Source: Moorella sp. E308F (GTDB lineage Bacteria > Bacillota > DSM-521 > Neomoorellales > Neomoorellaceae). From it: a stretch of DNA of 64,000 nt. Location of the stretch: NCBI RefSeq assembly GCF_006538365.1, contig NZ_BJKN01000002.1, forward strand, positions 709,119 through 773,118. Direction: 5' to 3'. A model generated the notes under the pieces. That model saw only the letters and a program-made list of their open reading frames with translations, was not told the DNA's origin and made no database searches. Position numbers and translations under genes: made by a program. Shown one piece after another: positions 1-64,000 of the stretch (position 1 is the stretch's first letter; each line of letters opens with the position of its first letter).

Positions 1-162
1 AAACCGACTGTGGAAAATCTGGTGGCGGCCATCGAAGATTTGGCCCGGGATAAAGCTAAAAGGCAGATCATGGGCCAGAGGGCTCGGGAAGTGGCTCTGA
101 CTTTCAACCGTAAGATATGGTCCGAGCGTTGGGCCAGGGTTCTGGAAACAGTTTTTCGCTAA
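1..162 (+). CDS. Glycosyltransferase, C-terminal fragment (cut by window start)
   Basis: An open frame runs from base 1 to a TAA at 160-162 and gives the last 53 residues of a protein. The tail has the pattern often seen at the end of GT-B (GT4-type) glycosyltransferases: a helix with LARD and MGQRARE, then a phenylalanine-asparagine turn and a final helix with WSERWARVLE. The catalytic part lies outside the window, so donor and acceptor cannot be inferred. The next gene starts 37 bases downstream on the same strand. Confidence 0.55.
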   Translation, partial: KPTVENLVAAIEDLARDKAKRQIMGQRAREVALTFNRKIWSERWARVLETVFR

Positions 163-199
163 TTGTCTGGTTTTGGACTCACCGGGTGGGTGAAGGTAT

Positions 200-847
200 G
201 TGTCCTTTACAGCTCCTACTGTGGCCAATAAAGGAAACCTTTTCCATGTCGGTCCCAGTCCGATTATCCTGGTAACGGTGCAAGAATGGGTGGTCTTTAA
301 TATCGTGCAATCTACTTTGCTGTTAATTCCAACCTGGGGAATACAGCCAGTAAGTCCGCCTGCACATGCGCTTGCTGCCCATGCCGACCGGCCTTTATTA
401 CTTGAGGAACTACAGCCGGGGATTGAATTAATCACTGCGGAAAGGGTGCTGGATTCGGTTTACCTGGCCACGGATAATTTATTCCAGTGGTCTTATAGTT
501 CCTCCTCACCTACCCCAGGCGTGCCGGTTAAAGTTATTGCCTGCTGTGCTAAAAATATTACCGTCAGACATCAACTGGTGCCCATTTCTTCTGGCAGCTA
601 TGCCCTGGCGAGGGCTTTCTACAATTATGAAGTTCTTGTGACCTATGCCGATGCTGCCGGCCACACTGCTACCATTACCCTTATGTCCGGGCCCCGCTGG
701 CAGCGGGCCTTTGTTTCCCCCGGATCGGGCCGCCTGGAGGTACAGGTCAAGGTAGCCTGTTCACGTATTGAGATCACCACTCCACCTGCCCCGAAACCCG
801 GGCCGGCCTTACCGTATAATCCGGTCCGGGTATGGGTTTGGGTGTAA
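200..847 (+). CDS. Hypothetical protein of unknown function (215 aa)
   Basis: I do not recognise this protein. The frame opens with GTG at 200 behind a weak GAAGG; an alternative GTG lies seven codons later, so the start is uncertain. No signal peptide or long membrane helix is clear. The middle holds a short Ser/Pro linker near residue 100. After it come beta-rich stretches with two cysteine motifs (ACC near residue 115 and ACS near residue 185). The last 20 residues are rich in proline and end in a valine/tryptophan run. The two cysteine-containing beta segments might be a degenerate pair of the same fold, which is speculation. It follows a glycosyltransferase on the same strand and converges on glnA, with no clear terminator between. 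Confidence 0.45.
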   Translation: MSFTAPTVANKGNLFHVGPSPIILVTVQEWVVFNIVQSTLLLIPTWGIQPVSPPAHALAAHADRPLLLEELQPGIELITAERVLDSVYLATDNLFQWSYSSSSPTPGVPVKVIACCAKNITVRHQLVPISSGSYALARAFYNYEVLVTYADAAGHTATITLMSGPRWQRAFVSPGSGRLEVQVKVACSRIEITTPPAPKPGPALPYNPVRVWVWV

Positions 848-897
848 CAACCCGGGCGTGTCTCTGGTCGCGAAATTGGCGGCACCTCATGCTGATT

Positions 898-2232
898 TCA
901 AAACATGGTCAAATATTGCTCTACTTCCCACTGATGGACCTGGACGCGGTACTCGTCCCATTCTTTTTCTTTGGCTTCGACAAAGCGTTCATAGATATGA
1001 TCGCCCAGGGCTTCCCTGATTACATTATCACGTGAAAGCTCGTCCAGGGCTTCCTTCAGGTCCTCCGGCAGGCTGCCGATACCCAGGTCGCGGCGTTCGG
1101 CCGCCGTCATTTCGTAGATATTGCGCTCTACAGGTGCAGGGGGCTGGATCTGCTTTTTTATCCCGTCCAGGCCGGCTTTGAGCATGACGGCCAGGGCCAG
1201 GTAAGGATTGCAGGCCGGGTCGGGGTTGCGCAATTCTATTCTAGTTGAGGCCCCGCGCTTGGCCGGTACGCGAATCAAGGGGCTGCGATTGCGGGGGGAC
1301 CAAGCGATATAGACCGGGGCCTCAAAACCTGGTACCAGGCGTTTGTAGGAATTGACGGTCGGGTTGGTAACAGCTGCCATGGCCCGGGCATGGTGCATCA
1401 GGCCGCCGATATAGTAATAAGCTGTCTGGCTTAGTTGTAAGGGATCTCCAGGATCATAAAAGGCGTTCTGCCCGTCTTTGAACAGAGACTGGTGGGTATG
1501 CATGCCCGAACCGTTAATGCCGGCTACCGGTTTGGGCATAAAGGTGGCATGAAGGCCATGGCGCTGGGCGATGGTGCGGACAACAAATTTAAAGGTAGCG
1601 ATTTTATCGGCCGTGGCCAGGGCGTTATCGTATTTGAAGTCAATCTCATGCTGGCCCGGGGCAACCTCATGATGGGAAGCCTCGATTTCAAAGCCCATGG
1701 CTTCCAGGGCCAGGACCATATCCCGGCGGGCGTCTTCGCCCAGGTCAACCGGTGACAGGTCAAAGTAACCGGCCTGGTCATGGGTTTCTAGGGTGGGCTT
1801 ACGGCCATCGGTATGGAACAGGAAAAATTCCGCCTCGGGGCCGGCATACATGGTATAACCCATAGCTTCCGCCTCGGCCAGGACTTTTTTAAGCACTCCC
1901 CGGGGGCAACCGGCAAAGGGAGTGCCGTCAGGGTTATATACATCGCAGATAAGTCTGGCTACCGCCCCGTCTGCCGGCCGCCAGGGAAAGATCGCAAAGG
2001 TAGAGGGGTCGGGCCTGAGATACATATCGGATTCTTCGATGCGGACGAAACCGTGGATGGAAGAGCCGTCAAACATTAATTCGCCGTCAAGGGCTTTCGG
2101 TAATTCCTTGGTAGTTATAGCAACATTCTTTAAAACCCCGAAGATGTCGGTAAACTGCAGGCGGATAAAACGGACGTTAAGTTCCTTTACCCGCTGAAGA
2201 ATATCATCCCTGGTCAGTTTTTCATTTATCAT
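898..2232 (-). CDS. glnA: Glutamine synthetase type I, alpha subtype
   Basis: Makes glutamine from glutamate, ammonia and ATP in the cytoplasm. From ATG at 2232 the protein has 444 residues, the length of the Bacillus GSI-alpha enzyme. The frame stays open further upstream, but that part is the terminator leader, and a GGGGG ribosome site sits just before 2232. Visible family motifs are [10 protein letters not shown] near residue 50, [28 protein letters not shown] and the C-terminal [12 protein letters not shown]. Around the adenylylation site of the beta subtype this protein reads [15 protein letters not shown], as in GSI-alpha, and lacks the YDLPPEE signature. It is therefore expected to be feedback-inhibited rather than adenylylated, which is inference. 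Its leader has an ANTAR-like antiterminator target. Confidence 0.97.
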
Positions 2233-2259
2233 CAAAAATCCCCCAGTTAAAATTTTCCC

Positions 2260-2309
2260 AAAAGCAAAAAGCCCTCTTAAGCTACTGCTTTCCATAGCTT
2301 CAGAGGGCT
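2260..2309 (-). terminator. Attenuator terminator in the first glnA leader
   Basis: On the minus strand the leader forms a long stem (AGCCCTCT near 2309-2302, closed by AGAGGGCT) followed by a TTTTTGCTTTT run, about 30 bases before the glnA start. Its 5' arm is shared with the second ANTAR-like hairpin at 2304-2319, so the two structures exclude each other. This is an attenuator rather than the end of an upstream gene. Confidence 0.85.
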
Positions 2310-2340
2310 TCTTTACCCCTTTGGGAACGCCATTGCTCCC
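2304..2340 (-). promoter_or_regulatory. ANTAR-type antiterminator target (two hexaloop hairpins), glnA leader
   Basis: Two adjacent hairpins can be drawn on the transcript. P1 (2340-2323) has stem GGGAGC/GTTCCC and loop AATGGC. P2 (2319-2304) has stem GGGGT/GCCCT and loop AAAGAA. Both loops have six bases with A at position 1 and G at position 4, which is the rule for ANTAR-protein RNA targets such as those of EutV and NasR. P2 overlaps the 5' arm of the terminator, so binding would promote read-through. The ANTAR protein itself is not in this window. Confidence 0.72.
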
Positions 2341-2376
2341 GTTTAAGGTTTTTACCGGTTACTGACTTTTGCAGTT

Positions 2377-2404
2377 ATTATATCATACTTTATAGAGCCG
2401 TCAA
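2377..2404 (-). promoter_or_regulatory. Promoter of the first glnA
   Basis: TTGACG (2404-2399) and TATAAT (2382-2377), 16 bases apart on the minus strand. This is a near-consensus housekeeping promoter. Transcription would start near 2370, about 30 bases before the first leader hairpin. Confidence 0.75.
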
Positions 2405-2496
2405 GCTTTTTTATGATAGAATATTTACGACGGCCCGGGGATAAAATGGATTAGCAAGGTTAACCGGGTACAAATATCATTGGGGTGATTATAAAA

Positions 2497-3135
2497 ATGT
2501 TGTGGTCGCTACTATTCCTTTTTTTATTTATCCCCATGCTGCTGGCTTCCCTTTTCCTCAATTTAGCCGTTTTTTCCTTTGCCCGGCTGGGACTGACACC
2601 GGCAGGAGCTTTTGCTTTGCTTGCCGCTTCAATCATTGGCGGGCTCATTAATATCCCTATTTCCCGCCGGCGTCTTTATGTTGAACAACCCCAGTTCGGT
2701 CGCTTCCCCTTCTTTTTCTATTACCTGCCCCAGGTGAGCTACCAGCTCCTGTGCGTTAACGTCGGCGGGGCGGTGATCCCCGTCCTCTTTTCCCTCTACC
2801 TCCTGGCCACCCGCGCACCATTAATACCGGCCCTGCAGGCTACGCTTATTGTTACCATTGTAGCCAAGGTTCTGGCCCGGGTAGTACCGGGAGTGGGTAT
2901 TTCCATACCTACCTTTATCCCGCCCATTGTCGCCGCCCTGGCCGCCATTATCGTTTCTCCCCATAATGCCGCCCCGGTGGCCTACATTGCCGGCGCTCTG
3001 GGCACCCTCCTGGGAGCCGACATTTTAAACCTCGGCGCCATCCGCAGCTTGCGCTCCCAGGTGGTCAGCATCGGCGGCGCCGGCGTCTTTGACGGCATTT
3101 TCCTGGTGGCTTTAGCCGCTTCTTTATTAAGTTAA
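2497..3135 (+). CDS. DUF1614 family membrane protein
   Basis: A very hydrophobic protein of 212 residues with about six or seven membrane helices and no visible catalytic motif. I chose ATG at 2497 because GGGGTGA at 2482-2488 is then well spaced; the GTG at 2485 would lie inside that site. Conserved points are a GGLINIPIS turn near residue 50, NVGGAVIP near 85, a GADI loop near 165, and GGAGVFDGIF before the last helix. The same landmarks occur in the protein at 22089-22826, so the two are paralogues of DUF1614. Function is unknown. It sits alone on the plus strand between two divergently regulated glnA genes, which may hint at nitrogen-related transport, but that is only context. Confidence 0.8.
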   Translation: MLWSLLFLFLFIPMLLASLFLNLAVFSFARLGLTPAGAFALLAASIIGGLINIPISRRRLYVEQPQFGRFPFFFYYLPQVSYQLLCVNVGGAVIPVLFSLYLLATRAPLIPALQATLIVTIVAKVLARVVPGVGISIPTFIPPIVAALAAIIVSPHNAAPVAYIAGALGTLLGADILNLGAIRSLRSQVVSIGGAGVFDGIFLVALAASLLS

Positions 3136-3170
3136 AGTATTGAATTAAAGCTGCCTGTAGGGGACAACAA

Positions 3171-3200
3171 ACCCTGCCCTTACTGGCAGCAGGGCAGGGT
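3171..3200. terminator. Hairpin between the DUF1614 gene and the second glnA
   Basis: ACCCTGCCC and GGGCAGGGT form a nine-pair stem with a 12-base loop in the short gap where the two genes converge. No clean T-tract follows on either strand, so it is a weak or protein-assisted terminator, possibly serving both directions. Confidence 0.5.
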
Positions 3201-3211
3201 GAATACTTTGC

Positions 3212-4633
3212 CTAAATATCGTAGTACAGGACAAACTCGTAGGGATGGGGCCGGAGTTTAACCTGGCTGATTTCCTTTTTCGTTTTGTATTCAATCCAGC
3301 TATTGATAAGGTCCTCGTCAAAGACGCCGCCCTGAAGTAAAAACTCGTGATCATTTTGCAGGGCGGCAAGGGCTTCTTCCAGGGAGCCCGGCAGGGAGCT
3401 TATCCTGGCTGCTTCTTCCGGCGGTAAATCGTAAATGTCTTTATCCAGGGGTTCACCCGGATGAATCTTGTTTTTAATCCCGTCGATACCGGCCATTAAA
3501 AGGGCGGCAAAGGCGAGGTAGGGGTTGCAGGAAGGATCGGGCGGCCGGTATTCGATTCTCTTGGAGTTCGGGCTGTTGGAATACATGGGAATACGGATGG
3601 CCGCGCTGCGGTTGCGCTGGGAGTAAACCAGGTTCACCGGGGCTTCAAAGCCGGGCACCAGCCGCTTGAAAGAATTGGTGGTGGGGCTGCAGAAGGCAGC
3701 CAGGGCCGGGGCGTGCTTCAACAACCCGCCGATATAGTAAAGGGCGGTTTCGCTTAGACCGGCGTAGCCACCGGCGTCAAAGAATAATGGCCGGCCGTCT
3801 TTCCACAGGCTCTGGTGGACGTGCATCCCCGAGCCGTTGTCCTGGAACACCGGCTTGGGCATAAAGGTAGCCGTTTTGTTATGCTTGATGGCTACGTTTT
3901 TGACCACATATTTAAACATCATCAGCTGATCAGCCATCCGGGTGAGGGGTGCGTACTTCATATCAATTTCACCCTGCCCGGCCGTGGCTACCTCATGGTG
4001 GTGAGCCTCCACGGCGATGCCCATCTCTTTGAGCAATAACACCATTTCTGTACGCAGGTTTTGCAGGGTATCAGTAGGGGGAACCGGGAAATACCCTTCC
4101 TTATAGCGCGGCCGGTAGCCGAGGTTGGGATGGCCGTTCATTTCCGCTCCCGAATTCCAAAACCCTTCTATGGAGTCAATGAAGTAGTAGCCGGCATACT
4201 GGCTGTGATCAAAACGAACGTGATCGAGGATGAAGAACTCGGCCTCCGGACCCCAGAAACTGGTATCGGCAATACCCGTTTCTTTGAGATAGGCCTCCGC
4301 CTTCTGGGCTATAAAGCGGGGATCGCGATTGTAGTTCTTACCAGTCACCGGGTCATAGACGTTACAGATCAGGCTCAATGTCGGGATTTCGCAAAAGGGA
4401 TCAATAAAGGCTGTTCCCGGATCGGGAATGAGGATCATGTCGCTTTCATTAATGGTTTTAAAGCCGCGAATACTGGAACCGTCAAAACCTACGCCGCTGG
4501 TAAAAACCTCTTCCCCAAACTGTTCTCTGGGGACCGTGAAATGCTGCCATGTGCCTGGCAGGTCGATAAATTTCAGGTCAACCATCTGAACATTGTTTTC
4601 CCTGGCCATGGCGAGGACTTCTTTAGCCGTCAT
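3212..4633 (-). CDS. glnA: Glutamine synthetase type I, beta-like subtype
   Basis: Second glutamine synthetase, 473 residues, close to the length of the E. coli enzyme. It begins at ATG 4633 behind AAAGGGG. GSI motifs are [12 protein letters not shown] near residue 50, GPEAEFFIL near 128, [12 protein letters not shown] near 265, NRSAAIRIP and the [17 protein letters not shown] segment. Near residue 396 it reads [12 protein letters not shown], matching the beta-type segment whose tyrosine is adenylylated in enterobacteria. Whether it is actually modified depends on a GlnE enzyme not seen here. The gene has its own promoter and ANTAR-like leader, separate from the alpha-type glnA 1 kb away. Two isozymes under related leaders suggest a division of labour in nitrogen supply. 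Confidence 0.96.
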
Positions 4634-4732
4634 ACTCTTGGTGAAACCCCTTTCATTATTAAATTATAGTCTTGGTCTACCATTTTCGTCCTCCCAGGAA
4701 CAAGCTTTTCCTTACACCTCCCTCTGCTCTAG

Positions 4733-4781
4733 GAAAAAAGAAAGACGCCCCATCGAGGTTTTTTACCCCTGGAGCGTCTTT
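4733..4781 (-). terminator. Attenuator terminator in the second glnA leader
   Basis: The arms AAAGACGC and GCGTCTTT pair across an A-rich interior and are followed by CTTTTTT on the minus strand. The 5' arm is the loop and 3' stem of the ANTAR-like hairpin at 4772-4785, so the two structures compete. Confidence 0.78.
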
Positions 4782-4839
4782 GCTCACTCTGGCATGCATC
4801 GCCGTTTGATTTAATAAGTTTAAGGACATCCTTGCCCTT
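4772..4839 (-). promoter_or_regulatory. ANTAR-type antiterminator target, second glnA leader
   Basis: P1 (4839-4822) has stem AAGGGC/GTCCTT and loop AAGGAT. P2 (4785-4772) has stem GAGC/GCTC and loop AAAGAC. Both six-base loops carry A1 and G4. The linker of 36 bases is longer than in the first glnA leader. P1 begins almost exactly at the predicted transcript start, and P2 overlaps the terminator. I infer antitermination by an ANTAR protein encoded elsewhere. Confidence 0.65.
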
Positions 4840-4846
4840 TGCTATT

Positions 4847-4875
4847 AATATATACCACAATTAAATTTTTTGCAA
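4847..4875 (-). promoter_or_regulatory. Promoter of the second glnA
   Basis: TTGCAA (4875-4870) and TATATT (4852-4847) with a 17-base spacer on the minus strand. The predicted transcript start near 4840 places the first ANTAR-like hairpin at the very 5' end. Confidence 0.6.
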
Positions 4876-4891
4876 GCACAAATTCAGCAAT

Positions 4892-5230
4892 TTACCCTGG
4901 CAGGCAGATATTCTGGCCGACCTGGAGATTGTAGGGATCTACATGGGGATTTAGTTCCAGCAACTTTTCTACCGTCGTCCCGGTGGCCCGGGCAATGCTG
5001 TACAGGGTGTCGCCGGGAGCAACCTGCCAGTATACGCCCGAGGGACAGGGCGGTTCGTTAGGCAGGCAGAGCACCTGGCCAATCTGCAAATTATAAGGAT
5101 CAATCCCGGGATTCAGGCGTTCCAGTTCGGCTACCGTAGTACCAATCCGTAAGGCTATTTGATACAGGGTATCCCCCGCTTCCACCCGCCAGTAACGGCC
5201 GGATGGGCAGGGTACTTCAAAAAAGCCCAC
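4892..5230 (-). CDS. Small protein with two LysM domains
   Basis: The protein is essentially two LysM repeats of about 45 residues in tandem, each starting with YWRVEAGDTLY or YWQVAPGDTLY, with an N-P-x-x-D-P-Y-N-L-Q core and ending in a cysteine-containing CLP. A paired CPSG motif precedes each repeat. LysM domains bind N-acetylglucosamine polymers such as peptidoglycan and are common in spore and cell-wall proteins. I chose GTG at 5230 (112 residues) because AGGGGTGG lies just before it. An upstream TTG at 5281 would add 17 basic residues but has no ribosome site. No signal peptide is visible, which would fit a protein placed on the forespore from the mother cell. It lies 18 or more bases after lysC, and its start codon is inside a hairpin. 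Confidence 0.82.
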   Translation of the reverse strand: MGFFEVPCPSGRYWRVEAGDTLYQIALRIGTTVAELERLNPGIDPYNLQIGQVLCLPNEPPCPSGVYWQVAPGDTLYSIARATGTTVEKLLELNPHVDPYNLQVGQNICLPG

Positions 5231-5277
5231 GTACAACCACCCCTTGCAGGTTATCTTCCTGCATCTTATGCGTGGGC
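5225..5277 (-). promoter_or_regulatory. Hairpin enclosing the LysM gene start codon and ribosome site
   Basis: In the transcript GCCCACG (5277-5271) pairs with CGTGGGC (5231-5225), and an inner TGCAGG/CCTGCA stem closes around a seven-base loop. The GTG start and part of AGGGGTGG fall in or next to the 3' arm. This could repress translation or mark an RNA end after lysC. Confidence 0.4.
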
Positions 5278-5297
5278 TCAAAGAAAGGTACTAACGT

Positions 5298-6515
5298 TTA
5301 TTCCTTGTCCAGGCCGAAGCGGCTGTGGAGGGCCTGCATGGCCCTGGTCAGGTACTCTTCATCAATGATGCAGGAAACCTTGATCTCGGAGGTGCTGATC
5401 ATATGGATATTGATCCCTTCCTCCGCCAGGCAGGCAAACATCTCAGCGGCTACGCCGGGATTGGTAATCATACCGGCGCCGACAATGGACACCTTGGCCA
5501 CTTTATCATTATAAGTTACCTTGCTGGCACCGATCTCGGCGCGCACCCTTTCGGTAACCTCAACTGCCTTGCGGAGATCGTTGCGGCCCACGGTAAAGGC
5601 AATATCGTTGATACCGTCTCGCATGGCACTCTGGACGATCATATCGACATTAATGCTTTCTTTGGCAAGGGCAACAAATAAGGCTTTGGCAATCCCCGGC
5701 CGGTCGGGAACATCGTGAAGGGCAATCCGGGCAACATTCCGATCGCCGGCTACGCCGCTGACCACCATTTTCTTTTCCATTTCGGTCACCTCTTTCACCA
5801 GGGTTCCTTCATTATAGTTAAAGCTGGAACGTACCTCTAAAACCACATGGTTCAGCTTGCCGAACTCCACTGAGCGGGGCTGCAGCACCTGGGCGCCGAG
5901 ACTGGCCAGTTCCAGCATTTCGTCGTAGGAGATAACCGGGAGTTTCCTAGCTGCCGGTACTATCCGGGGGTCCGCCGTATAGACGCCATCCACATCAGTA
6001 TAAATCTGGCAAACGTCAGCCTTCAGGGCAGCAGCTACGGCTACGGCCGTCGTATCCGAACCTCCCCGGCCCAGGGTCGTAATTTCATTATCGCCAGTTC
6101 TGCCCTGGAAACCGGCAACAATGACAATTTTTCCTTCCGCCAGCTCCCGGTGCAGGCGATCACAGCTAACCTCCAGGATACGGGCTTTGGTGTGGACATT
6201 ATCGGTTAAAATGCCCACCTGAGGCCCTGTCAGGGAAATGACCGGTTCACCGAGTTCATGGATGGCCATGGCCAGCAGGGCAATAGAGGTCTGCTCTCCC
6301 GTAGCCAGGAGCATATCCATTTCCCGGGCCGGTGGGTTGGGACTGATCTCGTGGGCCATAGCGATCAGGTCGTCGGTCATATCTCCGGGGGCCGAGACAA
6401 TGACCACTACATCATTGCCCGCCCGGCGGGTGTCTACCACCCGGCGGGCTACACTTTTGACCCGTTCGGGCCCATTAACGGAAGTTCCGCCGTATTTTTG
6501 AACTATAAGTGCCAT
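5298..6515 (-). CDS. lysC: Aspartate kinase with C-terminal ACT domains
   Basis: Phosphorylates aspartate, the first step to lysine, threonine and methionine. At 405 residues it matches single-function aspartokinases. The N-terminus [17 protein letters not shown] near residue 42, [22 protein letters not shown] near 135-155 and the [13 protein letters not shown] segment near 172 form the kinase domain. Two ACT repeats follow (about 265-330 and 340-400), the first with DVPDRPGIA and the second with [11 protein letters not shown]. These normally bind lysine and/or threonine for feedback. It closes the aspartate-family array: thrB lies 34 bases upstream. No promoter of its own is evident, so expression probably depends on the SAM-I-controlled transcript or a weak internal start. 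Confidence 0.96.
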
Positions 6516-6549
6516 AAAGAACCTCCTGTAAAAGAGATGTGAGAGGATA

Positions 6550-7440
6550 TTAAACGATCAATGCGCCCTGGGAGCACGGGGCTAGCTCTTTCACGGTACA
6601 GGCCACCCCATGGCGGGCAAAGGCTGCCGTCATGGCCTGTCCTACCTCGGGCTTGCGGCCATGGCAAAAAGCAATTACCGACGGCCCGGAACCGCTTAAA
6701 GTGACAGCCAGGGCCCCGGCCTCCCGGGCGGCGGCAAAAACATCCCTCATCCCCGGCACCAGGGACAAGCGGTAGGGCTGATGCAGTTTATCCTCCATCA
6801 TTTTTCCCATTAACTCCAGGTCACCGGCCTGGACGGCGGTCAGGAGGAGACCTACCCGGCTGAGGTTAAAGACAGCATCACTTAAGGCCACCCTGGCCGG
6901 CAGGACACCCCGGGATATCCTGGTTGACAGGGTGAACTGGGGAATAGCAACCACGGTCATTAAGCCTGCCGGCGGTTCCAGGCGCCGGCAGTAGACCTTA
7001 TTCCCCTCCCTGGCGGCTACTACCAGGCCGCCTAAAATAGCCGGGGCCACATTATCGGGGTGCCCTTCCAGTTCCGTAGCCAGATTTACCAGATCATCCC
7101 GGCTTAATGGTTCACCGAGAAGGGCATTGGCTCCAACAAGCCCTCCCACCAGGGCTGCTGCGCTGGAGCCCAGGCCCCGTGCTATGGGGATGTTATTATG
7201 CATTGCTATTTTTAAATTAACGGCTACCCGCCTGACGCGTGCAAAAACGGCCATGGCCGCCCGGTAAGCTATATTTTCCGGTCCCCGGGGTATGGTTGCC
7301 TCGCCTTCACCGGTTACGGTAATCTCCAGGTCAGGAGCTGCTTCGATTAGCAGTTCATCGTAAAGGTCCAGGGCCATACCCAGGGTATCAAACCCCGGCC
7401 CCAGGTTGGCTGTTGTAGCCGGCACCCGTACCAGTGGCAT
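6550..7440 (-). CDS. thrB: Homoserine kinase
   Basis: GHMP-family kinase that makes O-phosphohomoserine from homoserine and ATP for threonine synthesis. The 296 residues carry the N-terminal [15 protein letters not shown] motif, the nucleotide-binding loop [17 protein letters not shown] near residues 87-103, and a C-terminal [10 protein letters not shown] glycine loop near 250. The ATG at 7440 follows GAAGGTAGGAT. It lies between thrC (75 bases upstream) and lysC (34 bases downstream) on the same strand. Confidence 0.96.
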
Positions 7441-7515
7441 AACTTATCCTACCTTCATTTCTCCATCTCCAGGGCAAAACTTTAAAGTGCTCTGCCCCCT
7501 GATATTGCTGCATGC

Positions 7516-8562
7516 TTACAATATTACTTCTACTATCCTGGCCTCTTCAGGCGGCAGGGATATAGGTTCGGCCACTTGTTTAATGGCAATATTGGGATCC
7601 TTCAGGCCGTGACCGGTCAATACGCAGACGACACGGTCGCCCTGGTGAAAATAGCCTTTTTTAACATACTTGATTACCCCGGCCAGGGAAGCGGCCGAAG
7701 CCGGTTCGGCAAAGATGCCCTCGGCTGTAGCCAGCAGGCGCTGGGCCGCCAGGATTTCTTCATCGCTGACACAGTCGATAAAGCCACCGGATTCTTTCGC
7801 CGCCCGTACGGCCGGCTGCCAGCTGGCCGGGTTACCAATGCGGATGGCCGTGGCCACCGTTTCCGGGTTGGGCACCACTTCGCCCCGCACAATGGGCGCC
7901 GCGCCTTCGGCCTGGAAGCCAATCATTTTCGGCAAAAAATGACTCCGACCGGCCTGGTAATACTCATTAAAGCCCTTCCAGTAAGCAGTAATGTTGCCGG
8001 CGTTGCCTACAGGGATGGCCAGGTAATCGGGCGCCTCGCCAAGCCAATCGCAAACCTCGAAGGCAGCCGTTTTTTGCCCTTCAATACGGAAAGGGTTAAT
8101 GGAATTAACGAGAGTAATAGGATGTTTGGCCGTAATCCGGCGTACCAGCTTCAGGGCGTCGTCAAAATTACCCTGGATGGCAATCACCCTGGCGCCGTAA
8201 AAAAGAGCCTGCGCCAGTTTCCCCAGGGCGATGTTGCCTTCTGGTATAAGAACGCTGCACTTTAAGCCGCAACGGGCGGCATAGGCGGCAGCCGAAGCTG
8301 ACGTATTTCCCGTCGAAGCACACATAATGGCCTTTGACCCGGCCTCCATAGCTTTGGCCACCGCCATGACCATGCCCCGGTCCTTAAAGGAACCGGTGGG
8401 GTTAAGCCCCTCATACTTGAAATAGAGTTTTATCCCCAGCTCCCGGGAAAGATTACCGGCGGCTATCAGGGGAGTGTTCCCCTCCTGTAAAGTAATCAAG
8501 GGAGTTGCCTCCGTCACCGGCAGGAACTCCCGGTAAGCGCGAATAACCCCCGGCCAGCTCAA
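7516..8562 (-). CDS. thrC: Threonine synthase
   Basis: PLP enzyme that converts O-phosphohomoserine to threonine. It has 348 residues, the short bacterial form. The PLP lysine is in [11 protein letters not shown] near residue 60. A phosphate-binding AIPVGNAGN loop follows near 183, and [11 protein letters not shown] lies near the C-terminus. The start is TTG at 8562, placed by AAGGAGGAGAAAG, and it overlaps the hom stop codon (TTGA), so the two are translationally coupled. The 75-base gap to thrB can form a GGGGCA/TGCCCT hairpin of unclear meaning. Confidence 0.95.
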
Positions 8563-9857
8563 CTACTTTCTCCTCCTTCTACCCGCAAAACGCAGGCTAT
8601 TTCTTTAACAACTGGCAGACCGGCTAAGACACCAAGAGCATCCTTCAGGTTTTGCTCCCGGACACGGTGGGTAATGAGTACTAGCTCGGCCAGTTCCCCC
8701 AACATCCGCTCCTGGATGACCGAGGCCAGACTGACTTCTCGGTCACCAAACACGCCGGCGATACTGGCCAGGACCCCCGGCCGGTCGACAACAACCAGTC
8801 GTAAGTAATACTTTGTATTGATTGCTCCTATAGGTTTCAGGGGTTTGTCATAAAAGCAGGTACAGGATATGCGGCCCCGGGTTTTGTACTGGAGGTTGCG
8901 GGCTGCTTCTATAATATCGCCCACCACAGCGCTGGCCGTAGGCATGGAACCGGCCCCCCGGCCGTAAAACATAGTTTCCCCTACGGCATCGCCTTCCACG
9001 AAAATGGCATTAAAAACATCGCTCACTGCCGCCAGGGGATGGTTTATAGGTACCAGGGCCGGGTGGACCCGTACTTCGATTCCCTCTTCGTCTTCGCGGG
9101 CAATTCCTAAGAGCTTAATGGCATAACCCAGGTCGGCGGCGTAACTGATGTCCTGGGCAGTCAGGTGGCTGATGCCTTCCCGGTAAACATCCGGGTAAGT
9201 AATGCGGGTACCAAAGGCAATGGAAGCCAGAATGGCCATTTTGCGGGCGGCATCGTCACCTTCAATATCGGCTGCCGGATCGGCCTCGGCATAACCCAGG
9301 GCTTGGGCTTCCCGAAGGACTTCTTCAAAATCACGGCCTTCCCGGCTCATCTTGGTGAGGATATAATTGGTGGTCCCGTTGACGATGCCCATGACCTGGC
9401 GGATACGGTTGCCGGCCAGGCATTCCTTCAAGGGGCGAATAATGGGAATGCCACCACCTACACTGGCTTCAAAAAGAAGATCAACGCCGCTGGCCGCAGC
9501 GGCATCAAAAAGCTCCTTGCCGTGAAGGGCGAGGAGATCCTTGTTGGCCGTAACCACGCTTTTGCCCCGGCTGATTGCCTTGAGGAGGTATTCCCGCGCC
9601 GCGCCGGTGCCGCCCATAACTTCTACTATAATATGAATATCCGGGTCGGCCAGGATCGTTTCCGGTTCGGTAGTAAGCAAGTCGGGACTGACTTCTACCT
9701 GGCGAGGTCGATGCCTGTCCCGTACCAGGATGCGGCTGATTTTCAAAGGCCGGCCCAGCTTCTGGGCGATGGCAGCCCCGTTCTGTCGCAGGAGCTGGAC
9801 CACGCCGCTGCCCACGGTACCCAGGCCCAGGAGGCCGATATTTATTGGTCCTGACAC
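8559..9857 (-). CDS. hom: Homoserine dehydrogenase with ACT domain
   Basis: Reduces aspartate semialdehyde to homoserine, the branch point to threonine and methionine. The 432 residues match the Gram-positive class. The N-terminal NAD(P) fold has [16 protein letters not shown]. The substrate domain shows [13 protein letters not shown] and the [15 protein letters not shown] segment near residue 175. A C-terminal ACT domain (about 350-420) starts [13 protein letters not shown] and is the usual site of threonine inhibition. GTG at 9857 is the start. The gene overlaps thrC and sits 73 bases after metX in the same array. Confidence 0.96.
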
Positions 9858-9930
9858 ACCTTCACTCTCCTTGTACCTTTCAATTTTACCTTATCCCTCA
9901 ATGTTGGGCAATACTTTTTATCCAATCGAG

Positions 9931-11040
9931 TCAGAGCTTAACCTGGCGGAGGTAAGGTTTAATAATAGCCTCCAGCTGTTTAAATTCAATAAGAAAGGCG
10001 TCATGACCATAGGGAGAATTGAGTTCCATGTACTGGGCGCGACCGCCGCTGGCATTAATTAGACTGACAATCTCTTTCACCTGGTAGGGAGGGAAAAGAA
10101 AATCGCTGGATATGCCTATCCCCAGACATGGAGGTAAATTATGCCATACTTCAGTATAATTTCCCCGGCCCCGGCTGACATCATGGAGATCAATAGCTTT
10201 GGTCAAGTAGAGATAAGCATTGGCGTCAAAGCGCTGGACCAGCTTTCTCCCCTGGTAAGCCAGGTAGCTTTCCACTTCAAACTGGCCCTCAAGCTGGTAG
10301 TATTTTCCCGGGTCCACCACGGTCCGGCCGAATTTCATGGTCCAGGAAGGGTCGCTCTTATAAGTAATGGTCCCTATCCGCCGGGCCAGGGCCAGTCCCC
10401 GCTGGGGTCCCGGGGTGCCATAATAGTCGCCACCCTTCCAGTCAGGATCGGCGTAAATAGCTTCTCGCTGGACATTGTTGAAAGCTATCTGCATAGGTGT
10501 CGTCCGGCCGCAGGTGGCAATGGGGATAATGGCTGTTACCATTTCCGGGTAAAGGAAACCCCATTCCAGGACCTGCATACCGCCCATGGAACCGCCGATG
10601 GCCGCTACCAGATGTTTCACGCCCAGGTAATCCAGCAGTATTTTCTGGGCCCGAACCATGTCACGAATAGTAATTATTGGAAAATCTAGACCATAGGGCC
10701 TGCCGCTGGCCGGGTTTATGCTGGCTGGTCCTGTAGTCCCATAACAGCTGCCCAGGACGTTGGCACAGATCACGAAATAACGCCCGGTATCCAGAGCCCT
10801 GCCCGGTCCCACCAGGGGGTCCCACCAGCCGGGCAGCCGGTCGTCCGGGGAATGGCGGCCGGCAATATGGGCGCTGCCGGTAAGGGCATGGAGAACCAGG
10901 ACGGCGTTATCCCCGGCAGCATTCAGCTCGCCATAGGTTTCATAGGCTATGGTAAGGGGGCCCAAACGGGCCCCGCTTTCCAGCTGCAGGCTTCCCGGCC
11001 AGTTATAAAACCGGGTGGTAACAATACCTACATCGCCCAT
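9931..11040 (-). CDS. metX: Homoserine O-acyltransferase, MetX type
   Basis: Alpha/beta-hydrolase-fold enzyme that activates homoserine by acylation, usually with acetyl-CoA, for direct sulfhydrylation. It has 369 residues, the family length. The nucleophile serine is in AIGGSMGGMQVLEW near residue 145, and the catalytic histidine near the end is in SPYGHDAFLIE. Acetyl versus succinyl preference cannot be told safely from sequence, but the neighbouring O-acetylhomoserine sulfhydrylase favours acetyl. It starts one base after metY ends. Confidence 0.94.
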   Translation of the reverse strand: MGDVGIVTTRFYNWPGSLQLESGARLGPLTIAYETYGELNAAGDNAVLVLHALTGSAHIAGRHSPDDRLPGWWDPLVGPGRALDTGRYFVICANVLGSCYGTTGPASINPASGRPYGLDFPIITIRDMVRAQKILLDYLGVKHLVAAIGGSMGGMQVLEWGFLYPEMVTAIIPIATCGRTTPMQIAFNNVQREAIYADPDWKGGDYYGTPGPQRGLALARRIGTITYKSDPSWTMKFGRTVVDPGKYYQLEGQFEVESYLAYQGRKLVQRFDANAYLYLTKAIDLHDVSRGRGNYTEVWHNLPPCLGIGISSDFLFPPYQVKEIVSLINASGGRAQYMELNSPYGHDAFLIEFKQLEAIIKPYLRQVKL

Positions 11041-11041
11041 A

Positions 11042-12349
<1,308 letters not shown>

Positions 12350-12370
12350 TTAATTAGCCGGCTGCGGGGG

Positions 12371-12400
12371 AATAAAAAAGCCTCTCCGATAAGAAGAGGC
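12371..12400 (-). terminator. Terminator of the SAM-I riboswitch
   Basis: GCCTCTTC and GAGAGGC pair around TTATCG and are followed by TTTTTTATT on the minus strand, about 40 bases before metY. This is the expression platform that would form when SAM is bound. Confidence 0.88.
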
Positions 12401-12417
12401 ATAATTTTCTTACCCCC

Positions 12418-12531
12418 CTTATCTCTCAGGGCATATGCCCTGCAGGAATTGGCACCTGTCGCCCCCGAAAAACCGGGACAGCGGGTTGCCGGGTTTCATC
12501 GGGCCAGTCCCTCCACCACTCTTGATAAGAG
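12418..12531 (-). promoter_or_regulatory. SAM-I (S-box) riboswitch
   Basis: The transcript starts with CTCTTATCAAGAG and the GGTGGAGGGACTGGCCC stretch, then GATGAAACCCGGCAACC, GGTGCCAATTCCTGC and a closing GAGAGATAAG. These are the classic conserved blocks of the S-box aptamer, in order. It binds S-adenosylmethionine and turns transcription off. It controls metY and, by position, the downstream metX-hom-thr-lysC genes. Confidence 0.96.
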
Positions 12532-12570
12532 TTTTTAGTTCCTGTATTAAGTTAAGCCAGCTTGATATAC

Positions 12571-12599
12571 ACTATAAACCCTGTTTTAGCTGATGTCAA
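12571..12599 (-). promoter_or_regulatory. Promoter of the met/thr/lys array
   Basis: TTGACA (12599-12594) and TATAGT (12576-12571) with a 17-base spacer on the minus strand. The transcript would start near 12565, about 35 bases before the SAM-I aptamer. Confidence 0.8.
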
Positions 12600-12609
12600 G
12601 GATTTTTAT

Positions 12610-13353
12610 TTATCCCTCGCGCCAGGCGGCGGCTACCTGCTCCTCGACGTCTTCCAAGTGCCGCAACATGGCAGCCGCAGCCCCTTCGCCATCACGGTTA
12701 AGCAAAGCCTTTACTATCTCATAGTGTTCATCGACCGAGCGTTCACCGCGCCCGGGAATGGCCAGGCTGCGGGAGCGGCTGTCAGCCAGGAGATCGAGCA
12801 TGCTGTGCATCAAGCGCACCAGGACGGTATTGCCGGTGGCCTGGGCCAACCGGTAATGGAAATTGCTGTCATGCCCGGCGAGGAGGGAAAGGCGGCCGCT
12901 GCGCAGGCGGCCCAAATGTTCCCTGGTGGTGGTCACCATGCCGGCCAGTTCCTGGATATCAGCCTGGCTGGCCCTTTCCGCCACCCAGCGGGCCGCTTGG
13001 GGCTCCAACACTTTACGCACTTCAAATAAATGCAAAACGGTATCCCTGTTCACCGGCAGGTGGCTGGCAAAGCGCTTTAAGTATTCATCGGGATCCTGCT
13101 CGCTGATAAACGCCCCCTGGCCGTGACGGATGCTTACCAGGCCCTCGGCAGCCAGCATTTTTAAGGCTTCCCGGACGGAAGTACGGCTCACACCCAGCAT
13201 TTCCGCCAGTTCCCGCTCGGCCGGCAGGCGATCGCCGGGTTTCATCCGCCCCTCAAAAATGCTTTTTTTGATTTCATCTACCACCCGGTGGTAGACGCTT
13301 TTGGGATTGCGGTTAATGGGCTGGAAAGGCCTGTCAATCGAACTATCGCGCAA
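12610..13353 (-). CDS. FadR-type GntR transcriptional regulator (FCD domain)
   Basis: DNA-binding regulator of 247 residues. The N-terminal winged helix (about 18-85) has MKPGDRLPAERELAEMLGVSRTSVREALKMLAAEGLV. The C-terminal FCD domain (about 95-235) carries the usual metal or ligand residues in HDSNFHYRLAQATGN, SVDEHYEIV and LRHLEDVEE. Such proteins commonly sense small organic acids such as lactate, pyruvate or sugar acids; the ligand here is unknown. The start is TTG at 13353 behind TAGGAG. No metabolic partner is adjacent: spoIVA is upstream behind a terminator, and the SAM-I leader follows. A possible self-operator lies at 13382-13392. Confidence 0.9.
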   Translation of the reverse strand: MRDSSIDRPFQPINRNPKSVYHRVVDEIKKSIFEGRMKPGDRLPAERELAEMLGVSRTSVREALKMLAAEGLVSIRHGQGAFISEQDPDEYLKRFASHLPVNRDTVLHLFEVRKVLEPQAARWVAERASQADIQELAGMVTTTREHLGRLRSGRLSLLAGHDSNFHYRLAQATGNTVLVRLMHSMLDLLADSRSRSLAIPGRGERSVDEHYEIVKALLNRDGEGAAAAMLRHLEDVEEQVAAAWREG

Positions 13354-13381
13354 GGTTTATCGCTCCTACCCGTGGGACAAG

Positions 13382-13392
13382 TGGTCTTACCT
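13382..13392. promoter_or_regulatory. Possible GntR/FadR operator
   Basis: TGGTCTTACCT is an inverted repeat of the GGT-N3-ACC type bound by FadR-like proteins. It lies between a TACAAT box on the minus strand and the regulator start, so autorepression is plausible. The site is short and the assignment tentative. Confidence 0.35.
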
Positions 13393-13524
13393 CTCTATTC
13401 ATTGTACCATAACCAGGGGGAGCAGTAAATAACCACCTTACCCGGCTCCTTATATCTGGATAGTTAATCCCGATCCCGCCACTTATCATTGACAATGAGC
13501 AGTTACCGGGCCAGGACCGTAACG

Positions 13525-13553
13525 GCGGAAAAAATCCGGGGCGTTGCCCCGGT
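13525..13553 (-). terminator. Terminator after spoIVA
   Basis: CCGGGGC and GCCCCGG close a three-base loop and are followed by ATTTTTTCC on the minus strand, just past the spoIVA stop. Confidence 0.8.
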
Positions 13554-13570
13554 TACCGTTAGCCACCTGG

Positions 13571-15049
13571 CTAAATTATAATGCAGATTAGCCCGCCGCC
13601 ACCGTCGTTGACAATGCGTTCTACTGTTTCCTGGAGCTTCACCTGGGCACTTTCCGGCATACGGTAGAGTTTACTCTGGATACCTTCCCGCACCAGTTCG
13701 CTCAAGGATTTGCCGAAAACATTGGTCTGCCAGATCTTCTGGGGGTTATCTTCAAACTCCTCCATGATGTATTTCACCAGGTCCTCACACTGCTTTTCAG
13801 TACCTATCAGTGGCGTTACCTCGGTAGTGATATCGGCGCGGATGAAGTGGTAAGATGGGGCTGTGGCTTTGAGCCTTACGCCGGAGCGACCACCTTGCTT
13901 GATAAGTTCCGGTTCGGCCAGTTCCATTTCTTCCTCGGTAGGCGTAACGACACCGTAACCGGTGTTGCGTACTTCCTGGATACCATAGGCGATTTTATCC
14001 CATTCTTTCTTGATGCCGGCCAGTTCCTGTATCCAGCGCAAGATATCCTGGTCACCATTGATGTCCAGGCCACTGACTTCCCGCAGGATTTGGTAGAAAA
14101 GCCCTTCCCTGGTCGCCAGGTCAATGTGGGCGGTACCGGTTCCCAGGTCCATATCCTTTAATGCTACCCGGGAAACATATTCATTTTCATTAAGCCTCTC
14201 AATAGCGCCATTGATATCTCGCAAACGCCGGACCTCCCCTACTGAATCCCGAACGGCATTTTCCAGTTGCTGTCTTAACCAGTGTTCGCCTGCCAGTTCA
14301 TCCACCCAGCGGGGCAGGTTGACGTTGACCTCGGCCACCGGAAACTCATAGAGGGCCTCTTCCATGATATGCAGGATGTCTTCTTCGTTTAAATGCAGAC
14401 AGTCCACCGGTAAGACCGGTACATCATAAGCGGACTCCAGTTCCCCCGCCAGGGTAATTGTGTCTTCCGCCAGGGGATGGACGGAATTGAGCAGGACGAC
14501 GAAGGGCTTACCTAAATCCTTGAGTTCCCAGATGACCCGTTCCTCGGCATCGACGTAATCTTCTCGGGGAATCTCGGTAATACTGCCATCGGTGGTGACA
14601 ACGATGCCAAGGGTGGCGTGGTCGTTGATTACCTTGCGCGTTCCTGTTTCCGCTGCTTCCTGGAAGGGTACCGGCTCTTCAAACCAGGGCGTCTGGACCA
14701 TTCTGGGGCCCCCGCCCTCCTCATAACCCAGGGCGCCAGGAACAGTATAACCAACGCAATCTACCACCCGCACGCGCATCTTTAACCCTTCACGGATGGT
14801 AATCTCCACCGCTTCATTGGGAATAAATTTGGGTTCGGTGGTCATAATCATGCGCCCGGCGCCGCTCTGGGGCAATTCATCCCTGGCCCGGTCCCGTTCA
14901 TTGGGATTTTTGATGTTAGGCAACACCAGCTTTTCCATGAATTGAGTAATAAAAGTCGACTTGCCACTGCGTACCGGCCCCATGACGCCGAGATAAATAT
15001 CACCACCGGTACGTTCGGCTATATCCCGGAAAATATCCCGCTTTTCCAC
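13571..15049 (-). CDS. spoIVA: Stage IV sporulation protein A
   Basis: Mother-cell ATPase that polymerises on the forespore and forms the basement layer of the spore coat. The 492 residues match the family. The Walker A loop is MGPVRSGKSTF near residue 23, and a Walker B-like VRVVDCVGYTVPGA segment lies near 95. A GTP/ATP-type NDHATLGIVVTTDGS region follows near 142, then the long middle domain and a conserved C-terminal tail ending in GGGLICIII. The GTG at 15049 follows GGGAGGGAGAA. It stands alone with a terminator after it, next to gpsA, as often in Firmicutes. A sigma-E promoter is expected but I could not point to a convincing one. Confidence 0.97.
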   Translation of the reverse strand: MEKRDIFRDIAERTGGDIYLGVMGPVRSGKSTFITQFMEKLVLPNIKNPNERDRARDELPQSGAGRMIMTTEPKFIPNEAVEITIREGLKMRVRVVDCVGYTVPGALGYEEGGGPRMVQTPWFEEPVPFQEAAETGTRKVINDHATLGIVVTTDGSITEIPREDYVDAEERVIWELKDLGKPFVVLLNSVHPLAEDTITLAGELESAYDVPVLPVDCLHLNEEDILHIMEEALYEFPVAEVNVNLPRWVDELAGEHWLRQQLENAVRDSVGEVRRLRDINGAIERLNENEYVSRVALKDMDLGTGTAHIDLATREGLFYQILREVSGLDINGDQDILRWIQELAGIKKEWDKIAYGIQEVRNTGYGVVTPTEEEMELAEPELIKQGGRSGVRLKATAPSYHFIRADITTEVTPLIGTEKQCEDLVKYIMEEFEDNPQKIWQTNVFGKSLSELVREGIQSKLYRMPESAQVKLQETVERIVNDGGGGLICIII

Positions 15050-15141
15050 CCCGTATTCTCCCTCCCCAGGCCATTTAGTTTACCGTCCAGTCCTGCTGGC
15101 ATGTTTTAACAATACATCTATATGACTTGACGGTCAGAATA

Positions 15142-15166
15142 TGACCCAAAAATCATTTTTGGGGTC
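15142..15166. other. AT-rich near-palindrome between spoIVA and gpsA
   Basis: TGACCC-AAAAAT and its complement meet around a two- or three-base centre with one bulged base. It could be the terminator of gpsA on the minus strand (a short TATT follows) or a protein-binding palindrome. The rest of the 278-base gap (15050-15327) holds no gene I can support. Confidence 0.4.
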
Positions 15167-15327
15167 AACCTTTTACAAGTATATGCACCTGGGGACAAGA
15201 GAAGAACCTGCGGTGAATAGAAGATGGAGGTGAGAATTGGGAGGTAAGAGGTTTTAGGTTTGTCTGCCATGACAATTACTGCTTTACTATTACCTTCACT
15301 TTGGTTGTGCTCTGGCAAAATAAAGGT

Positions 15328-16335
15328 CTACCAGAGACCTGTTTCGACTTCGTGGGTACGTGGTCGCTCCATCAGGGCGGCCACACAGTCCCGCGCAGGT
15401 TTGCCCGCATAAAGAACCTGGTAAATCTCTTCGGTAATAGGCATCCGGATCTGGTACTGACGGGCTAGCTCCCGGGCTGCCGCCGTAGTCCGCACACCTT
15501 CGACTACCATGCCCATCCCGGACAGGACTTCGGCCAGGGCCTTGCCCTCTCCCAGCTGCATCCCGGCGCGACGGTTACGGCTATACATGCTGGTACAGGT
15601 GACAATCAAATCGCCAATACCACTTAAACCGGCAAAAGTCATGGCTTTGCCCCCCAGGGCTACCCCCAGCCGGGCAATTTCCGCCATACCCCTGGTCATT
15701 AGGGCAGCCCGGGCATTATCGCCCAAGCCCAGGCCATCAGCAATCCCTGTGGCCAGGGCAATAATATTTTTTAAAGCGCCGCCAAATTCGACCCCTGTTA
15801 CATCGGGATTGGTATAAACGCGAAAGGTAGGGTCCATAAAAATATCCTGGACATATTCAGCTACATTCCTGTCAGCAGCAGCTACGACCACGGTAGTCGG
15901 CAGGCCGCGGCCAACTTCTTCTGCGTGGCTGGGGCCGGAAAGCACCGCCACCCGGGTAAAACCTTCTTCGGCCAGGACTTCTGATAAACGTTTTTTAGTG
16001 TCCAGTTCCAATCCTTTCGCAGTATTAACGACTATAGTTCCTGGAGGTAAAAAAGGTTTTACCTGCCGGGCTGTTAACCTGACGGCATGGGAAGGTACGC
16101 TCAAGACCACCAGGTCTGCATCCCTAGTGGCGGCCTGCAAATCAATCGTCGGCCTGATACCAGCAGGTAATTTCACCCCGGGTAAATATGCTTTATTTTC
16201 CTTAATTTCTTCCAGTTCAGCCACAACTTCCCGGCGCCTGGCCCACAGGTTCACCCGAAACCCCTTGCGGGCCAGTAAAATGGCCAGCGCTGTCCCCCAG
16301 CTACCGGCACCAATGACGGCAATAGTTCCGAGCAA
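15328..16335 (-). CDS. gpsA: Glycerol-3-phosphate dehydrogenase [NAD(P)+]
   Basis: Reduces dihydroxyacetone phosphate to sn-glycerol 3-phosphate for phospholipid synthesis. The 335 residues match the bacterial enzyme. The N-terminal nucleotide loop is VIGAGSWGTALAILLARKG, and SVPSHAVR lies near residue 77. NTAKGLE follows near 107, LSGPSHAEEV near 134, the catalytic GVEFGGALKNIIALATGIADG near 182-202, and SGIGDLIVTCTSMYSRNRRAG near 240. The start is TTG immediately after the plsY stop, so the two genes, which act in consecutive steps, are coupled. Confidence 0.96.
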   Translation of the reverse strand: MLGTIAVIGAGSWGTALAILLARKGFRVNLWARRREVVAELEEIKENKAYLPGVKLPAGIRPTIDLQAATRDADLVVLSVPSHAVRLTARQVKPFLPPGTIVVNTAKGLELDTKKRLSEVLAEEGFTRVAVLSGPSHAEEVGRGLPTTVVVAAADRNVAEYVQDIFMDPTFRVYTNPDVTGVEFGGALKNIIALATGIADGLGLGDNARAALMTRGMAEIARLGVALGGKAMTFAGLSGIGDLIVTCTSMYSRNRRAGMQLGEGKALAEVLSGMGMVVEGVRTTAAARELARQYQIRMPITEEIYQVLYAGKPARDCVAALMERPRTHEVETGLW

Positions 16336-16920
16336 TTAACTTCGCTCCCCCAGTTTATGTTCGGTTCCAGCCAGGAGCCGTTTTATATTGGGACGGTGAC
16401 GGTAAATAATCAGGGCTGTTCCGGCAAAGGTAAAAAGGGTGTAGGGCCAGGGCCGGTGAAAAAAGAGCATGAGAAAGGGGGCTAAGGCCGCAGCAATAAT
16501 TGACCCCAGAGAGACATAGCGGGTAAAGACCACAATTATAAACCAGATCACCACCGCCCAAAAAATGGCAGACGGTGCCATGACCAGTACTGCCCCAGCA
16601 GTCGTGGCCACACCCCGACCACCTTCAAATTTCAGGAATATGGACCAGCTATGGCCGATTATGGCTACCATAGCCGTAAAGGCTGCCAGCCAGGGGCCTC
16701 CAAAAGCTTGCCCCAACCAGACAGCCAGCATACCTTTAAAGGTATCAGCTGCCAGTACCAGCAAGCCTGGAAAAGTACCCATGGTCCTTAAAGCATTGGT
16801 GGCGCCCACATTGCCACTGCCCCGTCGCCGAATATCAAAGCCGTAAACATAACGTCCCACCACATAGGCTGTGGGAACAGAACCGATAAGATAAGCAAGT
16901 ACCAGGGCCAGCAGCCACAT
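16336..16920 (-). CDS. plsY: Acyl-phosphate:glycerol-3-phosphate acyltransferase
   Basis: Membrane enzyme that makes 1-acylglycerol 3-phosphate from acyl phosphate and glycerol 3-phosphate. It has 194 residues and five to six membrane helices. Family motifs are YLIGSVPTAYVVGR at the N-terminus, RRGSGNVGATNALRTMG near residue 32, and FLKFEGGRGVATTAG near 98. It sits between der and gpsA on the same strand; gpsA supplies its substrate. Confidence 0.96.
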   Translation of the reverse strand: MWLLALVLAYLIGSVPTAYVVGRYVYGFDIRRRGSGNVGATNALRTMGTFPGLLVLAADTFKGMLAVWLGQAFGGPWLAAFTAMVAIIGHSWSIFLKFEGGRGVATTAGAVLVMAPSAIFWAVVIWFIIVVFTRYVSLGSIIAAALAPFLMLFFHRPWPYTLFTFAGTALIIYRHRPNIKRLLAGTEHKLGERS

Positions 16921-16940
16921 ATTTTCCCCTCCATTTTAAA

Positions 16941-18257
16941 TTATTGTCCCTTGCTGCGGCGGAACAGCAAGCGTAACGGTGTGCCTTCAAAGCCAAAAGC
17001 CTGGCGGAGCTGGTTTTCCAGGTAGCGCTGGTAGGAAAAATGGACATCTTCTGGACGGTTACAGAAAAAGATAAAGGTTGGGGGGTTAACCTTGACCTGG
17101 GTGGCGTAAAAGATTTTAACCGCCTGTCCTTTTACCGCCGGCGGTGGCGTGAGCATGACCGCTTCCTGCACTATGGAATTTAATGTGCTCGTAGCAACGT
17201 GACGGCTGGCTTCTGCTCCCACAGCATCAATGGCAGGTAAAATCCGGCCAACCCGTTGTCCTGTCAGGGCCGAAATAAAAAGGATAGGAGCATAGGACAT
17301 AAAACTTAACTCTTCACGGATCATCTCCTCATAACGGGCCATTGTTTTATCATCCTTGGGCACCAAATCCCACTTATTTACTATTATTATAGAGGCTTTG
17401 CCCTGTTCATGGCCATAGCCGGCTATTTTTTTATCTTGTTCGGTAACGCCTTCGGTACCGTCCAGGACTACCAGGACTACGTCGGCCCGTTCCACCGCCT
17501 TCAGTGCCCGTAAAACGCTGTAATGTTCTGTTGGGTCAGCGATACGGCTCTTGCGACGCATACCGGCGGTATCAATAAGGATATACTCTCTTTCACCCTG
17601 GCGAATATATGTATCTATGGCATCCCTGGTAGTTCCCGGCAGTTCGCTGACGATGACCCGCTCTTCGCCCAGAAGGCGGTTGACGATAGAAGACTTACCC
17701 ACATTGGGGCGCCCCACCACGGCTACTTTTAAGGCCATCCCGTCCTCTTCTGCAGCACTCTCCGGTAAGAGGTCAACTATCCTGTCCAGGAGATCGCCTA
17801 TATTTAAACCGTGAATGGCAGAAATAGGCAAAGGATCTCCCAACCCCAGACGATAAAATTCGTGGATCAGGGTAGGATCGCTGAAGTCTTCGACCTTGTT
17901 GGCCACCAGGATTACCGGCCGCCCGGAGCGGCGTAATAGCTCTGCCACCTCATCATCATCGGCGGTCAGGCCGGTCCTGGCATCAACAACAAAAAGGATG
18001 ACATCGGCTTCCTCCAGGGCCGTTTCGGCCTGGCGCCTTACCTGGACTACCAAGGGATCGTCTGATCTGGCGGCAATGCCGCCCGTATCAACCAGGGTAA
18101 ACTGGCGACCCCGCCAATCGGCATCGTGGTAAAGGCGGTCCCGGGTTACTCCGGGGGTGTCTTCAACGATAGCCACCCGGGCGCCGGTGATGCGATTGAA
18201 AAGGGTTGATTTGCCCACATTGGGCCGGCCGACAATAGCTACTACCGGTTTAGGCAA
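16941..18257 (-). CDS. der: Ribosome biogenesis GTPase Der (EngA)
   Basis: GTPase with two G domains in tandem, needed for assembly of the 50S subunit. The 438 residues match the family. The first G domain has GRPNVGKSTLFN near residue 8, DTPGVTRDR, DTGG and VANKVED. The second has GRPNVGKSSIVN near 182, PGTTRDAIDT, DTAGMRRK and VNKWDLV. A KH-like C-terminal domain ends the protein. The start is TTG at 18257. It opens the der-plsY-gpsA run. Confidence 0.97.
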   Translation of the reverse strand: MPKPVVAIVGRPNVGKSTLFNRITGARVAIVEDTPGVTRDRLYHDADWRGRQFTLVDTGGIAARSDDPLVVQVRRQAETALEEADVILFVVDARTGLTADDDEVAELLRRSGRPVILVANKVEDFSDPTLIHEFYRLGLGDPLPISAIHGLNIGDLLDRIVDLLPESAAEEDGMALKVAVVGRPNVGKSSIVNRLLGEERVIVSELPGTTRDAIDTYIRQGEREYILIDTAGMRRKSRIADPTEHYSVLRALKAVERADVVLVVLDGTEGVTEQDKKIAGYGHEQGKASIIIVNKWDLVPKDDKTMARYEEMIREELSFMSYAPILFISALTGQRVGRILPAIDAVGAEASRHVATSTLNSIVQEAVMLTPPPAVKGQAVKIFYATQVKVNPPTFIFFCNRPEDVHFSYQRYLENQLRQAFGFEGTPLRLLFRRSKGQ

Positions 18258-18335
18258 AAAAGGATTCCTCCATAAAAATATAATACTATAAATCTCAAAA
18301 TGATAGACGGCTGGCTTTTATATCGGAGCGAGCTT

Positions 18336-19679
18336 CTACTGAATAACGACGTGGCCGCAGCATCCCGCTACCAGCCCTTTTCCCGTAGCTGGAACTACTT
18401 CTACGTCAACTTTCAGTTCAGCGGCAAGCATTTCCGGCGTCAGGTCATCCAGAAAAACCGGGGCATCCCTTTTTAACATGACGTCGGGGATGAGAATAAC
18501 TCCGTCTTTTTCCCGAACCCAGGAGGCGGCTTCTTTTAAGCCCCTTAACAGGTCCCGGCCGGTCAGTAGTCCGGCCACCGTCACCTGCGGGCCAAAGAAA
18601 AAGTTCGTTACCGGAACCACCCTGGCTTCCAGGTTGCCGGCCCTTGCCATCACCTCCTGAACTAGCCCCTCCAGGACTGGTGCCGCCAGGGTACCGGTAG
18701 CTATTATCACCCGGCGAGTCTGGATTTCAGGTCGGTTGAGGTTGGCCAGAACAGCTTCAAAATCATCCAGAAAAAGGCGCGTGAGACCAACACCATTTTC
18801 CGTCTGGGGAAAGTCGTCATAGTAAGAAGCTGCAGGTAGGGGAAGATTGGCCAGCAAATAGAATTCATCGGCGCCGTAGACCAGGCCGCACCCAAAGCGG
18901 CGGCGAAACCCAACCTGCCAGGCTGCAATCCGGTTTACTATTGCTGCGGCCTCCTCCGGCGTCACCCTCCTTAAAGGGAATAAATGCTCCCGCCGTGAGG
19001 TCAGGCCCACAGGTACTACCGCAATGGATTGGACGGCTGGAAAAAGGCTGCTGAGGTCCTTTACCGTCCGCTCTAACTCCGGGCCGTCATTAAGCCCCGG
19101 GCAGAGGACAATCTGGGTATGCATCTGAATGCCGGAGGCGGCCAGTTTCCGCAGCTGTGCCATTATCTCCCCGCCACGGGGATTTCCTAATAGCTTGCTT
19201 CTTAATTGCGGGTTGGTGGTATGGACGGAAATATAGAGAGGGCTGAGGTGCCAGCGCAATATATATTCCCAGTCCCCAGGTTTTAAGTTGGTGAGGGTAA
19301 TAAAATTGCCGTGAAGAAAAGAATAACGATAGTCGTCATCTTTGATATAAAGACCGGGCCGTAAGCCCCGGGGCATCTGGTCGACAAAACAAAAAAGGCA
19401 TTTATTCCCGCAACGGCGCAGGCCATCAAAGGTAGCAGAGGCAAATTCCAGCCCCAGGTCCTCATCGTAATCCTTTTCAATTTCCAGAAGCCATCGTTCA
19501 CCGCCAGGTTTTTCAATCTCTACCTCCAGGTTTTCACCGGCGCAAAGGTAACGGTAAACAATCAGGTCGGGCACCCTTTCCCCGTTGATGGCTACCAGTA
19601 CATCGCCAGGGTTGATGCCCAGCGCGGCGGCTATACTGTCCGGCCGGACGGCTGTTATTACTGCCCTTTGTTTAGCCAA
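18336..19679 (-). CDS. DUF512 family protein: PDZ-like plus radical-SAM-like iron-sulfur protein
   Basis: The N-terminal 65 residues form a PDZ-like domain (ITAVRPDSIAAALGINPGDVLVAING). A radical-SAM-type barrel follows with CGNKCLFCFVDQ near residue 90, whose three cysteines can hold a [4Fe-4S] cluster, and then the DUF512 region (VPVGLTSRREHLFPLR near 230, YGADEFYLLA near 275). I chose TTG at 19679 (447 residues) because AGGAG lies 11 bases upstream; an ATG at 19730 adds 17 poorly conserved residues. In clostridia this family is a frequent neighbour of der, as here. The substrate is unknown. Confidence 0.85.
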   Translation of the reverse strand: MAKQRAVITAVRPDSIAAALGINPGDVLVAINGERVPDLIVYRYLCAGENLEVEIEKPGGERWLLEIEKDYDEDLGLEFASATFDGLRRCGNKCLFCFVDQMPRGLRPGLYIKDDDYRYSFLHGNFITLTNLKPGDWEYILRWHLSPLYISVHTTNPQLRSKLLGNPRGGEIMAQLRKLAASGIQMHTQIVLCPGLNDGPELERTVKDLSSLFPAVQSIAVVPVGLTSRREHLFPLRRVTPEEAAAIVNRIAAWQVGFRRRFGCGLVYGADEFYLLANLPLPAASYYDDFPQTENGVGLTRLFLDDFEAVLANLNRPEIQTRRVIIATGTLAAPVLEGLVQEVMARAGNLEARVVPVTNFFFGPQVTVAGLLTGRDLLRGLKEAASWVREKDGVILIPDVMLKRDAPVFLDDLTPEMLAAELKVDVEVVPATGKGLVAGCCGHVVIQ

Positions 19680-19800
19680 GTAGATGTCATCTCCTGACTT
19701 CCCTTGCCCAGGTCCAGCTGTAATATACATGGCCTGCGCTTTTTCGCCTTAATTATCCAATATTTTACCCCCGCCGTCAAGGTTTTGCTGGAAGCCTTTG

Positions 19801-20292
19801 TTATACGCCTGGATAGAGGTTCTGGCTGCCGGATTTAACGTTATGGAGTTCTTGCTGGCGAGCCTCCTTAACCAGGTTAACCAGGACGGGATAGTCTCGC
19901 CCCAGGCTAAACTGCAGCAGCAGACGCCCCAACCAGGCCAGTGATGGATAGCGCCGGCAAAAAGCGCCCGCCCGCCATAAAAAGGAAACCCGGTGGGAAA
20001 CGTCTATCCAAAGTACTTCACGCCGATCTTGGCCCAGGGCTGCCAGGAAAGTCTCTATAGCCCGCCGGGCTGCTTCGCCGTCATGGCCGACGGCAGCAGT
20101 ATAGACGGCATGGCCTTCTGGCGTATAACCTATATGGCGCATGCCGCCTTCCCCTTCAAAAGCGTCAAAGTGGGGCAATTTTTTTAACTCCTCCCAGGCC
20201 GGCTGCCGGCCTGGATTTAAAAAGCCCGCATGCAGGGCAGCGGCGATAACCCCCGCATGGGTACCACTAAAACAGGCATAGACGATAATCAC
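19801..20292 (-). CDS. DUF3189 family protein
   Basis: A 163-residue soluble protein that begins MIIVYACFSGTHAGVIAAALHAG, which resembles a nucleotide- or phosphate-binding beta-strand and loop. Later landmarks are LPHFDAFEGE near residue 40, GHAVYTAAVG near 62 and VLWIDVSHRV near 93. The next gene upstream encodes a clear paralogue with the same spacing of motifs. DUF3189 is, to my knowledge, confined to spore-forming Firmicutes and uncharacterised. It is transcribed after spoIIP and its sister gene with a gap of 24 bases. Confidence 0.75.
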   Translation of the reverse strand: MIIVYACFSGTHAGVIAAALHAGFLNPGRQPAWEELKKLPHFDAFEGEGGMRHIGYTPEGHAVYTAAVGHDGEAARRAIETFLAALGQDRREVLWIDVSHRVSFLWRAGAFCRRYPSLAWLGRLLLQFSLGRDYPVLVNLVKEARQQELHNVKSGSQNLYPGV

Positions 20293-20316
20293 CGTGGCAA
20301 ACCTTTCCGGGTAAAT

Positions 20317-20811
20317 TTATGCTTGTCTTGTTGGCGTCCCGGGTAATGCACGTGCTGGCATCCACAGATGCTGATTTTGTTCTACTAGCTTCAACAGACT
20401 GGCGAAAGCGCGCCTGGTACCCAGGACAACCAAAGGCCGGCCCAGGAACGTCAGGCCCATACGGCGCGAAGTAAAACCGCCGATCCGCATGAGAAGATTT
20501 ACCAGAGGAGAGGTATTAAGAAGCAGGATGTCCTGCCGCTTTATTCCCAGTGTTGCTGCCAGATCATAGAGAAGGGCTTCAAATCGGCTACCCAGGTTCT
20601 TTTTACCCACGGCATAGACCCTGTTACCATACACATCGGTACCCATAAATTTTAGTTCTCCTTCTTCTCCCCGGCTGCGACCATCAAAATACGGCAGGGC
20701 CAGGAGTTCCGCTGCCGTAGGTAACCTGTTCCGGGGCAATAGCCCCAGGTGGATAGCCGCCGTCGTAACCGAAGAATGGGAACCACCAAAACAGTGGTAT
20801 ATGACAATCAT
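20317..20811 (-). CDS. DUF3189 family protein (tandem paralogue)
   Basis: Paralogue of the downstream gene: MIVIYHCFGGSHSSVTTAAIHLG aligns with its N-terminus, LPYFDGRSRGEEGE with its FDAFEGE motif, YGNRVYAVG with GHAVYTAAVG, and ILLLNTSPLVN with VLWIDVSHRV. ATG at 20811 (164 residues) lies one base after the spoIIP stop, so the genes are coupled; the frame is open 22 codons further but that only overlaps spoIIP. The conserved S-H pair after the first strand may be functional, which is inference. Role unknown, likely tied to sporulation by context. Confidence 0.78.
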   Translation of the reverse strand: MIVIYHCFGGSHSSVTTAAIHLGLLPRNRLPTAAELLALPYFDGRSRGEEGELKFMGTDVYGNRVYAVGKKNLGSRFEALLYDLAATLGIKRQDILLLNTSPLVNLLMRIGGFTSRRMGLTFLGRPLVVLGTRRAFASLLKLVEQNQHLWMPARALPGTPTRQA

Positions 20812-20812
20812 T

Positions 20813-22108
20813 TTAATCCTTTTGCCAGTCAGCCCTTTCCTCATTGGATGATGATTCTGGGGCAGGTTTCTTGACATATTTTACCATTTCCTTCTGGTTG
20901 TCAGGTTCCCGCCCTTCTTCTCTAGGCATCACGGGCCGCCTTGCCCGCCTCCACCCCAGTAAATTGATCCACTCTATCGAAGTAAACTGCTTCAGCCTGG
21001 ACACAGCTTTATCCCAGCTGCCGGTAGAAACAATCAGGAAGGCACCGCCGCCAAGGATGACGGCCAGGATAACAAACAGAACGCCTTTCCAGTCGGCAGC
21101 CGTACTAGAAGTCCGGGCGGCCGTAGGCCGGGCAGCCACACCCAGGACAGGGGGTACAATGTCAGCAAAAAGAGTTGCCCCCCGTTCGGCTTCAGGCAGA
21201 GTGTTGGTATAGGTACCGACTTCCATGAGCAAGGCCCGGGGTGACAGGTCCTGGTTATAGCTGCCGGCGCCGATAAAAATCCCCCTGATCAAGCCGGGAT
21301 ACCTGGAATCGGCGGCTGCCTTGAGCCGTTTGGCAAAATCCAGGTTGGCGCTCATATTCTGATTTTCCCGGCCGACGACCAGTCGAACCATCGTTACATC
21401 CTGGTCGTTAATGTTGCGGCGATAAAAGGAGGGATCAGGTACGCCATCGCGGTGCAGGTCAAAAATGGCTGCTGCCCCTTTTTGCAGTAAACCCACGGCC
21501 GTGCGACGCGATCGCCGGTAGGCCGCGTCGTCATGGGGGGCATGGGAGGTCTGGTCATCGATTACAGTTAAGCCCAGGCTGCGCAGACGATTGGCAAAGG
21601 CCGTACCCACCTTCAGGATGCCACCACGGCCAGGTATACTCTCTGCACCTTGAGTGGGTACGTAGGATTCGTCATCATGGGAATGGTAAATGCCGATTAC
21701 CTGGGTGCCTTCGGCCTGAACCGGGGCAACTGCTTGCGAGGGAACAACAACCTTTTCTTCTCCACGGGAAAGCTGCTCTATACCTATTTCCCGGCAGATA
21801 GCCCGGTTCCCTTCAACACGAATTACCTTATAACGGTGGTTGTCGGCGGCAATAAATTCATCGTTGATGTAAATCCGGCGGGCCATCATATCCAGGATCC
21901 GTCCCTGTTCGTCAACTAAAATGGAATATTCGCCTTCGGTATGGGTCTGGCTCATCAGCAGGTTTTTCAGGCTGAAGACCCTGGTAGTAGCTACCTTCCG
22001 GCTTTCCTGGAAGGTAAAGATAGCCACCAGGGCCAAGGCGGAAACCAAAAGGATCAATCCACCCCAAAATCTTCGAGGTCTCCTTAATTTATTCACCCTG
22101 TTCACCAC
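20813..22108 (-). CDS. SpoIIP-like sporulation amidase with extra C-terminal membrane segment
   Basis: Resembles SpoIIP, the peptidoglycan amidase/endopeptidase of engulfment. An N-terminal membrane helix spans about residues 15-33. The catalytic part has YHSHDDESYVPT near 142, a DLHRDGVPD segment near 213, VVGRENQNMS near 240, and LLMEVGTYTNTLPEA near 292, matching the H, H and E positions of the family. Unlike Bacillus SpoIIP it has a second hydrophobic helix near 345-365 and a charged tail of about 65 residues, so its C-terminus would return to the cytoplasm. It is probably a paralogue, as the usual partner gpr is not adjacent. GTG at 22108 overlaps the upstream DUF1614 gene by 20 bases. 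Confidence 0.8.
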   Translation of the reverse strand: MVNRVNKLRRPRRFWGGLILLVSALALVAIFTFQESRKVATTRVFSLKNLLMSQTHTEGEYSILVDEQGRILDMMARRIYINDEFIAADNHRYKVIRVEGNRAICREIGIEQLSRGEEKVVVPSQAVAPVQAEGTQVIGIYHSHDDESYVPTQGAESIPGRGGILKVGTAFANRLRSLGLTVIDDQTSHAPHDDAAYRRSRRTAVGLLQKGAAAIFDLHRDGVPDPSFYRRNINDQDVTMVRLVVGRENQNMSANLDFAKRLKAAADSRYPGLIRGIFIGAGSYNQDLSPRALLMEVGTYTNTLPEAERGATLFADIVPPVLGVAARPTAARTSSTAADWKGVLFVILAVILGGGAFLIVSTGSWDKAVSRLKQFTSIEWINLLGWRRARRPVMPREEGREPDNQKEMVKYVKKPAPESSSNEERADWQKD

Positions 22109-22826
22109 CGTTATCCTTTTTATTGTCTGGTAAAGGTTTTAGTGAAGCTCCTCGCAATCCGGCCAGCAGGGAACGCGGGCGCCCGTCTGCCTTCGGCCCA
22201 CCCTGGATCCTTTCCCGCGCTTCACCGATAAATTCTGCCAGGAGTACGGCCACAACGGCGGCCATAAAAGTAACATCGATTATACCGGCCCCACCAAAGG
22301 CTACCGTTCCTCTTAAACCCCGGCTGAGGTAGTAAAAGAGGTCGACAAGATCCAGCAACAGCACTCCCAGGATGGCTCCTACAAAGGCTGCCCTGCGGGA
22401 GCGGCCTACAAGGTAGGCGACTACACCGGCGATGAGGGGGTAATAGTAAAGGGGGTCTAAGAGGCTCAGGCCGTAAACATTCCAGGCTTCCCGGCCCCGG
22501 GTCAGGATGCTGATACCAGAAAGTACGGCGGCGGTAATTACTGCTCCCAGCAAAGCCCGGCTCACTTCCCATGCGGTTCCAGCCCGGTACAGGACATAAA
22601 TGGCCAGGCCCAGAGGTATCAGGCCACCACCCACATTAACAGAAGTAACCACTCGCCCGCTAGTTATAGGGATATTGATAAAGCTCCCGCTAATCATAGC
22701 GACAATGAGGGCCAGGGCCGCCCGGTCGCTTAAATAAAGGCGGTCCAGAACCCGGTGGGCAAGGCCAAAATAGACCAGGACAAAGATGATAACTAACAAT
22801 AAAACACCGGTGGTATATCCCGTCAT
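22089..22826 (-). CDS. DUF1614 family membrane protein (second copy)
   Basis: A 245-residue membrane protein with about seven helices and a basic, hydrophilic tail of some 45 residues. It shares with the protein at 2497-3135 the turns SGSFINIPI (near 47), SVNVGGGLIPLGLAIY (near 62) and GGAGIIDVTFMAAVVAVLL (near 178). Function unknown. It is the first gene of a run that continues with the SpoIIP-like amidase and two DUF3189 genes, so a role in the sporulating cell envelope is possible. ATG at 22826 follows GGAAGGTGATTAACT. Confidence 0.8.
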   Translation of the reverse strand: MTGYTTGVLLLVIIFVLVYFGLAHRVLDRLYLSDRAALALIVAMISGSFINIPITSGRVVTSVNVGGGLIPLGLAIYVLYRAGTAWEVSRALLGAVITAAVLSGISILTRGREAWNVYGLSLLDPLYYYPLIAGVVAYLVGRSRRAAFVGAILGVLLLDLVDLFYYLSRGLRGTVAFGGAGIIDVTFMAAVVAVLLAEFIGEARERIQGGPKADGRPRSLLAGLRGASLKPLPDNKKDNGGEQGE

Positions 22827-23016
22827 AGTTAATCACCTTCCAGGGTTAGATTTCCCCGTCAGGTAAGAAATATACCGGTACCGGCCGGGAGAAAAGAGTC
22901 ACAATTAAAAAAGCTTGAAGAGTAGGCTCAAAGGAAAGGAGTTCCTCCAGGGGGTGTAAATCCTTGTAGGTGCCTAGCAGGCGAAATTTTTACAGATATA
23001 AGCCGTAGACTAAGGA

Positions 23017-23056
23017 TAAAAAAACCAAACCCTCATTATAAGATTGATGGGTTTGG
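23017..23056 (-). terminator. Terminator after fni
   Basis: CCAAACCC and GGGTTTGG pair across a 16-base loop and are followed by TTTTTTT on the minus strand, starting 10 bases after the fni stop. The rest of the 240-base gap (22827-23066) shows no gene. Confidence 0.85.
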
Positions 23057-23066
23057 CGGGAGTGTT

Positions 23067-24125
23067 TTAATAACGGCTACTGCAACCAGGCCGGCGCTGA
23101 ATACCCTCCAACCAGGCTTTTGTCTTCCCGGTAATGACTAAAGGTTTAGTTGCCAGTTCTGCCGGGGTGGTGCAGCCAGTTAAAAGGCAAATGCGTTTTA
23201 AATCTTCCTGCCAGCTGAAAATCTCCTGCGCCAGGGCCTCTTCCCCCTGGTCCAGGAGAATTTTTAAGAAATAGCCGGCCACGCCAACAATTTTAGCCCC
23301 CAGGGCCAGGGCCCGGGCGGCATCCAGGGCACTCCTGATACCGCCGGTGGCTACAATCTCCACCGGCAGGCCCAGTTCTTTAATTTCCAGGATGCTCACG
23401 GCGGTGGGCAAGCCCCAGTGGGCCAGGGCCGTAATCTGGCGGTCCCGACGTTTATTTTCAATAGCGGTAAAATCAGTCCCGCCGCGGCCGCCGACATCCA
23501 TGATACGGACGCCGCTATGATATAACTGTAAGGCTGCTTCCCGGGACAGGCCGAAGCCCACTTCTTTAGCAATAACAGGTATGTCCAGGAAGTTTACCAT
23601 ATCCTTTATATTTTTCAGCCAGCCCCGGAAGGAACGGTCGCCCTCTGGCATGACCATTTCCTGGGCAGCGTTGAGGTGTACTTGTAAACCGTCGGCCGCG
23701 ATCATGGCTACCGCTTCGCGGGCAGCGTCCAGGGAATTACCGGCACCTATATTGGCCAGGATTAAGCCTTGTGGATTTTCCCGGCGGGTGATGGCGAAAC
23801 TTTCCACCCAGGCTTTATTTTCTATAGCTGCCTTCTGGGAACCTACGGCCATGGCAATACCCGTCCGCCGGGCCACCCTGGCCAAGGCGGCATTGATGTC
23901 CTTTGTTTCTGGGGGCCCGCCGGTAAGGGCGTTAATAATAAAAGGGGCGGCTAGGGTTTTCCCCAGCCACCGGCAGCTAAGATTAATATCCGTCCAATCG
24001 AGTTCCGGCACGGCCTGGTGGATTAAATGAATATCCTCCAGGCCGCTGGTGCCGTAACCCTTTTCCTGGAAGAAACGCAGGTGTTCCAGCTTGCGCTGGC
24101 CCCTCCCAGCTATTGTCTCTGGCAT
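23067..24125 (-). CDS. fni: Isopentenyl-diphosphate delta-isomerase, type 2
   Basis: FMN-dependent enzyme that interconverts isopentenyl and dimethylallyl diphosphate. The 352 residues match the type 2 class. Conserved points are the basic N-terminus RKLEHLRFF, PFIINALTGG near residue 61, VGSQKAA near 93, ANIGAG near 120, HLNAAQEM near 150, MDVGGRGGTDF near 210 and ATGGIRSALDAARALALGA near 260. It lies immediately downstream of the ispH-rpsA fusion, which makes the two isoprenoid precursors in the MEP pathway, so the pair is a functional unit. Confidence 0.95.
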   Translation of the reverse strand: MPETIAGRGQRKLEHLRFFQEKGYGTSGLEDIHLIHQAVPELDWTDINLSCRWLGKTLAAPFIINALTGGPPETKDINAALARVARRTGIAMAVGSQKAAIENKAWVESFAITRRENPQGLILANIGAGNSLDAAREAVAMIAADGLQVHLNAAQEMVMPEGDRSFRGWLKNIKDMVNFLDIPVIAKEVGFGLSREAALQLYHSGVRIMDVGGRGGTDFTAIENKRRDRQITALAHWGLPTAVSILEIKELGLPVEIVATGGIRSALDAARALALGAKIVGVAGYFLKILLDQGEEALAQEIFSWQEDLKRICLLTGCTTPAELATKPLVITGKTKAWLEGIQRRPGCSSRY

Positions 24126-24143
24126 CCCCTTACGCCTCGCGTT

Positions 24144-26345
24144 TCATTTTGCCTCTTCGAAAAGCTCCCCAAACAGATCACCCAGTTTCACACCACTTTC
24201 TTCCTGGTTTTCCTGGGTCTTGTCTACTTGTTTGGACTGCTTTTTGGCTCTATCCCGCAGGGCCTGGCGGAGACTGAGGCTCATGCGCTGGGCTTCCTGG
24301 TCTACCCCCAGGATTTTAACCGGGATGACCTCCCCTACGTTTACCACATCCTCAGGTTTTTCTACGTGCCGGTCGGCCAGCTGGGAAATATGCACCAGGC
24401 CCTCGATACCTGGTTCGACTTCTACAAAAGCGCCAAAGGGAGCCAAGCGCAGAACTTTCCCTTCCACAATCGCTCCCACCGGGTAACGGCTGGCGGCCGT
24501 ATCCCAGGGATTGGGCAGGAGCTGTTTGCGACCCAGGGAAACTTTGCCTTCTTCCCTGTCGATACCCAGAATTTTGACTTCGATTTCCTGGCCTTCCGTC
24601 AGGGCATCCCGGGGATGTTCCACCCGGCCCCAGGAAATTTCTGAGACGTGGAGCAGGCCATCGACACCGCCAAGATCGACAAAGGCACCAAAGTTGGTCA
24701 GCCGCCGGACGATGCCTTTACGTACCTGGCCTACCTCCAGGCTGTCCCAGGTAGCCTGGCGTTGTTTTTCATATTCTTCTTCCAGGATGGCTTTCTGGGA
24801 AAGAACAACTTTATTCTTGCTGCGGTCCAGCTCGATAACCCGCAGGCGTAAAGTTTTACCCAGGTAAGCGTTTAAGTCTTCAACGTAACCCCTTTCGATG
24901 AGGGAAGCGGGGACGAAACCCCTGACACCCACATCGACAAGTAAGCCGCCTTTAACTACTTCGATAACTTCAGCCTGGAGCTCAGCGCCGCTGGTCAGGT
25001 ATTTTTCCAGTTTATCCCATGCAGCCCGGCGATCGGCGCGGCGCTTGGATAAAACGGGATGCCCTTCTTCGTTTACGGGCTTTAGGACCATGACATCGAT
25101 GGTATCGCCCACGGCTACTACTTCCCGCGGGTCGGTTACATTACGGTGAGAGAGTTCATTTAAAGGAATAATCCCCTCGCACTTTCCTCCCACATCCACC
25201 AGGACCTCATTATCGTTAACCTGGACTACTGTACCAGTGACAATGCTGCCCCGGCGCAGTTCAGGTATTTTAGTTTCCATTTGTTGCATTTCATTTTTCT
25301 GTTCTTCCTGCTGTTCTCCGGGAGCGGCCGGTTCCGCCACAGCCGGTTCTGCCGGGCCGGCTGCGGCTCCTGCTGCTACCGTAGCGTCCTCTGCTCCTGC
25401 AGCTGTAACGGCAGGACTATTTTCCGGTTTCACCTCAATTACGTTATTTTCCCCGGCCGGCGCAAAGTCGGCTCCTTCCGGTTTTCTTGCCGGTTCCTTT
25501 TCGTCTTCTGGAACCATTACTTTTTCCTGTTCAGCCAGCATTGCTACTACCTCCTCAATAATCCACGCTGGGGTCGAAGCGCCACCTGTAACCCCGACCC
25601 TCCGGGCATTATTAAACCACTGGCGACACAACTCCCCGGCCCTTTCCACGTGGTAGGTCGGCGTTCCCGTAGCCCGGCAGAGCTCAGCCAGGTGCCGGGT
25701 GTTAGCGCTTTCCTTACCGCCGACTACCACCATTATGTCTACCTGACGCGCAAGGTTAACTGCTGCTTCCTGGCGCCGGCGGGTAGCATGGCAGACGGTA
25801 TTGTGTACTACCAGAGTGTCCGTATTGGAACGCAAAACAGCTGCAACTTTCTCCAACCTCTCCTCCGGCTGGGTGGTCTGGGCTAGAACCGCCCGCCGGG
25901 GATGAAATGGCAGGGTTGCTGCTGCTTCTTTATTAGGAACTACTACTGCTCCCGGACCAGCCCAGCCTACTAGCCCTTTAACCTCGGGGTGTGCCGGATC
26001 ACCGACAATTATTACTTGGTAACCTTCTTCAGCCAGCTTCCTGGCCAGGCGCTGGGCCCGTGCCACGTAAGGGCAGGTAGCATCGATAACCTCCAGGCCC
26101 TTTTCCCGGGCAGCAGCTAAAATTTCCGGCGTCACGCCGTGGGAACGGATTAATACCCGGCCGCTTTCTACTTCTTCCAGGGAATTTACCGGGTGAACAC
26201 CTTCACTGGCCAGCTGTTCCACTACCTGCCGGTTGTGGACCAGTGCTCCCAGGGAGGCGACCGGTTTGGGAGCCTCTCTGGCTTGTTTTACGGCCCGCGT
26301 GACGCCAAAACAAAAGCCCGCATAATCAGCGACAATCACTTCCAC
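24144..26345 (-). CDS. ispH: IspH (HMBPP reductase) fused to ribosomal protein S1-like domains
   Basis: A 733-residue fusion. Residues 1-285 are IspH (LytB), the [4Fe-4S] enzyme of the last MEP step. The three cluster cysteines lie in AGFCFGVTRAV, DATCPYVARA and NTVCHATRRRQ. An acidic, alanine-rich linker (about 285-355) follows. Residues 360-710 hold four S1 RNA-binding repeats, seen by the recurring GSIVTGTV, GLLVDVGVRGFVPASL, FGAFVDLGGVDGLLHVSEISW and FGAFVEVEPGIEGLVHISQL. Known from Clostridia, where it may supply both isoprenoid synthesis and an S1-like function. GTG at 26345 is the start. It lies after plsC and its terminator, so it likely has its own promoter. Confidence 0.96.
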   Translation of the reverse strand: MEVIVADYAGFCFGVTRAVKQAREAPKPVASLGALVHNRQVVEQLASEGVHPVNSLEEVESGRVLIRSHGVTPEILAAAREKGLEVIDATCPYVARAQRLARKLAEEGYQVIIVGDPAHPEVKGLVGWAGPGAVVVPNKEAAATLPFHPRRAVLAQTTQPEERLEKVAAVLRSNTDTLVVHNTVCHATRRRQEAAVNLARQVDIMVVVGGKESANTRHLAELCRATGTPTYHVERAGELCRQWFNNARRVGVTGGASTPAWIIEEVVAMLAEQEKVMVPEDEKEPARKPEGADFAPAGENNVIEVKPENSPAVTAAGAEDATVAAGAAAGPAEPAVAEPAAPGEQQEEQKNEMQQMETKIPELRRGSIVTGTVVQVNDNEVLVDVGGKCEGIIPLNELSHRNVTDPREVVAVGDTIDVMVLKPVNEEGHPVLSKRRADRRAAWDKLEKYLTSGAELQAEVIEVVKGGLLVDVGVRGFVPASLIERGYVEDLNAYLGKTLRLRVIELDRSKNKVVLSQKAILEEEYEKQRQATWDSLEVGQVRKGIVRRLTNFGAFVDLGGVDGLLHVSEISWGRVEHPRDALTEGQEIEVKILGIDREEGKVSLGRKQLLPNPWDTAASRYPVGAIVEGKVLRLAPFGAFVEVEPGIEGLVHISQLADRHVEKPEDVVNVGEVIPVKILGVDQEAQRMSLSLRQALRDRAKKQSKQVDKTQENQEESGVKLGDLFGELFEEAK

Positions 26346-26446
26346 CTAAAGCTCTTCTCCTGGATCAAGGTTAAAATTTAGTTTGCTGATTCCAGCCAAG
26401 CATTATTTACATTTCGCGAAAAAGAAGCAAATTCCTGCCTGTCATT

Positions 26447-26470
26447 AAAAAAAGCCGGCTTTAAGCCAGC
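26447..26470 (-). terminator. Terminator overlapping the plsC stop codon
   Basis: GCTGGCT and AGCCGGC pair around TAA, which is the plsC stop codon, and are followed by TTTTTTTAAT on the minus strand. It ends the aro/cmk/plsC transcript. Confidence 0.85.
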
Positions 26471-27117
26471 ATTCTGGCTACTGCCTGGTAAGCGGCAGTC
26501 GTCAGATCCTGGACCTGCTGGGGTGTACTTGGACCAGCAATCTCAAATTTTAAAGGGGGGCCGAAGATCACTTTAATCCTGCCACCACGAAAGACTCTAT
26601 TGGTATTTTTTATGGCCACCGGCAATATAGGCGCACCGGTTTTCAAGGCCAGCAGGGCGGCGCCATGCTGGAAAGGAAGTAACCGGCCGTCCTTGCTGCG
26701 GGTGCCTTCGGGAAACATGCCGAGGACCTGGCCGTTATGGAGGACCTCCAGGGCTGCTTTTAAGGCCGCCCGGTCGGAGCGCCCCCGCCGGACGGGGAAG
26801 GCGTGCAGCCCCTTGATAATCCAGTTAACTACGGGAATATGGAAAAGCTCTTCCTTGGCCATAAAGCGCACCGTCCGGGGAGCAGCCACGCCGACAACCA
26901 CCGGGTCCAGAAGGGAGATATGGTTGGCAATAACAATAACCGGTCCTTCAAGGGGGAAGTTTTCCCGTCCCTGAACTTCCCAGCGGCAGAAAAAACGCAA
27001 GAAGAGATAGCAGACAAATTTAGCGAACTGGTAAAACACCTGGAGGATTCCTCCGAAAATAGGGTTCTTCCAAAAATGGTACCTTCTGGTGGGGATATGT
27101 CCCTGGCAAATTTTCAT
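26461..27117 (-). CDS. plsC: 1-acyl-sn-glycerol-3-phosphate acyltransferase
   Basis: Adds the second acyl chain to make phosphatidic acid at the membrane. The 218 residues contain the HX4D catalytic motif ANHISLLDP near residue 66, a FPVRRGRSDRAALK segment near 113, and MFPEGTRSKDGRL near 140. A hydrophobic segment near 30-45 would anchor it. The ATG at 27117 overlaps the cmk stop codon (ATGA). The cmk-plsC pair is common in Clostridia. Confidence 0.93.
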   Translation of the reverse strand: MKICQGHIPTRRYHFWKNPIFGGILQVFYQFAKFVCYLFLRFFCRWEVQGRENFPLEGPVIVIANHISLLDPVVVGVAAPRTVRFMAKEELFHIPVVNWIIKGLHAFPVRRGRSDRAALKAALEVLHNGQVLGMFPEGTRSKDGRLLPFQHGAALLALKTGAPILPVAIKNTNRVFRGGRIKVIFGPPLKFEIAGPSTPQQVQDLTTAAYQAVARMLA

Positions 27118-27821
27118 CGTTCGCTGGCGGTGGCATTAACCCCATGATGGGTCTGAATTAGTTCCAGCAATTTAGCCACTACTTCTTCAACTCTCATATT
27201 GGTGGTATCAATGATGACGGCGTCGGGCGCCGGCTGCAAGGGGTCAACTTCACGCTGGCTATCCTGGGCATCCCGCCGGCGGATTTCTTCCTTTATGGTT
27301 TCCAGGTCTACCGGCCGGCCAGAAGCTATGAGTTCATGGTAACGCCGCCGCGCCCTCTCTTCCAGAGAAGCCGTCAGGAAAAACTTGTAGGGCGCTTCCG
27401 GCAGAACATTGGTTCCGATATCGCGGCCGTCCATGACCACCCGGTTGGAGGCGGCCATCTGCCGCTGTAGCTCCACCAGCCGCCGCCGCACCCCAGGGAC
27501 CCGGGCGACGGTAGACACATGGTGGGAAACAGTTTCCTGCCGGATGGCCGCGGTAATTTCCTCGCTATCGCAGTAAACCTTCACCGTGCCAGCAGCCGTA
27601 TTTTCCAGCCTGATAGTAGTTGCCTCTGCCAGGGCAACCAGTTGCCGGTCGTCGGCCAGGTCTATCCCCTGGTGCAGGGCCTTCCAGGTCAGGGCCCGGT
27701 ACATGGCCCCGGTGTCGATGTATAGATAACCCAGTTTTTGCGCCAGGAGCCTGGCTGCTGTGCTTTTACCGGCCCCGGCCGGGCCGTCGATGGCTACGTT
27801 ACCGTACAATTTATTCCTCAC
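27114..27821 (-). CDS. cmk: Cytidylate kinase
   Basis: Phosphorylates CMP and dCMP. I start it at GTG 27821 because this overlaps the aroA stop (GTGA), has GGGAAG upstream, and puts the P-loop AIDGPAGAGKSTAARLLA near residue 10, as in the family; the open frame upstream only overlaps aroA. Other marks are YIDTGAMYRALTWKA near 34, VVMDGRDIGTNVLP near 127 and RRRDAQDSQREVDPL near 180. The length of 235 residues is normal. Coupled on both sides, to aroA and plsC. Confidence 0.95.
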   Translation of the reverse strand: MRNKLYGNVAIDGPAGAGKSTAARLLAQKLGYLYIDTGAMYRALTWKALHQGIDLADDRQLVALAEATTIRLENTAAGTVKVYCDSEEITAAIRQETVSHHVSTVARVPGVRRRLVELQRQMAASNRVVMDGRDIGTNVLPEAPYKFFLTASLEERARRRYHELIASGRPVDLETIKEEIRRRDAQDSQREVDPLQPAPDAVIIDTTNMRVEEVVAKLLELIQTHHGVNATASER

Positions 27822-29128
27822 TCTTCTTCCCTGACTTCTACCCCCAGCCGGGCCAGGTCGGCGGCAAAATGGGGGTAAGAAATGGCCATACATTCAGCGC
27901 CGTTGATTACCGTTGGCCCTTCGGCCACCAGGGCGGCTACCGCCAGGGCCATTCCCAGGCGGTGATCGCCGTGGCTGTCCACCACCGTTCCCTTTAGGCG
28001 GCCCCTTTTAACCCCTCTGATCAGGAATCCGTCGGGGCGTGCCTGGATACTGGCGCCCATTCTTTCCAGCTCGCGGGCCACCATGGTGATGCGGTCGCTC
28101 TCCTTCACCCGCAGTTCGGCTGCGTCGCGGATTACCGTTTCCCCTGCGGCCAGGGCGGCCGCCACTGCCAGGACCGGTATTTCATCAATGAGGCGGGGAA
28201 TGAGTTCGCCGCCCATCTCCACACCCCGGAGGCTGCTGGAAGTTACCTGGATATCACCGACTGGCTCGCCGCCGCTCTCGCCCCGGGGCGTTACCGTTAT
28301 TTGCCCCCCCATAGCCATTAGTACATCCAGGATGCCGGTGCGGGTGGGGTTTAAGTTCACATTTTTCAGGGTGATTGTGGCCCGGGGATGGATACACCCG
28401 GCAACCAGGAAAAAAGCCGCTGCCGAAATATCCCCAGGGATGCTGACGTTTAATGGCCGCAACGGCTTCTGGCCTGCGAGCCTGACAGCCAGCCCTTCGA
28501 CCTTGATAGCAGCCCCGGCTGCTTTAAGCAGGCGCTCACTGTGATCCCGCGAGCGGCAGGGTTCAATAATAACCGTCTCCCCGGGGGCAAAAAGGCCGGC
28601 CAGGAGCAGGGCCGATTTTACCTGGGCACTGGCCACCGGCAGGGTATAGGTAAGGGGTTGCAGGTTACCCCCCTGGATACTTAAGGGGGCCAGTTCCCCG
28701 CCCTGGCGTCCCCAGATTCTGGCCCCCATGGCGGCGAGGGGCCGGGTCACCCGGCCCATGGGCCGGCGGCGCAGGGAGGCGTCGCCGGTAATCACGCTGT
28801 AAAAGGGCTGCCCGGCCAGCACCCCCAGGAGGAGGCGCATGGTGGTACCGGAATTACCAGCATCGAGGATCGCTTCCGGCTCTTGCAAGGAACTCAACCC
28901 TTCACCGCGGACAACTACCCGGCCTTCGTGGGGGCCATTAATCTCTACTCCCAGTTCCTTAAGACATCTTAAAGTGCTGAGGCAGTCGGCTCCCTCCAGG
29001 AAACCCTCGATGACCGTTGTCCCTTCGGCGAGAGCCCCGATGATGGCTGCCCGGTGGGAAATAGATTTATCCCCCGGCGGTCTCAAACTTCCCGCCAGGG
29101 ATGGCGACGGCCTGATAATAAGCTGCAT
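27818..29128 (-). CDS. aroA: 3-phosphoshikimate 1-carboxyvinyltransferase (EPSP synthase)
   Basis: Joins shikimate 3-phosphate and phosphoenolpyruvate, the sixth step of the shikimate pathway. The 436 residues show PGDKSISHRAAIIGALAEG near residue 18, LDAGNSGTTMRLLLG near 88, SLRRRPMGRV near 115, and KVESDR-like KESDRITMVARELERMG and DSHGDHRLGMALAVAAL near the C-terminus. It lies 60 bases after tyrA on the same strand and overlaps cmk. Confidence 0.97.
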   Translation of the reverse strand: MQLIIRPSPSLAGSLRPPGDKSISHRAAIIGALAEGTTVIEGFLEGADCLSTLRCLKELGVEINGPHEGRVVVRGEGLSSLQEPEAILDAGNSGTTMRLLLGVLAGQPFYSVITGDASLRRRPMGRVTRPLAAMGARIWGRQGGELAPLSIQGGNLQPLTYTLPVASAQVKSALLLAGLFAPGETVIIEPCRSRDHSERLLKAAGAAIKVEGLAVRLAGQKPLRPLNVSIPGDISAAAFFLVAGCIHPRATITLKNVNLNPTRTGILDVLMAMGGQITVTPRGESGGEPVGDIQVTSSSLRGVEMGGELIPRLIDEIPVLAVAAALAAGETVIRDAAELRVKESDRITMVARELERMGASIQARPDGFLIRGVKRGRLKGTVVDSHGDHRLGMALAVAALVAEGPTVINGAECMAISYPHFAADLARLGVEVREEE

Positions 29129-29188
29129 TCTTTTCCTCCTGATTCCCCTTCCAAACTACCAGGAATATCTACCGGTGTCAAGCAGTTC

Positions 29189-30361
29189 CTACAACTTCCG
29201 GGCGTTAATACCCCTGCTTTGTAATATTTCCAGGGCTTTGGCGGCAGCGGCGGCTGTGGTAAAGCCCAGGCGGATGCTGCCTCCTTCCCCCTCCCGCACC
29301 CGGAGGATTTCGATGTCAATAATATTAATACCGGCATTACCCAGGGCCGTAGCCATGGCACCGATGACCCCCGGCCGGTCGGGGACGGTCACCACCAGCT
29401 CATGGAGGGCGGGCAGCAAGCCCTTTTGCCGCGCCGGCACCTGGGCCCTTAAAGAGCAGGCCTGCTGTAAAACGGCCTGCAGGTCCTCTATGTCACCCCG
29501 GGCAATCATCCCCTCCAGGGATTCCACCTGGCGGCGCCAGCATTTTAACAAAGTAAGAATAGCCTGGCGGTTGTGGAGAAAAATATCCCGCCACATGACC
29601 GGGTCGCCCGCAGCGATGCGGGTTGTATCCCGGAAACCGCCGGCAGCCAGCATCAATGTTAGGGGATGCTCCCGGGAAAGAATGCCGGCGGTTTGCATCA
29701 GGCTGACGGCTAATAGATGAGGTAAATGGCTGATCCCGGCAACCACCAGGTCGTGCTCCTCCGGGTCCATGGTTATAACCCTTGCTCCCATCACCCGGAA
29801 CAGCTCTTCCAGGCGTTGCAAGGCCCCGGCATCGGTGGCCGGTGTTGGCGTCAAAACATAGACCGCATTTTCCAGGAGATAACGGTCGGCGGCCTTGATG
29901 CCGGCCCGCTCGGAACCGGCCATGGGATGACCGCCGACATAAAAGGCCCGGGGCTGGAGAATACTTTCCAGTTCCCGGACAATGGCTCCTTTGACGCTGC
30001 CGGTATCGGTAACAACGGTCCCCGGCGCCAGGAACGGGGCGATAACCCCGGCTACCTGGCTTAAAGTGCCGACAGGTACGGCCAGGATAACCACCTCAGC
30101 CCCGGCGACTGCTTCCTCCGGGCAGGAAGCCTTGCGGTTGATGGCACCAAGTTGCATGGCCGCCTGGATGGCCTCAACCTCGCGGTCATAGCCCGCCACT
30201 TCCCGGGCCAGGCCTCCCTGCAACAGGGCCAGGCCCAGGGAACCGCCAATCAGGCCCAGGCCGATAATGGCCATCCTTTCAACCAGGGGACCGGCCCCTT
30301 TATTGCCGCTTATTTTCCCGGCCGGAGGTGCTACCGGAACCGGGTCCCGGTCTAGCTGCAA
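29189..30361 (-). CDS. tyrA: Prephenate dehydrogenase with C-terminal ACT domain
   Basis: Oxidises prephenate to 4-hydroxyphenylpyruvate for tyrosine. The nucleotide loop IIGLGLIGGSLGLALLQGG lies near residue 32, GHPMAGSERAGI near 142, and an ACT domain (about 322-390, beginning VTVPDRPGVIGAMATALG) probably mediates tyrosine inhibition. The start is TTG at 30361 with AGGGGGG eight bases upstream; this overlaps the pheA stop and leaves an N-terminal tail of about 29 residues, rich in proline, before the Rossmann fold. A start at the internal ATG is possible but has a badly spaced site. Coupled to pheA. Confidence 0.94.
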   Translation of the reverse strand: MQLDRDPVPVAPPAGKISGNKGAGPLVERMAIIGLGLIGGSLGLALLQGGLAREVAGYDREVEAIQAAMQLGAINRKASCPEEAVAGAEVVILAVPVGTLSQVAGVIAPFLAPGTVVTDTGSVKGAIVRELESILQPRAFYVGGHPMAGSERAGIKAADRYLLENAVYVLTPTPATDAGALQRLEELFRVMGARVITMDPEEHDLVVAGISHLPHLLAVSLMQTAGILSREHPLTLMLAAGGFRDTTRIAAGDPVMWRDIFLHNRQAILTLLKCWRRQVESLEGMIARGDIEDLQAVLQQACSLRAQVPARQKGLLPALHELVVTVPDRPGVIGAMATALGNAGINIIDIEILRVREGEGGSIRLGFTTAAAAAKALEILQSRGINARKL

Positions 30362-31212
30362 CTGGTTTCCCCCCTGTCCTGGGAGTAAGATCCCAGGATT
30401 TTTAATAAACCCGTCCTGGATTTCAGGCCTGCCAGCACTTCTTTTAATGGTGATGCCGTGGCTTTGCCCTCGCAGTCAATAAAGAAAAGGTATTCCCCCA
30501 GTTCCTTTTTGGTCGGACGGGATTCAATACGGGTCAAATTTATGCCGGCTTCAGCAAAATCCTTTAAAATGGCATAAAGACTTCCCGGGCGGTTGGCCAG
30601 GGCAGCCACCACCAGGGAGGTCTTGTAAGGTCCGGGGAGGGACGGTGCCTCCCGGCCCAGGACCCAGAAACGAGTCTTGTTATCCTGGTAATCCTGGATG
30701 CTTGTTGCCAGTACCGGTAGCTGGTAAAGCCTGGCGGCAAAAGCCGAAGCGATGGCCGCCAGTTCCGGCCTCTGGCGGGCCTCCCTGGCAGCCTCAGCCG
30801 TACTGGTAACCGCCTTAAGTTTTGCTCCAGGGAGGTTAGTGGCCAGGTAATGGCGGCACTGGGCCAGGGCCTGGGGGTGGGACCAGACTTCCCGGATGGC
30901 CGTCATTTCTTTTGCCCGGCCCAATAGGCAGTGGCAGACCGGCAATACTACTTCGCCGATTACCTTAAGCCCTTCTTCCTCCAGGACCAGGTCCAGGGTG
31001 AGGTTCACCGCTCCTTCGATGGAGTTTTCCACCGGTAAAATCCCTGCTCCTGCCTGGTGGTTCTGGACTGCGGCCAGGACTTCCGGGAGGCTCAGGCAGG
31101 TCAGGAAATTATCCGCCCCTGCCTGCCAGTTGCGATCTACCCGCCGTGCCCAGGCAACTGCCGCCTCATGGGAAAAAGTCCCGGGGGGCCCCAGGTAAGC
31201 TATAGCCTTCAT
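30352..31212 (-). CDS. pheA: Prephenate dehydratase
   Basis: Turns prephenate into phenylpyruvate for phenylalanine. It is the monofunctional type, 286 residues. The N-terminus reads [33 protein letters not shown] segment is near residue 60, and the [10 protein letters not shown] active-site threonine is near 178. The C-terminal ACT domain (about 195-275) carries the phenylalanine-binding [12 protein letters not shown] motif. It overlaps aroF by four bases (ATGA) and tyrA by ten, so the three genes form a tight unit. Confidence 0.95.
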
Positions 31213-32237
31213 GATACCAGATGCCCCAGTTCCCGCTCGCCGGCAGCGATTATGGGCCGGATTTCCTGTACCAGGCGGGCAAATTGCTCCGGTGTCAGGG
31301 ACTGGGGGCCGTCGGAGAGGGCTTCCTGGGGGTTGGGGTGCACCTCGATCATTAAGCCGTCGGCACCGGCAGCCAGGGCGGCCCTGGCCATGGGCGCGAC
31401 CATAAACTTGCGCCCGGTCCCGTGGCTGGGATCGACAATGACCGGCAGGTGGGATAAATGCTTTACTGCCGGTACGGCGCTCAGGTCCAGGGTATTGCGG
31501 GTGTACGTCTCAAAGGTACGAATGCCCCGCTCGCATAAGATGACATGGCTGTTACCTTCAGCGAGGATATATTCGGCGGCCAGGAGCCATTCCTCAATGG
31601 TCGCCGAGAGGCCGCGTTTCAAAAGCACCGGCTTTTGGGTGCGGCCCACGGCCTGGAGCAGGGCGAAGTTTTGCATGTTCCGGGAACCGATTTGCAGTAC
31701 ATCGGCAACCTGCGCAACTTCAGTGACCAAGGCCGGGTCCATGATCTCCGTCACCACGGGCAAACCGGTAACTTCCCGGGCTTCGGCCAGGAATTCCAGG
31801 CCTTTGGCGGCCAGGCCCTGGAAGGAGTAAGGTGAGCTGCGGGGTTTATAGGCTCCTCCCCGCAGCATGGTCGCCCCGGCCTCCCGGACGGCCATGGCGG
31901 TTTCCAGGAGCTGCTCCCGGCTCTCCACCGCGCAGGGTCCGGCGATAATCTGCACCTGGCGGCCGCCGACGGTCAAATCCCCTACAGGTACCACGGTGTC
32001 CTCGGGGTGAAAATCCCGGCCGGCCAGCTTGTAGGGCTGTAAAATGGGCACCACCTTTTCCACCCCGGGCAGGGCGGCCAGGGTTTCAGACTTCAGACGT
32101 GTCTTATCACCAATAGCACCGATTATTGTCCGTTCTACTCCCCGGGAAAGGTGTACCTTGAAACCCTCCCGTTCCAGGCGCGCTATCACCGCCTGCTGTT
32201 CCTCTGAAGTTGCTCCGGGCTCCATGATAATGATCAT
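31209..32237 (-). CDS. aroF: 3-deoxy-7-phosphoheptulonate synthase (type I-beta, with regulatory N-domain)
   Basis: First step of aromatic amino acid synthesis, condensing phosphoenolpyruvate and erythrose 4-phosphate. Residues 1-70 form a ferredoxin-like domain ([20 protein letters not shown], ending near [14 protein letters not shown]), the type that binds tyrosine or phenylalanine in related enzymes. The barrel follows with [17 protein letters not shown] near 95, [17 protein letters not shown] near 127, [12 protein letters not shown] near 183 and [16 protein letters not shown] near 262. The 342 residues fit. It has its own promoter and a leader with triplet repeats and a terminator (32238-32364) and is followed by pheA and tyrA. 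Confidence 0.96.
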
Positions 32238-32251
32238 TTGTAACCCCCCTG

Positions 32252-32288
32252 CAAAAGCAAAACGTCACCCCCGCCAGGAGTGACGTTT
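32252..32288 (-). terminator. Attenuator terminator in the aroF leader
   Basis: AACGTCAC (32287-32280) and GTGACGTT (32268-32261) form a strong stem followed by TTGCTTTTGC on the minus strand, about 15 bases before the aroF start. The loop holds CTCCTG, which can instead pair with CAGGAG at 32308-32303 at the end of the triplet repeats. An antiterminator is therefore possible. Confidence 0.8.
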
Positions 32289-32302
32289 TTGGACTTCCAT
32301 CT

Positions 32303-32362
32303 CTCCTGCCGTCCTGCCATCCTGCCATTTTAAGTAAGCCTTGAGGGTACCCTACCATACTA
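32303..32362 (-). promoter_or_regulatory. NAG-N5-NAG triplet clusters in the aroF leader
   Basis: Cluster I at the transcript 5' end reads UAG-UAUGG-UAG (32362-32352). Cluster II reads CAG-GAUGG-CAG-GACGG-CAG (32324-32306), a period of exactly eight bases, and runs into CAGGAG, which can pair with the terminator loop. The same pattern occurs before aroH. Two clusters of NAG triplets before a terminator recall the HutP target in the Bacillus hut leader, where the spacer is four bases. Confidence 0.5.
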
Positions 32363-32370
32363 CAATTTAG

Positions 32371-32399
32371 ACTATAGCACAACGCCCCCCTCCTGGCAA
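32371..32399 (-). promoter_or_regulatory. Promoter of aroF-pheA-tyrA
   Basis: TTGCCA (32399-32394) and TATAGT (32376-32371) with a 17-base spacer on the minus strand, between trpA and aroF. The transcript would start near 32364, so the aroF leader is about 127 bases long. Confidence 0.65.
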
Positions 32400-32416
32400 G
32401 GGGACTTTTATTGTTT

Positions 32417-33199
32417 TTATATAGCCTGGCGCAAACTATGCACAAGTTCTGCAGCTGCCGGCACGCCCCCTTTATGGAGCGCCTGAACAACGGCGCTGCC
32501 GACGATGATGCCGTCGCAGAGGGGAGCCAGGAGCCTGGCTTGCTCAGGATGGCTGATGCCGAATCCTACCCCCAGGGGGAGGTCCGTTGTCTCCCGTACC
32601 CTGGCGAGATACGCCGCAATCCCGGGGGGCAGGCTTTCCCTGGCCCCGGTTACCCCGGTCAGGGAAACGCAGTAGATAAAGCCCTGCGCTGCCGCGGCAA
32701 TTTGCTGCAGGCGTTCTGCCGGCGTCGTCGGCGCCACCAGGGGAATGGCCGCTAGTTTTACCGCTGCTAATTTTTCCCGCAAAGGGGCGCTTTCTTCCAG
32801 GGGCAGGTCGGGAACGATCAGGCCGTCTACCCCGGCAGCGGCCAGGTCGGCAGCCAGCGCTGCCAGGCCGTACTGGAGGAGGGGGTTGTAGTAGCTCATG
32901 AGGACCAGGGGCAGGCTCACCCGGGAGCGCAAATCCTTTACCAGGTCCAGGATCTTCCTTAAATTCGTCCCCCTGGCCAGGGCGCGGGTGCTGGCGGCCT
33001 GGATGACCGGGCCATCGGCCACGGGGTCGGAGAAGGGTACCCCCAGCTCAATGATATCAACCCCGGCTGCCGCCAGCTTCTCAACGGCTGCCGCCGTAAC
33101 CTCCAGGGAAGGATCCCCGGCACAAAGGTAGACGATTAAGGCCTTGCGCCCTTCCTTTTCCCGGGCGGCAAAGGTCGCGCTGATCCTCTCAACACCCAT
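32417..33199 (-). CDS. trpA: Tryptophan synthase alpha subunit
   Basis: Cleaves indole 3-glycerol phosphate to indole, which passes to TrpB. I start at ATG 33199 (260 residues) because AGGAGGGAGGAG precedes it and it overlaps the trpB end; the longer frame only runs into trpB. Marks are AYLCAGDP-like [11 protein letters not shown] near residue 22, [17 protein letters not shown] near 48, [12 protein letters not shown] near 102, [12 protein letters not shown] near 127 and [11 protein letters not shown] near 207. Last gene of the trp operon; a separate promoter for aroF follows. Confidence 0.96.
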
Positions 33200-34394
33200 G
33201 GTTTTCTCCTCCCTCCTGGAGCACAGCCTCCACCTGCTGGACGTCCTTATCGCCGCGGCCGGAAAGATTAACAACGATAATTTCCTCCTGTGATAACCCG
33301 GGGGCCACTTTCATGGCCAGAGCCACGGCATGGGCGCTTTCCAGGGCCGGGATGATGCCTTCGGTACGGCTCAGCAGTTGAAAGGCCTCCAGTGCCTCGG
33401 CGTCAGTAATGGCCACATAGGTGGCCCGGCCGCTGTCTTTAAGGTAGCTATGCTCCGGTCCTACGCCGGGATAATCGAGGCCGGCTGAGAGCGAGTATAC
33501 CGGCTTGATCTGGCCGTTTTCGTCCTGGACGATATAGCTGTAAGATCCCTGGAAAACGCCGGGCCGGCCGGCAGTTAACGAGGCTGCATGCCGGCCGGTA
33601 TTTAACCCTCGCCCGGCCGCTTCAGCGCCCCACAGCTTGACACCGGTGTCCTGGATAAAGGGATAAAAGATGCCCATGGCGTTACTGCCCCCCCCTACAC
33701 AGGCAATGAGGTGGTCTGGCAGGCGGCCTGTAGCCTCCAGGACCTGCTGCCGCGTTTCTGCACCGATGACGGCCTGGAAGTCCCGGACCATCATGGGGTA
33801 GGGGTGGGGACCAACAACTGAACCGATTAGATAATAGGTGGTCCGGACATTGGTAACCCAGTCCCGCAGGGCTTCATTAACGGCATCCTTTAAAGTTCGG
33901 CTGCCGGCTGCCACGGGGATTACCCTGGCCCCCAGGAGTTCCATGCGAAAGACATTCAGGGCCTGGCGGCGGGTATCTTCTTCCCCCATGTAAATTTCGC
34001 ATTCCATTCCCAGGAGGGCGGCCACGGTGGCTGTGGCCACCCCGTGCTGGCCGGCACCGGTTTCGGCAATAAGGCGTTTTTTGCCCATGCGCCGGGCGAG
34101 CAAAGCCTGGCCCAGGGCGTTATTCAGCTTGTGGGAACCGGTATGGTTAAGATCCTCGCGCTTCAGGTAAATCCGGGCCCCGCCCAGGTGCCTGGTGAGA
34201 TTGGCTGCGAAATATAGAGGTGTCGGCCGGCCGGCGTACTGCTCAAGGTAATATTTTAATTCCCTTTGAAAGGTGGGATCCTCCCTGGCCTCCCGGTATG
34301 CCTTTTCGATTTCCTTAAGGGCCGGCATGAGGGTTTCGGGTACGAAGCGCCCGCCGTAGGGACCAAAATGCCCCCGGCTGTCTGGTAATGCCAT
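33189..34394 (-). CDS. trpB: Tryptophan synthase beta subunit
   Basis: PLP enzyme that makes tryptophan from indole and serine. The 401 residues match the TrpB1 type. Motifs are [17 protein letters not shown] near the start, the PLP lysine in [17 protein letters not shown] near residue 88, [20 protein letters not shown] near 108, [16 protein letters not shown] near 232 and [12 protein letters not shown] near 378. It lies 38 bases after trpF and overlaps trpA. Confidence 0.97.
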
Positions 34395-34432
34395 ATTGCG
34401 TTTACCTCCGTATCAGTATTTTCACCTCTTCG

Positions 34433-35089
34433 CTAGGGGTGATGCAGTGGTGGACGGCTGACCTGCTCTTCAGCTTCCCTCACAGCCTGTAGAAATGAAA
34501 CTATTTTGGCCGGATCCTTGCGGCCGTTTGTTTCCACGCCGCTGGCGACATCGACGGCATAGGGCCGCACGGTACGGATGGCGGTGCCAACATTTTCGGG
34601 TGTCAGGCCCCCGGCCAGGATGATAGGCCGGCCCCGGGCCACGGCATCTTTGGCCAGTTCCCAGTTAAAGGTCCGGCCGCTGCCGCCGGCAACCCCCGGG
34701 ACGTAAGCATCCAGGAGGAAGCCCTGTACCTCCGGGTAATAGTCCATGGCCTGGACAAAGCTTGCATCCCGTACCCGGAAAGCTTTAATAAGTCGCTGAG
34801 AAAGCCCGCGGCAGTATTCCGGCGGCTCATCACCATGGAGCTGAAGGACATCCAGGCGGCAGAAGGTAGCTATTTCCATGAGACTGTAGCGGGGCTCATT
34901 CACGAAAACGCCTACCGTCGTGGTAAAGGGCGGCAGCTTCATTATTATCTCCCGGGCGGCTTCCGGGTTTATCTGCCTGGGGCTTCTGGCAAAGACAAAA
35001 CCAAGGGTATCGACGCCGGCGTTCAGGACCAGCCGGGCTTCTTCATAGCTCCGGATGCCGCAAATTTTTACCCTGACCATTAACGCCAC
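34433..35089 (-). CDS. trpF: Phosphoribosylanthranilate isomerase
   Basis: Isomerises N-(5-phosphoribosyl)anthranilate in tryptophan synthesis. The 218 residues form a beta/alpha barrel with VKICGIRSYEEARL at the start (catalytic cysteine), LQLHGDEPPEYC near residue 82, FLLDAYVPGVAGGSGRTFNW near 125-144, LAGGLTPENVGTAI near 157 and VDVASGVETNGRKDPAKI near 178. It follows trpC by 12 bases. Confidence 0.95.
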   Translation of the reverse strand: MALMVRVKICGIRSYEEARLVLNAGVDTLGFVFARSPRQINPEAAREIIMKLPPFTTTVGVFVNEPRYSLMEIATFCRLDVLQLHGDEPPEYCRGLSQRLIKAFRVRDASFVQAMDYYPEVQGFLLDAYVPGVAGGSGRTFNWELAKDAVARGRPIILAGGLTPENVGTAIRTVRPYAVDVASGVETNGRKDPAKIVSFLQAVREAEEQVSRPPLHHP

Positions 35090-35101
35090 TCCTGTTATGA
35101 T

Positions 35102-35890
35102 TTAGGATAGACTCAACTCGGCAATTTTTAACTTTACATCCCCCGCTGTCATCAGGGCTTCCCCCACCAGGATGGCATCAACGCCAACCTCAGCTACCAG
35201 GGCCGCATCGGCCCGGCTCATGATCCCGCTTTCACTGACCACCACCGGCCCCGGGGGGATCAAGGGCCGTAAAGCAAGGGTGGTATGCAGGTCGACTTTA
35301 AAGGTCCGTAAATCCCGGTTGTTGATGCCGATAATCCCGGCGCCGGCCTGGAGGGCTACTTCAACTTCTGCCTCCGTATGGACTTCTACCAGGGCTCCCA
35401 GCTTAAGCTTATCCGCCAGGGCCAGGTATTCCTGCAGTTCTGCCGGCTCCAGGGCGGCAACAATTAGCAGCACAGCATCGGCACCTAAAGCCCGGGCTTC
35501 ATAAATCTGGTAGGGGTCAACAATAAAATCCTTGCGGAGCAGCGGCAGGGGGGTTACCTGCCGCACCCGGGACAGGTACTCCGGCTTACCCTTGAAGAAA
35601 CGCCAGTCTGTTAATACGGAAATGGCCGCCGCCCCGGCAGCTGTATAAAGCCGGGCCTGCTCCTCCGGGTCAAAGGCGGCCCGGATCAGGCCCCGGGAAG
35701 GTGAAGCCTGCTTTAATTCGGCAATGAGGTTCAGGCCGGCCCCCCGGCGCCGCAGGGCGGCGCGAAAATCCCCGGTCAAGGGTAGATTTTTTACCTCCCT
35801 TTCCAGTTGGGCCAGGGGCCTTTGCTCCCTGGCAACCGCCACTTCCCGGCGTTTATGGGCCAGAATCTCCGCCAGCATCAGGCAGCCCAT
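35102..35890 (-). CDS. trpC: Indole-3-glycerol phosphate synthase
   Basis: Closes the indole ring in tryptophan synthesis. Up to 262 residues. Landmarks are LIAELKQASPSRGLI near residue 56, SVLTDWRFFKGKPEYL near 88, LLRKDFIVDPYQIYEARALGADAVLLI near 113, LVEVHTEAEVEVAL near 157 and GINNRDLRTFKVD near 178. Two starts are possible: ATG 35890, and ATG 35878, which overlaps the trpD stop (TGATG) and gives MLAEILAHKRREV, the usual N-terminus. Confidence 0.95.
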   Translation of the reverse strand: MGCLMLAEILAHKRREVAVAREQRPLAQLEREVKNLPLTGDFRAALRRRGAGLNLIAELKQASPSRGLIRAAFDPEEQARLYTAAGAAAISVLTDWRFFKGKPEYLSRVRQVTPLPLLRKDFIVDPYQIYEARALGADAVLLIVAALEPAELQEYLALADKLKLGALVEVHTEAEVEVALQAGAGIIGINNRDLRTFKVDLHTTLALRPLIPPGPVVVSESGIMSRADAALVAEVGVDAILVGEALMTAGDVKLKIAELSLS

Positions 35891-36918
35891 CTTTCTATCC
35901 AGGCCGTCATATCTTGTAGTTTGGCCATGGCGGCGCCGGAATCGATACTCGTTGCCGCTGTAGCCAAAGCTCCCGGGAGGGATTTTTCTACACCCGCGGC
36001 CAGGAGGCCAAAGGCGGCATTGAGGAGAACTACGTCCCGGGCCGGGCCCTTTTCGCCCTTCAGTACGGAGCGGGTAATGGCAGCATTATCGGCTGCCGTC
36101 CCCCCGGCCAGGTCTTCTAAACCAGCCCGGGGCAGGCCGGCATCCTCGGGATAAAAGGTATAAGTGGTGAGGCTACCGTGATCCAGGCAGGTTATTTTCG
36201 TAGGTCCGGTGGTTGTGACTTCGTCCAGGCCGTCGCTGCCGTGGACCACGTAAGCCCGACGGCTCCCCAGCCGCCCCAGGACAGCGGCTACTGTTTCCGT
36301 TAAAGAAGGATCATAAACGCCTACCAGCTGGCAGGGTGCACCGGCCGGGTTGGTCAGGGGACCAAGGAGGTTAAAGACGGTGCGGATGCCGATTTCCCGG
36401 CGCGGGCCGGCGGCATACTTCATGGCACCGTGGAATACCGGGGCAAAAAGGAAGGCCATGCCCACCTCATCCAGGCAGCGTGCCACGGCTGCCGGCGGCA
36501 GGTCAACCTTGATTCCCAGGGCTTCCAGCACATCGGCGCTGCCGCAGCGGCTGGATACGGAACGATTACCGTGTTTGGCTACGGCCACCCCGGCGCCGGC
36601 AATAACGAAGGCAGCCGTGGTGGAAATGTTAAAAGTATGGCGACCGTCACCGCCGGTCCCGCAGGTGTCAATAAATACCTGGTGGCGGGTGGTGATGCCG
36701 GCAGCCCGGCGCCGCATGCTCCGGGCAAAGCCGGTGATTTCTTCTACCGTTTCACCCTTCAGGCGCAGGGCTGTAAGGAAGGCAGCTATCTGGGCCGGGG
36801 TAGCCTCGCCTGTCATGATGATATCCATTGCTTGCTCAGCTTCGGTTTCACTTAAATCCTGGCCAGCTACCACCTGGCCAATTAGGGACTTTAACACTCT
36901 GCTCCTCTCCCCTCGCAA
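35878..36918 (-). CDS. trpD: Anthranilate phosphoribosyltransferase
   Basis: Transfers phosphoribosyl from PRPP to anthranilate. The 346 residues show the family's DTCGTGGDGRHTFNISTTAAFVIAGAGVAVAKHGNRSVSS block, here from about residue 84, with the PRPP-binding GTGGDG and the NRS motif. ARRE-like AGPRREIGIRTVFNLLGPLTNPAG near 168 and VHGSDGLDE near 224 follow. It overlaps trpC and sits nine bases after trpG. Confidence 0.96.
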   Translation of the reverse strand: MRGERSRVLKSLIGQVVAGQDLSETEAEQAMDIIMTGEATPAQIAAFLTALRLKGETVEEITGFARSMRRRAAGITTRHQVFIDTCGTGGDGRHTFNISTTAAFVIAGAGVAVAKHGNRSVSSRCGSADVLEALGIKVDLPPAAVARCLDEVGMAFLFAPVFHGAMKYAAGPRREIGIRTVFNLLGPLTNPAGAPCQLVGVYDPSLTETVAAVLGRLGSRRAYVVHGSDGLDEVTTTGPTKITCLDHGSLTTYTFYPEDAGLPRAGLEDLAGGTAADNAAITRSVLKGEKGPARDVVLLNAAFGLLAAGVEKSLPGALATAATSIDSGAAMAKLQDMTAWIERWAA

Positions 36919-36926
36919 AGGATAGT

Positions 36927-37568
36927 TTAGCTGGCTTTATATTCGTTTGTTCCACTTAAGCCTTGAAGCGGAAGGGCACCAGCTTCCATGAAGGTTTGCT
37001 TAGCATATACTTCTAAAAAATTTTTCAGCAACTCTTTACCCGCCGTCGTCAGGATCGATTCCGGGTGGAACTGGACCCCTTCCACCGGCAGGTGGCGATG
37101 GCGCAAGCCCATTAATTCACCGGTTTCGCTGCGGGCTGTGACTTCCAGGCAGCCCGGCAGGGTCTCTTCTTCAACTATCAGGGAATGATAACGGGTGGCA
37201 GTGAAGGGGTTGGGTAGGTTACGATAAATAGTTTTGCCGTCGTGAGTAATAGTTGAGGTCTTGCCGTGCATCAGCCTCCCGGCCCGGACTACCCGGCCGC
37301 CAAAGGCCTGGGCTATACTCTGGTGTCCCAGGCAAACCCCCAGGATGGGGATTTTCCCGGCAAAGGCGGTTATGGCCGCCAGGGAGATACCAGCTTCATT
37401 GGGCGTACAGGGACCAGGAGAAAAGACCAGGTAATCAGGCTGCAGGGCAGCAATTTCTTCCAGGGTAATGGCGTCATTACGCCGCACCACCACCTCCTGT
37501 CCCAGTTCCAGGAAATACTGGACCAGGTTATAGGTAAAAGAGTCGTAGTTATCGATCATTAGCAGCAT
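36927..37568 (-). CDS. trpG: Anthranilate synthase glutamine amidotransferase subunit
   Basis: Releases ammonia from glutamine for TrpE. Class I amidotransferase of 213 residues. The N-terminus is [16 protein letters not shown]. The oxyanion loop is [13 protein letters not shown] near residue 50, the catalytic cysteine is in [15 protein letters not shown] near 79, and the histidine-glutamate pair is in [10 protein letters not shown] near 170. It may also serve 4-amino-4-deoxychorismate synthesis, as in Bacillus; that cannot be seen here. It overlaps the end of trpE by 20 bases. Confidence 0.95.
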
Positions 37569-39033
37569 AATTCTCTTCCCCCCTGGTATTCAGCACTTGA
37601 AGCAGAGCCCGGGCTTTATTCAAGGTTTCTTCATATTCACCCGCCGGGTCGGAATCGGCAACTATACCGGCACCGGCCTGGACAAAGGCCTGCCCCCGGG
37701 TAAAAGTAATGGTCCGGATGGCGATGCAGGTATCAAGGTTGCCGTGGAGGCCGAGATACCCCACGGCACCGGCATAAGGTCCTCGCGCCGTTGGCTCCAG
37801 TTCGGCAATGATCTCCATGGCCCGCACCTTCGGTGCCCCGGTTACCGTACCCGCAGGGAAACAGGCGAGTAAAGCGTCCAGGGCGTCCTTGCCCGGCGCC
37901 AGGCGGGCAGTAATACGGGAAACCAGGTGCATGACGTGGGAATAATATTCAACTACCATCTGCCGGGGTACCTGGATACTTCCGGGAGCTGCCACCCGGC
38001 CGATGTCGTTGCGACCCAGGTCCAGGAGCATTAGATGTTCGGCTCGCTCCTTTTCACTGGCCAGGAGTTCTCTAGTTAACTCCTGGTCCTCCCGGGGAGT
38101 CCGGCCCCGGGGCCTGGTGCCGGCAATAGGACTGTAGTCAATCTTCCCCCCTTCTACCCTGACCAGCATTTCCGGGGAGGCCCCCACCAGTTTTACTTCC
38201 GGCAGGTTCAGGTAAAACATATAAGGAGAAGGATTAAGGGTGCGCAGCCGCCGGTAAACAGCCAGGGTATCGCCGGTAAAGGGCAGGCTCAAGCGCTGGG
38301 AGAGGACGACCTGGAAGATATCCCCGGCAGCGATATATTCCTTGGCTTTTTTTACTCCCTGGATAAATTCCCGCCGGGTTACATTGGCCTGCCAAGATCC
38401 GGCAGTAAAGGGAAGGTTTCTGTCCTGCCGGCACGTTTTTACCGGCCTATCAAAAGCCTGCAAGAGGCGTCGGACTGCGGCTACGGCATCTTCATAGCCC
38501 GCTGCCGCCTCTTCCCCGCCCCGGCCCAGGTAACCCACCCGTACCGTTCGCAAGATGTGGTCATAGATGAGAAACACCCGGTGGAGGGTTAGATAAGTAT
38601 CCGGCAGTTGCAGGTCATCCACGGCGTGGCCGGGTAAGCTCTCTATTTCCCGGGCCAGGTCGTAACCCAGGTAACCCACCAATCCCCCGCAAAAACGAGG
38701 CCCAACAACTGGCGGTAGGGATAATTGCGCCATTAACCTGCGTAAAGCCGCCACCGGCTTTTCTGGGAGAAGCTCAGTTTGTCCTCGGGCAGTTAAATAA
38801 GCTTTCCCTGCCCGGATTTTAAAAGTCAGCAAGGGATCAAAGCCGATCAGGGAGTAGCGGCCCAGCCTCTCCCCGCCCTCAACACTTTCCAGTAAAAAGC
38901 TGTCCGGTTTGTTGGCCAATCTTAAGTACAGGGAAATGGGAGTTTCGGTATCGGCCAGGACTTCGGCCCAGACGGGAACATAGGGGACCTTTTGGGCCAG
39001 ATCCAGATAGGTTTGCCGGTCAGGCTGGATCAC
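37549..39033 (-). CDS. trpE: Anthranilate synthase component I
   Basis: Makes anthranilate from chorismate, the committed step to tryptophan. I start at GTG 39033 (494 residues) because GGGGAGGAGAGA lies just upstream; the frame upstream of it reads through the attenuator terminator. Near residue 48 [19 protein letters not shown] contains the LLES element that binds feedback tryptophan. The catalytic domain has [50 protein letters not shown] and [19 protein letters not shown]. It is the first gene of trpEGDCFBA, behind a TRAP-like leader. Confidence 0.97.
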
Positions 39034-39056
39034 CAGTCTCTCCTCCCCTTTTAGGC

Positions 39057-39122
39057 AAAATAAAAACCAGCGCTCAAGTGAGCCCTGGTCCGGCATACTC
39101 TCCCATGCTCTACTCCAGGCTC
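39057..39122 (-). terminator. Attenuator (terminator and antiterminator) in the trpE leader
   Basis: Terminator: ACCAG-G-GCTC, loop ACTT, GAGC-G-CTGGT (39089-39066), then TTTTATTTTG. Antiterminator: GAGCCTGG (39122-39115) can pair with CCAGGGCTC (39088-39080) with one bulge. The two share CCAGGGCTC and so exclude each other. The 5' arm of the antiterminator contains two of the GAG triplets, so a bound TRAP ring would favour termination. Confidence 0.85.
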
Positions 39123-39153
39123 ATCTCCAACTCCACTCAGCTCAACTCAGCTA
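39100..39153 (-). promoter_or_regulatory. TRAP-like binding site (GAG/UAG repeats), trpE leader
   Basis: Read 5' to 3' on the transcript: UAG at 39153-39151, then GAG at 39148, 39143, 39138, 39133, 39127, 39122, 39115 and 39110, nearly all spaced by two to four bases, and one more GAG at 39102. That is nine or ten triplets against eleven in the Bacillus trp leader. The TRAP protein (MtrB) wraps such RNA when tryptophan is plentiful. Its gene is not in this window. Confidence 0.85.
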
Positions 39154-39172
39154 TATTCAGTTTGTTGCTAAC

Positions 39173-39202
39173 AGCATACCATGGATAGTAAATAGTTGTC
39201 AA
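39173..39202 (-). promoter_or_regulatory. Promoter of the trp operon
   Basis: TTGACA (39202-39197) and TATGCT (39178-39173) with an 18-base spacer, just after aroH. The transcript would start near 39166, placing the GAG/UAG repeats from about base 13 onward. Confidence 0.7.
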
Positions 39203-39216
39203 TAGTTTTGTTTTCG

Positions 39217-39624
39217 CTAACGTAAATCCGGGCGTAATTGTGCTGCCCGGCCCAGATAAACGTGGACCGGTTCCCGATCGCTATAAGCATGGATTAAAAC
39301 GCGGACAATCCCTGGCAGGCTTCCCGGTACCGGTATTTCGGTAGCGCACATTAAGGCTACTTCCTGCCAGCCCAGGCGCCGGGCAGCCTCGGCCGGGAAA
39401 GCCGCATTGAGATCCGGCGTCACCGTAAAAATGGCGCTGATAATGTCTTCTACGGCCAGCCCGTTCCGGCCCATCATTTCCCGGAGCAAACCTTCAGTTG
39501 CCGTAAGAATGGCGGCGGCCGTATTCTCCGGCACTTCAACGGCCCCGCGTAAGCCCCGTACTTTTGTACCCCCGGATTCCCGTTTGCGTCCGGTTCCGGG
39601 TAAACCCTGAATTTTTTCTTCCAT
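39217..39624 (-). CDS. aroH: Chorismate mutase, AroH type
   Basis: Converts chorismate to prephenate, feeding PheA and TyrA. It belongs to the AroH fold found in Bacillus: VRGLRGAVEVPENTA near residue 22, SAIFTVTPDLNAAFPAEAARRLGW near 63-86, CATEIPVPGSLPGIVRVLIH near 93-112 and HVYLGRAAQLRPDL at the end, with the conserved arginines of the active site. The 135 residues include about 20 extra N-terminal residues, supported by AGGGGGG before ATG 39624. It follows the HutP-family gene by 54 bases, and that gap contains NAG triplets overlapping its ribosome site. Confidence 0.93.
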   Translation of the reverse strand: MEEKIQGLPGTGRKRESGGTKVRGLRGAVEVPENTAAAILTATEGLLREMMGRNGLAVEDIISAIFTVTPDLNAAFPAEAARRLGWQEVALMCATEIPVPGSLPGIVRVLIHAYSDREPVHVYLGRAAQLRPDLR

Positions 39625-39633
39625 AATTCCCCC

Positions 39634-39674
39634 CTACCATCCTGCAATTTTTTACCAAACTGCCTGCCATCCTG
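39634..39674 (-). promoter_or_regulatory. NAG-N5-NAG triplets before aroH
   Basis: The transcript between the HutP-like gene and aroH reads CAG-GAUGG-CAG-G-CAG (39674-39660), then CAG-GAUGG-UAG (39644-39634). The last triplet is part of the AGGGGGG ribosome site of aroH. The motif is the same as in the aroF leader, so translation control by the protein encoded just upstream is possible. Confidence 0.45.
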
Positions 39675-39678
39675 CCCC

Positions 39679-40089
39679 TCAGACGGCCCGATGACCCAGG
39701 CCAATGCCTACTTCATCCAGGTGTAGCAGGCCGATGCCAAAGAAAATGGCCACACTCAAGTGATCATGCCAGCGGGCAATACCAATTTTGCCGCCTACAT
39801 TTAAACCCAGGGCCTTGGGCATAATCTGGGACAGGGCTTCCCGGGTTGCCCCGGCAACGGCCCCTTCCTCGGGGTGGGTTTCTTTAATAACCCCTTCCCT
39901 TTTGGCGGCTACTACTGCTCTTTCAACGATTTTTTGCACGGAATTGATAAATTCACCGCCGTAATCAACGGCTGCCGCCCGGATACCATCGCCAGCAAAT
40001 TCTTTCTTTAGCCGAGCTTCTTCTTCCCGGTTTTCAGCAAGGGCCATCTTTATGGCCACCGCCGCCACTTTTTTACTCCCGTATTCCAT
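39679..40089 (-). CDS. HutP-family RNA-binding antiterminator-like protein
   Basis: Start at ATG 40089 (136 residues): GGTGGTG precedes it and the promoter at 40120-40148 would start transcription after the longer frame's ATG. From memory of Bacillus HutP, several blocks align: IVERAVVAAKREGVI near residue 52 with its AIETASKKSGVI helix, GATREAL near 80 with ATMEAL, GLNVGGKIGIARW near 95 with GLRFAVLRG, SVAIFFGIGLLH near 111 with the SLYGTIGAP strand, and VGIGLGH near the end with FGVGINH. HutP binds NAG triplets in RNA in the presence of L-histidine and Mg2+. The histidines that bind metal and ligand in HutP appear not to be kept (GAVAG in place of HALYH), so the effector may differ. It is cotranscribed with aroH. 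Confidence 0.68.
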   Translation of the reverse strand: MEYGSKKVAAVAIKMALAENREEEARLKKEFAGDGIRAAAVDYGGEFINSVQKIVERAVVAAKREGVIKETHPEEGAVAGATREALSQIMPKALGLNVGGKIGIARWHDHLSVAIFFGIGLLHLDEVGIGLGHRAV

Positions 40090-40119
40090 TTTTTCACCAC
40101 CTGATTTTCCCATGTACCG

Positions 40120-40148
40120 ATTATAATACATCCCGTTGGACCCTGCAA
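40120..40148 (-). promoter_or_regulatory. Promoter of the HutP-like gene and aroH
   Basis: TTGCAG (40148-40143) and TATAAT (40125-40120) with a 17-base spacer on the minus strand. The transcript would start near 40113, about 24 bases before the chosen ATG. Confidence 0.65.
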
Positions 40149-40212
40149 GAATATGGAATGGGCCGGAGCACCCGGGTTTTAGACTTTCTCTCCGGGTAAC
40201 ATAGCAGGAAAC

Positions 40213-40252
40213 TTGAGGTTCGTTATCGAATATTGAGGTTCGTTATCGAATA
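40213..40252. repeat. Two tandem 20-bp repeats upstream of trkA
   Basis: The 20-base unit TTGAGGTTCGTTATCGAATA occurs twice back to back (40213-40232 and 40233-40252). Each copy holds the inverted repeat TTCG-TTAT-CGAA. Spacing of 20 bases puts both sites on the same face of the helix, which fits a cooperative regulator. It lies 60-100 bases before trkA and on the far side of the HutP-like gene promoter. Confidence 0.7.
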
Positions 40253-40310
40253 TATAGGCTCATTCTTGCCAACGGGTCCCTTTTAACACTTTCCAAAAGA
40301 GGTGCCAATC

Positions 40311-41654
40311 TTGCGCATAACTATAATCGGTGCTGGCAAAGTAGGTTTTAAGCTGGCCGAGATGTTATCGTACAGCAACCATGATGTTTTAGTTATTGAG
40401 CAAGATGCAGAGAGAATCAGGGCTGTTGAAGAAAGACTGGATGTTCAAACTTTATGCGCCAATGGTGCCAGCCCTGCCGTTCTCATAGAAAACGGTATAG
40501 GTGATACGGATTTATTAGTGGCAGTGACTGAAAATGATGAGGTGAATATTGTCGCCTGCCTGTTTGGCAAAAAGCTCGGAGCAAAGAAAACTGTAGCCAG
40601 GATCCGTAATCCTGAATACCTGTTAAATAATCAAATCGGTTTCGACAAAGACCTGGGTATAGATTTTGTTATCAATCCCGATTATGTAACAGCCAAAGCC
40701 ATTGCTGAATTGGTAGAAGCTCCAGAGGCCATCGAATCTGAATATTATGCCGGTGGTAAAATTCAAATGCTGGAACTTATTCTACCACCTGATGCCCAGG
40801 CAGTAAATAAAATGCTGAAGGATTTACTCTCTCCCAACCCTTATTTGATTGTGGCTATCCAGCGAGGCGAAAAAATGTTAATTCCCAGGGGTGAAGATCG
40901 CCTCCTTGCTGGTGATAAAGTATTTGTCCTTGCCCCGGCCAAGCAAATGGAACCCGTCGAGCACCTTCTGGGACAGAAACGTACCCGCGCCCAGCGACTC
41001 GTCATTTTAGGCGGCACCAGGACGGCTTACTATTTGGCCCAAAAGCTGTCAGGAAAAAAGATTGAAATCAAGATTATTGAAAAGGACCGCCAGCTTTGTG
41101 AAAGTTTGAGCTATAAGCTGCCCCATGTTACCCTCATCCATGGCGATGGCAGTGACTTGAGCCTCCTGCAAGAAGAAGATATCGGCCAGGCGGACGTTTT
41201 TGCTGCCGTTACCGGCGATGATAAAGTAAATTTGCTTGTATCCCTGCTAGCAAAACATCTCGGCGCCAAGAAAACCGTTGTTAAAGTTGGGCGTTCGGAC
41301 TATGCCGGTCTCATGGAAAAAGTTGGCATCGACGTGGTGATAAGCCCGCGTCTTCTAACAGCAGCAGCCATTTTAAAGTTTGTCCGGCGCGGTCATATTG
41401 TAGCGATCAGTTTATTAGGCCAGGATAAAGCTGAGATGATTGAATTTATCGTTCCCCAGAATTGCCGTCAGGCCAATAAGCCGATACAGCAAATCAACTT
41501 TCCTCGCCATGCCATCATCGGCGCCATTGCCAGGGGAGACGAGATAATAATTCCCGGAGGTAACGATTATATAACGCCCGGCGATCATGTAATTGTATTT
41601 GCCCTTCCCAAGGCCGTAACTGCCGTTCAAAATTTCTTTGGTACTAACAGGTGA
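40311..41654 (+). CDS. trkA: Trk system K+ uptake regulatory protein TrkA
   Basis: Cytoplasmic nucleotide-binding regulator that gates the TrkH channel. It has two RCK units in tandem. The first has the NAD loop IIGAGKVGFKLAEML near residue 4 followed by a TrkA-C domain near 135-220. The second has ILGGTRTAYYLAQKL near 232 followed by another TrkA-C domain. I chose TTG at 40311 (448 residues), spaced seven bases after AGAGGTG; GTG at 40302 is inside that site. trkH begins just after it. Base use is somewhat richer in AT than its neighbours. Confidence 0.93.
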   Translation: MRITIIGAGKVGFKLAEMLSYSNHDVLVIEQDAERIRAVEERLDVQTLCANGASPAVLIENGIGDTDLLVAVTENDEVNIVACLFGKKLGAKKTVARIRNPEYLLNNQIGFDKDLGIDFVINPDYVTAKAIAELVEAPEAIESEYYAGGKIQMLELILPPDAQAVNKMLKDLLSPNPYLIVAIQRGEKMLIPRGEDRLLAGDKVFVLAPAKQMEPVEHLLGQKRTRAQRLVILGGTRTAYYLAQKLSGKKIEIKIIEKDRQLCESLSYKLPHVTLIHGDGSDLSLLQEEDIGQADVFAAVTGDDKVNLLVSLLAKHLGAKKTVVKVGRSDYAGLMEKVGIDVVISPRLLTAAAILKFVRRGHIVAISLLGQDKAEMIEFIVPQNCRQANKPIQQINFPRHAIIGAIARGDEIIIPGGNDYITPGDHVIVFALPKAVTAVQNFFGTNR

Positions 41655-41661
41655 AGTAAAG

Positions 41662-43110
41662 ATGCGCTACCCGATAGTTCTACAGCTTTTGGGGAAAGTT
41701 ATAATTTTGATTGGCCTCTCTTTACTGATGCCCCTGGTATTAGCCCTTTATTTTGGGGAAAAAGAATGGCTGGCCTTTACTTACAGCGCCGCGATAACCC
41801 TGGCTGCAGGCATCCCTTTGAGTTCCTTGCCCTCTCATAATGGCGAGATCCGTCGCCGCGAGGGTTACGCGGTAGTTGCTTTAAGCTGGGTGGCAGCTAC
41901 AATCTTTGGTAGTTTGCCCTACATATTTGCCGGTACCTTTCCTGCTCTTGCCGATGCCATTTTTGAAACAGTTTCCGGGTTTACTACTACCGGCGCCAGT
42001 GTAATGACCGATATTGAGGCCCAATCACGTGCCATCCTTTTCTGGCGTAGTCTTACCCACTGGCTCGGCGGGATGGGAATAGTCGTCCTTTTTGTAGCTC
42101 TCCTATCACCGTTAGGTTCCGGGGGATTCCAAATACTCCAGGCCGAAACTCCCGGGCCGGTTACAGAGAAAATAAAGCCCCGTATCCAGGAAACGGCGAT
42201 AATCCTCTGGCGGACCTATATCTTCCTCTCCGCCCTGGAAATTTTACTACTATTATTTGCGGGTATGCCTTTATATGAAGCTGTCGTCCATACTTTCGGG
42301 ACCATGGCTACAGGTGGGTTTTCCACCAAAAATGCCAGTATCGGATATTATAACAGTCCCCTTATACAATGGATTATTATTATCTTTATGTTTTTGGCCG
42401 GTGTTAATTTTGCCCTTTATTACCAGGCCGTGAAGCTCAGGAATCCCTTTTATTTCTGGCTTAACCCGGAGTTTAAATTATATAGTGCTATAATTTTGGC
42501 AGCCTTTATTATTATTGTTGTTGATCTATCCCTGGCAGGTTTTAACCCGGGAGAAAATCTCTTGCGCATGGCTGCCTTCCAGGTAGTTTCTATTGTTACT
42601 ACCACGGGCTATGCCACAGTAGACTTCGATCAATGGCCTAACCTGTCACGCACCTTGCTCTTGTTGTTAATGTTTGTAGGAGGGTGTACCGGTTCAACAG
42701 GGGGATCGATTAAAGTAGGGCGCCTGTTAGTGTTATTAAAAAATGGTATCGCAGAACTTTTTCGTGCCGTTCATCCCCATGCCGTAGTTTCAATTCGTTT
42801 CAGCAATATAGGCATAATAAATAAAGAACTGGTGTTGAATATCCTTCAATTTATAGGTTTCTATCTGCTGCTGTTTGCCCTGGGAACTTTACTCATGTCT
42901 TTAACCTCCTTGAAATTGGAAGAAGCTGCCAGTGCAGTTGCCGCTACCCTGGGAAACGTTGGCCCCGGCCTGGGCGCCGTCGGCCCTGCCCATAATTATG
43001 CCCATTTACCTGCAGCAGCCAAGTATTTACTATCATGGTTGATGCTTGTTGGCCGTTTAGAAATATATACGATCCTGGTTCTATTCTTACGAACAACGTG
43101 GCGGGGGTAA
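41662..43110 (+). CDS. trkH: Trk system K+ uptake channel TrkH
   Basis: Membrane subunit of the K+ uptake system, 482 residues with about ten membrane helices. Four pore loops can be seen: TVSGFTTTGASVMTD near residue 103, GTMATGGFSTKNAS near 213, SIVTTTGYATVDFDQWP near 311 and ATLGNVGPGLGAVGP near 433, each with a glycine of the selectivity filter. ATG at 41662 follows AGGTGAAG. Its gene begins seven bases after the trkA stop, so the two are an operon. Confidence 0.93.
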   Translation: MRYPIVLQLLGKVIILIGLSLLMPLVLALYFGEKEWLAFTYSAAITLAAGIPLSSLPSHNGEIRRREGYAVVALSWVAATIFGSLPYIFAGTFPALADAIFETVSGFTTTGASVMTDIEAQSRAILFWRSLTHWLGGMGIVVLFVALLSPLGSGGFQILQAETPGPVTEKIKPRIQETAIILWRTYIFLSALEILLLLFAGMPLYEAVVHTFGTMATGGFSTKNASIGYYNSPLIQWIIIIFMFLAGVNFALYYQAVKLRNPFYFWLNPEFKLYSAIILAAFIIIVVDLSLAGFNPGENLLRMAAFQVVSIVTTTGYATVDFDQWPNLSRTLLLLLMFVGGCTGSTGGSIKVGRLLVLLKNGIAELFRAVHPHAVVSIRFSNIGIINKELVLNILQFIGFYLLLFALGTLLMSLTSLKLEEAASAVAATLGNVGPGLGAVGPAHNYAHLPAAAKYLLSWLMLVGRLEIYTILVLFLRTTWRG

Positions 43111-43150
43111 GGGATTTGGAAGAATAGTGCTTGCTAATTTTTCCCTAGAA

Positions 43151-43185
43151 AAAAGCCCTTGTCCCCACGAGGGATAAGGGCTTTT
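43151..43185. terminator. Bidirectional terminator between trkH and hppA
   Basis: AAAAGCCCTT and AAGGGCTTTT pair across a short interior. Both strands end in a T-rich run, so it can end both converging transcripts. Confidence 0.85.
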
Positions 43186-43228
43186 AAGCGCTGATGTCGC
43201 TTACGATTCTTACCGGTTAGCACAACCC

Positions 43229-45247
43229 TTATAGTTGCATAAACAAAGGCGCAAACACCAGGGAAACAATGGTCATAAGCTTAATTAAAATGTTCATGGC
43301 CGGCCCGGATGTATCTTTAAAGGGATCGCCTACAGTATCCCCATTGACGGCCGCTGCATGGGCCGGTGAGCCTTTACCGCCGAAATTCCCACCTTCAATA
43401 TACTTTTTGGCGTTATCCCAGGCGCCGCCGGCATTGGCCATCATTACGGCCAGCAAAAAGCCTGTCACCGTAGCTCCGGCGAGAAGGCCCCCCAGGGCTT
43501 CTTTACCCAGACCGGGGATCAGCCCCACTGCCAGGGGTACCACTACGGCCAGGAGGCCGGGAATGATCATTTCTTTCAAGGCTGCTCCGGTGCTAATGGC
43601 TACACAGCGGGCGTAATCCGGCCGGGCTTTACCTTCCATTAAACCCGGGATGGATTTGAACTGCCGGCGCACTTCTTCAATCATATGGAAGGCAGCCCGC
43701 CCCACTGCCTTCATTGTCAGGGCACCAAAGAGAAAAGGCAGCATACCGCCGATAAAAAGCCCACCAACTACTTTTGGGTTAGTAAGGTCAATAGTAGCTA
43801 TCCTGGCGGCAGTCGTATAGGCGGAAAATAGGGCCAGGGCCGTTAAAGCTGCCGAGCCAATGGCAAAACCTTTACCAATGGCAGCAGTAGTATTGCCAAC
43901 AGAATCCAGGGCATCGGTAATCTTACGGACTTTAGGATCCAGCTCTGCCATTTCGGCAATGCCGCCGGCATTATCGGCAATTGGTCCATAGGCATCCACG
44001 GCTACCGTAGTTCCGGTCGTTGACAGCATCCCAACTGCCGCCAGGGCAATACCGTAAAGGCCGGCAAAATGATAGGCAGCAAGGATAGCAATGATAATTA
44101 CCAGGATGGGTAAAACAGTACTCAACATACCGGTACTTAACCCCTCAATAATGTTGGTGGCGGTACCGGTCTGGGAAGCTTTGGCAATTTCTTTCACCGG
44201 CTCATAATCGCCGGAAGTATAATATTCGGTAATGCGGCCAATGAGAACTCCGGCAATAAGGCCGGCTATGGTGGCTATAAATACCCCCAGGGAAGTATAG
44301 GTAGCAGAACCGACAACAAATTGAGAAGGTAACAGGCGGGTAGCCAGGAATGTACCTATAATCGCCAGTATACTCGCCACCATGGTGCCGGTATTCAAAG
44401 CCTTCTGGGCATTGGCCCCCTCGCTGGTCCGGACAAAGAAAGCGCCGATAATGGAGGATACAATGCCGGCAGCGGCAATCATCAGGGGTACAAGGGTACC
44501 ATTGGGGATATTTAAAGTTGCCGCCAGGGCAATACCGGAGATAATGGAGCCAACGTATGATTCAAAAAGATCGGCTCCCATACCGGCGACATCGCCTACG
44601 TTATCGCCAACGTTATCGGCAATCACCGCAGGATTGCGGGGGTCATCTTCCGGTATACCGGCTTCCACTTTACCCACCAGGTCTGCGCCCACGTCGGCCG
44701 CCTTGGTATAAATACCACCGCCCACCCGGGCAAAAAGGGCAATGGAGCTGGCCCCCAGGGCGAAGCCATTGACGATACTGGGATTTTTAAAAATGAGATT
44801 AACAATGCCGAGGCCTAAAAGGCCAAGACCCACTACAGCCATACCCATGACTGAACCGCCGGAAAAGGCTATCTCCAGGGCAGCGTTGGGACTGTGGCGG
44901 GCGGCATTGGCCGTCCGGACATTGGCCCTGGTAGCAACCTGCATGCCAATATAGCCGGCCCCAATAGAGCAGAGGGTTCCAGCCACATAGGCAACGGCCG
45001 TTACCGGCTGCATGCTTTCAGCACCCTGGGTAAGAAAGCCGGTAATTACGATCAGAGCCGCCATACCCAGAACAAAAAAGATCAGGGTGCGGTATTCCCG
45101 CATTAAAAAAGCCATGGCCCCTTCGTGGATGGCTGCCGCTATTTCCTGCATGCGCGCATTCCCGGGATCGGCCCTGTTAATCTTGTTGGTGAGGTAAAAA
45201 GCGAACACAAGTGCCAGTATTCCTGCTACAGGTGCCAGGAGTTCCAC
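43229..45247 (-). CDS. hppA: Membrane-bound cation-pumping pyrophosphatase (K+-dependent type)
   Basis: Uses pyrophosphate hydrolysis to pump H+ or Na+ across the membrane. The 672 residues hold about 16 helices. The substrate loop [36 protein letters not shown] lies near residues 185-220, and a second acidic motif, [17 protein letters not shown], lies near 635. The segment [17 protein letters not shown] near 455 has alanine where K+-independent enzymes have lysine, so this is the K+-dependent class. Whether Na+ or H+ is pumped cannot be read safely; I recall a Na+-pumping enzyme from Moorella thermoacetica. It converges on trkAH, which would supply its K+. Confidence 0.96.
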
Positions 45248-45354
45248 AAGTGTTTCCTCCCCTTCAATAATTTAACTTTAGCCTTTTTATTATTAGCAAA
45301 TTATTCCCTCGCCACTCCTTTCACCCAAAAGTTAATAATAAAGTTAATAAATTA

Positions 45355-45380
45355 AAGCCCCGGGAAGATCCCGGGGCTTC
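45355..45380 (-). terminator. Terminator after ilvC
   Basis: AAGCCCCGGG and CCCGGGGCTT form a ten-pair stem with a short loop, followed by TAATTTATT on the minus strand, about 28 bases after the ilvC stop. Confidence 0.8.
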
Positions 45381-45407
45381 CTTCACCCCGTCTGATTCCC
45401 GCCTGCT

Positions 45408-46443
<1,036 letters not shown>

Positions 46444-46521
46444 TAAAATGTATTAAACTTACATATTCGCACCCTACGCGGAAATTCCTGCCTGGGAAGT
46501 AAAATTCAACGTTTGGCGTTC

Positions 46522-47052
46522 CTAGTATTCTATCCCTTTCCTGGCCTTTATCCCCTTTTCATAAGGGTGCTTTACCTGGCGCATTTCCGTTACCAGGTCA
46601 GCAACCTCAATAATTCTAGGCGGGGCATTGCGGCCGGTGAGGATGACTTCCACATGCGGCGGCCGCTCCATCAGGAAAGCCAGGACTTCTTCTTCTGTTA
46701 ACAGGCCGAAATAAAGGGCGTTGTTGATTTCATCCAGGATCAGGATGTCCACCCTGCCGCCAAGCATGGCTTCCCGTGCAAAGGCCAGGGCCGCCCTGGC
46801 CTGCTCATAATCTTCCGGCCTGGCACCGCCCCGGTGGATGAAACCCTTGCGGCCAAAGGTTTTTACCTCTACCTCCGGCGCCAGCCGCGGGAAGGCTTTA
46901 TGTTCGCCGTAGTCAGGCGTTTTCATAAACTGGACAATCAGTACCTTGAGACCGTGCCCGCATGCCCTTAAGGCCAGGCCAAAGGCGGCCGTACTCTTGC
47001 CTTTAGCCTCGCCGGTATAGACCTGCACCAGCCCCAGCTCCAAACCTGCCAA
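46522..47052 (-). CDS. cobO: Cob(I)yrinic acid a,c-diamide adenosyltransferase
   Basis: Transfers the adenosyl group from ATP to corrinoid cobalt. CobO/BtuR family, 176 residues. The P-loop is VYTGEAKGKSTAAFGLALRACGHG near residue 11, KVLIVQFMKTPDYGEHKA is near 36, DILILDEINNALYFGLL near 100 and VILTGRNAPPRIIEVADLVTEM near 135. TTG at 47052 follows AGGAG. It is a single gene between ilvC and rluB. Corrinoid use fits an acetogen with a methyl-branch pathway, which is inference. Confidence 0.94.
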   Translation of the reverse strand: MAGLELGLVQVYTGEAKGKSTAAFGLALRACGHGLKVLIVQFMKTPDYGEHKAFPRLAPEVEVKTFGRKGFIHRGGARPEDYEQARAALAFAREAMLGGRVDILILDEINNALYFGLLTEEEVLAFLMERPPHVEVILTGRNAPPRIIEVADLVTEMRQVKHPYEKGIKARKGIEY

Positions 47053-47102
47053 ATCTTTCTCCTCCTCTCTTTTTCACCTTATTTTACCACACCATTGTCT
47101 TT

Positions 47103-47834
47103 TCAACGAGGAGGAAAATCTAAACCCACCAGGCGATACAGCCGGGTTACTTCGGCAGGAGTAAGGCGGCGGTATTCTCCCGGTTTTAAATCTCCCAGGG
47201 TGAGAAAGGCAAATTTAATGCGTTTCAGCCTGACTACCGGGTGACCTACTGTAGCCAGCATGCGCCTTACTTCTCGTTTGCGTCCTTCACGCAGGGTTAA
47301 TTCCAGCAGGGCATGGTCCCCTTTAATCCGGCGCATTTGTACCCACGCCGGGGCGGTAAGGCCATCTTCCAGCTTGACACCCCGGCGTAAATGGGTAATA
47401 GTATTAGCATCCGGCACTCCTTTTACCAGGGCCAGATAAGTTTTAGGTATACGATAGCGCGGGTGGGTGAGCCTTAAGGTCAATTCTCCATCATTGGTAA
47501 GTAATAAAAGGCCTTCGGTAGCATAATCCAGGCGGCCGACGGGATATAACCTGGCAGGCACGTCTTTGACCAGGTCAACTACTTTAGGGCGCCCCTGGGG
47601 GTCGGAGACCGTTGTTACATAACCGGGCGGCTTATATAATAATACATAGACTTTTTCTTCCGGACCGGTAATAGGCCGGCCATCGACAGTTACCTCGTCC
47701 CGGCCCGGTATTATCTGGACGCCCATAGCAGTAACAATTTTACCATTAACCTTTACCCGGCCGGCCCGGATCATCTCCTCCGCATGACGCCGAGAAGCCA
47801 CCCCCGTTTGGGCCAGGTATTTTTGTAAACGCAT
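47103..47834 (-). CDS. rluB: Ribosomal large-subunit pseudouridine synthase, RluB/RsuA family
   Basis: Converts uridine to pseudouridine in rRNA. Residues 1-60 form an S4 RNA-binding domain (MRLQKYLAQTGVASRRHAEEMIRAGRV). The catalytic domain has YPVGRLDYATEGLLLLTNDGELT near residue 95, with the catalytic aspartate, and REGRKREVRRMLATVGHPVVRLKR near 180. The 243 residues are normal for the family. In Firmicutes it commonly sits near scpAB and the spm genes, as in this window. Confidence 0.93.
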   Translation of the reverse strand: MRLQKYLAQTGVASRRHAEEMIRAGRVKVNGKIVTAMGVQIIPGRDEVTVDGRPITGPEEKVYVLLYKPPGYVTTVSDPQGRPKVVDLVKDVPARLYPVGRLDYATEGLLLLTNDGELTLRLTHPRYRIPKTYLALVKGVPDANTITHLRRGVKLEDGLTAPAWVQMRRIKGDHALLELTLREGRKREVRRMLATVGHPVVRLKRIKFAFLTLGDLKPGEYRRLTPAEVTRLYRLVGLDFPPR

Positions 47835-48021
47835 AAAAACCTCCGTTAACGTTATTATGCTATCATAATTCCCCTTTTAAAGGCAATAGTGCTATACTGA
47901 TTTTTTTATAAAGACTACCCTTACATCACGACAATAATGTTACCCTCTGGGTACTATCAGAAAATATTACAGTCCCGGGGTTATTTTAGCCAGGAAAAGT
48001 CTCGCACGAGGGGGTTCCACT

Positions 48022-48621
48022 TTGTCCCGTCACCGTCTCATCTTGCTTGCCATTGCTATGATTCTTATCTTTTTTCTGCTGACCGCTGCCATACCCCATG
48101 CGGCCAATCTCGATCTCCTGGTCCTGGCAGGTATAATGGCCCGGCGAACGCCTGCGGCTACCCATTTCTTCAGGTTTATTACTTTCTTCGGCACCCCGAC
48201 TTTCTTTTATCCTGCAACGGCTGCTTTGAGTCTTGCCTACTATACCTGGCGTCGTTGGCAGGGCTTTTGGGGCGTGTTAATTACCATGAATGGTACCTGG
48301 GGCATTATGGAATGGCTAAAAAATTTTTATCACCGTCCCAGGCCCAGTCTCGGCCCCCTGGAACCTGCACCGGGCTTTAGTTTTCCCAGCGGTCACGCCA
48401 TGATGGGAACCGTCTTCTTTGGTCTCCTGGTCCTGTGGTTGTTAAAAATATGCCCTCCCCGTTGTCGCGGCCATATGGTTCCGGTTACCCTTATTTTTTT
48501 GCTTTTACTGGGTTTCAGCCGCCTTTACCTGGGTGTGCACTACCCCACCGATGTCCTGGCCGGTTATGCCGCCGGCATGAGTATCCTGGCCCTATTCCTG
48601 GCCTGGTGGAAAGAAGGCTAG
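48022..48621 (+). CDS. PAP2-family membrane phosphatase
   Basis: A lipid-phosphate phosphatase-like membrane protein of 199 residues with about six helices. It has the three-part phosphatase signature: KNFYHRPRPS near residue 110, FPSGHAM near 125 and SRLYLGVHYPTDVLAGY near 170. Likely substrates are undecaprenyl diphosphate or phosphatidylglycerol phosphate; the sequence does not decide. TTG at 48022 follows GAGGGGGTT. The 187-base gap before it (47835-48021) serves it and rluB divergently and contains an ATTATG/CATAAT inverted repeat but no gene. Confidence 0.88.
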   Translation: MSRHRLILLAIAMILIFFLLTAAIPHAANLDLLVLAGIMARRTPAATHFFRFITFFGTPTFFYPATAALSLAYYTWRRWQGFWGVLITMNGTWGIMEWLKNFYHRPRPSLGPLEPAPGFSFPSGHAMMGTVFFGLLVLWLLKICPPRCRGHMVPVTLIFLLLLGFSRLYLGVHYPTDVLAGYAAGMSILALFLAWWKEG

Positions 48622-48643
48622 AACACGGGGAGGTAACGCCATC

Positions 48644-49189
48644 ATGCCGAAAGAATTGTTTACCATTAGCCATTATCCCTCTCCTATCGGTAACCTGACG
48701 ATAGTAACAGGCCCGGCGGGCCTCTGCCGCCTGTCATTCCCCGGGGAGGCACCTGGAACAACCCCCAGCTACCTGGCCCAAAAATCCCGTGGCGCAACCA
48801 TCAACGTGGATGAAAACGGCAGCTCTTGCCGGGAAGTTCTCCGGCAGCTGGACGAGTACTTTGACGGCCGGCGCTTTTCTTTTTCCCTGCGCCTGGACCT
48901 CCGCGGTACGCCCTTCCAGCTGGCCGTCTGGTCAGCCCTGCAAAAGATCCCCTACGGTACCACCTGCAGTTACAGCCATATTGCCCGGGTCATCGGCAGG
49001 CCGGGAGCGGTCCGGGCTGTAGGACAGGCCATCGGCCGTAATCCTGTCGGTATTATTATACCCTGTCACCGGGTCATTGGTAAGGACGGCCGGCTGGTAG
49101 GTTTTTTGGGGGGGCTGGCAACCAAAGAGTGGCTGTTGAATTTCGAGAAGGGTAATTTAAAAACTAACCAAACATCAACCGGCAGATAA
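48644..49189 (+). CDS. ogt: Methylated-DNA-protein-cysteine methyltransferase
   Basis: Suicide enzyme that removes methyl groups from O6-methylguanine in DNA. The 181 residues include an N-terminal RNase H-like domain and the C-terminal active domain: GTPFQLAVWSALQKIPYGTTCSYSHIA near residues 88-114, RAVGQAIGRNP near 126, and the acceptor cysteine in IIIPCHRVIGKDG near 139. It follows the PAP2 gene by 22 bases. Its last 26 bases overlap the end of spmB on the other strand. Confidence 0.94.
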   Translation: MPKELFTISHYPSPIGNLTIVTGPAGLCRLSFPGEAPGTTPSYLAQKSRGATINVDENGSSCREVLRQLDEYFDGRRFSFSLRLDLRGTPFQLAVWSALQKIPYGTTCSYSHIARVIGRPGAVRAVGQAIGRNPVGIIIPCHRVIGKDGRLVGFLGGLATKEWLLNFEKGNLKTNQTSTGR

Positions 49190-49697
49190 CGATGGCGGCT
49201 ATAAGGCTGGAAATATCGGCCAGGAGCCCCAGGGCCAGGGCGTAGCGATAGCGCCGCACCCCTACCGACCCAAAATAAACCGTCAGGACATAAAAGGTAG
49301 TATCGGTACTGCCCTGCATCACCGAAGCCAGGCGGCCGATAAAGGAATCCGGGCCGTAGTTGCCGATTAGCTCGGCTGCTATTCCCAGAGCTCCCCCGCC
49401 GGAAAGGGGCCGCATGATGGCCAGAGGTAAAATTTCTCCCGGCACGCCAATCAGTTGAAGGACAGGGTTCAGTAGCCGCGCCAAGAGGTCCATGGCCCCG
49501 GAAGCCCGGAAAACCCCGATGGCCACCAGCATGCCCACCAGGAAAGGAATAATCTTTACTGCCACCTTGAATCCGTCTTCGGCCCCGGCAACAAAGGTTT
49601 CATAAACCGGTACGCCCCGCAGGTACCCATACAGGGGGATAAAAAAAAGAACCATGGGAATCGCCCAGCGCGAAACCTCAAGTATGAGTTCAGTCAC
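49164..49697 (-). CDS. spmB: Spore maturation protein B
   Basis: Membrane protein with a nucleoside-recognition (Gate) domain, 177 residues and about four helices. With SpmA it is needed for full dehydration of the spore core in Bacillus. Visible marks are ETFVAGAEDGFKVAVKIIPFLVGMLVAIGVFRASGAMD near residues 33-70, RPLSGGGALGIAAELIGNYGPDSFIGRLASVMQGSTDTTFYVL from about 95, and FGSVGVRRYRYAL near 142. It starts seven bases after spmA. Confidence 0.94.
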   Translation of the reverse strand: MTELILEVSRWAIPMVLFFIPLYGYLRGVPVYETFVAGAEDGFKVAVKIIPFLVGMLVAIGVFRASGAMDLLARLLNPVLQLIGVPGEILPLAIMRPLSGGGALGIAAELIGNYGPDSFIGRLASVMQGSTDTTFYVLTVYFGSVGVRRYRYALALGLLADISSLIAAIVICRLMFG

Positions 49698-49703
49698 GTT
49701 CCT

Positions 49704-50294
49704 TCACCCCCGGCGCCCGTTATAAAACCGGCGCAAGAAACGATCGGCAACCACGGCCGTGATCATGCTGAATCCGGTTGCTAAAATAGTAGGTCCGACG
49801 ATGATGGTCGGGTCGGTGGAGCTGGCTGCCGCCCGGATGCCAATTATGGTCGCCGGAATAAGGGTCAGGCAGCCGGTATTTAATCCCAAAAAGGTACACA
49901 TGGCCGGGGTGGCTTCTTCAGGGCGGGGGTTTAAAGTTTGTAATTCCTGCATGGCCTTGAGGCCAAAAGGGGTGGCGGCATTGCCCAGGCCCAGGATGTT
50001 AGCGCTTAAATTCATAATGATCGAACCAATGGCCGGGTGATCCCGTGGTATTTCCGGGAAAAGATAACAGGTAAAGGGGCGTAAAAGCCGCGCCAGGAGG
50101 CCTACCAGGCCGGCTTCCTCGGCAATCTTTAAAAGCCCGAGCCACATGGACATGAGCCCAATCAGTTCAAAGGCCAGGGTTACGGCCGTCTGGGCCGCCT
50201 CCAGTGAAGCTTCGGTAACTACTTCAATGTGGCCGGTAAAGCTGGCCACGATAATGCCTGCTAGAAGCATTAATAACCAGATGATATTAACCAT
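49704..50294 (-). CDS. spmA: Spore maturation protein A
   Basis: Partner of SpmB, 196 residues, five or so membrane helices, with the Gate domain. I chose ATG at 50294 since GGAGGG lies eight bases before it and MVNIIWLLMLLAGII is the usual N-terminus; an ATG at 50309 adds five residues. Conserved parts are EAAQTAVTLAFELIGLMSMWLGLLKIAEEAGL near residue 30-62, LSANILGLGNAATPFGLKAM near 105 and FLGLNTGCLTLIPATIIGIRA near 138. It lies before spmB in the same operon. Confidence 0.94.
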   Translation of the reverse strand: MVNIIWLLMLLAGIIVASFTGHIEVVTEASLEAAQTAVTLAFELIGLMSMWLGLLKIAEEAGLVGLLARLLRPFTCYLFPEIPRDHPAIGSIIMNLSANILGLGNAATPFGLKAMQELQTLNPRPEEATPAMCTFLGLNTGCLTLIPATIIGIRAAASSTDPTIIVGPTILATGFSMITAVVADRFLRRFYNGRRG

Positions 50295-50383
50295 TGCCAT
50301 TCCCTCCATAATTTACCTTCCTGGTAACATTTATGAAGGGAGGGCATTTTCTAGAACGGGACTTGAGAGGCCGGAAACAAATT

Positions 50384-50410
50384 AAAAACCCGGTATATGA
50401 GAACCCGGGC
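50384..50410 (-). terminator. Terminator after gerW
   Basis: CCCGG and CCGGG pair across GTTCTCATATA and are followed by TTTTTAATTTG on the minus strand, about 20 bases after the gerW stop. Confidence 0.7.
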
Positions 50411-50429
50411 CATAGTCTCAGGGATTATT

Positions 50430-50891
50430 TCATGTCCCTTCCTGGTGGCGTAAGACCATTTTCGTTCGTACAGGGGCGGGGGAATTATTGCCGTTACCCT
50501 TTTCCTTCTTACCTTTCCCCAGGAGTTCCTGGAGCCTTTCCAGCACCTGGGGGGCGACATCGATAATCCGGTCCACAACAGCATTGCCGTCAACCGGCAG
50601 CAGCCGGATTTGCTCCTTTCCCACCACCAGGAAGCCCACCGGCTGGACGGAAACACCGGCGCCGCTACCGCCGCCAAAGGGTAAGGATTTACCGCCTCCA
50701 CCACCGTCTTCCTGGCCGGGTTCATATTCAGTGCCTCCGGCAACAAAACCGGCCGAAACGCGGGATACAGGGACGATCACATGGCCGTCCGGCGTTTCTA
50801 TAGGATCGCCCACAACGGTATTAACATCAACCATATCCTTGATGCTTTCCATGGCGGTCTTCATTAAAGCCTCTATGGGATGTTCGGGCAC
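50430..50891 (-). CDS. gerW: Spore protein GerW (YtfJ family)
   Basis: A small soluble protein of sporulating Firmicutes, needed for normal germination in Bacillus. I start at GTG 50891 (153 residues), because GAGGAGGGG precedes it and the protein then begins with the family pattern x-EHPIEALMKTAMESIKDMVDVNTVVGDPI. The centre is glycine-rich (EDGGGGGKSLPFGGGSGAG near 75). The core GVSVQPVGFLVVGKEQIRLLPVDG follows. A longer start at 50939 is open. It overlaps the DUF2953 gene upstream, the ytfI-ytfJ arrangement known from Bacillus. Confidence 0.9.
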   Translation of the reverse strand: MPEHPIEALMKTAMESIKDMVDVNTVVGDPIETPDGHVIVPVSRVSAGFVAGGTEYEPGQEDGGGGGKSLPFGGGSGAGVSVQPVGFLVVGKEQIRLLPVDGNAVVDRIIDVAPQVLERLQELLGKGKKEKGNGNNSPAPVRTKMVLRHQEGT

Positions 50892-51580
50892 CTGCACCTG
50901 CCCCTCCTCATCTGCCAGACTATCTGCAGCAACAGCCATAAAGATTGTACTCCGGCACTTATAATATGACCTAACTTAAGGGTAAATATGCAGTTGAAAT
51001 CGGCCTGCCAGCCCGGCGTATCGAAGAGAGGTGTTACCTGCCATTCGGGTGCGCGGAAATCCAGTCGGGCTCGCCGCCGCAGGTTCTGATACATCCAGGC
51101 CAGGATGGTCCAGCTGGTACCGTAAACAAAAGCCGTAGTTGCCGGATCACCCGTCCCCAGGGTTAAAAATAAACGCCAATGCCGGCAGGTCACCCGGGCG
51201 AAAAAATGCCGCCAGATGCCCTTTAAATTATTTAATTTATGTAACCAGTACCCTAACGGCCCGGCGGTGATGAAGCAGGCTATCCGACCGGCATTCCACC
51301 TTTTGCCCCTGGCAGGACGCTGGGCTACTTCCCCGGGTAATCCTGCTTCTACCCTTTCTCCCGGCAAGAGGGTTTCCAGTCGCCGGTGACTTTGCCCCGG
51401 CCACCAGTCACGGAAGGCGGGGAATGCCACTTCCCACCGGCCCCAGTCTCCCGGTAAATTAAGTTTTATCTCAAGTTTTTCTTCTCCAGCTATTTGCCGG
51501 TAAGTTACCTCCAGCTGCACCGGTACCAGGAGTAATAAAAGGAAACCCGCAACTATCCCTGCCGTCCAGGCCCACAACAC
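50873..51580 (-). CDS. DUF2953 family protein (YtfI-like)
   Basis: A 235-residue protein with an N-terminal membrane helix (residues 5-20, ending VPVQLEVTYR) and a mixed domain. Near the C-terminus YGTSWTILAWMYQNLRRRARLDFRAPEW and a final helix KLGHIISAGVQSLWLLL give the family pattern. Function is unknown; it is conserved next to gerW/ytfJ and probably expressed in sporulation. The final basic stretch RRGRCRCPN is encoded in the overlap with gerW. Confidence 0.82.
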   Translation of the reverse strand: MLWAWTAGIVAGFLLLLLVPVQLEVTYRQIAGEEKLEIKLNLPGDWGRWEVAFPAFRDWWPGQSHRRLETLLPGERVEAGLPGEVAQRPARGKRWNAGRIACFITAGPLGYWLHKLNNLKGIWRHFFARVTCRHWRLFLTLGTGDPATTAFVYGTSWTILAWMYQNLRRRARLDFRAPEWQVTPLFDTPGWQADFNCIFTLKLGHIISAGVQSLWLLLQIVWQMRRGRCRCPNIP

Positions 51581-51637
51581 TTCACCACCCCCGGCAGCCA
51601 GTTTGCCCCTATTTTTCCACCGGAGGCGCCTTATATA

Positions 51638-52180
51638 CTATTCCTGCCCGGCCGCCGCTTCATCCAGGGGCGGCAGCTCGGATAAATCTTTTAAACCCAA
51701 AAATTCCAGAAAGCGAGGAGTGGTAGCATAAAGGATGGGCCGGCCGGGGGCGTCTTTACGCCCTGCTTCCTGGACAAGGCCACGGCTTAAGAGGGTATTT
51801 AAAACTCCATCCACCTTGACTCCGCGGATATTTTCTATTTCCGCCCGGGTAACGGGCTGGCGGTAGGCAATAATGGCCAGGGTTTCCAGGGCGGCCATGG
51901 ACAGGGCCGGCAACTCGGGTTGCAGGAAGGCCTCAACATAATTAGCAAACTGGGGCCGGGTGCACATCTGGTAGCCGCCGGCTACCTCCCGGATCTGCAG
52001 GCCCCGCCCCTCTTCATCATAGAGCGTTTTCAATTCTAAAGCCAGCTCAACTACATCATCGCTACTCAGCCCCAGGCAGGCGGCCAGGGTACCAACCGGT
52101 ACCGGCCCCCCGGCTACAAAGAGGAGGCACTCCAGGGCTGCCCTTTTATCTTCGCTAAAAAATAACGGCAAAGGGATCAC
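51638..52180 (-). CDS. scpB: Segregation and condensation protein B
   Basis: Kleisin-associated subunit of the SMC condensin complex, 180 residues. Two winged helices are seen: ALECLLFVAGGPVPVGTLAACLGLS near residue 14 and ALSMAALETLAIIAYRQPVTRAEIENIRGVKVDGVLNTLLSRGLVQEAGR near 91-140, followed by PILYATTPRFLEFLGLKDLSELP. It overlaps scpA by four bases. Confidence 0.95.
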   Translation of the reverse strand: MIPLPLFFSEDKRAALECLLFVAGGPVPVGTLAACLGLSSDDVVELALELKTLYDEEGRGLQIREVAGGYQMCTRPQFANYVEAFLQPELPALSMAALETLAIIAYRQPVTRAEIENIRGVKVDGVLNTLLSRGLVQEAGRKDAPGRPILYATTPRFLEFLGLKDLSELPPLDEAAAGQE

Positions 52181-52944
52181 CCCCCTGCAGCAGCGGTCTC
52201 ACCGGGCGACAGCCGGCTTACTTTAATAGTACCAAAGGCTTCTTCCTGGACAAGGCTTACCCGTCCCCGGCGCGCCAGTTCCAGCAGGGCCAGGAAGGTC
52301 AGCGCCACTTCCAGGCGCGTGGGCCGGGGACTTAAAAGAGTGGCCAGGGTAAGGTCCTCCTCCTGTTTGAGGCGCCGCAGGATGGTGCGTATTTGCCCCA
52401 CCAGGGTCAGGGCCGGGCGGGTAATGGTACGGGTTTCCGGCTTGGGGGTGACAGGTTGCCTTGCCAGCACCCTAACCAGGGCGCGGGCTAGATCTACAGG
52501 TGTTATCCCGGCCAGGGGGTTAACACCAGCCAGGGCCCGGGCGACGGCTTCCTGGTCCAGGGGACGGCCAAAGACAAGGGCTCCTTGAGCTGCTAGATCG
52601 CCGAGATGGGCGGCTGCCTCCCGGTAGCGGCGGTATTCTATAAGACGCTCGGCCAGGAGCCTGGCGGGGTCCTCGCCCTCTCCCTTTTCTTCCTCTCCCG
52701 ACCCGCCCTTAAGGGGGCGTTGCAGGAGCAGCCTGGCCTTGAGGGCTAACAGTTCGGCGCCCAGGACTAAAAATTCACTGGCCCAGTCCAGGTCTAGCTC
52801 CTCTACTTCATGGAGGTATTCCAGGTACTGGGCCGTCACCTCGGCAACAGGTATAGCCTGGATATCGATTTCCTGGCGTTCAATCAGGGTGAGGAGGAGA
52901 TCGAGGGGGCCCTGAAATATATCCAGCCGAATATTGCCGATCAT
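52177..52944 (-). CDS. scpA: Segregation and condensation protein A
   Basis: Kleisin subunit that bridges the SMC heads. I start at ATG 52944 (255 residues), where IRLDIFQGPLDLLLTLIERQEIDIQAIPVAEV is the usual N-terminus and GGGGTGGGG precedes it; the longer frame runs into the trpS end. The N-terminal helical domain also has EFLVLGAELLALKARLLL near 70. The middle is charged (KGGSGEEEKGEGED) and the C-terminal winged helix ends in LALLELARRGRVSLVQEEAFGTI. Coupled to scpB. Confidence 0.94.
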   Translation of the reverse strand: MIGNIRLDIFQGPLDLLLTLIERQEIDIQAIPVAEVTAQYLEYLHEVEELDLDWASEFLVLGAELLALKARLLLQRPLKGGSGEEEKGEGEDPARLLAERLIEYRRYREAAAHLGDLAAQGALVFGRPLDQEAVARALAGVNPLAGITPVDLARALVRVLARQPVTPKPETRTITRPALTLVGQIRTILRRLKQEEDLTLATLLSPRPTRLEVALTFLALLELARRGRVSLVQEEAFGTIKVSRLSPGETAAAGG

Positions 52945-52963
52945 GCGCCCCACCCCATTTAAG

Positions 52964-53941
52964 TTACACTCCCATGGCCTCCCGGACCATGGCCATAGTC
53001 CGGCCCGCCGTGGCCCTGGCTTTTGCGGCTCCGGCTGCCAGGATCTCATCAACCAGCTCCGGCCGCGCCGCCCAACGGGCCCGGCGCTCCCGGACTGGTT
53101 CCAGGAAGGCGTTTATTTTTTCCGCCAGGCGTTTTTTGCAGGGGACACAGCCAATGCGGCCGCCCCGGCAGCTGACCCGCGTCTCTTCAATTTCTTCACC
53201 ATTATAAATCTCGTGGTAGCGGTGGACCAGGCATACTTCCGGGTGCCCGGGATCGGTTTTGTGAATCCGGGCCGGGTCGGTAACCATAAGCCGGACCCTT
53301 TCCCACACCTCTTCCGGTGCAGCCGACATGGGAATGTCATTGTGATAGCTTTTACTCATCTTGCGGCCGTCAATGCCGGGTAACATGGCGACTTTAGCTA
53401 ACAGGGCCTGGGGCTCGGGGAAAAGGGAAGTTTTATACAGGTAGTTAAACCGGCGCGCCACTTCCCGGCAGAACTCCAGATGGGGCAACTGGTCTTCGCC
53501 CACCGGGACGCCGTCGGCCAGGTAGATAAGGATATCAGCGGCCATCAGGAGGGGATAGCCCAAAAAACCATAGGTTGACACGTCCTTACCCTCTTTACCC
53601 AGCTGCTGGATCTGATCCTTGTAGGTGGGGACGCGTTCCAGCCAGGACAAGGGGGTGAACATGGAAAAGAGCAGATGGAGCTCGGCATGTTCCTTGACAT
53701 GGGACTGGACGAAGATGGTGCTGCGCTCGGGGTCTAATCCGGCGCCCAACCAGTCAAGGAGCATGGCGCGGATATTCTCCTGCAGCTCTGCGGTATTGTC
53801 ATAACCTGTAGTCAGGGCGTGCCAGTCGGAAATAAAGTAAAAGCATTCGTTTTCTTCCTGCAGGCGCACCCAATTTTCCAGCACGCTCAGGTGGCCGATA
53901 TGCAGCCGCCCCGTGGGTCGCATGCCGCTCAAAATACGCAT
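52964..53941 (-). CDS. trpS: Tryptophanyl-tRNA synthetase
   Basis: Charges tRNA(Trp). Class I synthetase of 325 residues. HIGH-type motif GRLHIGHLSVLENW near residue 11, KMSKSYHNDIP near 192. A GCVPCKKRLAEKINAFL segment near 268 precedes the C-terminal helix. I prefer ATG 53941 (MRILSGMRPTGRLHIGH) since AGGAG is 11 bases upstream; GTG at 53953 adds four residues. No T-box leader precedes it: the next gene is 8 bases upstream of that GTG on the same strand. Confidence 0.96.
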   Translation of the reverse strand: MRILSGMRPTGRLHIGHLSVLENWVRLQEENECFYFISDWHALTTGYDNTAELQENIRAMLLDWLGAGLDPERSTIFVQSHVKEHAELHLLFSMFTPLSWLERVPTYKDQIQQLGKEGKDVSTYGFLGYPLLMAADILIYLADGVPVGEDQLPHLEFCREVARRFNYLYKTSLFPEPQALLAKVAMLPGIDGRKMSKSYHNDIPMSAAPEEVWERVRLMVTDPARIHKTDPGHPEVCLVHRYHEIYNGEEIEETRVSCRGGRIGCVPCKKRLAEKINAFLEPVRERRARWAARPELVDEILAAGAAKARATAGRTMAMVREAMGV

Positions 53942-53961
53942 TCTATGAAACACTCCTCTAC

Positions 53962-54591
53962 TTATATAAATGCCAGGCCGCTGGCCGTAATAATCAAATC
54001 GAGTACCAGGGTAACCAGAGGACCCATGATGCGGCCGATAATTCCAGTAGCAATAAGGAGCAGTAAAAGCAAGGTACCGTAGCTTTCTAACTGGTAAACT
54101 GCCGCCGCTCCTTCCGGGGGTAAGATGCCGGCCAGGACGCGGGAACCGTCCAGGGGCGGTACGGGGATAAGGTTAAAAACAGCCAGGACCACGTTATAAC
54201 CAACCAGGAGGTTTAAAAAAGTAGCCAGCCAGTAGCCGCCTACATCAAACCTGAGAAAGACCTGCAGGACAACTGCCGCCAGGTAGGCCAGCACCAGGTT
54301 CATGGCGGGCCCGGCCAGGCCCACCAGCATCATCCCTTTACGCCGGTCCATCTGGAAGTAATAGGGGTTGATTTGCACCGGTTTAGCCCAGCCAAAACCG
54401 GCCACAATAAGGAGCAGGGTTCCCAGGATGTCCAGGTGGGCCAGGGGGTTTAAGGTTAACCGTCCCTGGTTCCTGGCCGTCGGGTCGCCCAGGATGTAGG
54501 CCATCTTGCCGTGGGCATACTCATGAAAGGTCAGGGCAATTAAAATGGCCGGGATGCCTAAGATCAGCTGGGGTAAACTTTGCAGGTGCAT
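53962..54591 (-). CDS. Site-2 protease family (M50) membrane metalloprotease
   Basis: Zinc protease-like membrane protein of the YwhC/M50B group, 209 residues. The zinc motif FHEYAHGKMAYILGDPTA lies near residue 22-40, and the third ligand is in FNLIPVPPLDGSRVLAGILP near 137. About five helices. Substrate unknown. It lies between the CCA-type nucleotidyltransferase and trpS on the minus strand, spaced 16 and 20 bases. Confidence 0.9.
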   Translation of the reverse strand: MHLQSLPQLILGIPAILIALTFHEYAHGKMAYILGDPTARNQGRLTLNPLAHLDILGTLLLIVAGFGWAKPVQINPYYFQMDRRKGMMLVGLAGPAMNLVLAYLAAVVLQVFLRFDVGGYWLATFLNLLVGYNVVLAVFNLIPVPPLDGSRVLAGILPPEGAAAVYQLESYGTLLLLLLIATGIIGRIMGPLVTLVLDLIITASGLAFI

Positions 54592-54607
54592 GACCGTCTC
54601 CTTTCCA

Positions 54608-55672
54608 TCAGGGTGATACCCGCGCTGGTAGCCGGCTCCACCCAGCCATGGCCAGGATAAAAATCAGTGCTTCCGGGGCCATGCGGGGGCCTGCCGCCAT
54701 GTATTCGGGCAGGAAACTTCGCGCCAGGCAGGGAGCCAGTTCCGGTAACAAATCCCTGGCGGCATAAATCTTACTGCGCTTTTTGCGGCCAAAATTCAAA
54801 CTATCCAGGACCTCATCCAGTTCTGTTGCCCTTAATTTTGCCGTGGCGATTAAAAAATAAACCAGGCTGGCATCTATGGGTCGCTGGCCCCGCCATTTCC
54901 ACTGGCAGAGGAGTTTTTCCGCCCGCCGGCCGGCGGCCACATCGGGCAATCCGCCTCCAGGTAAACCCCGCCAGCCCAGGTCGATTAAACTTTCCCAGGC
55001 CGCTACTGGCCGCCGTTCTTTGAGTAAAAGGATAAATTCCTGCCAGAAACGCTCCGGTTCTATAAGGTTCAGGTAACCTCCTGCCAGGGCCTCCCTTGCT
55101 AAAGAGCAGGTCTCTTCTTCCAGGTTAAATTTCAAACGGGTGGCGAAACGCACCCCCCTTAAAAGGCGGGTGGGGTCATCACGAAAGCTGTCCCGGTGCA
55201 GCACCTTTAAGATTTGCCGGGCCAGGTCTTCCCGCCCGCCGAAAGGATCCAGGATTTCCCCCAAGTCGCGGGCCATTAAAGGAAGAGCCATGGCATTGAC
55301 GCTAAAATCCCGCCGGGCCAGGTCGGCCTCAAGGGTCGCCGCCTCCACTTCGGGCAGGGCTCCAGGCCGGGGATAATATTCCCGGCGGGTGGTGACTACG
55401 TCCACCCGTTCGCCGCTCCAGTAGACGGTAGCCGTCAGGAAACGCTCGTGAAAAACTGCGCGCCCGCCTAACTGCCGGGCCAGTTCCCGGGCAAAGAGAA
55501 GGCCGTCGCCCTCCACTGCCAGGTCCAGGTCGACCTCGGGCCGGCTCAGGAGCAGGTCCCGGACCGTCCCACCTACCAGGTAAACCCGCTGGCCTTTAAC
55601 AGAGGCTATTTTTCTGGCCTGGAACAGGATGCGCAGCTGGTTGCGGCGGAAAAATTTCTGGTAGGAGATCAT
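54608..55672 (-). CDS. tRNA nucleotidyltransferase / poly(A) polymerase family protein
   Basis: Class II nucleotidyltransferase, 354 residues. The N-terminal head has VYLVGGTVRDLLLSRPEVDLDLAVEGDG near residues 29-56 (the G[GS] and DxD catalytic motifs), VTTRREYYPRPGALPEV near 105 and ARRDFSVNAMAL near 133. FGGREDLARQILKVLHRDSFRDDPTRLLRGVRFATRL follows near 155-190. The tail is shorter than in many CCA-adding enzymes and lacks an HD domain. It could add CCA or only part of it; the sequence does not tell. Confidence 0.88.
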   Translation of the reverse strand: MISYQKFFRRNQLRILFQARKIASVKGQRVYLVGGTVRDLLLSRPEVDLDLAVEGDGLLFARELARQLGGRAVFHERFLTATVYWSGERVDVVTTRREYYPRPGALPEVEAATLEADLARRDFSVNAMALPLMARDLGEILDPFGGREDLARQILKVLHRDSFRDDPTRLLRGVRFATRLKFNLEEETCSLAREALAGGYLNLIEPERFWQEFILLLKERRPVAAWESLIDLGWRGLPGGGLPDVAAGRRAEKLLCQWKWRGQRPIDASLVYFLIATAKLRATELDEVLDSLNFGRKKRSKIYAARDLLPELAPCLARSFLPEYMAAGPRMAPEALIFILAMAGWSRLPARVSP

Positions 55673-55687
55673 CGTTTGCCAGGGAAT

Positions 55688-57010
55688 TTATCTTGTACAA
55701 ATCAGCCGTGCCGGAACGACGTCATTGCGAAGCAGATCGTTGTAATCTTCCCGCTTTAAAATCAGGTCAGCGTTTCCTTCGCGGACCAAGACGGCGGCTG
55801 GCCGGCCCAGGCGGTTGTAATTGCTGGCCATGGTGTAGCCATAAGCACCGGTACAGGAAATGACCAGGATATCGCCGGCTTCCACCCGGGGAAGCTTTGC
55901 TTCCCAGATAAGCATATCGCCGGACTCGCAGCATTTACCGGTAATGGCTACCGTCTCTGTGGCCGGGAGATTGGCTTTATTGGCCAGAATAGCTTCATAC
56001 TTAGCTCCATAAAGGGCGGGCCGAATGTTATCGGCCATGCCGCCATCAACGGCCACATACTTGCGCACCCCGGGAATTTCTTTAATGGTGCCCACGGTAT
56101 AGGCAGTGCTGCCCGCCGGCCCGATAATGGCGCGGCCCGGCTCAACAATTACCAGGGGTTGAGGCAGGTTTAAGGCCCGGGCTTCCTCCCTGACCCTGGT
56201 AAGGATTGTTTCGGCATAGGCGTTAATCGGCTGGGGATGGTCCTCAGCAGTATAATATATGCCAAAACCGCCTCCCAGATCAAGTTCAGAGGTAATCAAA
56301 CCCGTCGTTTCTTTAATAGCGGCGGCCAGTTCCATCATAACGGCAGCCGCCTGGTTGTAGGGTTCCAGCTCAAAAATCTGGGAACCTATATGGCAGTGTA
56401 AACCTTTGAACTCAATGCCAGGTAAATCTTTGACCCGCCTGGCGGCTTCCAGGGCTTGGCCATTGGGCAGGGTAAAGCCGAACTTGGAATCGATCTGGCC
56501 GGTACGAATATAATTATGAGTATGGGCTTCAATCCCCGGTGTCACCCTTAAAATTACCCGCGCTACCTGGCCCCGTTCCGTGCTCAAGCGGCTTAAGAGC
56601 TCCAGTTCGGCAAAATTATCGACTACAAACCTCCCTATCCCGGCCTCCAGGGCCTGGCAGATTTCGGCATAGCTTTTATTGTTGCCATGGAAATAAATGT
56701 TTTCTACGGGAAATCCGGCCGCGAGGGCCGTGTAAAGTTCACCCCCGGAAACCACATCTAATCCCAGGCCTTCACTGGCGATAATCCGGCACATAGCGGC
56801 AGTCAAAAAAGCTTTGCCGGCGTAGATAACCCTGGACAGGCCTTCCTTCACGCCAAAGGCCCGGTAAAACTCCCGGCAGTTGTTACGGATACAGTCTTCA
56901 TCAAAAATGTAAAGGGGGGTGCCGAACTCCCGGGCGAGCTCGACAACATCGCAGCCTCCGATGGTAAGTTTACCTCTAGAATTTACCTGCATGGTACCCT
57001 GTAGGTGCAT
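55688..57010 (-). CDS. lysA: Diaminopimelate decarboxylase
   Basis: PLP enzyme that makes L-lysine from meso-diaminopimelate. The 440 residues match the family. The PLP lysine is in VIYAGKAFLTAAMCRI near residue 62, HGNNKS lies near 104 and HCHIGSQIFE near 200. ELDLGGGFGIYY is near 240, IVEPGRAIIGPAGSTAYTVG near 285, and the acidic CCESGDMLIWEAKLP near 352. ATG at 57010 is used; an in-frame ATG seven codons later is also possible. It is not linked to the aspartate array at 5-12 kb. It follows the GT4 gene's terminator. Confidence 0.96.
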   Translation of the reverse strand: MHLQGTMQVNSRGKLTIGGCDVVELAREFGTPLYIFDEDCIRNNCREFYRAFGVKEGLSRVIYAGKAFLTAAMCRIIASEGLGLDVVSGGELYTALAAGFPVENIYFHGNNKSYAEICQALEAGIGRFVVDNFAELELLSRLSTERGQVARVILRVTPGIEAHTHNYIRTGQIDSKFGFTLPNGQALEAARRVKDLPGIEFKGLHCHIGSQIFELEPYNQAAAVMMELAAAIKETTGLITSELDLGGGFGIYYTAEDHPQPINAYAETILTRVREEARALNLPQPLVIVEPGRAIIGPAGSTAYTVGTIKEIPGVRKYVAVDGGMADNIRPALYGAKYEAILANKANLPATETVAITGKCCESGDMLIWEAKLPRVEAGDILVISCTGAYGYTMASNYNRLGRPAAVLVREGNADLILKREDYNDLLRNDVVPARLICTR

Positions 57011-57074
57011 TAAAACCGGTTACTCCTTTCACCCAGTATATTCTCATTTTAACCGAGGCTGCCTGCCATGTCTA

Positions 57075-57104
57075 GAAAAATTAAGGGAACCTCTAACGGT
57101 TCCC
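57075..57104 (-). terminator. Terminator after the GT4 glycosyltransferase
   Basis: GGGAACC and GGTTCCC pair around GTTAGA and are followed by TTAATTTTTC on the minus strand, about 10 bases after the stop codon. Confidence 0.85.
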
Positions 57105-57113
57105 ATTTTTGAC

Positions 57114-58304
57114 CTAACTGGCCCGGGGCAGGGCCAGCAACTGGCTGTATACCGCCAAGGTGTTGCGGGCCATTACGGCCGTAGTAAAGTCTTCTTCAGC
57201 CAGGCGACGACCGTTCTGGCCCATGGCCGTGCCTACCTCCGGATTGCGAAGCAGGAAGGTTGTGTAGCGGGCTAGTTCCTGGTAGTTACCCATGGAGACT
57301 AAAAAGCCGTTATAACCGGGACGGATTATCTCCGGCATACCTCCGGCCCGGCTGACAATTATGGGCCTGGCCGTAGCCATGGCTTCCAGCATTACCAGTC
57401 CGAAGGGCTCCTGGAAAGACGACGGGTACAGGCAAACCTCGGCCGCTTTATACACTGCCGGTATTTCCTGCCAGGGGAAGAAGCGGATAAAGACATTTTT
57501 TTCGAGGCCCAGGCTGGTAATGAGTTCCTGAATCCAGGCTACTTCCCCCGGTTGTTTCTGGCCCCAGTCGACGGTATTGGTAGTACCGGCCAGAATCAGT
57601 AAAACGTTGGGAATTTCCCGGCGGACAAGGTCAAGGGCGCGAATACTCACATCACAGCCTTTGGCACGGCTCATGCGGGCAGGATGAAAAATAAGGCGCC
57701 GGCCCCGCCATTCCGGATAAGTAGCATAGATAGACTGGAGTTCCGCCGGGGTAGGCGGCCGAAAAGTAGCCGTATCGGTGCCGTGGTAAACTACCGTCAG
57801 CCGCTCGGGGGGATAACCATTTACCATGAGTTCCTGGCGTATGTAATGGCTGACGGCTATAATCTGGTCCCACCCTTGAGCTAGAGTATTCATCTTTGCC
57901 CACAGCTCGTCTTCCCAGACATTATGAGCCGTAAGGATAAGAGGCCAGCCGTGCCGGCGGCAGATTTCCTGCAGGCTGGCAGCATGGACGAAACTAAAGT
58001 AATGGAAGTTATGGGCGTGAACGATGTCGGGCCTGCATTCCAGTAAAAAGCTTTCCAGTAGATGCTTTATTTCTCCGGCTCTGGCTTCAATGGTTTCCGG
58101 GGTTAAAGAGTTCAGATCAAGTAAAGTTGAACGCTTAATGGTTACTCCCCGCCAGCTCTCTCTCTCCGGCGCTCCGGGGGCTGTGGCCGTCAGGAGGCTT
58201 ACCTGGTGCCCCTGCTGGACCAGGTAAGGGCATAGGAGGGCAAGGTGAGATTCCACTCCCCCGATAATCGGCGGAAATGCCCAGTGTAACATGGCAATGC
58301 GCAT
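57114..58304 (-). CDS. Glycosyltransferase family 4
   Basis: Retaining GT-B glycosyltransferase of 396 residues. The N-terminal domain begins MRIAMLHWAFPPIIGGVESHL, with the glycine-rich acceptor loop, and has VHAHNFHYFS near 94 and ILTAHNVWED near 125. The C-terminal donor domain has FHPARMSRAKGCDVSIRALDLV near 213, and EPFGLVMLEAMATARPIIVSRAGGMPEI near 305 with the E-x7-E pattern that holds the nucleotide sugar. The donor cannot be named. It is transcribed after the amylo-1,6-glucosidase gene and lies back to back with the trehalose genes, so it may act in glycogen or compatible-solute metabolism; that is context only. Confidence 0.92.
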   Translation of the reverse strand: MRIAMLHWAFPPIIGGVESHLALLCPYLVQQGHQVSLLTATAPGAPERESWRGVTIKRSTLLDLNSLTPETIEARAGEIKHLLESFLLECRPDIVHAHNFHYFSFVHAASLQEICRRHGWPLILTAHNVWEDELWAKMNTLAQGWDQIIAVSHYIRQELMVNGYPPERLTVVYHGTDTATFRPPTPAELQSIYATYPEWRGRRLIFHPARMSRAKGCDVSIRALDLVRREIPNVLLILAGTTNTVDWGQKQPGEVAWIQELITSLGLEKNVFIRFFPWQEIPAVYKAAEVCLYPSSFQEPFGLVMLEAMATARPIIVSRAGGMPEIIRPGYNGFLVSMGNYQELARYTTFLLRNPEVGTAMGQNGRRLAEEDFTTAVMARNTLAVYSQLLALPRAS

Positions 58305-58389
58305 ATTACATCAGCCTCCCTTTATTGATAAAAATATACAATTTAATTTTATATAGAGCTTAAAGGAAAGTCAAGAAAGGACAAATCCA

Positions 58390-60552
58390 TCAGGCTTCGA
58401 TGATTACTTTAATTGCCCCCTCTTTCTTTAAAACATGGGCAAAGATCCGTCCATCCTTTTCTTCAAAGGCCAGGTCCAGGCGGCTACCGGCGACAGCTAG
58501 ATTTCTGATTACCACCCTACTGGTACCGGGTATTAATAAGGGCCGGGAAATATAAAGGGTATTCTCCCGCACCTCGATGCCCAGTAAATTCTGTAAGAAG
58601 GTAAACAGGCTGCCCACCGCCCAAGCCTGGGGGTCACAGGCAACGGGGTAACGCACCGGGCCGCTCAACCCCCGGCGGGTGAAACCACAAAACAGTTCCG
58701 GCCAGCGCCGGTAATTAAAGAAAGAGCTGGCGGCGAAAAGGCCGCCGGCCAGCCGCGATAACTCTTCAAGGCATTGATAGCGGCGCAGGCCGGCAGCGAT
58801 AATGGCATTATCGTGAGGCCAGACGGAACCGTTATGGTAGCTCATGGGGTTGTATGCTTTTTCATTTTTACTCATGGTACGAATACCCCAGCCGGAATAA
58901 AAGTCCCCCGCCAGCAGGCGCCGGGCCACTTTCCGGGCCCGCTCTGGTTCCAGGATGCCGGTGAAAAGGGCGTGGCCGCCGTTGGAGACCAGGGTGGTAA
59001 GAGGTCTTTTTTTGCCATCCAGGGCAAAAATTAAGTATCCTTCTTCTTCCAGCCAGAAATCCCGGTTGAAACGCATTTTTAACCTGCTCGCCTGCGCCTT
59101 CAGCTCAGTCGCCATTCTCTTGTCCCCCAGGACTGAAAATAAGTGGGCTGCTTCAAGGAGGGCCAGGTAGTAATAGGCCTGGACTTCTACCAGGGCCACA
59201 GGTCCTTCGGGGATGCGCCCTTCACGGTCGACTACGGCATCCCAGGAATCTTTCCACCCCTGGTTGGTCAGGCCTGCCGACGATTCCCGCTGGTATTCCA
59301 GGTAACCGTCACCATCTAAGTCGCCATAACGCACGCACCAGTGCAGGCAGCGCCTTAAAGGGGTGACCATTTCCTGTAACAGATCCTGATCTAAAGTCCA
59401 CCTGTAGGCGGCAGCAAGGAGGATAATAAACCACAGGGTGGCATCTATGGAACCATAATATGGACTGTGGGGTACTTCCTGGCAGCGGGTCATCTCGCCC
59501 CGCCGCAACTCATGGAGTATTTTTCCCGGCCTTTCTTCCCGCCATTTGTCCACCTGCTTCCCCTGGTAACGGGCCAGGAACCGCAGGGTATGGCGGGCTA
59601 GATCCGGGTTTAAGATAAGGGTCTGCCAGGAAGTGATGAGGGAATCCCGGCCAAAAGGAGCGGTATACCACGGTATCCCGGCGGCAATAATTTTCCCCTC
59701 CCCGGGATAATCAATTTCCAGGGCCTTCAGGTCGGTGATGGCCGTGCGGAACATATCATTAATAAAATTGTTATCCGTCCAGATCTGGGTGCATTCCTTT
59801 TGCCACTGGTGGTAAGAACCGGCCAGCTCTATGGTGGCTGCGGCAAAAAGGTCGCTGATATGCGTGGCCGGGAACATGTTTTGCCCGTCGGGTTCAATCC
59901 TTAAGTACAGGTAAAGCTTTTTTTGGGGGCGCAGGGTAAGGTCATAGGTAACTTCCGCCCGGCCCGGCCGGCCTACAATACTGGTCGGTGCCGGTTCGAA
60001 GGTAATATGCGTAGTCTGGATCACGTTGTCCAGGCCCAGGTAAGCGAGGATTAACCCCTGGTGGTGAACTTCTGTTTTTAAAAATTCTCCCCGGCGCTGG
60101 CGCCGGCTGCCGCGAACTTCAAAAACATCCCGGAAATCAGCACCGATGGTAAAATGAAGGTTTAAATTTACGGGGAAAGGATTAAAATTGATTAAGCGTA
60201 AACGCTGGTAGAGGGCCCCTTTAATCAGCCGCAAAAGGCGGAGGTGGATGGACTGGGCTGGTACTACTTTACCATCACTCAGAGCAAAAACGGGATTGGT
60301 TAATTCAATCTGGGTAAAATGGCTGTCGCGCACAGAGGAGGAAAGGAAAACAGGCCGCCACCCGCCAGCGGTGAGTTCCAGGCAGTTTAGATAACGGGTA
60401 TCATTATAATACAGGCCCAGGCTGCTGTTGTCCTGGTCAATAATGGAACCATCCGGCAGGGAAATAAGGAAAATATTCCCTTCTTTTAGGACTTCTGTCC
60501 GGGGTTCCAATACACATGGACTATTGCGTAAATCCAGGGACGTTTCCAGCAT
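58390..60552 (-). CDS. Amylo-alpha-1,6-glucosidase / glycogen-debranching family protein
   Basis: A 720-residue protein of two parts. The N-terminal 230 residues are the bacterial/archaeal debranching-enzyme N-domain, with FLISLPDGSIIDQDNSSLGLYYNDTRYLN near 28-55. An (alpha/alpha)6 barrel from about 265 has AAGIPWYTAPFGRDSLITSWQTL near 290, a ATLWFIILLAAAYRW segment near 370, GYLEYQRESSAGLTNQGWKDSWDAV near 417, and NPMSYHNGSVWPHDNAIIAAGL near 566, which hold the acidic residues of this GH fold. It may release glucose from branched glucans or act on other glycosides. AGGAGG precedes ATG 60552. It is divergent from otsA. Confidence 0.88.
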   Translation of the reverse strand: MLETSLDLRNSPCVLEPRTEVLKEGNIFLISLPDGSIIDQDNSSLGLYYNDTRYLNCLELTAGGWRPVFLSSSVRDSHFTQIELTNPVFALSDGKVVPAQSIHLRLLRLIKGALYQRLRLINFNPFPVNLNLHFTIGADFRDVFEVRGSRRQRRGEFLKTEVHHQGLILAYLGLDNVIQTTHITFEPAPTSIVGRPGRAEVTYDLTLRPQKKLYLYLRIEPDGQNMFPATHISDLFAAATIELAGSYHQWQKECTQIWTDNNFINDMFRTAITDLKALEIDYPGEGKIIAAGIPWYTAPFGRDSLITSWQTLILNPDLARHTLRFLARYQGKQVDKWREERPGKILHELRRGEMTRCQEVPHSPYYGSIDATLWFIILLAAAYRWTLDQDLLQEMVTPLRRCLHWCVRYGDLDGDGYLEYQRESSAGLTNQGWKDSWDAVVDREGRIPEGPVALVEVQAYYYLALLEAAHLFSVLGDKRMATELKAQASRLKMRFNRDFWLEEEGYLIFALDGKKRPLTTLVSNGGHALFTGILEPERARKVARRLLAGDFYSGWGIRTMSKNEKAYNPMSYHNGSVWPHDNAIIAAGLRRYQCLEELSRLAGGLFAASSFFNYRRWPELFCGFTRRGLSGPVRYPVACDPQAWAVGSLFTFLQNLLGIEVRENTLYISRPLLIPGTSRVVIRNLAVAGSRLDLAFEEKDGRIFAHVLKKEGAIKVIIEA

Positions 60553-60628
60553 ATATCACCCTCCTGTGTGTTTTTAGAAAGATTGAGCGGTTTTTTGGAA
60601 TTTATTTCCAATATATAAAACGTAATAT

Positions 60629-60656
60629 TTGCATTTCGTTACCAGTATGATATAAT
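60629..60656 (+). promoter_or_regulatory. Promoter of the trehalose operon
   Basis: TTGCAT (60629-60634) and TATAAT (60651-60656) with a 16-base spacer. The transcript would start near 60663, shortly before the c-di-AMP aptamer. A second TATAAT lies at 60664-60669. Confidence 0.65.
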
Positions 60657-60686
60657 AAATATGATATAATTAATTTGTATATCCTG

Positions 60687-60820
60687 GAACGCTGAATTGC
60701 GGTGCAACAGCCGTAAGCGGGGGACCCATTTTTCCGGGGTGAATCTTGCCGGTTAATTCCGGTGAGTAGGGCTAACCTTCAGCCCGAATCCGTCAGCTAA
60801 CTTCGTAAGCGTGGAAGGGG
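60687..60820 (+). promoter_or_regulatory. c-di-AMP (ydaO/yuaA) riboswitch
   Basis: The leader has the conserved blocks of the ydaO class in order: CGCTGAATTGCGG, GCAACAGCC, GGGGGACCCA, GGGGTGAATC, a variable stem, CCCGAATCCGTCAGCTAAC and CGTAAGCGTGGAAGG. This class binds cyclic di-AMP and usually turns off genes for cell-wall and osmolyte functions. It fills most of the 383-base gap between the debranching-enzyme gene and otsA. Confidence 0.96.
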
Positions 60821-60839
60821 ATATATCGATACTTACATA

Positions 60840-60873
60840 CCCCGGTCCCTCGGGGTTTAATTTTATTTTTAAT
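60840..60873 (+). terminator. Terminator of the c-di-AMP riboswitch
   Basis: CCCCG and CGGGG pair around GTCCCT and are followed by TTTAATTTTATTTTT. It lies between the aptamer and otsA, as expected for an OFF switch. Confidence 0.8.
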
Positions 60874-60935
60874 TTTATTTTAAAGGAGTGAAGTAGGTCT
60901 CGACAATAGGCACAGGCTAAAAGGAGGTATGCTAA

Positions 60936-62393
60936 GTGGCTAAAAAACAGGCTGCTAAAATTATTATGGTTTCCAACCGGGGTGCCTACAATTTGCAAGC
61001 CACTGACAGCGGTATCCAACCTGTACCGGCCATCAGCGGCCTCGTCTCGGCGGTAGAACCATTCTTAAAGGAAAAGGGTGGTGTCTGGGTTGCCTGGGGC
61101 GGGCGCGATGCGCCACAGGACAATACTCCCGGGGTACGTTTACCGGTTCCCCAGGACGATCCGGCCTATACCTTCCGGGAGGTTCCCCTGACTGCCGAGG
61201 AAATAAAGCTTTATTACCACGGTTTTACCAACAGTGCCCTGTGGCCCCTGTGCCATTATTTTTTAGAAAAGTGTTGTTATAACTCCCTGGAATGGGAAAC
61301 ATATGTTAAAGTCAACGCTAAATTTGCCGATGCTGCACTTATGGAAGCCAGGGAAGGCGATACCGTCTGGGTCAACGACTATCACCTGGCCCTGGTACCG
61401 GCCCAAATCCGCCACCGCAAGCCGCAATTAAAGCAGTTCTTTTTCTGGCATATCCCCTTTCCCCACCACGATCTCCTGGCCACCCTTCCCTGGGCGCCCC
61501 AATTCTTGCGCGGTCTCCTGGGCACCGATGTCCTGGGCTTTCATTTGCAATCTTATGTCGATAATTTCCTGAATGCCGTCGCCACCCTGCTGGATGCCCG
61601 GGTGGATTTTGAGCACAATGTTGTCTACTGGCAACAGCGGCGCATCCATGTCGGTGCCTGGCCCATGGGTGTCGATTACCAGGCCTTCCAGCGCCAGGCA
61701 TTAGATCCGGCTACCCGGGCCCGGGCTAGAGCCTTGCGCAGCCAGTTTGGTGTTGAACACCTGGCCCTGAGTGTAGAAAGGCTGGATTATACCAAGGGTA
61801 TCCTGGAAAGGCTGCTGGCCTGGGAACGCCTGCTGGAAGAAGTACCCGAATGGCGCGGCCGGGCGGCCCTGGTCCAGATTGCCGTACCCAGCAGGACGGC
61901 CGTACCGGCCTACCGCCAGCTAAAGGAAGAAGTAGAAGCTGCCGTGGGCCGGATCAACGGCCGCTTCAGCGAAGGTAGTTATCGCCCCGTCCACTACTTC
62001 TGGCGGGGCCTGCCCCGACAAGAATTGGTAGCCTATTACCTGGCAGCCGATGTCATGATGGTTACGCCTTTGCGTGATGGCCTGAACCTGGTGGCTAAAG
62101 AATATGTAGCTTCCCGATATGACGGCAGCGGGGTCCTGGTCTTAAGCCGCTTTGCCGGTGCCGCCCAGGAATTGAAGGGTGCCGTTCTCGTCAACCCATA
62201 CGATATTGATGGCATGGCCATGATTTTAAATACAGCCCTGAACATGAGCCGTGCCGAGCAGGAAAAAAGAATGCGCCTGATGCAGGAAAAGGTACGCCGC
62301 CATGATATCCGCTGGTGGTTGACCTGTTTCCACCAGGCCATGATGGCCCGGGAAGGGGAAACACCCAGTGTCTCCGGCTCAGCTAGCAGCTAA
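60936..62393 (+). CDS. otsA: Trehalose-6-phosphate synthase
   Basis: GT20 enzyme that joins UDP-glucose (or another nucleotide glucose) and glucose 6-phosphate. The 485 residues include [12 protein letters not shown] near residue 9, [13 protein letters not shown] near 48 and [15 protein letters not shown] near 145. The donor-binding [15 protein letters not shown] is near 172, [18 protein letters not shown] near 280 and [18 protein letters not shown] near 373. GTG at 60936 follows AAAGGAGG. It overlaps otsB by 26 bases and is the first gene behind the c-di-AMP riboswitch. Confidence 0.95.
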
Positions 62394-63123
62394 AGTCCGT
62401 GATTACCCCGAAGTGCTCCTTATGTGTGACTATGACGGCACCCTTGTACCCCTGGCGCCCCGGCCAGAGCTGGCCCGTCCCAATATTCATCTCCTGACCT
62501 TGCTGCGGCAGCTGGTATCCAGGCCAGGCTTCCACCTGGCCATAATTAGTGGCCGGGGTCTAAAGGACCTGCAGGAGTTGCTGCCAGTGGCAGGGCTTTA
62601 TCTTGCCGGCCTGCACGGGGCAGAGGTAGCTACACCGGAAAGGCAGGTAATCAATCTCCTGCCCTCCGGGCAAGAAGATATCCCCTGGAAAGATATTTTT
62701 AGGCTGGCCTGCCAGATAATAGCAGATATTCCTGGAGTTTTTGTAGAAAATAAAGGTGAAGCTATAGCCCTACATTACCGCCTGGCTGACCCAAAGCTAG
62801 CTGCGATAGCCTTAAAACAGTTTCGCCGGGCCATGCAGCCCTTTTTAAATAACAATGTCGAACTGCTTTCCGGTCATAAAGTGCTGGAAGTTCGTCGCCG
62901 GGGCATAAACAAGGGCTTGGCGGTAGCCTACTTCACCAGGCAATGGCCCCGGTCATTACCCGTCTATTTAGGCGATGACCGGACCGATGAAGATGCCTTC
63001 GCTGCTTTGCCCGCCGGCGGCCTGGCCATCCGCGTAGGTAACGAGGTTGCCAGCAAAGCCCGCTATTTTTTACCATCCCCGGCAGAAGTTGTTCAGTTCC
63101 TGGAGCTTCTGATCTCTTTATAA
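62368..63123 (+). CDS. otsB: Trehalose-6-phosphate phosphatase
   Basis: HAD-superfamily phosphatase that completes trehalose synthesis. The 251 residues show the nucleophile motif [15 protein letters not shown] near residue 17, the second motif [13 protein letters not shown] near 57, GLHGAEV near 81, and the metal motif [15 protein letters not shown] near 207. GTG at 62368 lies inside the end of otsA, so the two are translationally coupled. Confidence 0.95.
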
Positions 63124-63194
63124 TAAAAGACCAAGTCTATCCCGGACCCGAGAACAATAAAAATTTTAAAATCCTGAGAACGAGGTGATATTTG

Positions 63195-64000
63195 TTGTCA
63201 ACGGTACAGAAAGCCATCATTCCAGCTGCCGGATGGGGCACCCGCTTCCTGCCGGCCACCAAGGCCCAGCCCAAAGAAATGCTACCAATTGTTGACAAGC
63301 CAGCCATCCAATTCATAGTCGAAGAAGCCGTTAATGCTGGAATAGAGGACATCCTCATTATTACCGGGAAAAACAAACGGGCCATTGAGGATCATTTTGA
63401 CCGTTCCCTGGAACTGGAGAACCTCCTGCGGGAAAAGGACAAAGAAGACCTGCTGGCCCTAGTGGAAAAGGTGGCTGAACTGGCCGATATCCACTATATA
63501 AGGCAGAAGGAACAGCTGGGGTTGGGACATGCCGTTTACTGTGCCCGTAAATTTATCGGCCAGGAGCCCTTTGCCGTCCTGCTGGGGGACGACATCATCG
63601 TGAACCACCCCTCATGCCTGGAACAGATGCTGGAAGTTTACAATGAAGTTAAGTCTGCAGTAATTGCTGTCCAGGAAGTACCCCGGGACGAAGTCAACCG
63701 TTACGGCGTCATCGAACCCCTGGAAATCAACGGCCGTCTCATCGAGGTTAAAGACCTGGTAGAAAAGCCGCGGCCGGAAGAAGCCCCTTCTAACCTGGCC
63801 GTAATCGGCCGTTATATCCTGGTGCCGGAAATCTTCCCCCTCCTGGCCGGGGTAAAACCTGGGGCCGGTGGTGAAATCCAGCTAACCGATGCCCTTCGCC
63901 TGCTGGCGCAGCAACAACGGGTTTATGCCTACCGTTTCCAGGGTAAGCGTTACGATATCGGTGATAAATTGGGCTTTCTCCAGGCTACCGTAGAATTCGC
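63195..64000 (+). CDS. galU: UTP-glucose-1-phosphate uridylyltransferase (cut by window end)
   Basis: Makes UDP-glucose from UTP and glucose 1-phosphate, the donor for OtsA and for cell-surface sugars. TTG at 63195 follows GAGGTGA. The N-terminus reads [30 protein letters not shown] in three overlapping motifs of the family, with QPKEMLP as the nucleotide site. [17 protein letters not shown] and the LLGDDIIV metal aspartate follow. About 268 codons are inside the window with no stop, so the C-terminus is missing. It lies 71 bases after otsB and could be cotranscribed. Confidence 0.95.

Follow-up and report, generated by a model that had tools for sequence, protein, structure and literature searches.

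Introduction

In B. subtilis, the trp RNA-binding attenuation protein TRAP regulates trpE by transcription attenuation and by sequestration of the Shine-Dalgarno (SD) sequence (PMC11255114), and it blocks ribosome binding at trpG, trpP and ycbK (PMC11255114, PMC3971595). The trp leader of this organism has 11 repeats, with an antiterminator from +60 to +111 and a terminator from +108 to +133 (PMC4027176). Other Firmicutes control the same operon with a Trp T-box, a structured RNA that senses the charging of tRNA-Trp. In the openly accessible literature we searched, we found no report on TRAP in Moorella, and the trp leader may possibly be covered already in comparative papers of 2005-2008.

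Here we describe the trp leader of Moorella sp. E308F. Like the attenuator of the B. subtilis trpEDCFBA operon, it combines a (G/U)AG tract with overlapping antiterminator and terminator hairpins in a genome that encodes TRAP, and it lacks a Trp T-box. Its sequence and that of its relatives make it very probably a TRAP-dependent transcription attenuator.

Results

The window, the whole 64,000-nucleotide stretch C2:709119-773118, comes from a genome of 3.06 Mb in 10 contigs. The trp operon lies on its minus strand. The SD sequence GGGGAGGAG at 39048-39040 makes the GTG at 39033 the probable start of trpE (37549-39033); an ATG-initiated trpE reading frame at 39096 would begin within the leader. 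Downstream stand trpG (36927-37568), trpD (35878-36918), trpC (35102-35890), trpF (34433-35089), trpB (33189-34394) and trpA (32417-33274). Of these, trpD, trpC and trpF were named from their translations rather than by family search, as was trpA by translation, with a real start probably further in. Unlike in B. subtilis, trpG is within the trp operon, where it encodes the sole TrpG/PabA-type amidotransferase found in the genome. Beyond trpA, and oriented like it, lie DAHP synthase, pheA-like, tyrA-like and aroA-like genes (27818-32237), the whole perhaps being one aromatic supraoperon. A second DAHP synthase gene, elsewhere in the genome, is preceded by an apparently Phe-type T-box (L003). 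On the other side, an aroH-like gene (39217-39624) stands just ahead of the leader.

A sigma-70-type promoter, TTGACA-18-TATGCT with a TG extension, lies at 39173-39202 on the minus strand. The near-consensus promoter described in an earlier sequence-only reading of this DNA is therefore borne out, with 10 of 12 consensus positions matched against 0.4 expected in shuffles of the same region. The predicted TRAP binding tract (39100-39153, minus strand) consists of one UAG followed by nine GAG triplets, separated by spacers of 2, 2, 2, 2, 3, 2, 4, 2 and 5 nt. The earlier reading had counted nine or ten GAG/UAG triplets, almost all GAG, at a spacing of two to four bases. Both the count and the composition hold, and only the last spacer falls outside that range. 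A TRAP attenuator should have roughly 9-11 (G/U)AG triplets, mostly 2-3 nt apart; the tract has ten, with spacers of 2-5 nt. B. subtilis has 11 repeats, and its tract has more UAG.

To gauge chance, we compared the tract with simulated sequences. In 64-kb simulations, KAG chains reached at most 5 triplets in 40 order-1 Markov sequences and at most 4 in 40 order-2 Markov sequences. Among 2000 sequences built from the leader's own dinucleotides, a chain of 9 arose once and a chain of 10 never. An exact match to five triplets at a spacing of 2 occurred only in the trp leader when the whole genome was searched. These data indicate that the ten-triplet tract is far beyond chance.

The sequence-only reading had made its TRAP interpretation depend on an mtrB homologue, and the genome has one clear mtrB gene (G000:C1:52921-53121; PF02081, E 2.7e-39). 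Its product passes the NCBIfam MtrB equivalog model (136.7 bits, where the cut-off is 117), matches solved TRAP structures along nearly its whole length, and is 64% identical to B. subtilis TRAP. Among the matches listed, its nearest relatives come from Moorella sulfitireducens, M. mulderi, M. stamsii and M. thermoacetica. K40, K59 and R61 are invariant among five aligned TRAPs, as is much of the central stretch. We take these residues to be the counterparts of K37, K56 and R58, the RNA-contact residues of B. subtilis TRAP, and on this assignment the RNA-contacting residues are kept. Unlike in B. subtilis, mtrB does not stand with mtrA; a coaD-like gene flanks it on one side, and a small gene ahead of a pfkA-like gene flanks it on the other. 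A further difference from B. subtilis concerns anti-TRAP (rtpA), which the earlier reading had also proposed to look for and which was not found in the genome. The sole PF15777 match fell below the cut-off within a 384-codon frame, and a DnaJ zinc finger is its likely source.

The leader might instead answer to a leader peptide, a T-box or another RNA-binding protein, with the GAG tract incidental. We found nothing that favours this explanation. Neither the trpE leader nor the pabB leader described below matched an Rfam family. The earlier reading had seen no T-box and no leader peptide with Trp codons, and we likewise found no such leader reading frame and, by Rfam search, no T-box anywhere in the window, which holds both the trp operon and trpS (about 52970-53944). 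Six T-boxes elsewhere in the genome precede genes for DAHP synthase, a serine-pathway-like aminotransferase and an aminotransferase-containing operon, as well as cysS, thrS and pheS; these genes were judged from the downstream translations, and none is a Trp gene by inspection. Rfam also marks a c-di-AMP riboswitch (60680-60826, plus strand) and a SAM riboswitch (12416-12531, minus strand) in the window. Because the tract is conserved and the genome encodes mtrB, we regard an incidental tract as the least probable explanation, and a very remote one.

An intrinsic terminator lies between the tract and trpE on the minus strand (39057-39089 with its U-run; hairpin 39089-39066), reading ACCAGGGCUC-ACUU-GAGCGCUGGU-UUUUAUUUU. 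In an alternative pairing, UGAGCCUGG (39123-39115, minus strand), which overlaps triplet 7, would pair with CCAGGGCUCA (39088-39079, minus strand) and so use the 5' arm of the terminator. This shared arm and the predicted folding support the mutually exclusive antiterminator and terminator hairpins proposed earlier, and an antiterminator overlapping the tract together with a terminator is predicted in most orthologues. For nearly every one of 19 orthologues, nascent RNA lacking the 3' arm is predicted to have its 5' arm mostly paired with upstream sequence, and when the tract is kept single-stranded in the prediction, the terminator folds in most of them. One orthologue, L030, shows little predicted pairing of the arm to the triplets.

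Covariation distinguishes the two helices. In the orthologue alignment, the terminator helix is paired in 99.3% of cells and has 8 double-changed cells (0/500 shuffles). The antiterminator pairs in 89.6% of cells and shows no covariation beyond shuffles. This is expected if one of its arms must keep GAG for TRAP. Exchanging tracts and arms between species gave no own-species advantage (own and cross means both -13.6 kcal/mol), since an arm that bears CUC can pair with any GAG tract, and a species' own tract-arm pairing was only modestly stronger than that of shuffled tracts. The predicted antiterminator therefore draws its support from folding and analogy, not from covariation.

TRAP could also bind the tract and act mainly on trpE translation or mRNA stability, with the hairpin being a weak terminator. 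In read-through transcripts of B. subtilis, the action of TRAP also causes the trpE SD sequence to be sequestered (PMC11255114), and here a strong hairpin is predicted between 39030 and 39075 (-15.9 kcal/mol), in which the SD of trpE pairs with the 3' arm of the terminator and its U-run. However, this hairpin needs the terminator 3' arm and would form in the TRAP-free, read-through state, which is the wrong sign for a repression device. In addition, the SD region differs by eye in relatives such as L014 and L015, whereas the trp terminator is strong (predicted at -17 kcal/mol) and conserved. We consider control mainly through translation or stability to be quite improbable, and transcription attenuation by TRAP is the reading we carry forward.

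If the leader is controlled by TRAP, the tract and mtrB should be found together. A tract followed by a terminator precedes trpE in 10/10 further genomes that we examined from the genus, and it recurs in several other families. Among 29 relatives with a readable trpE, genomes with and without mtrB stood at 21:1 where the tract was present, against 3:4 where it was not (p = 0.007). The one genome with a tract and no mtrB comes from an assembly that is 58% complete. G012 was counted as tract-less because its match started within the gene, although it does carry a tract. In two relatives, mtrB lies close upstream of trpE (G040:C7:49982-50182 and G033:C85:64100-64297). A T-box core precedes trpE in five genomes, four of which lack mtrB, and in three of those four the specifier is UGG. 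Overall, 29 of the 41 genomes searched encode mtrB, and among the genomes represented in the best 80 mtrB loci listed are those of Moorella, Heliobacterium, Pelotomaculum and Thermincola as well as Desulfotomaculum-like ones. In this branch of the Firmicutes, TRAP thus commonly takes the place of the Trp T-box. The sequence-only reading had seen B. subtilis logic in a clostridial genome where a T-box might be expected; mtrB and the conservation of the leader uphold the mechanism, but the frequency of mtrB removes the surprise.

To look for further targets, we searched the genome for the triplet pattern. Allowing two mismatches, we obtained 40 matches compared with 50 for a backward control, so a match to the pattern is no evidence by itself. 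What supports the added targets is their chain length, terminator, gene identity and conservation. Among the 30 loci with at most two mismatches, the trp leader, L045 and L046 alone combined a chain of at least 7 with a terminator. L040 and L053 were set aside as lying within coding sequence, having a short chain or lacking gene logic. Counts of KAG triplets next to terminators come from a biased sample, which included loci picked for the pattern. A shorter chain with a terminator lies ahead of iorA (L054). At trpP-ecf, pabB-pabC and iorA alike, a triplet tract and terminator are conserved in relatives, and the terminator stands between the tract and the gene.

L045 precedes a gene for a 184-aa TrpP-family protein (PF17099, E 3e-9), followed by two ECF-type ABC ATPase genes (family test on the first) and a transmembrane gene. 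The tract and terminator (L182:820-935; L227, G000:C1:300428 onward) are conserved in the genus: 11 loci, drawn from it and a neighbour, have 8-12 KAG per 95 nt, where the background averages 1.6. trpP is a probable TRAP target.

L046 (L046:1500-1592; G000:C1 about 316990-317085) is a KAG-rich leader with a terminator ahead of a gene whose chorismate-binding product scores above the cut-off for pabB but below that for trpE. The next gene encodes a class IV aminotransferase and is pabC by context. Eight genomes, one from another genus, have 7-12 KAG and a terminator at this position. The leader also holds a strictly conserved string, GAGACGACTCGGAGCTTTTGGGGTGAGGACCAGC. pabB is a likely target, weaker than the others because its spacing is looser (up to 10 nt). 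The only TrpG/PabA-type amidotransferase gene in the genome is the one inside the trp operon; two weaker matches look like CarA and GuaA by length. In relatives where pabA adjoins pabB, no such KAG leader was seen at pabB.

The product of iorA was identified as indolepyruvate:ferredoxin oxidoreductase (TIGR03336, E 1.8e-79, over the N-terminal 153 residues). Most relatives in the genus have KAG-rich iorA leaders, one with a chain of 11. Eight close iorA orthologues from other families of the phylum have 7-12 KAG per 95 nt, with a terminator called by script in 6/8. Across several families, iorA tracts occur at L228, L233, L237 and L246-L252, mostly with a terminator. At L252, from G093, mtrB is directly upstream of iorA, and GAG triplets lie at and past the mtrB end. 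G024, which lacks mtrB, has an Rfam T-box before iorA with a UGG specifier (L239:2023-2301), and some iorA orthologues carry neither tract nor T-box. iorA is a probable TRAP target and, if so, one common to several families.

Discussion

The promoter, tract, terminator, mutually exclusive pairings, mtrB and conservation are all seen at the sequence level. The attenuator reading follows from the tract, mtrB in the same genome, the conserved leader, the terminator helix, the co-occurrence of tract and mtrB, and the T-box in TRAP-less relatives. We infer TRAP binding, tryptophan dependence and the termination response as follows. Transcription would start near 39166. When tryptophan is scarce, TRAP would be inactive, and the GAG tract would pair with the terminator 5' arm, allowing readthrough into trpEGDCFBA. 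With abundant tryptophan, the ten triplets would wrap around the tryptophan-loaded TRAP ring and the antiterminator would be blocked. The terminator would then fold and transcription would end ahead of trpE.

We think it reasonably likely that at least four operons (trp, trpP-ecf, pabB-pabC and iorA) form a TRAP regulon, all of them controlled by transcription attenuation, with pabB and iorA as new targets. As with trpG, trpP and ycbK in B. subtilis, the candidate sites lie at Trp-related genes, including one for a TrpP-family transporter. Unlike those translational targets, the Moorella trpP, pabB and iorA sites look like transcription attenuators because a terminator stands between the tract and the gene. 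Compared with Bacillus, the targets are wired differently and the mechanism is not new. If pabB is under TRAP control, the link between p-aminobenzoate synthesis and tryptophan would run opposite to that in Bacillus, since the only TrpG of Moorella sits in the trp operon while Bacillus trpG is in the folate operon.

Taken alone, the trp leader is ordinary in kind, a clean further example of a classic mechanism. Its wider value is that, within one genome, TRAP seems to serve generally as a tryptophan-responsive attenuator, acting on uptake, folate and indolepyruvate metabolism. At trpE and iorA, the TRAP tract and the Trp T-box appear to be naturally swapped among relatives, the iorA T-box being that of a single TRAP-less genome. 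The evolution and size of the TRAP regulon outside Bacillus thus become directly testable.
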